From a virus, in IMG/VR virus record IMGVR_UViG_3300032058_000007, positions 1 to 32,148 of that record: DNA of 32,148 bases. The stretch is one strand, 5' to 3'. The position numbers and the translations under genes are program-made. This document shows positions 1 through 32,148 of the stretch, piece by piece (within the stretch, counting starts at the first letter, position 1; each line of letters starts with the position of its first letter). The notes under the pieces are model-generated. The model searched no databases, was not told the origin of the DNA, and saw only the letters and a program-made list of their open reading frames with translations.

Positions 1-222
1 TGAGGTCTGCGCTATCGGTGAGCTTGCCGCCCGTGGTGACGATGGGTATGCGAGTGGCAGTCAGGCCTGATGCGGCGAGGTTGGGGGCGGTGAGAGTGTT
101 GCTCGCATAGGTGAGGTCTGCGCTATCGGTGAGCTTGCCGCCCGTGGTGACGATGGGTATGCGAGTGGCAGTCAGGCCTGATGCGGCGAGGTTGGGGGCG
201 GTGAGAGTGTTGCTCGCATAGG
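1..222. repeat. Two perfect 111-bp tandem repeats inside the tail-fibre gene
   Basis: Positions 1-111 and 112-222 are identical. Each unit is 37 codons, so copy number can change without breaking the fibre frame. A third partial unit of 54 bases is the right end of the window (32095-32148). The flanks diverge after about 222 and before about 32080. Repeats like this in fibres usually encode stacked beta-structural segments of a trimeric shaft; that part is inference. Assemblers often collapse such repeats, so two copies is a minimum. Confidence 0.95.
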
Positions 223-790
223 TCAGTCCGGAGGCACTTGTAATCCGGCCGCCCGCGCCTACATACGGCACCCGCCCGGCGGCGAGGTCGGACACAATCA
301 GCCCCGGCACGGTGACGAGGTGGCTATCGGGGTTGAACGTGAACTCATCGGAGCCGGAGAGGTGGCCGGAGTCGTCAGGCGAGTAGACGACCTGGCGCGC
401 GTTCAGCTGTGCCACATCGAGGTCACCCACGCAGGTGAGTGCGGTGACCAACCAGCCGCCGAGCGAGGACATGTGGGCGAGCGGAGAACCGGAAGAATTG
501 GAGAAGGTGATGTAATTGTTGCCTGCGTCATCACCGAGGCGGATGTCGAGGTTGCGGCCGGGTGGAGCGACGATGGAGTGGTCGCCGCCAGAAAAAGAAA
601 GGTTCCCCGCCATACTATTATTCCCGTCAAGGCGAAGATAGCGCTCATCGTGGTAATGAGAAACAATGGCGGTGGTGTGGATTACCTCCTTCTCCTTGGT
701 AATAACAGTAGCGTTTTCCCCTGCAGGAGCGGGGGGCAGGGGGTTACGCCCCCCGCGAGGAGAACGTGGGCGGTCAACGCTCGGCCGCAT
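1..790 (-). CDS. Tail fibre protein, N-terminal part (continues across the join at 32148)
   Basis: This is the N-terminal 263 codons of a tail fibre that runs off the left edge and continues in the same frame at 32148-31157. If the 54-base terminal identity is collapsed, the full protein is about 575 aa. The ATG at 788-790 is preceded by GAGGT about 7 bases upstream, and the frame closes upstream at about 811. The sequence is Gly/Ser/Thr/Asn-rich and holds phage-fibre phrases such as YLRLDGNNSMAGNLSF. Between 1 and 222 lie two perfect 37-residue repeats (TRIPIVTTGGKLTDSADLTY and so on). It follows the small virion gene by 2 bases in the late unit. The role is inferred as host recognition at the outside of the virion. 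The frame is sure; the exact repeat number is not, because the assembly ends lie inside the repeat. Confidence 0.85.
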   Translation of the reverse strand, partial: MRPSVDRPRSPRGGRNPLPPAPAGENATVITKEKEVIHTTAIVSHYHDERYLRLDGNNSMAGNLSFSGGDHSIVAPPGRNLDIRLGDDAGNNYITFSNSSGSPLAHMSSLGGWLVTALTCVGDLDVAQLNARQVVYSPDDSGHLSGSDEFTFNPDSHLVTVPGLIVSDLAAGRVPYVGAGGRITSASGLTYASNTLTAPNLAASGLTATRIPIVTTGGKLTDSADLTYASNTLTAPNLAASGLTATRIPIVTTGGKLTDSADL

Positions 791-792
791 GA

Positions 793-1011
793 CTACCTCT
801 TTTTCTTGTTCTTATCAAAAGTGCGCATATTAAGCGCCAAGCGGGCCTGTCTCCCGGGGCGACCTGGCTTCTTCGCCTCCTTATGGAGCCAATCGACGCG
901 AATTGTTCCCCGCTCAGTAATGGCCCCGGCTCTCCTCGCTCGCGCAGTAAGCGCGCCAGGGCGCTTAATCGCGTCCTGTATCCAGTATTCGTCCTTCCTT
1001 CTCTTCGCCAT
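793..1011 (-). CDS. Small basic phage virion-associated protein
   Basis: A 72-residue, strongly basic protein. Its central WIQDAIKRPGALTARAR followed by a RQARLALNM stretch matches a short protein family I recognise from many tailed-phage structural regions (an aromatic-Gln-x-Ala-Ile-Lys-Lys-Pro-Gly-Ala-Leu signature). No catalytic motif is visible, and the C-terminus ends in a Lys/Arg run. It overlaps the upstream 127-aa gene by 47 bases and ends 2 bases before the fibre start, so it is translationally embedded between head and fibre genes. A GGAG lies about 11 bases before the ATG. A minor virion or DNA-contacting role is inferred from position and charge only. Confidence 0.7.
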   Translation of the reverse strand: MAKRRKDEYWIQDAIKRPGALTARARRAGAITERGTIRVDWLHKEAKKPGRPGRQARLALNMRTFDKNKKKR

Positions 1012-1348
1012 CTTTCATAATCTCCACAGCTTCCCGCACGGACTTGCCAACCTTGCCGACCGGCTTATCGGCGTTCTTTTTCATAATGCCCGCGATAGAG
1101 CCGAGAACCACAAGGTCAGTCGCCCGCTCAATCTCGCGGAGCGTATCCTTCTGGACAACCGCATAACTGCCGCCACGATGATGGTACTCAAACTCCATGA
1201 TGGCGCGCATAACCGGCTCGGGCTGCTCCTCAACCCCTCCAGGGAAAAATACTTCTTTTGGCCTGAAGGTGAGAATATCTTGCCCATCCCTGATGGCGAC
1301 ATTCTTCCATGGTATCGTGGAAGCCACCAGATACATGTTTTCGCTCAT
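965..1348 (-). CDS. Hypothetical virion-locus protein (127 aa)
   Basis: A soluble 127-residue protein with no signal peptide or membrane segment, following the major capsid gene by 60 bases. The ATG has an excellent ribosome-binding site (TAGGAGGTAAGG). The N-terminal half looks beta-rich (YLVAST, VAIRDGQDILTFRPKEVFF) and the C-terminal third is helical and Lys/Glu-rich. Genes at this position, directly after the major capsid protein, often encode head-completion or capsid-decoration proteins. I do not recognise the family and assign no function. Confidence 0.8.
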   Translation of the reverse strand: MSENMYLVASTIPWKNVAIRDGQDILTFRPKEVFFPGGVEEQPEPVMRAIMEFEYHHRGGSYAVVQKDTLREIERATDLVVLGSIAGIMKKNADKPVGKVGKSVREAVEIMKDGEEKEGRILDTGRD

Positions 1349-1408
1349 CCTTACCTCCTATTTTTTGTGTGGGGGGCGGTTACCCGCCCCCCGCTTTACT
1401 TACCGCGA

Positions 1409-2572
1409 TCAGGACGTAGACAGATTATACAGCGCGCCGTGCGCCTTGGTGCCGTTCTGCACCTCCAGCGTGTATTCACCAGCGATAAACTTCTGGAGAA
1501 CCAGCCCGTTGGGCGGTACGCTCTCCATATACATCGACTGGCCACGCAGGGGCTTGAAACGGACACGTGAGCTGTCGACCATGAACACGCGGTCCCTCGG
1601 GCATTGGTTGTCCATGATGATCCGCACCCGCCCGAAGTCGGTTAGAATGGTGTCAACACTCTCGCCGACCTCCTTATAGCCATGCGGAATGTCGAGATAG
1701 CCAACGTAGAGTTGGCTTATCTTTTGTTTCTGCAGAGGGTGAGCGACGAAGACATCGGGGTTCCCACCGTCAGCGAATATCTCCCGGGCCACACGGTTTA
1801 TGAGCGCGATGGAGATAGCCGCGCCAGAAGCGTCCACACAGTTGGTGTCCGAGGGGTCATTGGGATTGTATAGGAAGTAGTTGAGGCCGCCCATCATACG
1901 CGGTATCGAAGCGCTGCCCACCGTAGCAGAGCGAACGCCCATGATAATAGAAGCGTCCATCTGGCGGATCATGTTTTTCACCTTGGCCTCGACCTGCTCA
2001 GCGATTTCGCTCGTCACACCAGCCTTACGCACGACTTCCTGCGTACGGGTCACCTCGGCATAGTCGAAGAAAATCTGCGTGTAGTTGTAAGCCACCGTAC
2101 GGATTACGTCCTGCGTGCGGGCGGTGTTTGACACGGTCGCGTTCTCAAGTGCCGGATGAGCGATAATCTGGATGGCCGCGCCATTGGCATAAGCGGGGCA
2201 GTCCACGCCGTCCGGCCCGGCGATACAGGTCAGCGTATTGCCAGATATAGCGGTAACACGGTAGTACCCACCGCCGCGCGCCCCCATCCCGGCGATACGG
2301 AACAAGGTGCCCACGCGGAACTTGGTGCCATCTCCAGTAGCTACCGCAACACTCACCGAGGAGCCAGCAGTAGCAGCACTCCCACCGGCGGCCGTGGAGG
2401 ACACGTTAGAGCCGAGCTCTCCTTCAACCCACTTATGCGTGGTGTCCTCCGCCACGTCCTGCTTCGTAGAGAACGCCTTGACGCAGTCGTCGACCTTCTC
2501 CACAAGCATTTCGTAAACATCACTTAGGTCTTCTCTCGTGCCTCCCTGATTATACGTGAACAGCGGTGGCAT
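1409..2572 (-). CDS. Major capsid protein, SU10-like (DUF5309-type HK97 fold)
   Basis: A 387-residue major head protein. The N-terminus has the family features: a Tyr-Asn-x-Gly start, EDLSDVYEMLVEKVDD, then KWVEGELGS. After this come the central helical phrases QDVIRTVAYNYTQIFFDYAE, VTRTQEVVRKAG and the MDASIIMGVRS...RMMGGLNYFL block typical of the SU10-like capsid family. Residues about 60-125 form an Ala/Gly/Ser/Thr-rich inserted beta region (AAGGSAATAGSSVSVAVATG onward). The C-terminal strands cover VFMVDSSRVRFKPLRG and GEYTLEVQNG. The ATG has AAGGAGAG upstream. It sits directly after the scaffold gene with a 15-base gap, the usual scaffold-capsid order. Family membership is recognised from the sequence pattern, not computed. 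Confidence 0.88.
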   Translation of the reverse strand: MPPLFTYNQGGTREDLSDVYEMLVEKVDDCVKAFSTKQDVAEDTTHKWVEGELGSNVSSTAAGGSAATAGSSVSVAVATGDGTKFRVGTLFRIAGMGARGGGYYRVTAISGNTLTCIAGPDGVDCPAYANGAAIQIIAHPALENATVSNTARTQDVIRTVAYNYTQIFFDYAEVTRTQEVVRKAGVTSEIAEQVEAKVKNMIRQMDASIIMGVRSATVGSASIPRMMGGLNYFLYNPNDPSDTNCVDASGAAISIALINRVAREIFADGGNPDVFVAHPLQKQKISQLYVGYLDIPHGYKEVGESVDTILTDFGRVRIIMDNQCPRDRVFMVDSSRVRFKPLRGQSMYMESVPPNGLVLQKFIAGEYTLEVQNGTKAHGALYNLSTS

Positions 2573-2587
2573 ATATCATCTCTCCTT

Positions 2588-3160
2588 TCACTTTTCTCCT
2601 AACTTCAGGCGCAGAAGGGAACGCACATCTCCCTTCTTTTTCGCCTCCTGCATCAGCGCTTCGACGGACGGTTCCGAAGGCGGCGCCCCGCCACCGGTTA
2701 TAGGCACTCGGCCCTCCTGCTTCGCGAGTCTCTGGATTTGCGCGGCAAGTTTTTTGGCCTTTTCCTCCATCTCTATCTCATCGTAAGATACAGGAAGAAA
2801 CTCCTCGAAATCAGCGGGTATATCATACTTGCGGATAAGGTCTATCCGCCTACGCTCCATAAGCAGTTGGGCATAAGCGGCGCGGTAGCCTTCAAGTTCC
2901 CGCTCCTTTTCCGTTAACTCGTCCTGGAGCCTCTCCAGGTCAGACATCTCCCGCCGGCGAAGTTCCTTCAACTCGGCCTCCGCGCGATCAGCTCGCGACT
3001 GAAACTCCCGCATTTGCTTGCGCAAACGCTCAAGTTCCTCTGCGGTGGCGTCCTGAACACTCCCGCCAGATGCGCTCTCGGAAGCGCCAGAAGGGATCTC
3101 CTCTCCGGAAGAAGCCTCCTGTTCGACAACCTCGTCCCGCACCTCGGTGTCCATGTCCAT
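2588..3160 (-). CDS. Capsid scaffolding protein
   Basis: A 190-residue, acidic, largely helical protein lying between the giant gene and the major capsid gene, where scaffolds normally lie. Residues about 35-115 are an almost continuous charged coiled coil (DATAEELERLRKQMREFQSR, then ELKELRRREM and a Glu/Lys-rich stretch). The N-terminal 30 residues are Glu/Ser-rich and disordered. The C-terminal end (KKKGDVRSLLRLKLGEK) is basic, like the capsid-binding helix of many scaffolds. The start is fixed by a strong GGAAGGAGGAGAAG. It should direct head assembly and then leave the prohead; no protease is seen nearby. Confidence 0.85.
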   Translation of the reverse strand: MDMDTEVRDEVVEQEASSGEEIPSGASESASGGSVQDATAEELERLRKQMREFQSRADRAEAELKELRRREMSDLERLQDELTEKERELEGYRAAYAQLLMERRRIDLIRKYDIPADFEEFLPVSYDEIEMEEKAKKLAAQIQRLAKQEGRVPITGGGAPPSEPSVEALMQEAKKKGDVRSLLRLKLGEK

Positions 3161-3208
3161 CTTCTCCTCCTTCCGTCTATTCTACACCATTTTAATAATA
3201 CTACTACC

Positions 3209-6200
3209 TTATGACTTTTTCTTCTTCGGACCAAGTTGGGGGGTCTTCGCCTTCTGCTTGATCAAGGCTTTTTGCTCAATAAAATACTCAGTAAGCGTAT
3301 GGACATCCTCCAAGTAGCGGTTCCACAATTCGGGGTTATGAGTGAACGCCCTCGCCATCGCCCGCATGTAATAGGTATCCCTGTTCTTCCGCTTGCCCTC
3401 AAAATAGGCGACAAGGTCGGGGTGGCGGATAAGAAAATCCCGGCGAGCGGCCCTGGTTGGTAAGCCGTAGTATTTCTCCGCCAAGTCCATCATGTACATT
3501 CTCCATTTGTAATCACTATCGCTCTCTCCCGGCTTGCGCTTGCGCCACTCCTGCTTAAGTTCAGGGTGTTCGCGCAGATATTCTTCGCGCTTGGAGGCGG
3601 GGAGCATGAAATATTCATCCAGAGGGGTGGGGGCACTGCGCGAAAACTCCCGCGGGCCCGCAGCCGCCCACCACCGGCTATACCACCGGCGGCCCCCTCT
3701 CCTACGGCCTCCACCGCTCTTCTCGGTTGACAAGCGGAAGTTGGCCCGCTCAGCCTCGGTAGAATTGGCGAGAAGCAGATCCTGCAATTGCTTATCGAGC
3801 CAGTCAAACGGCATCGACGAAGTTGCGAAGAAGCCGCCGGGAAAATCCCCGACAGGCGGGTAATATACCACCTTGCCAAGCCCGCTGGCATCTTTCTGGC
3901 GGTTAGTCATCATCAATTCATTGATCGTCCTGCCGGAGATCGCCAGGGCCTCCTCTTTGGTCAAGGGGATTACGCCCCTGCCATAAGTATTGGTGCTCAC
4001 CAGCTTCTTTAAGGCGGAGATGAACGCCCCCCGCTCATCCGGCGCCATCTGCAGGTAACGCTGGACATTATAGGACGGAGGGGGCCCAGCTTCCAGGCCT
4101 TTGAGGGTTTCGGGGACTTCGGCAAGCGCGCTTTCGCGGGCTGCCTCGGTAGTGATAGGCACGGGAACGTTGAGCATGGGAGCAACATACTGTAAGGGGG
4201 TAGGTAAGCTGGTCATCCGCTCGATGGCGGCCATGGCTGAAAGCCCAGCGAACGGGTAGGTGTTGGCGCCCAAAGATGGGAAGGAGAGGCCAGCCCTTTG
4301 TTCTTCGAGGCGCTTGATTTGCTCGTTAATTCTTGCCAGTTCTTCATCTATTTGGGACACAACCTTCTGATCGTTAATTTTCTTCTTCATCTCATTAAGC
4401 ACAGCCCGCCGTACGCTCAACTCGATTATCTTCCCTCCCACATCCGCGGGGACCGGGCCCGTGGGAGTGTATTCAGGAGACGGGGTCCCATAATAGTAGG
4501 TTTGATAGGTCGGATAGCCGAGAGCTGTCTCTCCGGTGCGCAATGGCCAGAAGTTTAAAATTGCTTGCTTTTCTTCTTCGCTTATCGGCTCCTCCTGCTC
4601 CTTCAACCAGTTAAGCGCATATTCGCGGAAACTCTCCATGTCCTCCCCGTCTTGGGCGCGTCTCGCCCTGGCCAACCGCCACTCCTGCCACAAGCGAAGG
4701 GCCCTGGTCGGGTTGCCCTTTTCGTCGTACCCGAATGCCTTGAGCGCTTGGGCATAGAAATCCTTGTCCTCCCCCAGACCGGCTCCCATCATTGACAGGG
4801 AACCACGCATATTTTCGGCTGCCTGATCATTACTGGTGGCGAGCCAGGCAAACAACTTAGCGGTAGCGTTGGTTTTTTCCTGCCTTAAGCGCTCATCATT
4901 TTCATCGCCCATCGGGCCGAAAATATCCGGCGCCTGGAGCTCCCATGCCAGAGTGAGACGGGGATTGGCCACTTGCGTTATTTGGAACGGGGCGGCGACA
5001 GCGCGCTCTATGCCGCCGAAAATACCTCTCGATTGGCCAGCAAACTCATCGTACACCTTGGACGCGCGCTCAGTCATCTCTGACCACCAGGTCTGGCGGG
5101 ACGCCTTCCCGCCCTCCCATCCTGGCTTGTACAGCATAGGCCGAAGCCACGGCTTCTCTCTGATCAAGCTCTCCGAATACTGTTTTATTTCTTCCGACGG
5201 TAGCGGGAATTGAGAAGCTGCCGCTCCGAACTTCTCTTCCATCTCCTCGCGGTATTTTTCCAACTCTCCCATCTGGCGCATTTGCTCTTCCGTCCAAGTG
5301 CCGCCGGAAGGAATGAACCACGGCTCCAACATTCCAGTTACCCAAGTGCCGCCGGGGAGCACGCCGCGCAGGCTTTCTACGGCTTTGGCGTATGCCTCTT
5401 CGATTTCTTTGGGAGACAATATCGGTTCGCCTCGCCAGAACACACGCTTGGCTTTTTCTTCGGGGTTCTCCATTATCCGCTTATAAATAGCGGAGATTTC
5501 TCGGTTGATAGCGGGATCAAGCATCTTGCGCTCTTCGGGGGAGAGGTTCTCAATGGCAAACCGCAGAGGGGTAATTTTCCCTTCTCGCACCAGCGCGTCG
5601 TTCTGCGCTTGCTCCTTCAACCTGTTTATTTTCTCGTAAAGAGCCATCTTCTCTTTCAACGTGCCCCGGCCAGAAATACCCGGCGTGAGGATGCCATACG
5701 GCTCCACGCCATAGAAGCCAAGGGACTTAATGTCCCGGAGTACCGGGAGGTTCTGCAGGGGCTGGGGGAGCGCCCGGATGGCTTGCTTAGCAAAATATTC
5801 GGAAACGGGGGAAAGCTCTTGAGCGATTATCTTGCCATATCCCTCCTCCTCAAGATTAGACATGGGACCGAGGGTGGGATAAAGCAAGAAGGCGGGGACA
5901 TTCAGCCATTTTTTCTCTTCGCTCCCCGGTATAGAAATGGGGATAGTGAAACGCGCCCATTGCGGGTATCCGCGTTCCTCTATCCACCGCTGTGACGCAT
6001 CTAACCAATGCCTGAGCGCCACAAACACCTTCGGGTTGTTCTTGAACATCCTTAAGTAGGAGAGGGTCTCAAGCCGCAGGTCGGAAAGGAAAGGCATAAT
6101 CCATTGAAACTCATGCTCAAACACTAACGACTTGGTGAAGTCCATAAGAATATCGTTGATAGATAATTTCGCCATGTTGGCTGCCGCGCGAGCCGCGGAG

Positions 6201-9200
6201 GCGGCGTCCACGCCCTGGGCGACAAGTTGGTTATAGTAACTTACAAAGAGCGTGCGGTACCCCGCTTCGCGGGTCAGCACCATGCCCGAACCGAAAATCT
6301 TGCTGTAAAGGTTGTTGGCCGCCTCGTTCATCCTGTCAAGTTTTTCCATCCACTTAGTGGAGCGCGTGGGGGTAAAGGTGCGGGCAAGAGGATAAGGCAC
6401 AGCGAAATCGTCTCCCGTTTCGCGGATAATGCGCTCAAGATCGTCCATGCCAAAACGCCTGGCGCCGGGCTTCAAGAAACCGGCTGCCTTGGCCGGGTTG
6501 TCAGCCGCCTTCATGTTAAACTTTATGGCATCATACAGGGTCGGCGCATATTCTTCTATGTTGCCTACCCATTTACCGATAGCATTGAGGTACTCGTCCA
6601 CGCCGCCGTGTATATTTGCCACCATATTACAGGCAGGGATGGTCTCAATTACGCTTTTCGCCGCGTCCCTCCCGCCCTTGATATACGCCACTATCGCCGG
6701 GTCACGAAGACCATAGCGGTAGAGCCCCTCGATAGCTCGGCGCGGGTTTTCCGCCGCTCTGATACCGACCCAGGTATCTGTCCTGGTGTGCAGGAAGCGG
6801 AAGGGATAGCGAAGCGCCTCCTCCTCCGCCAACTTCACCACATCAACCACTTCTGGAGGCATGCTATTAAGCAATTTGTTGTAGCGCGCGACTGAATAGG
6901 GGTCAATAGCCCCATGCATGAACAGCTTGGTGGTATTCATCGTCGCGGAGCGAAGGGGATAATGGCCTCTGCCAACCACCGCGCGTTTCCACCAACCGAT
7001 AACCCGGTTGATGGCAGAGTTCCATTCTTCCACGAGCCGCTGCCCGAAGCGAGGGATAAGCGTGTTGGTGAAAATATGGGATATATCTTTAAGGGACGGG
7101 TCGAAGCGGTGTAGGTGAGAAAGTTGCGCTATGGACAAGGGGATGGGCGCTCCCTCCGGTGAGGTGAGTTGGCGGATGATATTGTCTTCGATGATATAAG
7201 CGAAGCCGCGCGAGGGACCGAGAGTCTCCGTCCCCGGGCGATTGCTCCAATGCCTAAAGAACGCCTCCACCTGTAGGAGCGAGCCGCCCCCGCGCGCCTT
7301 AGCGACTTCGTCTAAATATCCAATGAGGCGCCTTTCGGCGTCGCTATATTCCTGTACGATCTTCTCGTATTTCTCCATCTCTTCCGGCTGTATCCAGAAG
7401 GTCTTATGGTATTTTTTAACAGCCTTTAAGAGTTTCCGCGCTTCCGCCGGGGTTATATCGCCAGAAACCAAGATGGTAATCAATTCGTCAAAGGTGATAT
7501 GGTCTTTCAGAACGGGGATAAGTTTCTCGTATTGCTCGCTTCCCAACATCAATCTGGCCCATTCCCTCAAATCGCCATCATCAAATAATTTCTTCAGCAT
7601 CGAAGGGGATGCCTGGATAACGGCCTCCAAAGCGCCTCCATAGTAACCGCTCTTGGCGATTATCTCATGCATTCTGCTGTCCACGTAGTCGGCCATTCGC
7701 ATTACCAAATCCTGAAAAGCGTCAATTACTTCCCTGCTGGCCTCTTGGGCCCGCCGGAAAACCTCATCCGCAAACGCCCTCCCAAAGGCGGCTTTGGCCC
7801 AGACGACCACATCGGGAATAGTCTTATGTGTGAGCACCAGGGCGCCCCGGTTTAAGCCGCTTTTCGCCAAAACAAAGTTCTCGAAGTTTCTCACATAAGT
7901 GGAAGCATAGATAATGTCCGAACGGCACAATTCAACAAACCTCTGCGAGATGCGGCGAGAAGTCGCCTCGTCAAAGCCGACATATTTGCTTATCCTATAC
8001 ATTTCATCGCCAGCAGCAACGGGGTTCCGAAGGTCAATCACATGAAAAGACGGATAAGGGGTTTTGGCCCTCGACAGCCAACGGACGCCGGGGGCCCCGG
8101 CGACCTTTTCCACCGCCTTTCTCATCTTCTCGCTCCCTCCCATAATGGCGGTGGAAACCTTCGGGTAATAGGTCACAATCGGGCCCGCTTCACGCAAGCC
8201 AGCCAGAGCCGCGCCCCCCAGATATTTTTTCCATGGTTCAGTAAGGCCGCCCAGGCTGGCTGTAAGCAGTCTCCCCCATTCCTTCACCCGCATATCTTTG
8301 GGCAGTTCCGCTATCTGGCGGAAAGCGGCATTAAATTGGTCAAACACATACCCGCTCACCCCCATTTCCTTGAACGCCTTCATGAAATAATAGGGATCAT
8401 CTATGGAGGAGAGGTGACGCGCTATGGGGGTAATCTTACTGTACACCTCCCCTTTCTCCGCGGCCTTCCTGGCGTCCTTTACCATTCTGGCCAGGGCGCC
8501 CCGCTCCCGGTTCAAGGCGCTCCTCAGCCCCTTCATGGCCTCCTTATACGCCGCGGAAGCGCGCTGCCCCCTTTGAGCGAGGCCAAGCACGGTGCGCGTA
8601 TTCCGATAAACATCAGGAGCGGCCGAAAGCAGATTCCTCAAGAGGCCGCTTTCTTTTTGGGCTTTAGCAAGCGGGGATACTTTCCATGGAGTTACGTAGG
8701 TAAGAGGATCAAGAAAGATGGCGCACACAAAGGAAAGGAAGAAGTTGTTTGGGAAATATTCAAAAGCGGTATATTGCCCCGTCTGCGTCGCCCTCTCATA
8801 CTTATGCAACACATCCGCTCCGAAGATGTCTTGCAGGCCTTCCATGAGCCACCTTGCGCCGGAGCCGATCATCTGCCTATAACGCGCGTAAATGTCATCT
8901 GCCGCGTTTTGAGCCGCCTTCTCGTTGCCCGTCAACTTGGCGATGTACCACCGGCCAGCCGCGCCGGTGGCCCCCACAAGCCCACGCACAACCTCAAACG
9001 GCATGTTCAGCAAATCGACAAGCATATCTGCGGTTTGAAGAACAACGCGTGAAAAACCGCTCAAAACCCTGGCCGCCTTGCTTTTCCCTGAGAGGATATC
9101 TTCAAGGCCCTCTCTGATTCGCTTCGAGTAATACCACGGCACCCTTTCCGCTGCAGGGCTGAACGCTTTGCCGCTCTTTTCGCCGAGAGAAGACATGAAA

Positions 9201-10471
9201 AGCGCGACATATGGAGATAATTCAACCAGCGCCTCCCCGGCTTCTTTCTTTTTTTGGTAGAAAAGAGCAGCAAGGTAGCCGATCTTTTCGAGGCCGGGCG
9301 GCGAATAGTTACCAGCCATCACCGCCGAAAGCAAGTCGTCCCACTTCCGTTCAGCCGTCTCGGCGCTCTTCCTTATCTCATCCGCATATCTCCCGCCCCG
9401 GCCGAAATACTTTTTTAACTCGTCATCAGTCATGCAGTCGATCGCCGCCTTAAGCGCTTCACCGGCGGTCATCCGGCCAAAAGAGGCAGCGATGGCCTTG
9501 TCGTATCCCGTTAGGGTTTCCAGGGAAGCTACCGCGTTATTCAGGTCATTGACCAGCGGCTCCATACTTTCTACAAAGGACATCATCACATCAGATGAGC
9601 CACCGAAACGTTCTTCCAGAATGGCCTGCGCTTGTTCCGGGGTTTCGGCCTCCGCGACCTGCTTGAGAAGTTCAAGTTCCTTGCCGTAAAGGTTGTTTAT
9701 CTCCGATATGGAAGCGGAAATTATATTGGTTATATCCCTGTAGCGCTGGAGCGCCCGCTCCGGCGCGGTTTCTTGCTTGGAGAATGGCCTCATCCGGGAA
9801 GCGATGGGTGTAGGCTCCCCGCCCTCGCCCTCCGCTTCGCCCATTTGCCTGGCCATCTCCAAGGCGAAAGAGCGGGGATGGGAGGATATGGTCTTGGCCG
9901 CAACCTCCGCTCCCCTCAATACGCTTTCCTTATTCTTGGGCGGGATGGGAGCAGCGGTGGCTTTCTCTATCTCCTCAAGCGTCTCGGGAGTTTCAAGCAG
10001 CGAAGCGCCCGCCACAAGGGCGGTAGTTTTCAGCGGGGCAGTCGGGGATCCTGGCATTAGCTTGGATGACAACTTTTCCAACGCTGCCAGACGCGCTTCC
10101 TGTTTATCCCCCTTCTCTGAAGGCGGGGCGATAGAAACAGTGTCGAGCGGGGACACATCGGCGCCGAATCCCTTCTTGAGGGCGTCGGTCATGCGCTGTT
10201 TTATCTCATCGGCGAGTTTCTGTATCTCCTGCCTTTTGCGCTCTTCTTCCTGCGCCCTGCGGGCAATATCTTCCGCGATTGCCGAGGAGGCGGCGCGGGC
10301 CTCCCGCCGCGTGGTTTGCTTCCACTCCTCCCCCAATTCAGGGGTGCCGGAGGGTTGCATCGCCTCCATCCAGGGCAAGTTGGCCTCGTATATATCCGCT
10401 GGTGTTGCTCCGCTTTCTTGGAGGCGTTTATATAGCTCCTCATAGAAGCGGCCATCGGACATAGCCATCAT
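3209..10471 (-). CDS. Giant 2420-aa phage protein, probable internal/ejected virion protein
   Basis: One uninterrupted 7.26-kb frame, over a fifth of the genome, between portal and scaffold. The first ATG overlaps the portal stop as ATGA. A GGGAG lies about 9 bases before the fourth codon (ATG at 10462), so true initiation may be there. Residues about 1-130 are helical and coiled. Near 575-595 is a hydrophobic stretch (FFLSFVCAIFLDPLTYVT). Around 1165-1180 is WWKRAVV...YPLRSATMN, and around 1450-1460 is FEHEFQWIMPF. I recognise these two phrases from giant polyvalent or internal proteins of phages. The basic C-terminus holds two related units (EYLREHPEL near 2295, FLIRHPDL near 2340). I see no RNA polymerase, lysozyme, methylase or tape-measure repeat signature. 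DNA ejection or channel formation is inference; a toxin or enzyme domain could be hidden in it. Confidence 0.8.
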   Translation of the reverse strand: MMAMSDGRFYEELYKRLQESGATPADIYEANLPWMEAMQPSGTPELGEEWKQTTRREARAASSAIAEDIARRAQEEERKRQEIQKLADEIKQRMTDALKKGFGADVSPLDTVSIAPPSEKGDKQEARLAALEKLSSKLMPGSPTAPLKTTALVAGASLLETPETLEEIEKATAAPIPPKNKESVLRGAEVAAKTISSHPRSFALEMARQMGEAEGEGGEPTPIASRMRPFSKQETAPERALQRYRDITNIISASISEINNLYGKELELLKQVAEAETPEQAQAILEERFGGSSDVMMSFVESMEPLVNDLNNAVASLETLTGYDKAIAASFGRMTAGEALKAAIDCMTDDELKKYFGRGGRYADEIRKSAETAERKWDDLLSAVMAGNYSPPGLEKIGYLAALFYQKKKEAGEALVELSPYVALFMSSLGEKSGKAFSPAAERVPWYYSKRIREGLEDILSGKSKAARVLSGFSRVVLQTADMLVDLLNMPFEVVRGLVGATGAAGRWYIAKLTGNEKAAQNAADDIYARYRQMIGSGARWLMEGLQDIFGADVLHKYERATQTGQYTAFEYFPNNFFLSFVCAIFLDPLTYVTPWKVSPLAKAQKESGLLRNLLSAAPDVYRNTRTVLGLAQRGQRASAAYKEAMKGLRSALNRERGALARMVKDARKAAEKGEVYSKITPIARHLSSIDDPYYFMKAFKEMGVSGYVFDQFNAAFRQIAELPKDMRVKEWGRLLTASLGGLTEPWKKYLGGAALAGLREAGPIVTYYPKVSTAIMGGSEKMRKAVEKVAGAPGVRWLSRAKTPYPSFHVIDLRNPVAAGDEMYRISKYVGFDEATSRRISQRFVELCRSDIIYASTYVRNFENFVLAKSGLNRGALVLTHKTIPDVVVWAKAAFGRAFADEVFRRAQEASREVIDAFQDLVMRMADYVDSRMHEIIAKSGYYGGALEAVIQASPSMLKKLFDDGDLREWARLMLGSEQYEKLIPVLKDHITFDELITILVSGDITPAEARKLLKAVKKYHKTFWIQPEEMEKYEKIVQEYSDAERRLIGYLDEVAKARGGGSLLQVEAFFRHWSNRPGTETLGPSRGFAYIIEDNIIRQLTSPEGAPIPLSIAQLSHLHRFDPSLKDISHIFTNTLIPRFGQRLVEEWNSAINRVIGWWKRAVVGRGHYPLRSATMNTTKLFMHGAIDPYSVARYNKLLNSMPPEVVDVVKLAEEEALRYPFRFLHTRTDTWVGIRAAENPRRAIEGLYRYGLRDPAIVAYIKGGRDAAKSVIETIPACNMVANIHGGVDEYLNAIGKWVGNIEEYAPTLYDAIKFNMKAADNPAKAAGFLKPGARRFGMDDLERIIRETGDDFAVPYPLARTFTPTRSTKWMEKLDRMNEAANNLYSKIFGSGMVLTREAGYRTLFVSYYNQLVAQGVDAASAARAAANMAKLSINDILMDFTKSLVFEHEFQWIMPFLSDLRLETLSYLRMFKNNPKVFVALRHWLDASQRWIEERGYPQWARFTIPISIPGSEEKKWLNVPAFLLYPTLGPMSNLEEEGYGKIIAQELSPVSEYFAKQAIRALPQPLQNLPVLRDIKSLGFYGVEPYGILTPGISGRGTLKEKMALYEKINRLKEQAQNDALVREGKITPLRFAIENLSPEERKMLDPAINREISAIYKRIMENPEEKAKRVFWRGEPILSPKEIEEAYAKAVESLRGVLPGGTWVTGMLEPWFIPSGGTWTEEQMRQMGELEKYREEMEEKFGAAASQFPLPSEEIKQYSESLIREKPWLRPMLYKPGWEGGKASRQTWWSEMTERASKVYDEFAGQSRGIFGGIERAVAAPFQITQVANPRLTLAWELQAPDIFGPMGDENDERLRQEKTNATAKLFAWLATSNDQAAENMRGSLSMMGAGLGEDKDFYAQALKAFGYDEKGNPTRALRLWQEWRLARARRAQDGEDMESFREYALNWLKEQEEPISEEEKQAILNFWPLRTGETALGYPTYQTYYYGTPSPEYTPTGPVPADVGGKIIELSVRRAVLNEMKKKINDQKVVSQIDEELARINEQIKRLEEQRAGLSFPSLGANTYPFAGLSAMAAIERMTSLPTPLQYVAPMLNVPVPITTEAARESALAEVPETLKGLEAGPPPSYNVQRYLQMAPDERGAFISALKKLVSTNTYGRGVIPLTKEEALAISGRTINELMMTNRQKDASGLGKVVYYPPVGDFPGGFFATSSMPFDWLDKQLQDLLLANSTEAERANFRLSTEKSGGGRRRGGRRWYSRWWAAAGPREFSRSAPTPLDEYFMLPASKREEYLREHPELKQEWRKRKPGESDSDYKWRMYMMDLAEKYYGLPTRAARRDFLIRHPDLVAYFEGKRKNRDTYYMRAMARAFTHNPELWNRYLEDVHTLTEYFIEQKALIKQKAKTPQLGPKKKKS

Positions 10472-12180
10472 CTCCCGGTGTTAGGCCCAGGATAAGCGAC
10501 CCCCTGCGCTTCCTGCTCGGGAGTTGGCCCGATGTTTCCGGGCGTCTCCTCGGGCCTCCCCGGCTCCCCCGGGACCAGAGCTTCCCGCTCCTCCATCGGT
10601 CCAAACCCGCCGAGCGGGGAGATCTCCTGGGGCGAGTTCATGAAGGCAGCTTTGGTCAGAGCAAGCAAAGCTTTAGCGTCAGAGATCTGCTGCATCGCCC
10701 TTTCCCGCGGGCGGAAGGCGGGCTCGGTGAACTCGATCTTCATCCGCTCCATCTCCTCATCGGGCTGTGGAATGCCCAGACGCTCCATAGTCGTCCACAG
10801 CGACTGGGCGTTAGCCGACAACTTCTCCAGCTCGAAGCGAGCCATGCTTATGTCGTCCCTCGGCATCACGTCTCGCCAGATGACCTCCACGCCCCTGCAC
10901 TTGCTCGCATCTTCGCCCTTGATTACTATCGGGGCTCCTTTTTTCTTCTTCTCGTTTTCCTTCGGCGGGAGATAGATAAACTCGCTCACCTCGCGATCTT
11001 TAAAAAACTTAGCGATTAAGGCAAGGGCTCCTTCTATCACTTCCTTCAGCGAAAGCTCCCAGTTGGAGCGGACCTCGTGTATCATCTTGACCATCGGATC
11101 GAAGCCCATCCTCCAAGCTATCCCGGTAAGAACCTGCCCGGACGAGAAGGCCGCCTCGGGGATAAAGGTCGCGTCATGGATATAGCGCATAAGGGCTCTC
11201 CGGCTGTCCTCTATGGTCGGGGCCTCGCCAGGCCAGGTCAGAAATTGGAGATCGCTTCCCTGCGGGAGAAAATGCACGCCCCCGTCCATGTCGTTGATAA
11301 ACTCCTCTCGCGAGGTAACCCGGGCCCCCATATACTTCAAAGGAGCATTACAATGCATGATGGCGGCGTCAGCCCGCCTGCTTTCCAGGACATTGACCAC
11401 CACATTTACATCAACAATATCAGCCACCAAGGAAGAGCCGAACACGCTGCCTGGCTCAGCAAACCAAGGAAAGGGGACAATGGGGATAAAGCCGTAGGGG
11501 TTTTCAGTGTCCTCGATGACATTATTCCCCACCACCAGGGCGTATCTATCTTCGGACCAATATTCAATGTAAGTGGCGACATCCTCCGGGACGCCCTCTC
11601 GGCCGCTCTCCAGTTCGCTGTCGGGGCCAATATTCTTTCCGTACTCGGCCTGGGCCACCGATAGGGGCAATTGATAAGCATAAATGACATCGTATATTCG
11701 CTCATCGTAAAAAGACTTGTATTCCTGCGGGAACACATACTCCGGACGACAATAGGATATTCGCACGGTCTTTGGCTCGCGCTCCGCGTTGGGCTCCACA
11801 TACACCTTCATCCATCCCGTCCCGAGCAGGGCGCTATCTTGAGCAACCCTCATCAGACAACGATTAAAAAAACACGAGCGAAGAAGGCCGTAGATGATGC
11901 GCTCAACTTTCGAGGAAGCTTCCAGGTCGTCTTTTTTCCCGCTCCGCGGCGACACAGAAAACTCCGGAGGATCGCCGACAAGGAAATGGGCAGCCTTGCG
12001 CACAATGGGCCGCACATAGTTCAAGGTCATATTCACCCTATCGGCCTTGTAGAAGTTGTTATTCCACCATTCCGCGCTGTCCCCGCTGAAGAAAGCGCGC
12101 AGGGCCTTATATTCGCTTATGCGCTCTCCGGCATTCAGCTTGCGCCGCTCATATTCCGATACGATATCTATTCCTGCCAT
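10468..12180 (-). CDS. Portal protein (SPP1 gp6-like)
   Basis: A 570-residue portal, the dodecameric head vertex through which DNA enters and leaves. The N-terminal order fits the SPP1-type family: YKALRAFFSGDSAEWW, VRPIVRKAAHFLVGDPP, a clip/stem region with DSALLGTGWMKVYVEP, then VYPQEY-type strands and YIEYWSEDRYALVV. A helical region after NPYGFIPIVPFP runs into VNVVVNVLESRRADA. The C-terminal about 80 residues are Pro/Glu/Gly-rich and probably disordered. GGGAGGTG lies 9 bases before the ATG. The start overlaps the TerL end by 32 bases, and the stop overlaps the giant-gene start, which suggests translational coupling. Confidence 0.92.
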   Translation of the reverse strand: MAGIDIVSEYERRKLNAGERISEYKALRAFFSGDSAEWWNNNFYKADRVNMTLNYVRPIVRKAAHFLVGDPPEFSVSPRSGKKDDLEASSKVERIIYGLLRSCFFNRCLMRVAQDSALLGTGWMKVYVEPNAEREPKTVRISYCRPEYVFPQEYKSFYDERIYDVIYAYQLPLSVAQAEYGKNIGPDSELESGREGVPEDVATYIEYWSEDRYALVVGNNVIEDTENPYGFIPIVPFPWFAEPGSVFGSSLVADIVDVNVVVNVLESRRADAAIMHCNAPLKYMGARVTSREEFINDMDGGVHFLPQGSDLQFLTWPGEAPTIEDSRRALMRYIHDATFIPEAAFSSGQVLTGIAWRMGFDPMVKMIHEVRSNWELSLKEVIEGALALIAKFFKDREVSEFIYLPPKENEKKKKGAPIVIKGEDASKCRGVEVIWRDVMPRDDISMARFELEKLSANAQSLWTTMERLGIPQPDEEMERMKIEFTEPAFRPRERAMQQISDAKALLALTKAAFMNSPQEISPLGGFGPMEEREALVPGEPGRPEETPGNIGPTPEQEAQGVAYPGPNTGR

Positions 12181-13633
12181 TTCTCACTGCACCTCCCTTT
12201 GGGCTTGTAATGCGAGAGCCGACATAGTCCACCTTCAACCCGCCATACATACTAAAATTAACCAAATAATACACGCCTAAAGCCAACGACATAACCCTGT
12301 CGGTGTTAATGGTGGTGTCGTTCCAGCGATAATCTATCAACTCATCCATCAAGTCGTTGTCGGGATATGATACTATGCTCGAGGGGTAGGTCTCGCCAAG
12401 CAAACTCCAGCACGGACCATCCACGGCACACGGACGCGACATCATGTCCTGAAGGGTAAGTATTATTTGCTCTTTAGTGTTTTGATTGAAGTGCACGCCG
12501 TCAACCGGCAACCCCAATTCTTCCAATCTTTCCATCACCACGTCCCCAATACCAGTGCTGTCCACCACCACTCCCACGGCATGATACTTCTTATACAACT
12601 CTCTAATAGCATTATACACGTCGGACCACTTTGTTTTGTGCAATTCCACACTATCCACCCGCACGATGAGCGGAAGGTGGGTGAAATCGAGGACGTGGCC
12701 CACCGTGGCGTCATACTTGCGGGCCAGGTCGAAACAGAGCAAATATTTATGCCCGCGGAAAAACATCCCGCGGGATATTTTGGGACTGAACATGGCATAG
12801 ACCATTTCATACTTGAATGGAGCGTCGGTGTCGGAGACAAACTCCCCGTAAATAACCTGTGAGCGGTAGGGGGATCCCTCGTAATCTTGCTCGATACGCT
12901 TAATGTCCTCGGGATCAAGAAACTCGTTTTCATAGATGGAGCCAGACATGGAAAAATAGCGCGGATCGCCTTCTTGTCCCCGGCGGTAAAGATGGTAATA
13001 ATACTGGTCCGAGAAAGGCTTTGGCGTCCCGATAAAATGAAGTTTCCCGCCATCCCTGGTATTGGGCACTATGGTGCGGGGGAGAAGAATATTCTGCGTC
13101 AACCTACGCAAATTACGCTCGTATCCCGCCTCCTCTAATGTTATCAGCGAGTACCTTTCGCCCTCAATGAGCCGACCATCACGGTCAGTAGAGCCAGCAG
13201 TAAAAGTGGAACCATTTTTGAAGTATATCTTGCGCTTGACGTTATCTATTTTTTCGATGAGAAACCGGAGCACTTCAGAGTTGGACCGCAATTGGGTCAA
13301 ACGATCAAATTCCTTACCGCTGACCTCGTAGGTGTAAGCGCAGTTAAGCGTGTTGTATGGAGCATAGGCGGCATCCCGCGGTGGAAGTTCAAGCCCCTCC
13401 TTAAAAATACAATAATAAGCGTGAAGGCGAGCGATGAGCTCCGTTTTCCCCCACGAGTTCCCGCAAACGAGGACGTTATATTTTGGGAGCAGCGTGGAAA
13501 GGAAATATTCCATCTGGCCCTTGTGAATTGGGGGTTTACCATTAGGGTTCTTCCCAAAAACCAACTCATTGAAAGCCGGGAAATCGTTGCGACATTTGCT
13601 AAGTTCATCAAGAAGGCGGTCTATTTCTCCCAC
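12149..13633 (-). CDS. terL: Terminase large subunit
   Basis: The 494-residue DNA-packaging motor. The ATPase domain has a Walker A variant GNSWGKT (residues 58-64), a Walker B-like LITLEEA (163-169; the usual Asp is replaced by Glu) and a coupling motif FIGTP (200-204). The C-terminal RNase H-like nuclease shows LCFDLARKYD (Asp302), VVVDSTGIGD (Asp358) and a late acidic residue near TDRVMSLALG (Asp445). The start chosen is GTG at 13633, 26 bases inside the preceding zinc-finger gene, with a modest GGTGGTGAT upstream. The next in-frame Met is far downstream. It is followed by the portal with an overlap. The packaging type (cos, pac or other) cannot be told from this. Confidence 0.95.
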   Translation of the reverse strand: MGEIDRLLDELSKCRNDFPAFNELVFGKNPNGKPPIHKGQMEYFLSTLLPKYNVLVCGNSWGKTELIARLHAYYCIFKEGLELPPRDAAYAPYNTLNCAYTYEVSGKEFDRLTQLRSNSEVLRFLIEKIDNVKRKIYFKNGSTFTAGSTDRDGRLIEGERYSLITLEEAGYERNLRRLTQNILLPRTIVPNTRDGGKLHFIGTPKPFSDQYYYHLYRRGQEGDPRYFSMSGSIYENEFLDPEDIKRIEQDYEGSPYRSQVIYGEFVSDTDAPFKYEMVYAMFSPKISRGMFFRGHKYLLCFDLARKYDATVGHVLDFTHLPLIVRVDSVELHKTKWSDVYNAIRELYKKYHAVGVVVDSTGIGDVVMERLEELGLPVDGVHFNQNTKEQIILTLQDMMSRPCAVDGPCWSLLGETYPSSIVSYPDNDLMDELIDYRWNDTTINTDRVMSLALGVYYLVNFSMYGGLKVDYVGSRITSPKGGAVRNGRNRYRIGI

Positions 13634-13853
13634 GGATCACCACCCTTTCCCTTGGCTTACGAGCTGGGCACTCCGAAAGATGGGCCCGGAGAAAGTTCTC
13701 CTCCTCGCCCTCCTTAACCAAGTAGTTTCTCGCGCCGCAGTAAGGACATGTCCAGCTGTGCCACCTCTCCCTCACTCGCTCCTTCACGGTCGGGGAGGGG
13801 TAGTCTCCCGGGGGTAGCCACAACCCCGGCTTCTTCTTCATTATGAACAACAT
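13608..13853 (-). CDS. Small zinc-finger protein of the packaging locus
   Basis: An 81-residue basic protein with one likely zinc site: Cys36 and Cys39 in WTCPYCGARN, then His58 and Cys62 in AHLSEC. The start at 13853 is chosen because GGGGAGGT lies 9 bases upstream; a start 6 codons earlier and another 4 codons later are possible but have weaker sites. It overlaps the end of the upstream gene by 140 bases in another frame and the TerL start by 26 bases. The nucleic-acid-binding look and the place between a TerS-like gene and TerL suggest an accessory packaging factor. The function is inferred. Confidence 0.65.
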   Translation of the reverse strand: MLFIMKKKPGLWLPPGDYPSPTVKERVRERWHSWTCPYCGARNYLVKEGEEENFLRAHLSECPARKPRERVVIRGRNRPPS

Positions 13854-14391
13854 CTTCTTCAACCTCCCCATCTATAACCTTACCATAAAGGCGGGCAAAT
13901 ACTTCCCTCATGGGAGCAGAACCTTCTATCTTGTGTTTGGCTTCCACCGCCCTGATAACATTGGTTGCCGTCACTTTGAGGTCTTCTCCGCCTTCAACTT
14001 TCTCGAGAAAAGAGTTTATGATGACGTTAAGCGCTTCAGAGGCATCCACCATACTTCTGGTCATCTCTTCTACCCTTGAAGAAAAGACCATGCTTGCTCT
14101 TTCATCAGCCGCCCTCTTCAGTGGGCAATGTTCCTTTGCATGGCGCTTAAGAACAGCATCACTTGGAGCTTGGTATCCTTGTTCTTTAAGCCAATCCTTG
14201 ATGAGCGAGTAGGAAGCGGAGGCATACATCAATTCCTCAATTTGCGGTCTCAAGATATGCCGGCACACAGAGCACTTGCTGTCATAGCGATAAAGAGCAG
14301 GGGAAAAGCTTTGCGGAGCGAATAACTTTTCCAGCTTCTTCTTAGTTTTATCGCTACAGTTTTTTATATTAAAAAACTCATAGTAGTTCAT
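13714..14391 (-). CDS. Putative small terminase subunit / zinc-containing DNA-binding protein
   Basis: A 225-residue protein, first gene of the leftward late unit and two genes before TerL. Residues about 40-89 form a likely zinc-bound HTH-like domain: Cys40-x2-Cys43, then PQIEELMYASASYSLIKDWL, then LKRHAKEHC (His84, His88). This C-x2-C...H-x3-H layout with 'I..L...G/A.S...I' is typical of phage DNA-recognition proteins at terminase loci. The middle is helical (SMVDASEALNVIINSFLEKV), suiting oligomerisation, and the C-terminal 50 residues are acidic and flexible. No clear Shine-Dalgarno precedes the ATG at 14391, unusual for this genome. TerS is the best guess from position; it could be a regulator. 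Confidence 0.65.
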   Translation of the reverse strand: MNYYEFFNIKNCSDKTKKKLEKLFAPQSFSPALYRYDSKCSVCRHILRPQIEELMYASASYSLIKDWLKEQGYQAPSDAVLKRHAKEHCPLKRAADERASMVFSSRVEEMTRSMVDASEALNVIINSFLEKVEGGEDLKVTATNVIRAVEAKHKIEGSAPMREVFARLYGKVIDGEVEEDVVHNEEEAGVVATPGRLPLPDREGASEGEVAQLDMSLLRREKLLG

Positions 14392-14431
14392 ATATTACAT
14401 TGTAACTTAAGATATGACTTTATATTCATCT

Positions 14432-14474
14432 ATTATGCCCCCATATACCCCTTAAAGGTATATGGGGGCATAAT
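14432..14474. repeat. Perfect 18-bp inverted repeat with 7-base loop
   Basis: The arms at 14432-14449 and 14457-14474 (ATTATGCCCCCATATACC and its reverse complement) are perfectly complementary around the loop CCTTAAA. The five C/G pairs in the middle stand out in an AT-rich stretch. It lies 41 bases upstream of the TerS-like start. Neither side has the T-run of an intrinsic terminator. It could be a protein-binding operator, an origin hairpin, or a 5' mRNA structure of the late transcript; I cannot choose between these. Confidence 0.9.
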
Positions 14475-14819
14475 TAAGACTATATTGCATAACTAAATTA
14501 TTCTTCTTCTTATTACTTTGTAAATACCTTGTAAGATATATTGTTAGCTAATACTAATTAAGCTAAATAAGCTTATAGTGTGCTTTAAGTGTTGAGTGGT
14601 TCGGTAGTGGTGGGTGAATTGTGAGTGATAGGTAGCAGCACCAACTGCCAAAGCAAGCAAAGGTGGGCTAAATGTATAAATTGGCAAAAAAGTAAAAGCT
14701 ATACAACTTAAATTCGCAGTATTACCGCGCCAGTAGGCTTGGTTGTGTGTGAAGGGAAATTGTAAAAGTTGTATAAGTTTTATAAGATTTGCAAGATTAG
14801 CAGTTTGGAGGGAGAGTAT

Positions 14820-14885
14820 ATGGTTGCTACTGTTAGGGTAGGCGTATATACATTTTTAGGCTTCCCTAAAACAAACTTAATATAA
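14820..14885 (+). CDS. Possible 21-aa peptide ORF
   Basis: The ORF starts with an ATG preceded by GGAGGGAG at 5 bases, a strong ribosome site in an otherwise noncoding region, and ends at TAA just upstream of promoter P1. The peptide (MVATVRVGVYTFLGF...) is mildly hydrophobic with one Lys. It has no recognisable family. It could be a leader peptide or chance. Confidence 0.3.
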   Translation: MVATVRVGVYTFLGFPKTNLI

Positions 14886-14902
14886 ATTTTTGCTTGCTTT
14901 GC

Positions 14903-14931
14903 TTGACAACCTCGCCCAAATATGCTATAGT
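14903..14931 (+). promoter_or_regulatory. Promoter P1 (sigma70-like, extended -10)
   Basis: TTGACA at 14903-14908, a 17-base spacer, then TATAGT at 14926-14931 with TGC directly before it (extended -10). It should start the rightward early unit near 14938, about nine bases before the first leader hairpin. Confidence 0.85.
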
Positions 14932-14946
14932 GCCCAATAGGGTAGG

Positions 14947-14982
14947 GCCCGGCATAGCGCCGGGCACGAGAGAAAGGAGAAG
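14947..14982 (+). promoter_or_regulatory. Leader module L1: hairpin plus ribosome-binding site
   Basis: GCCCGGC-ATAGC-GCCGGGC forms a perfect 7-bp stem (14947-14965), followed by ACGAGAGAAAGGAGAAG. It is the first of five similar modules. It begins 15 bases after the P1 -10 box, so it would sit at the very 5' end of the mRNA and could stabilise it or control translation. Confidence 0.7.
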
Positions 14983-14986
14983 ATGG

Positions 14987-15124
14987 ATGGATAAGATACA
15001 GAACATCCTTTCCAGTCACCGTAAGTGGCTGGAGGGGGAGGGGGGAGAACGCGCCGACCTTCGCGGTGCTGACCTCACCGGTGCTGATCTCACCGGCGCT
15101 GACCTTTGGCGCGTCCGCCTATAG
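14987..15124 (+). CDS. Short pentapeptide-repeat protein, truncated paralogue
   Basis: A 45-residue product. The N-terminus (HRKWLEGEGG and RADLRGADL) is nearly identical to that of the full pentapeptide-repeat gene starting at 15768, including long identical DNA (for example CACCGTAAGTGGCTGGAGGG). Only about four A-D-L-x-G repeats follow before it ends in DLWRVRL and TAG, too few for a stable quadrilateral beta-helix. An ATG four bases upstream (14983) opens only a 3-codon ORF. It follows P1 and leader L1. The likely origin is duplication followed by truncation. It may be a dead copy, a capping partner, or a leader gene. Confidence 0.6.
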   Translation: MDKIQNILSSHRKWLEGEGGERADLRGADLTGADLTGADLWRVRL

Positions 15125-15200
15125 TTGTGAGGTAGGAGATAGATCAAAAAGGCCGGGGTTTTCCGCTTCAATTATCCCCAAAAAAACTCCCCAAAACCCC

Positions 15201-15229
15201 TTGACAAACGCCGCCAAACGTGCTATGGT
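15201..15229 (+). promoter_or_regulatory. Promoter P2 (sigma70-like, extended -10)
   Basis: TTGACA at 15201-15206, a 17-base spacer, TGC and TATGGT at 15224-15229. Positions 15201-15239 are identical over 39 bases to P3 at 17051-17089. It drives the 148-aa gene and probably the genes after it. Confidence 0.85.
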
Positions 15230-15245
15230 ATTAGTAAGGCAGGGC

Positions 15246-15276
15246 CTGGCAACAAGCCGGCAGAGAGAAAGGAGGA
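15246..15276 (+). promoter_or_regulatory. Leader module L2: hairpin plus ribosome-binding site
   Basis: CCTGGC-AACAA-GCCGG folds into a 5-bp stem (15246-15250 with 15256-15260, one G-U pair), followed by AGAGAGAAAGGAGG. It starts 16 bases after the P2 -10 box, matching the spacing at P1 and P3. It is the weakest stem of the five. Confidence 0.6.
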
Positions 15277-15279
15277 AAA

Positions 15280-15726
15280 ATGGAACTCGAAAACGTGGTC
15301 TGGGCAATCAATTATATCCTTGCTCCCAATGCCGGGAGCAAGGAACGTGCTGCTGCTGAGCGGCGCCGATTTGCGCGTCAGTTGATTGCCGTGCTGGCGC
15401 GGGACCAAGCGGAGCTGGAGCAGCTCGCGCAGCTCGCGCCGAACGCGGCGCCGCAAACCGCACGCGAGCTGTTCCCATGCGTCAACATCATGACGCCGGA
15501 GATAGTGTCATGCCGCTGGCTGATTCCCGGGAAGGTCGCCGTGGAACTCTCCTATGGGCGGGGATTCCCTCGCGAGGACGGCTCGTGCCCGCCGCTCTGG
15601 GGCGTGAGCATCCATAGCTGGCCGCCAAACCGGGACCTCGATGACCTCAGCGAGTGCTTCGGCTCCGAGGCAGAGGCGCGCGCCTACATCAGAGATTTGA
15701 GGAACCGCCTGAAGGGCTCCAAATAA
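15280..15726 (+). CDS. Hypothetical early protein (148 aa)
   Basis: A soluble protein with its own promoter (P2), hairpin leader and AAAGGAGG ribosome site. The N-terminal 60 residues are helical and Ala/Arg-rich (ERAAAERRRFARQLIAVLAR). The C-terminal half looks beta-rich with aromatic residues (CRWLIPGKVAVELSYGRGF, PPLWGVSIHSWPP) and ends in an acidic-then-helical segment (SEAEARAYIRDLRNRLKG). I do not recognise the family. Early position and separate expression control suggest a host-interaction or anti-defence role, but nothing in the sequence shows it. Confidence 0.75.
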   Translation: MELENVVWAINYILAPNAGSKERAAAERRRFARQLIAVLARDQAELEQLAQLAPNAAPQTARELFPCVNIMTPEIVSCRWLIPGKVAVELSYGRGFPREDGSCPPLWGVSIHSWPPNRDLDDLSECFGSEAEARAYIRDLRNRLKGSK

Positions 15727-15730
15727 TATG

Positions 15731-15764
15731 CCCGGCAAAGCCGGGACGAGAGAAAGGAGGAGAA
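15731..15764 (+). promoter_or_regulatory. Leader module L3 (intercistronic): hairpin plus ribosome-binding site
   Basis: CCCGGC-AAA-GCCGGG, a perfect 6-bp stem (15731-15745), then ACGAGAGAAAGGAGGAG. No promoter-like boxes are seen just upstream. This copy lies between two cotranscribed genes, so it probably acts in RNA. Confidence 0.7.
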
Positions 15765-15767
15765 GAA

Positions 15768-16358
15768 ATGGACATCCAGGAGATTGTGGGCAACCACCGT
15801 AAGTGGCTGGAGGGGGAGGGGGGATGCCGCGCCGACCTTCGCGGTGCCGACCTTCGCGGCATCGACCTCACCGACGCTGACCTCTACGGCGCCTACCTCT
15901 ACGGCGTCGACCTACAGGGCGCCAACCTCCGCGGTGCTGACCTCCGGCGCGCCGACCTCACCAACGCCGACCTGGAGGGTGCCGACCTCACTTATGCCAA
16001 CCTTAAGGGTGCCTACCTCACCGGCGCTGACCTCACCGGCGCTGACCTCCGGCGCGCCAACCTCCGCGGTGCCGACCTGGAGGGTGCCTACCTCGGCGGC
16101 GTCGACCTCGAGGGCGCCAACCTCACCGGTGCCGACCTCACTAATGCTGGCCTCACTAATGCTGACCTCACTAATGCTGACCTCACCGGTGCCCGCCTGG
16201 AGGGCGCCAACCTCCGGCGTGCCGTCCTCCGGCGCGCCGACCTGCGCCGCGCGGACCTCACTGGAGCCGACCTCACCGACGCTGATCTTTACGGCGCCTA
16301 CCTCGAAGGTGCCGACCTCACCGGTGCCGACCTCGAAGGCGCCGTCATGGAGGAATAG
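15768..16358 (+). CDS. Pentapeptide-repeat protein (196 aa)
   Basis: After a short helical N-terminus (DIQEIVGNHRKWLEGEGG), residues about 22-193 are an unbroken run of roughly 34 A-D/N-L-x-x pentapeptides (RADLR GADLR GIDLT DADLY and so on). This is the pattern of a right-handed quadrilateral beta-helix. Some family members (Qnr, MfpA) mimic DNA and bind gyrase; others have unknown roles, and the phage N-terminal motif is widespread. The real start is the ATG at 15768 behind leader L3. It is cotranscribed with the 148-aa gene. The repetitive DNA invites copy changes, and a truncated relative sits at 14987. Gyrase interaction is speculation. Confidence 0.9.
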   Translation: MDIQEIVGNHRKWLEGEGGCRADLRGADLRGIDLTDADLYGAYLYGVDLQGANLRGADLRRADLTNADLEGADLTYANLKGAYLTGADLTGADLRRANLRGADLEGAYLGGVDLEGANLTGADLTNAGLTNADLTNADLTGARLEGANLRRAVLRRADLRRADLTGADLTDADLYGAYLEGADLTGADLEGAVMEE

Positions 16359-16363
16359 CCGAA

Positions 16364-16406
16364 ACCTCCCCACTTGGGGAGGTCCGCGGGGAATAGCCTA
16401 CCCGCG
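16364..16406 (+). other. Two tandem stem-loops after the pentapeptide gene
   Basis: ACCTCCCC-ACTT-GGGGAGGT (16364-16383) is a perfect 8-bp stem with a 4-base loop. It is followed by CGCGGG (16385-16390) pairing with CCCGCG (16401-16406) over a 10-base loop. No T-run follows, so these are not standard terminators. They lie just before leader L4 and may be processing or stability elements. Confidence 0.55.
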
Positions 16407-16426
16407 CTGACGAGGCAGGCAGTAGA

Positions 16427-16457
16427 GCCCGGCTTTGCCGGGCGAGAGAAAGGAGGA
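16427..16457 (+). promoter_or_regulatory. Leader module L4 (intercistronic): hairpin plus ribosome-binding site
   Basis: GCCCGGC-TTT-GCCGGGC, a perfect 7-bp stem (16427-16443), runs straight into GAGAGAAAGGAGGAG. No promoter boxes are evident upstream. Confidence 0.7.
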
Positions 16458-16461
16458 GACG

Positions 16462-16836
16462 ATGAGCATCTACAGTGACGACGGGAAGGTCGTGCTCGGC
16501 CCGGATGAGGTGGGACGCATCATCCGAGGCGAGCTGATGGCCACCTGGCCGCACGCAGATTTCGCGGTGACGGTCTCGGCCGACGTGATACACGTAGCGT
16601 GGTCAGGAGCGCCGCTGCGGCGCTCTGTCGCACAGCATGTTCGCCGCATACTGTACGCGTTCTTCTCCACTGGCCGGATTAGGTACATCGTGGACAGGGT
16701 CACGTACGAGCAGCGCGGCGGGCTGCCCGATGCCCTCAATGAGGGGGAATATAGAGAGGCTGAGAGGACCGAGGCCGCGCGGAAATGGGTCCTTCGCAGT
16801 GCCGTCCTCGACAGCGCGCTGCTCCTGGAAACATAA
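16462..16836 (+). CDS. Small early protein with LPD29-like domain
   Basis: A 124-residue protein starting at the ATG behind leader L4. Residues about 12-60 (EVGRIIRGELMATWPHADFAV, then DVIHVAWSGAPLRRSVAQHV) resemble the small LPD29-type domain of phage and mobile-element proteins. That domain has the shape 'IR..L...FP..KFSV', then 'V.V.W..GP...V'. The C-terminal part is helical and charged, with no catalytic motif. LPD-type domains occur in giant polyvalent proteins carried by phages and conjugative elements and are thought to act soon after entry. Here it stands alone. The family call is pattern-based and moderate. Confidence 0.65.
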   Translation: MSIYSDDGKVVLGPDEVGRIIRGELMATWPHADFAVTVSADVIHVAWSGAPLRRSVAQHVRRILYAFFSTGRIRYIVDRVTYEQRGGLPDALNEGEYREAERTEAARKWVLRSAVLDSALLLET

Positions 16837-16875
16837 GTCCATGCATCATGGTATTATAGTATCAGCTGGAGGAAT

Positions 16876-16962
16876 ATGTTCTTCCCTACCGTCTGGGTTT
16901 CCGGACTGGTAGGGTTTATCTTTTTCCCCATGAGGGGCCGGGGTTATCCCCAGCCTTCTTGA
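16876..16962 (+). CDS. Possible 28-aa membrane peptide
   Basis: A short ORF with TGGAGGAAT directly before the ATG. The first 18 residues are hydrophobic and aromatic (FFPTVWVSGLVGFIFFP), followed by a basic, Pro-containing tail, which suits a single-span membrane peptide. It lies 40 bases after the LPD29-like gene and could be cotranscribed. Length and composition leave chance possible. Confidence 0.4.
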   Translation: MFFPTVWVSGLVGFIFFPMRGRGYPQPS

Positions 16963-17050
16963 TGCCGCTGCTGCCGAAAAATAGAGCGCGGCATGGATGC
17001 GCGATAAGGGCGGGCGTGCTGCTGCTGCTGAAAAAATCCCGGAAAAACTA

Positions 17051-17079
17051 TTGACAAACGCCGCCAAACGTGCTATGGT
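17051..17079 (+). promoter_or_regulatory. Promoter P3 (sigma70-like, extended -10)
   Basis: TTGACA at 17051-17056, a 17-base spacer, TGC and TATGGT at 17074-17079. It is an exact 39-base copy of the P2 core, so one arose from the other. Only very short ORFs follow before the next promoter. Confidence 0.85.
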
Positions 17080-17094
17080 ATTAGTAAGGTAGGA

Positions 17095-17127
17095 TCCGGC
17101 AGGGAAGCCGGACGAGAGAAAGGAGGA
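17095..17127 (+). promoter_or_regulatory. Leader module L5: hairpin plus ribosome-binding site
   Basis: TCCGGC-AGGGAA-GCCGGA, a perfect 6-bp stem (17095-17112), then CGAGAGAAAGGAGGAG. The outer pair is T-A where other copies have C-G, a compensatory change that supports an RNA structure. It starts 15 bases after the P3 -10 box. Confidence 0.7.
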
Positions 17128-17131
17128 GCCA

Positions 17132-17146
17132 ATGGCTCAAAAATAA
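17132..17146 (+). other. Four-codon ORF behind a full promoter and ribosome site
   Basis: ATG GCT CAA AAA TAA follows the strong ribosome site of leader L5. Its stop overlaps a second ATG (TAATG at 17144-17148) that opens a 12-codon ORF (17146-17184). The stop of that one overlaps a third ATG at 17181. This nested chain may be a leader-peptide system, or the scar left after a gene was lost from the P3 module. Confidence 0.4.
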
Positions 17147-17180
17147 TGGAGGCAATTATCCGCCAGAGAAGGATGGATTT

Positions 17181-17300
17181 ATGAAAAAATATCCTCCATA
17201 TCTTGACAAAGCGGAGAAGCTGTGCTATAATGCAAGAAGGAAGAAAGGAGAAGAAAATGCATTTGAGCGCGACGCAAATAGGGATGTTTCTCAGATGTGA
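17181..17300 (+). CDS. Possible 39-aa basic ORF overlapping promoter P4
   Basis: The ATG at 17181 overlaps the stop of the preceding short ORF (ATGA) and has AAGGA upstream. The product is basic (KKYPPYLDKAEKLCYNARRK...) and ends at TGA after GDV/SQM-like codons inside the nuclease gene. It spans the P4 promoter and overlaps 44 bases of the next gene, so it may be only a shadow. Confidence 0.2.
   Translation: MKKYPPYLDKAEKLCYNARRKKGEENAFERDANRDVSQM
17203..17231 (+). promoter_or_regulatory. Promoter P4 (consensus sigma70, extended -10)
   Basis: TTGACA at 17203-17208, a 17-base spacer, TGC and TATAAT at 17226-17231: both boxes are perfect consensus. Unlike P1-P3 there is no leader hairpin; only about 25 bases including GAAAGGAG separate it from the nuclease ATG. 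It drives the replication and recombination operon. Confidence 0.9.
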
Positions 17301-17997
17301 GCGGCAATGGTACTACAGGTATGTCGAGGGGCTCCGCGTGCCGCCTCCCGGGGCATTGATCTTGGGCGGAGCCTACCACGATGGAGTTGAACACGCTCTA
17401 TCGGTAAAATTGGAGACAGGGTCTCTCCCCCCGGTGGATGAGTGCCTTGATGCTTATAGAGATGCATGGGAGCATCAGCTCAACGTAGAGGAAGAGATAG
17501 ACTGGGGAGAAGATGCCCCCAGCGTCCTCCTTGACCACGGAGCTTCGCTGGTCGGAGAATATGTCAAGGGCGTAGCCCCTGGCATCGAGCCCGTGGCCGT
17601 AGAGGCGGGCTTTAGCCTGCCGTACGACATCCCTGTTGTTGGATTCGTGGACTTGGTCCATGAATCCAAGAATGGACCGGTTTTGGTGGAGCATAAAACC
17701 AGCAAAAGGAAGGGGGGTCTGGAGAGATATGGGCTGCAGATGGGGATTTATAAGATTGCCCTAAAAAAAGATTGGGGTATCGAGCCCACAGATGCCCGAG
17801 TACACCAGGCTATCGTGGGACGGGGGGACATCTTCATTGATGCTGTCCCCATTGAAGAAGAAAAGATGGTAGATCTTCTCATCCGCTCGATTATCGAAAA
17901 GATTAATTATGGCCTATTTGCTCCAACGGGCATAGGATCGTGGGTATGTACGGAAAAGTGGTGCGGATACTACCGCATCTGCCGCGAAAGGAGGTAA
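17257..17997 (+). CDS. Cas4/RecB-like PD-(D/E)XK nuclease with probable Fe-S cluster
   Basis: A 246-residue nuclease expected to resect DNA ends to feed the annealing protein encoded next. It opens with the family motif SATQIGMFLRCERQWYYRY, then has His41 (GGAYHDG), Asp132 in VVGFVDLV, Glu145-x-Lys147 in VLVEHKTSK, and the QMGIY motif (161-165). Four cysteines, Cys14 and Cys231-x4-Cys236-x5-Cys242 at the C-terminus, fit the split Fe-S cluster of Cas4 and AddB. The start is the ATG at 17257, 25 bases after the P4 -10 box with GAAAGGAG upstream; an in-frame opening 18 codons earlier lies inside P4 and is rejected. It precedes recT by 3 bases. Cas1/Cas2 are absent, so this is not a CRISPR protein. 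Confidence 0.9.
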   Translation: MHLSATQIGMFLRCERQWYYRYVEGLRVPPPGALILGGAYHDGVEHALSVKLETGSLPPVDECLDAYRDAWEHQLNVEEEIDWGEDAPSVLLDHGASLVGEYVKGVAPGIEPVAVEAGFSLPYDIPVVGFVDLVHESKNGPVLVEHKTSKRKGGLERYGLQMGIYKIALKKDWGIEPTDARVHQAIVGRGDIFIDAVPIEEEKMVDLLIRSIIEKINYGLFAPTGIGSWVCTEKWCGYYRICRERR

Positions 17998-18000
17998 AAA

Positions 18001-19002
18001 ATGGGCGAGTTGGCGAAGTATCAGGTGGGAGATAACGAGATCGTCATCCGGGAAGAAGACATCCCCTACCTCGTAGAAGGTGGTGGGCGCGTGACCCCGA
18101 AAGAGGCCATGCGCTTCGCCATGCTTTGCGCATCAAAAAATCTCAACCCCTGGCTCCGTGAGGTGTTTCTGATTAAATATTCCGATGACAAGCCGGCAAC
18201 AATAGTAGTTGGCAAGCAATACTATGAGCGGGCTATTTCCAACAGCCCGCTCATAGGCGGCCTGCGCTCCGGCGTAGTCGTGGAGCGCAATGGCGAGCTG
18301 GAGTACCGCCAGGACGGTATAGTCCCACCGGGGACGAACCTGGTCGGCGGTTGGGCGGAGGTTTACCGCCGCGACTGGGACCACCCGGTCAGGGTTGCGG
18401 TGAACCTTAAAGAGTACATCCAGTACACAAAAGATGAGAGAGGGAATATAGTCCCTAACACTATGTGGCGCACCAAGCCTGCCACAATGATCACAAAGGT
18501 GGCAGAGGAACAGGCTATGCGCCGCGCACTCCCCGACCAGCTCGGGGGCGTTTACGCCCCCGAGGAGATGGGATATGACGAAGATGCCCTGGCGGGGCGG
18601 CTCCATAATAGCGCCGCAAACTCGCGGCCCCCCGAAATGCCCACTAACACCTCCTTTCAAAGCCCTACCTCCGCCCCGCCATCGAATGAAGCGCCCGCAG
18701 AGGGCGAACTCATAGAGGCTTCGGCCGAGCCTTCCCTGGAGCCAGAGCCGGAACCCGAGCCCGTCAATGAGGAGGAGCGGCAAGCAGCCCTGAAGCGGCT
18801 GTTTGCCGCTCTCAACGACCTCGCTAAAGCGAGGGCGAAGGCAGCCGGGGAGAGCCGCAGTATGCGGCGCGAGGTAGAGGAAGAGGTCAGGGCGATTATC
18901 CAGGGCGAATATGGAAAGATTAGCCTGAAATCGTTAACAATCGAAGAAGCGGAAGATCTCAGGGCATGGGCCCTGGAGGAGACGGCACGCTTGAGGTCAT
19001 GA
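18001..19002 (+). CDS. RecT/Bet-family single-strand DNA annealing protein
   Basis: A 333-residue recombinase. The Bet/RecT signature is strong across residues 30-215: AMRFAMLCASKNLNPWLREV, FLIKYSDDKPATIVVGKQYY, SPLIGGLRSGVVVE, VGGWAEVYRRDW, then MWRTKPATMITKVAEEQAMRRA and GGVYAPEEMG. Residues about 216-260 are a Ser/Pro then Glu/Pro linker (EPEPEPEPV), followed by a charged helical C-terminal segment. The ATG follows AAAGGAGGTAAAA. It pairs with the nuclease before it as an exonuclease/annealase couple, as in lambda Exo/Beta and RecE/RecT. Its stop overlaps the helicase start as ATGA. Confidence 0.95.
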   Translation: MGELAKYQVGDNEIVIREEDIPYLVEGGGRVTPKEAMRFAMLCASKNLNPWLREVFLIKYSDDKPATIVVGKQYYERAISNSPLIGGLRSGVVVERNGELEYRQDGIVPPGTNLVGGWAEVYRRDWDHPVRVAVNLKEYIQYTKDERGNIVPNTMWRTKPATMITKVAEEQAMRRALPDQLGGVYAPEEMGYDEDALAGRLHNSAANSRPPEMPTNTSFQSPTSAPPSNEAPAEGELIEASAEPSLEPEPEPEPVNEEERQAALKRLFAALNDLAKARAKAAGESRSMRREVEEEVRAIIQGEYGKISLKSLTIEEAEDLRAWALEETARLRS

Positions 19003-20186
19003 ACACGGAGGCTGCGCTTCTTGGGGGCCTCCTGTCGGGAGACAATCTCCGCAACGAAGGCGTTGCGGAGATAATAGCCCTCCTCGACCCAAGGGACTTC
19101 TCGACGGAGGGGGCCCGCCTTGTGGCGAAGGCAATCCGAGCCTGCCACGAGGCGGGTTCTCCCGCCGATATTATCACCGTCCAGGATTACCTACGAAGGG
19201 CTGGATACCATAATATCTCTCTGGCCCCCTACGCTTCTTCCGTTATCAGTTTCGACCTGCAGACCCTACGAGAATACTTGGCAATCGTGAGGCGAGACGG
19301 CGTCAGGAGGCGCAAGCGGCAAGCGGCCCTCGCCCTCGCCAGGGCGTTGAACGATGGCGAGCAAGGGAAGTCCTACTACGAGTGGAAGATGCGACAAGCC
19401 CTCGAAGAGCCAGAGACGCTCACGCTTACTGCTGAGTGTTACGCGGTGGAAGAATTGTTGGCCACCAAATTCCCGCTCGAGCCCAACCTGTGGGGGGCGG
19501 GTCTGCTCCAGCGTAAATCCGTGATGCTGTTGTCTGCGTTCGCGAAATCATATAAGACCATGTTCGCCCTCAATCTGGCGATCTCCCTGGCGGCAGGGAA
19601 AGACTTTCTATTCGCTATCAACGAGCCGGTAAGGGTGCTCTATCTGCAGGCCGAAGTGTCTATGCGCTCGATGCAGGAGCGCATAAAGTATATGCTGCGG
19701 GAGGTGGTGCCGAAACCAGGCTTCTTGGTTATCGCCAACTGGCGCGGGGAAAAGTTGACCACGCGCCGCGGGTATGAAAGCGTCCTGCGGTTGCTCCATC
19801 GTTATTCCCCTGCCGTGGTAGTGGTGGATCCCTTGTACAAGGTCCACACTTACGACGAGAATAAGGCGCAGGAAATAAATAAGCTGTTAGCGGTGTTTGA
19901 CCGGCTTATTGAGCGGCACGGCATTTCGCTGATCCTTGTCCACCACCACGGCAAGAGGAGAGAAACCGCGGGTAAGCTGTCCCCAGAAATGGTGCGAGGG
20001 AGCAGCGCCATCTTTGACTATGTGGACACCTCGATCCGCATGGCGCGAGAGGAAAATACAACACGGGAGGTGAAGGTCAGCTTTACTTGTCGCAATGGAG
20101 AGGAGCCAGCAGATACTTATTTGATCATGGGCGCGAACCTTTGGTTCCGCCGCATCGAAGAAGACGAGGAGGTTGAAAATGCGTAG
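18999..20186 (+). CDS. Replicative helicase-like protein: DnaB N-terminal domain plus RepA-like ATPase
   Basis: A 395-residue protein. Residues 1-70 resemble the helical N-terminal domain of DnaB (TEAALLGGLLSG, DPRDFSTEGARLVAKAI, DIITVQDYLRRAG). Residues about 160-380 are a RecA-type ATPase of the RepA/RegA (AAA_25) kind. It has a degenerate P-loop SAFAKSYKT (179-187, no classic GxxGxGKS), Walker B VVVVDP (Asp277) and LVHHHGK (313-319). The start at 18999 was chosen because it overlaps the recT stop (ATGA) and begins directly with the DnaB-like helix; an in-frame ATG 11 codons earlier has no better ribosome site. It probably unwinds or loads at the phage origin. No primase or polymerase is encoded. 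Confidence 0.8.
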   Translation: MNTEAALLGGLLSGDNLRNEGVAEIIALLDPRDFSTEGARLVAKAIRACHEAGSPADIITVQDYLRRAGYHNISLAPYASSVISFDLQTLREYLAIVRRDGVRRRKRQAALALARALNDGEQGKSYYEWKMRQALEEPETLTLTAECYAVEELLATKFPLEPNLWGAGLLQRKSVMLLSAFAKSYKTMFALNLAISLAAGKDFLFAINEPVRVLYLQAEVSMRSMQERIKYMLREVVPKPGFLVIANWRGEKLTTRRGYESVLRLLHRYSPAVVVVDPLYKVHTYDENKAQEINKLLAVFDRLIERHGISLILVHHHGKRRETAGKLSPEMVRGSSAIFDYVDTSIRMAREENTTREVKVSFTCRNGEEPADTYLIMGANLWFRRIEEDEEVENA

Positions 20187-20556
20187 TTATTTCCAGCTAT
20201 ACGGGAAAATCACCTACATAAACGAGCTAAAACAGAGTAAATATGGCAATTATTACGCCCATGCGGGCATAGCCGTATGGGACAGGGCCGTGCAAAAAAT
20301 ATTTCTGCTCCCCATGACTATCCTTTTCCGCGGAGTCTATGACGAAGCAGAGGCAGTTTATAACTTGATAACGCCAGGAACCTATGTCGTGTGTATAGGC
20401 TCTATCTCATCGGTCAAGTTTAAAAATGTTCCCATGCCTGCTCTGTATGTGCGGCAGATTTTCCCCGTGATGAGGCAGGCAACGGAGCCCGCGGAGGAGC
20501 CAGCGGAGGAGCCAGCGGAAGAGTCCGCAGAAGAAGACGAGGAGGTCTGGTTCTGA
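20179..20556 (+). CDS. Single-stranded DNA-binding-like protein
   Basis: A 125-residue protein with OB-fold-like beta strands (YFQLYGKITYINELKQSKYG, YYAHAGIAVWD, GTYVVCIGSISSVKF). It has an acidic tail of repeated PAEE units ending in EEDEEVWF. Such acidic tails ending in an aromatic residue are typical of bacterial and phage SSB and recruit partner enzymes. The ATG at 20179 has GAGGAGGTTGAAA upstream and overlaps the helicase stop by 8 bases. The short 12-base PAEEPAEE DNA repeats in the tail can vary in number. SSB fits the neighbouring helicase, recT and resolvase; the fold itself is not proven from sequence. Confidence 0.75.
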   Translation: MRSYFQLYGKITYINELKQSKYGNYYAHAGIAVWDRAVQKIFLLPMTILFRGVYDEAEAVYNLITPGTYVVCIGSISSVKFKNVPMPALYVRQIFPVMRQATEPAEEPAEEPAEESAEEDEEVWF

Positions 20557-20906
20557 TGGCGCAGACTATCGTCCTGCCCGTTCCCATCCCCAGCAAGAAG
20601 AACTCGCGCATCCTCGCACGGGGACGCTCCTTCCCTTCCCGCGCTTATACCGAGTGGGAGCAGGAGGCGCGGTGGCAGGCCCGTTGCCAATGGAAAGGGG
20701 TCCCCCTCAGGGGATATGTGGCAGTGCATATCGATGCCTACGGGCTACGCAACGATGCTGACAATCTCGCTTCGTCAGTACTTGATACCCTCGAGGGTAT
20801 CTGCTATGAAAACGACAGACAAGTGGAAATCCTCGAGGTCAAAAAAGAGCGCAGCCGCAAGAGGCGGTGCATAGTCAGGGTGTCCGCCCTGCCCGATCAT
20901 GACTGA
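20556..20906 (+). CDS. RusA-family Holliday junction resolvase
   Basis: A 116-residue dimeric endonuclease-type protein resolving branched DNA from recombination and replication before packaging. Family motifs: PVPIPSKKNSR at 8-18, an internal RAYTEWEQEA helix, then the acidic cluster NDADNLASSVLDTL (Asp67, Asp69, Asp77) and NDRQVEILEVKK (Asp87). Length and order match RusA. The ATG overlaps the SSB stop (TGATG), with AGGAGG ten bases upstream. The usual DD before the last catalytic site is ND here, so catalytic competence should not be taken as certain. Confidence 0.9.
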   Translation: MAQTIVLPVPIPSKKNSRILARGRSFPSRAYTEWEQEARWQARCQWKGVPLRGYVAVHIDAYGLRNDADNLASSVLDTLEGICYENDRQVEILEVKKERSRKRRCIVRVSALPDHD

Positions 20907-20955
20907 AAGGTTGGTAATGGAGCATATCCAGGCAACTTGGGGGAAGGCATGCTAA
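20899..20955 (+). CDS. Possible 18-aa bridging ORF
   Basis: An ATG overlapping the last codons of the resolvase opens an 18-residue ORF. It ends at TAA four bases past the start of the next gene, so it would bridge the two genes by translational coupling. It has no clear ribosome site of its own. It is recorded because it fills an otherwise empty 40-base gap exactly. Confidence 0.25.
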   Translation: MTERLVMEHIQATWGKAC

Positions 20956-21395
20956 ATCGTAAGTTAGTCGCGAAAGAAATAGTCAAGCGGCGCGGGTTAC
21001 CGGCAGGCCCATTGCTCCTACTTCTGGAGAGAAAGTATCCGGACCTGCACTATGACAACCCCTGTAACCGCTTCCACGCCAGCGTGGCTAAAATCCTGGC
21101 AGAACTAACGGGGCTGACCCCCCGCACCATCCTGCGCATCATGTCGGGCAAACATACAACTCTCGCTCCAAGCACAGTTGACCGCATATGTATCCGACTG
21201 GGGGAGCACCCGGCCCTTATCTACGGCCGCCTGTGGACGCATAGAGTTTGTGTCTCTTGCGAAAGAGAGCTGCCCTTATGCTGTTTCTCGTTGAAGAAAA
21301 CCAGGGGGCATTATTGGAAAATATCCATTAAATGTAGTTTTTGTTCAGGGGAAAGAAGAAAGCCGTGCGAAGATTGCCCGGAAAAGGAGGAATAG
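20949..21395 (+). CDS. HTH and zinc-ribbon regulator-like protein
   Basis: A 148-residue protein. Residues about 44-95 look like a helix-turn-helix domain (SVAKILAELTGLTPRTILRI, then APSTVDRICIRLGEHPALIYG). The C-terminus is a likely zinc ribbon: Cys101-x2-Cys104, then Cys129-x2-Cys132, with further Cys at 111, 112, 140 and 143. The start is the ATG at 20949 behind GGGGAAGG; an in-frame TTG four codons earlier is less likely. Its place between the replication genes and a lytic enzyme suits a switch protein, for example an early-to-late regulator. There is no cognate operator evidence, and I would not call it a lysogeny repressor. Confidence 0.75.
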   Translation: MLNRKLVAKEIVKRRGLPAGPLLLLLERKYPDLHYDNPCNRFHASVAKILAELTGLTPRTILRIMSGKHTTLAPSTVDRICIRLGEHPALIYGRLWTHRVCVSCERELPLCCFSLKKTRGHYWKISIKCSFCSGERRKPCEDCPEKEE

Positions 21396-21396
21396 T

Positions 21397-22029
21397 ATGA
21401 ACGAGTATAATAACATCCGAGATTACCGCAGGGCCACCCTTCTTGCCGCCACCATGGCCGCCACCCTCATAATCGCGCTTCTCCTGTTCTCGCTTCTCTT
21501 CGGCAACTCCAACCCCGCCCCCGAACCGCCCACAGAGACGGTGGAAGAGGCGGGGGCGGATGACCCCGCCGTGCTGGAGGAGCCGCCCATCATTGAGCCC
21601 GCCCCCGACCTCGCCTCCCCCGCCGCCATCATCGACGACTATCTCTCCCGCCGCAACTCCCCTCTCGCGGGGTATGGCATCGCCTTCGCCCGCGCGGGCT
21701 ACGAGTGGGGCATCAATCCATACCTCCTCGTGGCTCTGGCTGGGGCTGAGTCGTCGTTTGCCACCAACGGCTCGCTGTCCCGCACTCACCACAATGCTTG
21801 GGGGATGAAGGGCCCAAACAAGACGGGCCTTACCGCCGTAGGTGGCTGGATGTGGTGGCCAGACTGGCCATCGGCCATCGATGGCGCGGCCTACTTTGTG
21901 AGCGTTTATTGGCCCGGAGCGCAGACCGCATATGACCTCCGGGGCTACTGCGAGGGCAACCCGTCCTCGTGGATTAGCAGGGTAGAGGGCGTGCGAGGGG
22001 AGCTGGGAGGCGCGCCGTGGACGAGGTGA
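21397..22029 (+). CDS. Membrane-anchored lysozyme-like peptidoglycan hydrolase
   Basis: A 210-residue protein. Residues about 13-36 are a single membrane segment (LLAATMAATLIIALLLFSLLFG) after a charged N-terminus with RR, so the rest should be outside the membrane. Residues 37-75 are a Pro/Glu/Ala linker. Residues about 80-205 resemble the lysozyme or glucosaminidase-like domain: YEWGINPYLLVALAGAESSF with the likely catalytic Glu, then HHNAWGMKG, WPSAIDGAAYFVSVYW, DLRGYCEGNPSSW. The ATG has AAAAGGAGGAATAGT upstream. It lies on the plus strand in the early unit, apart from the amidase and holins of the late unit. It may act at entry, in superinfection control or as an extra lysis factor. Confidence 0.75.
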   Translation: MNEYNNIRDYRRATLLAATMAATLIIALLLFSLLFGNSNPAPEPPTETVEEAGADDPAVLEEPPIIEPAPDLASPAAIIDDYLSRRNSPLAGYGIAFARAGYEWGINPYLLVALAGAESSFATNGSLSRTHHNAWGMKGPNKTGLTAVGGWMWWPDWPSAIDGAAYFVSVYWPGAQTAYDLRGYCEGNPSSWISRVEGVRGELGGAPWTR

Positions 22030-22268
22030 TCAAGGCGATGATCGAACCCGACTTCTGGGCGGGTAGGGGGCGATATGCTAAGCGGAAGATGCGCAAGCTC
22101 GAAAAGGAGGTTGGAGATGGCCAAGAGAGGCAGAGGAGCGGAGGAGACCTTACGGGCGTACAAGCGCATACGCAAGCCGATGCCCCCGCCGGCCAGGCGG
22201 GTGGAGCGGAAAAGGTGGGAGCCAAGCGTAGACGAGTGGGACGAGGAGGTGGACGATGGAAGAGGTAG
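22017..22268 (+). CDS. Possible small protein, GTG start (83 aa)
   Basis: A GTG with GGGAGG six bases upstream opens inside the end of the hydrolase gene. The first 33 residues (MDEVIKAMIEPDFW, then YAKRKMRKLEKEV) have GC-rich third codon positions like real genes here. After about 22117 the codon pattern deteriorates and the overlapping frame at 22117 takes over. Either this is a real gene with a long overlap, or the two frames are parts of one frameshifted gene. Confidence 0.4.
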   Translation: MDEVIKAMIEPDFWAGRGRYAKRKMRKLEKEVGDGQERQRSGGDLTGVQAHTQADAPAGQAGGAEKVGAKRRRVGRGGGRWKR

Positions 22269-22326
22269 TGAGGATGCTCAAGACCATACTGACCGACATG
22301 GCAGTCGAGCTCACCTGCGCCGCTGA
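22117..22326 (+). CDS. Small basic hypothetical protein (69 aa)
   Basis: The ATG is preceded by AAAGGAGGTTGGAG, one of the best ribosome sites in this part. The first 48 residues (AKRGRGAEETLRAYKRIRKP, RRVERKRWEPSVDEWDEEV) are basic with acidic patches and show good codon bias. The last 20 residues overlap the next gene and look noncoding in style. No family is recognised. Confidence 0.5.
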   Translation: MAKRGRGAEETLRAYKRIRKPMPPPARRVERKRWEPSVDEWDEEVDDGRGSEDAQDHTDRHGSRAHLRR

Positions 22327-22426
22327 CCTGCTGGACGAGGTGGTGGAAACGGCCGTCCGCAAGGGCAGACTGGAGGCGATAGGTGAGATGATGAGCGAGC
22401 CCACCCGCCCGGAGGGGACGGACTGA
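22256..22426 (+). CDS. Small helical hypothetical protein (56 aa)
   Basis: An ATG with GAGGAGGTGGACG upstream. The product is a single acidic amphipathic helical protein (EEVVRMLKTILTDMAVELT, DLLDEVVETAVRKGRLEAI) with no membrane segment. It overlaps the end of the previous gene by 71 bases, and its stop overlaps the next ATG (TGATG). Function unknown. Confidence 0.55.
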   Translation: MEEVVRMLKTILTDMAVELTCAADLLDEVVETAVRKGRLEAIGEMMSEPTRPEGTD

Positions 22427-22485
22427 TGAGATCCCCGATCGTATGGGCAGGAGGCAAGGGAACGGTGAGGAGGTGGGATGAATGA
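22426..22485 (+). CDS. 19-aa ORF resembling the N-terminus of a D12-class DNA adenine methylase
   Basis: The ATG overlaps the preceding stop, and the TGA overlaps the start of the next gene by 4 bases. The peptide begins MRSPIVWAGGKG, much like the cofactor-binding N-terminus of Dam-type D12 methylases (R-S-P-x-x-W-x-G-G-K), then stops at once. It may be a decayed methylase start. The resemblance is only about ten residues long. Confidence 0.3.
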   Translation: MRSPIVWAGGKGTVRRWDE

Positions 22486-22739
22486 AACCGTGCGGATGCG
22501 GGTATTGGGAAACCCCCGGCGGGGACATGGAGTGGGACGTGTGCCCAGACCATGAATGGGAGGTAAGCTGCCCGGAGTGTAGGGAATGGCTGCGCACGCG
22601 CAACAACGGCACGAGTTATTGCCCCGCCTGCGGGTGGGACGAGGAGGGAGAGCAGGACTGCCCATCATGCGGGGCGCTAATGCAGGTTAGCCCAGACGGC
22701 GCCGTCAAGTGCCCTCGGTGCGAAGGGGGAGATGAATGA
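22482..22739 (+). CDS. Small multi-zinc-ribbon protein (85 aa)
   Basis: An 85-residue acidic protein with many cysteine knuckles. After KPCGCGYWETPGGDMEWDVC it has CPECREW (about 31-34), CPACGWD (about 48-51), CPSCGALM (about 61-64) and CPRCEG (about 78-81). Paired CxxC motifs fit two zinc ribbons like those of rubredoxin-type or topoisomerase zinc fingers. The ATG is 8 bases after GAGGAGGTGGG, and the stop overlaps the next start (TGAATGA region). It probably binds nucleic acid or protein; no enzyme domain is present. Confidence 0.75.
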   Translation: MKPCGCGYWETPGGDMEWDVCPDHEWEVSCPECREWLRTRNNGTSYCPACGWDEEGEQDCPSCGALMQVSPDGAVKCPRCEGGDE

Positions 22740-23086
22740 AAATCATCGACTGGAAAGCAAGCCCGATCGCAATAAGGCTATATCTGGCCAAGGATGACCT
22801 CGCTTATTGGTGGGGAGACGACTGGGATGATGCCCCGTGGCAATGCAACGCTGGCCCCGTGTATGACAGGTTTGTAAGCGCCCATATCGACATCATCTTG
22901 CCCGAAGAGACGGAGGTATGGGAGCCGGGGGGAATCACCAGCCCTTCAGAGTACATATCTAAAGAGGACATTATAAAACGCCAATTGCCCATCATAGTTG
23001 GCTTCTGCGGACTACATGACACCTACGAGGATGCCCTGCGGGATAAAAATACCCTGAAGCTCTATATGGGAAGGCCGCTGGGCTGA
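22736..23086 (+). CDS. Hypothetical protein, last gene of the early unit (116 aa)
   Basis: A soluble protein with no recognised family. The N-terminal half is rich in Trp and Asp (AYWWGDDWDDAPW) and beta-prone (HIDIILPEETEVWEPG). The C-terminus is helical (SKEDIIKRQLPIIV, TYEDALRDKNTLKLYMGRP). The ATG overlaps the previous stop, with GGGGGAG upstream, so it belongs to the same operon. After its stop the only terminator-like structure works for the opposite strand, so early transcription may read on. Confidence 0.75.
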   Translation: MKIIDWKASPIAIRLYLAKDDLAYWWGDDWDDAPWQCNAGPVYDRFVSAHIDIILPEETEVWEPGGITSPSEYISKEDIIKRQLPIIVGFCGLHDTYEDALRDKNTLKLYMGRPLG

Positions 23087-23098
23087 GTGATCAGCGAC

Positions 23099-23128
23099 AA
23101 AAAAGTGCCCCCGCCTTTGGGCGGGGGC
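23099..23128 (-). terminator. Intrinsic terminator of the leftward late unit
   Basis: On the minus strand GCCCCCGCC-CAAA-GGCGGGGGC forms a 9-bp GC-only stem, followed by ACTTTTTT. This is a textbook Rho-independent terminator about 20 bases after the last late gene. On the plus strand the hairpin is followed by GGGGAGAG with no T-run, so it is directional. Confidence 0.9.
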
Positions 23129-23147
23129 GGGGAGAGAGGGAGACGGA

Positions 23148-23309
23148 TTAACTCAACGAGTCATTCGGGAATAAGTACCCTACCGCTGCTCCCACAATCA
23201 GCCCTATCATCGGCCCCGCCACCTCCCACGTGATGGTACCAACAGCTACCAGCACCACCAGTGAGATGAGGGCGATGAGAGCAAGCGTGAAAGCCATAGC
23301 GTTCTTCAT
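23148..23309 (-). CDS. Small membrane protein (53 aa), last gene of the late unit
   Basis: The ATG at 23307-23309 has a perfect AGGAGGAGGTGAGAAA upstream. The 53-residue product is almost entirely hydrophobic with two likely membrane helices (AFTLALIALISLVVLVAVGT and GPMIGLIVGAAVGYLF) and a short acidic end (PNDSLS). It looks like a small holin or antiholin-like peptide. However, it lies five genes after the other membrane proteins and directly before the terminator. A lysis-timing role is inference. Confidence 0.8.
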   Translation of the reverse strand: MKNAMAFTLALIALISLVVLVAVGTITWEVAGPMIGLIVGAAVGYLFPNDSLS

Positions 23310-23342
23310 TTTCTCACCTCCTCCTCTTATCCGCTTATGATA

Positions 23343-23651
23343 TTATTTTCCATAAAATCCCATCTGCTTCAGCGCGCCGTGTATTTCTCCGGCGATGATG
23401 TCTATAAGGAACTCATCCCGTGCTGCCTCGTGTCCCCTCGTAGCGGCGTGAAGCACCTCGTGCCAGAACGCCTGCCACCGTATATCGTCGGGAGCGTCCC
23501 GCTCTAACGTGATACGCCCGTTATCATATTCGCACAAGCCAAGCAACCCTGTGCCATCAGCCCCAATGAGATTGCGCTTCTGATGCACGGAATAAGTGAT
23601 GCCACGGATGGTGAGGCGGCGAGGTAGGGGTTTCATCTTAACTGGACGCAT
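23343..23651 (-). CDS. Small HExxH zinc metalloprotease-like protein
   Basis: A 102-residue protein with the zinc-protease motif HEVLH at residues 64-68 (QAFWHEVLHAATRG). Beta strands come before it (LTIRGITYSVHQ, LGLCEYDNGRITLE), and afterwards a helix with DEFLIDIIAGEIHGAL carries a possible third ligand Glu. This resembles the compact ImmA/SprT-like domains common in phages. The start at 23651 is chosen for GGTGAT close upstream; GTG at 23660 and ATG at 23636 are alternatives. It overlaps the phosphoesterase end by 14 bases. The target is unknown; no scaffold-cleavage evidence is seen, and its position is far from the head genes. Confidence 0.7.
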   Translation of the reverse strand: MRPVKMKPLPRRLTIRGITYSVHQKRNLIGADGTGLLGLCEYDNGRITLERDAPDDIRWQAFWHEVLHAATRGHEAARDEFLIDIIAGEIHGALKQMGFYGK

Positions 23652-25011
23652 GATAATCACCGTTCGCGTACAGCTCGCACGCTACCGCGCCCAACGCCCC
23701 TGGCGGCAAGGCAGACCGCGCAGCGTATGTGCCGAAATACTCCATGAAAGCAGGGCAAATGATGACATATTGTTTTCGCGCCTCAAGCCGGAAGTTGACT
23801 CTGTCACGGCATATTCTGGTCACCTTGTTCTGCATCTCATCATGAACATGGCCCATAATGGTGAACATGGTGAACTCTTGCCACTTGGTCGGCTCCGTGG
23901 CGGCGTTCAACTTACCCCCTTTTGTCCGAGAAGATGTTGTCCCGTGCTGGCACCAAAAATCGAATACATATCCGTTCCACAGGATGTCCACATAGACCGG
24001 CTCGTTGAAGTAGGGAATTTCCAGCTTGTCGCATATCCATTCAAGCGGGTCGAAGTCATATTTCTGCGACCGCCACTCATGAGTCCCAGAGATGGCCCAC
24101 AAGCACTTATGAGCGATAGGCGCGAGGGCGTGGGTCAACTCCATGCGTAAATTCCTCGGCCTCATCTCTTGCTCGTAAACGCTTGTCCCCTTGTTCGAGT
24201 CGCCGTAACCCCAATCGCCGAGGTCCCCGTTAATAAAGAAGAAAACGTTTTCATTGTGCGCTATCCAGTTGATGTATTCATCAAACCTCACCCGGTCATG
24301 AGCGAAACAACCACGGTGAGCGTCAGAAATGGGTACGACCTTTATCTTTGTCCACGGCAGATCATCGGGGAACTGTATCCATAGATAAGGCTGTCCGTCC
24401 GGCTGCTTGCGGTAGCTCCATATCTTGGGTTTCACCTCTATCTCGTCCGAAAAGATGGGGAGATAAACAAATATCTTTTCGTGCCATTGGTTTCGCGTGC
24501 AGAACAGCTCGTATCCTTCTACCGGCCGGGAGAGCTCGCGGTCAATGCGCTCCTTGCCCCAACCATATTGTTGAGAGATTTCTTTGTATGTACGCCCTCG
24601 TGCGCAGAAAAGGTGGAGGGGGGTGGATTCAGCAGATGTTCGCGCTTTTCGGCTGTTTCCCCGCACCCTACCACATGCTGGGGAGCATGTCACCGCCCCC
24701 TGCTTCCTGCGCTCAGGCGGGACAGGAGCCTCGCAGACGAGGCAAACCGCGCTCCCGCGGGTTATCTCCTTCACTCGGCGCGCCTGCCTCTCGCGGGCGA
24801 TACCGCAGGCATGAGAGCATGTCACCGCCCCCTTGCGCCTGCGCTCTATAGGCACAGGCTTGCCGCATATAAGACATTTTTCTTCACCTGGGAGCTTGGC
24901 CACGCGCCTTCTGCGCCGCTCCCTCTCTTGGGCGCACCCCACAGAGCAAGTATACGCCCTTCTCCGCAGACGAGCAGCAGGGATGGGCTTCCCGCATATT
25001 TCGCAGTCCAT
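23638..25011 (-). CDS. Triple zinc-finger / calcineurin-like phosphoesterase fusion
   Basis: A 457-residue protein with an unusual layout. Residues 1-115 hold three copies of a C-x2-CGKP-x(12-13)-TC-x3-C knuckle (Cys3/6/22/26, 46/49/65/69, 90/93/109/113), each followed by an Arg-rich stretch. Residues about 130-180 look HTH-like (GRTYKEISQQYGWGKERIDRE). Residues about 220-450 are a metallophosphoesterase: ISDAHRG (Asp230, His232), NGDLGD (Asp263), SGTHEW (His311), WCQHG (His356), GHVHDE (His388, His390). The start has GAGGT upstream, 4 bases after the endolysin stop. A DNA- or RNA-directed nuclease or phosphatase is likely. It lacks the SbcC partner of SbcD. Confidence 0.85.
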   Translation of the reverse strand: MDCEICGKPIPAARLRRRAYTCSVGCAQERERRRRRVAKLPGEEKCLICGKPVPIERRRKGAVTCSHACGIARERQARRVKEITRGSAVCLVCEAPVPPERRKQGAVTCSPACGRVRGNSRKARTSAESTPLHLFCARGRTYKEISQQYGWGKERIDRELSRPVEGYELFCTRNQWHEKIFVYLPIFSDEIEVKPKIWSYRKQPDGQPYLWIQFPDDLPWTKIKVVPISDAHRGCFAHDRVRFDEYINWIAHNENVFFFINGDLGDWGYGDSNKGTSVYEQEMRPRNLRMELTHALAPIAHKCLWAISGTHEWRSQKYDFDPLEWICDKLEIPYFNEPVYVDILWNGYVFDFWCQHGTTSSRTKGGKLNAATEPTKWQEFTMFTIMGHVHDEMQNKVTRICRDRVNFRLEARKQYVIICPAFMEYFGTYAARSALPPGALGAVACELYANGDYHASS

Positions 25012-25015
25012 TGTT

Positions 25016-25921
25016 CTACCTCGCAGGTAGGATACTCACCGCCGCGACCACATTCGGGTTGGGCGATTTGATGGTGAGAGCGAAGCCGCCATCATGCTTG
25101 CCCTCATAGAACCCGCGGCAGTCGATTGCCCTTCGCTCCCACGAGCTGAGGGTGACCTTGTATGGCTTGCTGAAAAATGGCGTGCCGTAGACCTCCACCT
25201 TCGCCTCGCGGTCGCTCTCGTTCTTGAGGATGAGAAAGCAGCGGTATTGCTCATCCCCCAGTCGATAATAGGCGTCGGGGATGACCTGCACATGCAGGTC
25301 GCCCTGCTTCTCCACCTCTCGCGCGATCGCCAACATCGGCTCCACCTCCCTTTCGCCCTGGCGGATTAGGCGCAGGGCTTCTCTCTCCACTTCTTCAAGA
25401 TGCGGATACAAGTTGTTTCCCGGGCAGTTGCTCGGCCCGACGGTCGACAAATGGTTGAAGTCTCTATGGCCGTGGTGGAAATCGGTCCCACACTTCCCCT
25501 GCAGGTGCAGGGCGGCGGCAAGCTCCGCCATGCCCTGCAGCATCTCGTCGCGGGGGTGGTAGAGGTCGTAGTTGCCCGCGACCTCTACCCCGATGTAGGG
25601 ATTGCCTATCTTGCTCGCTCCAGAGAAGGCGTCGCAGTCAGACCACGAGGGGCGGCCCTCCAACGCCCATGGCTCCACGCCGTACCCGTCGTCCACGAGG
25701 ATGAGATCATATCCCTCGATGATGTCGCGCGCGCCCCACCGCTTGATTTGGTAGTCATGATTAACCCTTTGGATTTGTAGCGCGCGCCCGGGAGACACGG
25801 GCGTATGCTCGTGCGCGCCCATGTGGTGCCAGCAGATGCCCACCTTCCCAAACGGCCCCCGGTAATAGCTGGGGGGGTGGGGCGGCAGTAAGGTTTGGTT
25901 CCGGGGGATTACGCGGAGCAT
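25016..25921 (-). CDS. N-acetylmuramoyl-L-alanine amidase endolysin
   Basis: The 301-residue lysis enzyme cleaving the bond between muramic acid and the stem peptide. The N-terminal amidase-2/PGRP-like domain (about 1-180) shows zinc ligands in ICWHHMG (His32/33), GHRDFNH (His152) and SNCPG (Cys166). It also has NPYIGVEVAGNYD and the substrate loop WSDCDAF. A helical linker (about 175-205) is followed by a beta-rich C-terminal domain (YRLGDEQYRCFLILKN, WERRAIDCRGFY, ALTIKSPNPNVV), probably for wall binding. The start was moved to the ATG at 25921 because GAGAGGAGGGAGCC lies just upstream; the longer frame to 25993 would overlap the previous gene. No signal peptide, so it needs a holin. Confidence 0.92.
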   Translation of the reverse strand: MLRVIPRNQTLLPPHPPSYYRGPFGKVGICWHHMGAHEHTPVSPGRALQIQRVNHDYQIKRWGARDIIEGYDLILVDDGYGVEPWALEGRPSWSDCDAFSGASKIGNPYIGVEVAGNYDLYHPRDEMLQGMAELAAALHLQGKCGTDFHHGHRDFNHLSTVGPSNCPGNNLYPHLEEVEREALRLIRQGEREVEPMLAIAREVEKQGDLHVQVIPDAYYRLGDEQYRCFLILKNESDREAKVEVYGTPFFSKPYKVTLSSWERRAIDCRGFYEGKHDGGFALTIKSPNPNVVAAVSILPAR

Positions 25922-25967
25922 GGCTCCCTCCTCTCGGCTGATTGATAGTTGGGGCATCGGCTGTTTG

Positions 25968-26192
25968 TCAGTACCACTTGTCCTCGCCGCCAACCTTGCG
26001 CTTCTCGGTATCGACGTAGACGCGCATATCGCAGGCCTTGAGCGCCTTTGGAGGCGGGAATGGGCTGGGGTGGACCCTGTCGAACAGCACCACTTCGTCG
26101 TCGGGCCATTCCCGCTGCAGGATGGTGGCGACCTTGCGCGCGTCCCTCTTCGCCGAAAGCGTCAGAAAGCACACAGCAATTCGGCGTGACAT
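25968..26192 (-). CDS. Hypothetical small protein in lysis region (74 aa)
   Basis: The ATG has a G-rich GGGGGGAAGG site upstream. The 74-residue product begins with a beta-strand-like RRIAVCFLTLSAKRDARKVA and alternates strands and helices (ATILQREWPDDEVVLFDRVH, DMRVYVDTEKRK). This could be a small alpha/beta (Rossmann-like) domain, but no motif identifies it. It lies between the holin-like gene and the endolysin. A second overlapping frame (25909-26172) is a shadow. Confidence 0.65.
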   Translation of the reverse strand: MSRRIAVCFLTLSAKRDARKVATILQREWPDDEVVLFDRVHPSPFPPPKALKACDMRVYVDTEKRKVGGEDKWY

Positions 26193-26205
26193 ATTCCTTC
26201 CCCCC

Positions 26206-26508
26206 TCACAGACCGCCTTTTATCGCCAGAGAAATAAACGCGCCAAGAAGCGCCATAGTAAGCCCCGCCATAGTAGTAAGAATGAAGGCAACAACTTTGT
26301 CTATGCGCCGATTGTTTATCTGATCTATGCGGTCATGTATGCGCCGGGTGCTTTCCGCGCATATCTCGCGGTGGTGATCATACTCCTGGCGGGTTATCCT
26401 CTCACCCATACAGGCGATGATGGTATCAAGTTTAGCGTCTATTGTTTGAAGACGATTATTCAATAAATCCCATTCTCTCCTCGTCACATATCCATTGTTT
26501 TCAGCCAT
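26206..26508 (-). CDS. XhlA-like membrane protein, probable holin component
   Basis: A 100-residue protein. Residues about 10-72 form a charged amphipathic coiled coil (REWDLLNNRLQTIDAKLDTI, TRQEYDHHREICAESTRRIH). It is followed by one C-terminal membrane helix (VVAFILTTMAGLTMALLGAFISLAI, about 73-97). Cytoplasmic coiled coil plus C-terminal anchor is the layout of XhlA/haemolysin-type phage lysis proteins. The ATG follows GAGGAGGCAAAA and overlaps the previous gene by 25 bases. With the amidase two genes downstream, a lysis role is well supported by context. Confidence 0.75.
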   Translation of the reverse strand: MAENNGYVTRREWDLLNNRLQTIDAKLDTIIACMGERITRQEYDHHREICAESTRRIHDRIDQINNRRIDKVVAFILTTMAGLTMALLGAFISLAIKGGL

Positions 26509-26726
26509 TTTTGCCTCCTCTGCGCTATCTCCTCATGCGTGAGAGAGCGAAACGCTTCCGGGTGCTTGACTTCATCCGGGGCGTATATGTGTTTCCCGAA
26601 CAATACTCCGCAGAACAAAGCAGAGAGAACGGCAAAAACAGTCGAAGCGGCATCCTTGCCGCAAAGAGCCAACACAGCGAACCCGACAAGGCATATTGAG
26701 GCCCCCCATATCTCCCATTGCTTCAT
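26484..26726 (-). CDS. Holin-like two-helix membrane protein
   Basis: An 80-residue protein with two membrane helices (WGASICLVGFAVLALCG, about 7-23, and STVFAVLSALFCGVLFGKHI, about 28-47) joined by a short charged turn (KDAA). It has a charged, soluble C-terminal tail (HPEAFRSLTHEEIAQRRQKW). Size, charge pattern and place before the XhlA-like gene and amidase fit a class II holin. The ATG has AAGGAGGCCGAAGAG upstream. Which of this and the next protein forms the lethal hole cannot be told. Confidence 0.75.
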   Translation of the reverse strand: MKQWEIWGASICLVGFAVLALCGKDAASTVFAVLSALFCGVLFGKHIYAPDEVKHPEAFRSLTHEEIAQRRQKWLKTMDM

Positions 26727-27274
26727 CTCTTCGGCCTCCTTCTTCGCGGATAAACGGCGTATCGCTCACGCTTAAGCGGCCTCCCGGGCACCATAACCAT
26801 TGCTCGATAATCGAAGGGCTCATAATCGGTTGGTATCGGCCCGCCGAGAGGCATGGGGCCCTGTAGGAGGGGCTCTCGCCTTATCAACTCATCGATACCC
26901 CAATACATCACCTGCTCCTCCGTCCATAAAATCGGTCTTATCCCGGCGTATTCCAACATCGCCATGTCAAGCGCAGTCTCCTGCACGTTGCTACCTTTAT
27001 CATACCAGTAACCACCCTTAACTATTACCGCAATATTGAGATCAGGGAGATAAAAATGAACTCTGATATGTTCCCGCAGACCATAGGTGAAAAGCGCGTC
27101 TCCGAAGAAATAAGAGAAATAGAACCGCCAGTTTCTCCTGGAGAACGCCTCGTAAACACGAGCTATTAAATCAGTAGCAGGAAGGCCGGGATAAGGCGTG
27201 AAATATGACCAGTAATCGATGGGCGGAATCCTTTCGGCAAACTGCCCAAACCGCTCTGGCCTTCTCTTTGGCAT
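26723..27274 (-). CDS. Structural-locus protein with degenerate PD-(D/E)XK nuclease fold
   Basis: A 183-residue protein after the propeller gene (stop overlaps). Residues about 68-125 read VHFYLPDLNIAVIVKGGYWYDK, then a helix, then GIRPILWTEEQV. This follows the layout of Vsr/DUF559-type nucleases ('DFYLPDLKLAIEVDG..H', helix, 'GI.V.R.T'). The catalytic Asp is His73, the Glu of the ExD/K motif is Ile84, and the usual His is Trp90. The protein therefore appears to keep the fold and lose the active site. Similar degenerate versions occur in structural regions of other phages. The C-terminal 50 residues are basic and Pro/Arg-rich. A tail or connector role is inferred. Confidence 0.6.
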   Translation of the reverse strand: MPKRRPERFGQFAERIPPIDYWSYFTPYPGLPATDLIARVYEAFSRRNWRFYFSYFFGDALFTYGLREHIRVHFYLPDLNIAVIVKGGYWYDKGSNVQETALDMAMLEYAGIRPILWTEEQVMYWGIDELIRREPLLQGPMPLGGPIPTDYEPFDYRAMVMVPGRPLKRERYAVYPRRRRPKR

Positions 27275-27275
27275 C

Positions 27276-29609
27276 TCAACACTCCGTCAGCTGGATGATA
27301 CACTCGGCTTCCACGCCATAGTAATCGGTGTCATGCCTATACTTATAAACGTTCGGGTCAGGGATAAGCGCTTTGTAATCAGTGATAAGCATAACCTTTG
27401 TTTCGCCCCTGGTGAGCAGAAAATGTTCTACCCTCACGGGCCGGCACGCTTCATAGGCCGCCTGAAGCGCCTTCAACTTCTCTACGCCCCGCATGGGCAC
27501 CCGCCCCTTGCTGGGCAGCTCCATGTTGTCAACAGCGGCAATCCGCAAGGTGAGTTGTTCTTTGTGGTTGATGGGGAGGTAATCAATCACAAAGCCGTGC
27601 AGCGTTAACTGTGTAGTATTATTGGTTGTCACGAAAGCAATAATAACGGACAGGTTGGTGGCTTTTATTCCATATTCCCCTGTCTGTGTGCCGTTGAACC
27701 CGCCAAGGGTCGCCAAGCTATTTGTGGTGCCCTCCTCCATCAAGATCACTTCCGTTATAGTAGCGCCGGGCTTGAGCACTACTTCGTGAGCGGCAGAATA
27801 GTTCCGCATAAAATTGCGGGAATAGTGCAGGCGGAACTTCTGCCCGCTCACGGCAGGAGAATGCCACAAGGTAAGGCGGTAATACAGTTTATCCACATTC
27901 GGCAAATTGGTGCCAAATATACTGGACTGCACATAAGGATAATTGTAACCGAAATAACCTCCGGCTTTCCCCGTGCTGTATGTGGTCATAGTGTCATCGG
28001 TGCGATAAACCCCATAACTGGTAACGCTGAACCACACCCTGTCGCCCCATGCCCAGATGCCCTCCACCGTTTGGTTGCATCCGAAGTTGTCTTCAGCCAC
28101 CAGGGCCCGATGCACGGCGTCATAGACAGCGTCATAGATATAGAGGCCCGGCGTATTACTATCGGAGAAATAGAGCTTGTCGTTAATGACCTTCAGGTGC
28201 ATAATGGTATAGTTGATATGGTCTGCGGGCGGGACGTCGTTGCGCGGTACCGAAAGGTGCTTACGCATAGTGGTGCCGTCATAACTCCACAGTTGGCCGA
28301 CCCCAGAAGATTTTTGGTAGTTATACCTTCCTACGCCCAGAAAAATCCTGCCGTCATATACCGCCATGTACCGTATTTCAGAGGGGGAGGGGAAAGTGTA
28401 AACTGGGTATATGCTTACGCCATCATACCTGTAAAGGGAAGCCGCCCTCTGGCGGTCTGACCACACGTTGAAGTAAATAAAATAATTGTAAACTACCATT
28501 GTTGTTATGCTGCATGCGTCAAGCACCGCTTGGAGAAAGCCATTCCCCCATGGGTTGCCTGTAACCCCGTCAGCAACGCCTCCCCCGTCAGGGGTCGCTT
28601 CATCGTAACTATAAAGCCATGCTCCTATGCCCACAAAAAGCTTGTCGCGGAACACGCACATAGCGTCAGCCATAAGGTCAAGCGAAAGCAAAGATGTGTC
28701 ATATGAATATGGCGTAAACGGCCATTTGCCTGTGGGGGCAGGTTGCATATACCAACATCCCGTGAGGGCGTTATACATAAACACCGCCCCGCTTGCCGTT
28801 CCGATATACAGTTTGCTATTATATACGCACATAGCGCTTACCCCACCTCCCATGCGAGGAGGGGCAGAGTAACTCAACTCGTAGATAATAGAGCCGTCAA
28901 CGATGTTATCGAGGGCGGGATAGATTACGGTTTTGCCCTCATCCCAAGTGAGCGGTTGCGCGCGAGCCACCGTAAGAGAGTTGCCCGAAACGTCGGTGAC
29001 ATATACTACCTCCCATCCGCTCCGGTCTTTGGTCGTTATTAAACACCATATACCGGCTGTGAAAGCGCCGGTCGCGTTTCGTATATTTATGACGAGCGGG
29101 TTAGTTGAGCCGACCCCCATGTAATTGCCGTCTATCTCGGCCGCGCGTAAAGTGCTTCGCAGGTCGGTTAGGGTGGTGCCGTCCCATTTCCAGATAAGGC
29201 ATCTTCCGTATCCATCGCTCCCCCATTCACCATACCAATTACTAAACCACATGCAGTTGTTGTAATCGGCGGTGTCGCGAATTACCCACATAGGAGTATC
29301 GTTATCAACGCCGAGATCGGAGAAACTCTTCCACCGCGTTACGTCGGGAGCAAGTTTGGCTTCGTCGTCTTCCCAGGTGCAGGTACCCACATTATCATAG
29401 AACATTTCCTTGTCTTTGAAGTGTTTTTGACCTAAACCGCCCCGGAAGGTGTCCATCCCGTCGTGTTCCCATATAGTGAGATCGGTGAACTCCGGCGTCG
29501 GGCCCTGCAGAATACGGGGCGGGAAAGAGGGAGGATAGGCCTGGACGGCGTTCTCCCTGACGAGGTACTCCTCGCCGTCAATGATAATAGGGTATTCCAT
29601 CAACGCCAT
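27276..29609 (-). CDS. Large beta-propeller tail protein (777 aa)
   Basis: The largest tail-region protein. Residues about 260-560 contain at least six related blades with a hydrophobic strand, 'K/R-L/I-Y/F' and an aromatic-aromatic strand: MCVYNSKLYIGTASG, MCVFRDKLFVGIGAWLYSYD, MVVYNYFIYFNVWSD, MAVYDGRIFLGVG, LKVINDKLYFSDSNTPGLYIY, IWAWGDRVWFSVTSYGVY. This is Kelch/WD-like propeller architecture. The N-terminal 100 residues and the C-terminal beta-rich part (SGQKFRLHYSRNF, LTLHGFVIDYLPINHKEQLT) flank it. T7 gp12, the tail nozzle, is similar in size and has a propeller; homology is not shown. The start is supported by GAGGAGGACGG. The end of the 378-aa gene overlaps it by 10 bases. Confidence 0.75.
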   Translation of the reverse strand: MALMEYPIIIDGEEYLVRENAVQAYPPSFPPRILQGPTPEFTDLTIWEHDGMDTFRGGLGQKHFKDKEMFYDNVGTCTWEDDEAKLAPDVTRWKSFSDLGVDNDTPMWVIRDTADYNNCMWFSNWYGEWGSDGYGRCLIWKWDGTTLTDLRSTLRAAEIDGNYMGVGSTNPLVINIRNATGAFTAGIWCLITTKDRSGWEVVYVTDVSGNSLTVARAQPLTWDEGKTVIYPALDNIVDGSIIYELSYSAPPRMGGGVSAMCVYNSKLYIGTASGAVFMYNALTGCWYMQPAPTGKWPFTPYSYDTSLLSLDLMADAMCVFRDKLFVGIGAWLYSYDEATPDGGGVADGVTGNPWGNGFLQAVLDACSITTMVVYNYFIYFNVWSDRQRAASLYRYDGVSIYPVYTFPSPSEIRYMAVYDGRIFLGVGRYNYQKSSGVGQLWSYDGTTMRKHLSVPRNDVPPADHINYTIMHLKVINDKLYFSDSNTPGLYIYDAVYDAVHRALVAEDNFGCNQTVEGIWAWGDRVWFSVTSYGVYRTDDTMTTYSTGKAGGYFGYNYPYVQSSIFGTNLPNVDKLYYRLTLWHSPAVSGQKFRLHYSRNFMRNYSAAHEVVLKPGATITEVILMEEGTTNSLATLGGFNGTQTGEYGIKATNLSVIIAFVTTNNTTQLTLHGFVIDYLPINHKEQLTLRIAAVDNMELPSKGRVPMRGVEKLKALQAAYEACRPVRVEHFLLTRGETKVMLITDYKALIPDPNVYKYRHDTDYYGVEAECIIQLTEC

Positions 29610-30736
29610 ACCGTCCTCCTCATGGGCGGCATATTGCGCAGTTGCGCTCGCAATTCCCGTTCATATTCTTCCCGGAGCAGACGGAGAGGAGAGGCAACCT
29701 CATAAGGCGTGACCGCCCTATTCCACGCTGTTGCGGTATATCTGTCGAAGCGTTCCCTATCCGCCAGCATAGTTTCATAACAAATTATCTCAACTCCCAA
29801 GGAAATGAGGCGAAGCAGATGAGCGGGGAGCAGGGGCAAGTTGATGCCGAACAGCCCCAAAGGAGGTTGGGGAAGGTAGTTCTCCTGGATGTAGCCCCGG
29901 TAAAGAGCAACATTATACGGCATAAAGTTATAGGGATGCAAGTATTCCACCATTACAAGAGAGCCGCTTTTTTTCAAGCCGCCCTCGATCACAAATGCGC
30001 GCTGACGTATATATGTCTGATAACCGTGCTGGAGAAGCCCAGATGGTGATTCGCCATGATGGTAATAAGATAACGGTAGCAGAGTATATAGGTTATACCT
30101 CACCAGGCCGGGGGAGATCTCCTTCCACGGCCCGATGCGCCTGTATGAAGCATACATACCATCTTCCGAGGCAATTTCAGGAGTAACCTCATAAAAATCA
30201 AGTATTTCCGCTTCAGGCGAAGAGTGCATTACAGCAAAAATATTCCCATTGTCCATCTCCACAAAGTGAAACCCTCCACTCAATTCGTCTCCCTCTCTGT
30301 AGAGAATGTTAGTCACTCGCTGGTAAATACCGCGGCGGTAAACGGACAACACCACCTCGTTATAAGCATCAACAATCATCCGATTGCTGAAATAATCAAA
30401 GGGGACAAGAAAAACCTCTCTGCCCGCAGTATTTACTATCCCGCTTCCAATGTACCCATACTGCGGGATATAGCCAAGGGCATAATCCCCACTTGTTTGC
30501 TTGGTAAGCGAACTAACCCGGAAAGTATCAAGCGAGTGCATCGTGTAAGGGATGGTGCTCACAATATCAACCACTTGGCCGGGCCAAAAGAAAGTGGCAT
30601 ATTCAGCAGGGATGGTTAAGGTTCCCGGCCTAACGGTGTTGTAATACTCAGCCGCGGAGATAGTATGGCGAAGCACAACAGGAGTATCTCTCAACCTCTG
30701 CCTTATATGCCGTATAATCTCAAACGCCTGGAGCAT
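29600..30736 (-). CDS. Hypothetical tail/virion structural protein (378 aa)
   Basis: A soluble, Tyr-rich beta/alpha protein. After a helical N-terminus (AFEIIRHIRQRLRD) come many short strands (GTLTIPAEYATFFWPGQVVD, GREVFLVPFDYFSNRMIVDA, QYGYIGSGIV, AFVIEGGLKKSGSLVMVEYL). It ends with a basic helical tail (YERELRAQLRNMPPMRRTVW). There are no catalytic motifs. Placement between fibre and propeller genes and tight overlap with the propeller gene suggest a tail adaptor or tail-tube-like part. The family is unrecognised. The ATG has GGGAGGGGGCGGAG upstream and overlaps the previous small gene by 17 bases. Confidence 0.7.
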   Translation of the reverse strand: MLQAFEIIRHIRQRLRDTPVVLRHTISAAEYYNTVRPGTLTIPAEYATFFWPGQVVDIVSTIPYTMHSLDTFRVSSLTKQTSGDYALGYIPQYGYIGSGIVNTAGREVFLVPFDYFSNRMIVDAYNEVVLSVYRRGIYQRVTNILYREGDELSGGFHFVEMDNGNIFAVMHSSPEAEILDFYEVTPEIASEDGMYASYRRIGPWKEISPGLVRYNLYTLLPLSYYHHGESPSGLLQHGYQTYIRQRAFVIEGGLKKSGSLVMVEYLHPYNFMPYNVALYRGYIQENYLPQPPLGLFGINLPLLPAHLLRLISLGVEIICYETMLADRERFDRYTATAWNRAVTPYEVASPLRLLREEYERELRAQLRNMPPMRRTVWR

Positions 30737-30914
30737 CTCCGCCCCCTCCCATTTCCGCCAAGATATCCTGTAGATATTTTATCATACCCTGCTTACGCAA
30801 TGCTTCTTCTTGAAGACGCAAAACATGTTCCTGCGCCGCCTGTATCTGCGCCACCAAATTACGCAAGCTCGCTTCGGCCTCCGCCAAGTCGGCTTCAATT
30901 CTCGCCCTGTCCAT
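30720..30914 (-). CDS. Small coiled-coil protein (64 aa)
   Basis: Residues about 3-55 form one continuous heptad-rich coil (RIEADLAEAEASLRNLVAQI, EHVLRLQEEALRKQGMIKYL), ending in a Gly-rich tail (GGGGDAPGV). It lacks a membrane segment, so it is not an obvious spanin. GGAGGCGGAG precedes the ATG. It overlaps both neighbours. It is probably a fibre or tail assembly accessory, by position only. Confidence 0.65.
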   Translation of the reverse strand: MDRARIEADLAEAEASLRNLVAQIQAAQEHVLRLQEEALRKQGMIKYLQDILAEMGGGGDAPGV

Positions 30915-31146
30915 ACTCCGCCTCCACTCTCGGCAAAATAGATTTGGCGACCTCCGCCCATTTTATCTGTCGCGCCTTTGCCTTTAGCTCGGCCTCGATG
31001 TCCCGCGCCATCACGGCCCTTATTTCGTCCTCGAGGTTGCCCCCCACTATCTCGGCGAGCCACTCCGCAACCGGCCTGCCCAGCCGCGCCTCCAGGGCGG
31101 GAAGCGCAAGCGCGAGGTCGTCATCCACCCTGACCCGTATCTCCAT
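30895..31146 (-). CDS. Small acidic protein after the tail fibre (83 aa)
   Basis: The product starts with a beta strand (EIRVRVDDDLALAL), then is helical (EARLGRPVAEWLAEIVGGNL, EIEAELKAKARQIKWAE). The first 30 residues recall ribbon-helix-helix proteins, but no DNA-binding Arg/Lys pattern is clear. Small genes right after a fibre often encode fibre chaperones, which I infer weakly here. The ATG has AAGGAGGAGGAG upstream, 10 bases after the fibre stop. Confidence 0.7.
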   Translation of the reverse strand: MEIRVRVDDDLALALPALEARLGRPVAEWLAEIVGGNLEDEIRAVMARDIEAELKAKARQIKWAEVAKSILPRVEAEYGQGEN

Positions 31147-31156
31147 CTCCTCCTCC

Positions 31157-32148
31157 TTATGTCGCTATCAATCCATGCGCACGCAGGGCGGCGAGGATAG
31201 CGTTGATTGCCGCCCTCGCCGTGCCGTCTTCCGCCGTGCCTGTCACGGTGACATTCGCTATCGCCGACTGCCGCGAGCCGACGACCTGCACGCCGCCCAC
31301 CTTCAGCACCTTCCCGCTGGCGAGCTGGATGTCGCCCGCGGAATAGATAGGAGCAGTGGAAGCGTTGTAGATGGCGTAGTTTGCGGATGTGCCAACCGCA
31401 AAGCTGCTATCGAGGTAAATCCCATAAACATTAGTTACAGCTCCTCCCGAAGCGACACCCGTTAGGTAGTAGTGGTAAGCATTAGTGATTCTGCCTGCGC
31501 CTGCGTTAGTCCCTATATAGCTATGTATCCCGTGGACGTTGCCCCATGTGCTTGCGGAGGTTGAACCCGTAGATTGAAGTAGCTGAAGATAGATGCCCTT
31601 CGCCGTTGTGACGGGGCCAGCCCCTCTGCCATAGATTATGTGTTCTTGGCCATACAACCCACCAACCGTGCCAGAGCCAAAGTGGTATAGCTCCAGCTTG
31701 AAATTTTGTAGGCCGCTCATGTTTCCCGTGGATGCTGCCGTGGTCATGGAGAAACAATGCAGGGCACGAGTGTATGCGGTCGTGGAGCCTGATGGTGAGG
31801 CATACTGGGAGGCCTTGATAGTCGTCCTATCCTCGCTCCCTGTAACGGTATTGGTGCGGTGGGCATAGATATTTATGCCGCTATCCACCGACATCCCAAC
31901 CCCCAGAGCCATCCTGCCCTGACTGTCAATCTCGCAGATGGTGATACCACCTGAAGTCTGTATAGAGAGCTTGTTAGCTCCGCCTGCATCTCCGAGCTTG
32001 AGGTTGAGGTTGTAACCCGATGCAGAAGAGATAGTGCGGGCCGCCCCTGTGAACGATAGGTTCCCCGCGAGCGAGAGAGTGTTGCTCGCATAGGTGAGGT
32101 CTGCGCTATCGGTGAGCTTGCCGCCCGTGGTGACGATGGGTATGCGAG
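31157..32148 (-). CDS. Tail fibre protein, C-terminal part (continues from position 1)
   Basis: The rest of the fibre begun at 790: 330 codons plus 2 bases here, open without stop to the right edge. An internal ATG at 31912 is not the start, because the frame and fibre-like repeats (SNTLSLAGNLSFTGAARTIS, LNLKLGDAGGANKLSIQ) run on upstream to 32148. The middle has beta-helix-like glycine- and aromatic-spaced strands (AKGIYLQLLQSTGSTSAST, VHGIHSYIGTNAGAGRITNA, VYGIYLDSSFAVGTSANYAI). The C-terminus (KVLKVGGVQVVGSRQSAIAN, then a domain ending in AAINAILAALRAHGLIAT) is a common phage-fibre ending. It is next to the 83-aa gene. The receptor is unknown. Confidence 0.88.
   Translation of the reverse strand, partial: RIPIVTTGGKLTDSADLTYASNTLSLAGNLSFTGAARTISSASGYNLNLKLGDAGGANKLSIQTSGGITICEIDSQGRMALGVGMSVDSGINIYAHRTNTVTGSEDRTTIKASQYASPSGSTTAYTRALHCFSMTTAASTGNMSGLQNFKLELYHFGSGTVGGLYGQEHIIYGRGAGPVTTAKGIYLQLLQSTGSTSASTWGNVHGIHSYIGTNAGAGRITNAYHYYLTGVASGGAVTNVYGIYLDSSFAVGTSANYAIYNASTAPIYSAGDIQLASGKVLKVGGVQVVGSRQSAIANVTVTGTAEDGTARAAINAILAALRAHGLIAT
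32095..32148. repeat. 54-base terminal identity with positions 1-54
   Basis: The last 54 bases equal the first 54 exactly, and both are part of the 111-bp fibre repeat. The fibre frame is preserved on joining. This fits assembly-graph circularity, giving a genome of about 32,094 bp. A repeat-induced break would look the same, so true ends, if linear, may be elsewhere. Confidence 0.95.

Follow-up and report, generated by a model that had tools for sequence, protein, structure and literature searches.

A late-block phage phosphoesterase with a treble-clef-like finger array and a threonine in its third metal-binding motif

The gene described here lies on the minus strand of IMG/VR virus record IMGVR_UViG_3300032058_000007, of which the whole stretch of 32,148 nucleotides (the window) was analysed. 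The virus is a tailed phage, and the gene product is a DNA-nuclease-like phosphoesterase, uncommon in form but of a familiar enzyme type. The relevant features are:

12149..13633, minus strand: large terminase subunit, encoded early in the late block that also contains the phosphoesterase, on the same strand
23343..23660, minus strand: downstream gene, a short putative metallopeptidase (HEVLH) matching phrog_1233 and phrog_13742 (peptidase)
23638..25011, minus strand: phosphoesterase gene with N-terminal finger array (457-aa ORF; phrog_7339, E 2e-25)
23638..24351, minus strand: metallophosphoesterase core, residues 221-457 plus stop (phrog_7339 match, motifs, model)
24082..24084, minus strand: codon ACT for T310, where the family has a conserved metal-binding Asn (GNH[E/D]; family alignment)
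24454..24621, minus strand: winged-helix-like segment, residues 131-186 (AF2 model; HTH_11 match in the vir520 relative)
24640..25011, minus strand: three tandem C4 treble-clef-like fingers, residues 1-124 (Cys pattern, self-match, weak family matches, model helix)
25016..25993, minus strand: upstream gene, an Amidase_2-like endolysin with probable ATG at 25921
26206..26726, minus strand: two small ORFs with hydrophobic segments

The phosphoesterase frame runs from an ATG at 25011 to a stop at 23638, and the plus strand of this interval is not open. Its start lies four bases past the stop of the amidase gene, directly after the endolysin as the initial annotation had stated, and the three Cys units, HTH-like segment and calcineurin-type domain follow one another in the order then described. 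A Shine-Dalgarno-like AGGAGG precedes the amidase ATG, and the metallopeptidase gene overlaps the 3′ end of the phosphoesterase gene. The two small hydrophobic ORFs match no holin family and would be holin-like from their position.

The minus strand also carries portal and SU10-type capsid genes and a small-terminase candidate named by position. Between portal and capsid lies an ORF of 2420 aa (3209-10471, minus strand), very large for such a site, for which no Pfam match was found. Towards the opposite contig end, the same strand bears tail-like genes, followed by the hydrophobic ORFs, the amidase and the phosphoesterase. A pentapeptide-like repeat protein is encoded on the plus strand (15654-16358), with A(D/N)LxxAxL repeats and 15-bp tandem repeats. 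Both contig ends (1-223 and 32075-32148) consist of one shared 111-bp (37-codon) tandem repeat, which probably sits inside a tail-fibre-like gene and is probably where the assembly broke. Because both ends fall in the same repeat, the genome is probably circular or circularly permuted, and the late genes would then form a single operon in which the phosphoesterase comes close to last.

Residues 221-450 of the protein match phrog_7339 over profile positions 28-252 of 263, and the core contains D230/H232, G262/D263, G309-T310-H311-E312, H356 and H388/H390. Compared with the canonical set of DxH, GD, GNH[D/E], H and GHxH, four motifs are intact and motif III reads GTHE, the Asn being missing. The "full calcineurin-type active site" of the initial annotation thus holds for every motif but this one. 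By homology and predicted fold, we take the protein to be a departing member of the metallophosphoesterase (calcineurin-like) superfamily.

To place the substitution, 64 family sequences were gathered from phage records and from IMG/VR, where custom DNA patterns were used (one further pattern gave 0 matches). Position 310 is Asn in 62 of the 64, Glu in one relative (L040) and Thr in the window protein only, a count to be read knowing that Asn there was required by one collecting pattern (12 loci), but neither by the other (53 loci) nor for the phage records. All 64 members keep the motif-III His and Arg, and DxH, GD and GHxH are found throughout save in truncated or odd members. The window protein itself keeps the other ligands and the catalytic His (D230, H232, D263, H311, H356, H388 and H390). 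In human ADPRibase-Mn the Asn equivalent to 310 binds metal 2, and the N110A mutation lowers efficiency by 30-250 fold without abolishing activity (PMC4334965). An inactive metal site had been named as evidence against the earlier proposal; what is found is a site with one probable ligand exchanged and the rest retained, so that activity is uncertain. Since ACT is one base from AAT, an assembly error could give the same picture, and Thr310 may reflect such an error.

Other natural departures occur among the relatives. A gene at L020:2630-3607 (minus strand) has DPQ instead of DxH in motif I. The second-closest relative (L009:224-850, minus strand) ends just past GHTH at in-frame TAG codons; TAG recoding was rejected for this virus, since the standard code leaves its large genes uninterrupted, and the gene looks C-terminally truncated or mis-assembled.

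An AF2 model built from 45 sequences (mean pLDDT 75) replaced a single-sequence model (mean pLDDT 36) and gives the core values of mostly 80-97. PolD DP1, the archaeal 3′-5′ proofreading exonuclease, is the top match in VIA-align (Z about 18, 226-228 residues, rmsd 3.2-3.5, the best at Z 18.1 over 228 residues with rmsd 3.5), followed by polymerase delta B-subunits (Z 14-15), LpxH (13.9) and Mre11 (13.4). Foldseek also ranks DP1 first, and a profile search of the PDB gives DP1 as a weak best match (E 0.01), then SbcD (0.07). With DP1, LpxH and Mre11 aligning at Z 13-18, the modelled core has a phosphoesterase fold. LpxH is a lipid-precursor hydrolase and is structurally as near as Mre11; the fold alone therefore does not fix the substrate. 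DP1 and Mre11 hydrolyse by a common mechanism that requires the motif-III His (PMC4996933), a residue kept as H311 in the window protein.

The N-terminal region contains three C4 units (C3/C6/C22/C26, C46/C49/C65/C69 and C90/C93/C109/C113) recurring every 43-44 residues. When residues 1-130 are matched against themselves without gaps, the best score is 106; none of 300 shuffled versions exceeded 47, so the internal repeat is not due to chance. The same region is arginine-rich, with a net charge of +20 and a pI of 10.5, which bears out the earlier description of Arg-rich C-x2-C/C-x3-C units in triplicate. The repeats are not "near-identical", as had been said: units share 15/28, 11/28 and 19/28 residues (39-68%), and silent sites are near or at saturation (dS 1.67 and 2.49, the third not computable). 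Because dN is 0.5-0.7 against this saturation (dN/dS about 0.2-0.3 where defined), the fingers are old duplications kept by protein-level selection.

"Zinc knuckle" is also a poor label for these units. Their spacing is C-x2-C-x15-C-x3-C, all Cys, and none fits the CCHC pattern C-x2-C-x4-H-x4-C. No curated family matched above its cut-off, the nearest being the DksA/TraR finger (21.4 bits, cut-off 24.9) and the "probable treble clef" DUF2116 (21.6 bits, cut-off 26.8). In both AF2 models a helix begins at the second Cys pair of the units, in treble-clef fashion. The best name would thus be treble-clef or DksA/TraR type, and zinc binding would be expected. The nearest PHROG matches of the region are phrog_54 and phrog_1271; the latter (HNH endonucleases) aligns with residues 3-148 and is a non-specific model, matching 10 of 14 control genomes.

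Between the fingers and the core, the AF2 model predicts the winged-helix order H-H-H-E-E (H132-137, H142-149, H153-160, E167-173, E179-185), with pLDDT of about 75-79 in the helices and about 50 in the wing; the segment itself has no Pfam match. The HTH-like segment of the initial annotation is thus supported by the model and by a relative, vir520_00004, whose N-terminal domain matches Pfam HTH_11. BLASTP homology between the two proteins starts only at the wing, although their helices likely share ancestry. Besides the window protein, two family members have an HTH-like front domain: vir520_00004 and L040:498-1787 (minus strand), a relative from a large contig in which a SANT/Myb-like segment, recognised by eye, precedes the core. 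The latter, which also has the Glu at position 310, seems to be an independent fusion of DNA-binding type.

The finger array was found in none of the 63 other family members, and so appears to be an add-on that does not define the enzyme. Finger-free homologues, which had been proposed as a test of the knuckles' importance, are thus the norm. A search for the same domain order, also proposed earlier, gave no second case in the collections covered, with limited sensitivity. The array alone gave no tblastn match in phages, where low-complexity filtering may matter; a plasmid search gave no match, and a single genome contig scan gave two chance matches only. Viral contig protein searches with two proteins and two alignments returned no relatives, the chosen peptides having been too specific. 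Within the collections searched, both the array and Thr310 look private to the present virus.

The gene had been considered oddly placed for a DNA-metabolism enzyme. In MTATph1 and KLEB27-3, however, the family member lies between TerL and portal; in Bacillus phage Slash, as gp29, it adjoins the endolysin, a few genes ahead of TerL; and in MPV1 it precedes holin/endolysin. In vir520 it closes the forward late block, as the window gene nearly does. At 15 IMG/VR loci its neighbourhood includes TerL, portal, capsid or endolysin genes, a count biased by our choice of large ORFs as the neighbours tested. With terminase, portal, capsid or lysis genes as routine neighbours of its relatives, the window gene is not oddly placed, and a late position is usual for phrog_7339.

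The explanation that we tentatively favour, with confidence somewhat short of even, is a DP1/Mre11-like phosphodiesterase that is made late, is directed at DNA and has gained a docking module. The core would be a two-metal DNA phosphodiesterase of DP1/Mre11 type, from the stand-alone phrog_7339 family, and would cleave phosphodiester bonds in single-stranded or branched DNA or at the 3′ ends of DNA. Produced late, from a packaging-to-lysis operon, it would work on phage DNA in maturation, packaging or clean-up, and its N-terminal domains, the winged helix plus three basic treble-clef-like fingers, would anchor it on the DNA. The change of Asn310 to Thr probably weakens the second metal site, and may make the enzyme slower or more dependent on docking. 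The initial annotation's idea of a nucleic-acid-directed, packaging-linked phosphoesterase fits the fold, the basic fingers and the family's gene position, while the Asn-to-Thr change leaves activity uncertain. Its further option of host-genome degradation was rejected; nothing points to it, and the gene is in the late block.

A narrower form of this scheme, in which fingers and winged helix provide sequence or structure targeting and Thr310 makes cutting docking-dependent, would have the enzyme process packaging sites or branches specifically; we consider this very improbable.

Among the alternatives, the one to be weighed most carefully is that the phosphoesterase domain is mostly a non-catalytic scaffold, and that fingers and winged helix make the protein a late DNA-binding or regulatory factor. 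Eukaryotic polymerase B-subunits turned scaffolds offer a parallel: those of polymerase delta, with inactivated nuclease motifs (PMC4996933), are among the structural matches at Z 14-15. The rarity of a residue other than Asn at position 310, the cost of N110A in ADPRibase-Mn (PMC4334965) and the size and basic character of the N-terminal array are all consistent with it. However, an abandoned site should have lost more than one residue, and all seven of D230, H232, D263, H311, H356, H388 and H390 are kept; moreover, N110A is weakened rather than dead, and a single-base AAT-to-ACT assembly error would look identical. We regard a scaffold as unlikely, if still a serious contender.

It is less probable again, and in our view doubtful, that the enzyme is a small-nucleotide phosphodiesterase acting on cyclic nucleotides or nucleotide second messengers in counter-defence. 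The superfamily does include cyclic-nucleotide and nucleotide phosphodiesterases (PMC4320098), and models of YfcE and PdeM match some family members weakly. Against this, the gene is late, a basic extension of DNA-binding type is ill-suited to a soluble small substrate, and the closest fold is DP1; the lack of a PADLOC match counts for little, because that library holds defence rather than counter-defence proteins. Finally, a lysis- or envelope-linked phosphoesterase, partnering the amidase on lipid or wall phosphate, is suggested by the adjoining amidase gene, the LpxH-like fold and further relatives beside endolysins, but is highly improbable given relatives between TerL and portal, away from lysis genes, no signal peptide or transmembrane segment apparent by eye, and fingers and winged helix that indicate nucleic acid.

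Phosphoesterases of phrog_7339 are diverse in phages and often lie among packaging, head and lysis genes; no experiment or tested role was found for any member, nor any literature linking treble clefs to metallophosphoesterases in phages. That one member carries a putative DNA-binding array of its own, and others independent HTH-like fusions, points to DNA as the substrate. The preferred reading, a DNA-directed phosphodiesterase, would thereby offer a handle on why tailed phages retain a DP1/Mre11-like enzyme in late operons.

The window protein can be compared with several known systems. Its core and its late or packaging gene position are those of the phrog_7339 phage "DNA repair exonuclease" family; however, most members are 255-270 aa, finger-free and GNHE, whereas this protein has 457 aa and GTHE. 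The closest relative found, vir520_00004, is about 35% identical over the core and comes from Caudoviricetes sp. vir520, for which Methanofastidiosa is listed as host. It has an N-terminal winged helix, as predicted for the window protein, and ends its late block, but lacks the finger array and has GNHE intact. PolD DP1 (Pyrococcus abyssi, 5ihe/8ppt) is the best structural match (Z about 18, model residues 185-457) at only 15-16% identity; its GNHD Asn is Thr here, its OB domain was not recognised in the window protein, and neither its partner DP2 nor any other polymerase was named among the scanned window ORFs. Mre11/SbcD resembles it in fold (Z about 13) and in its phosphoesterase motifs, whereas no Rad50/SbcC-like partner was recognised among the large window ORFs scanned, on a contig that may be incomplete. 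The protein differs from the phrog_1271 endonucleases in having no HNH. DksA/TraR-type and DUF2116 C4 treble-clef fingers share the Cys pairs and the helix at the second pair, but here there are three in tandem, with C-x15-C-x3-C spacing and scores under the cut-offs. The case is thus one of a known family altered by fingers, a winged-helix-like segment and Thr310, rather than a new type of system.
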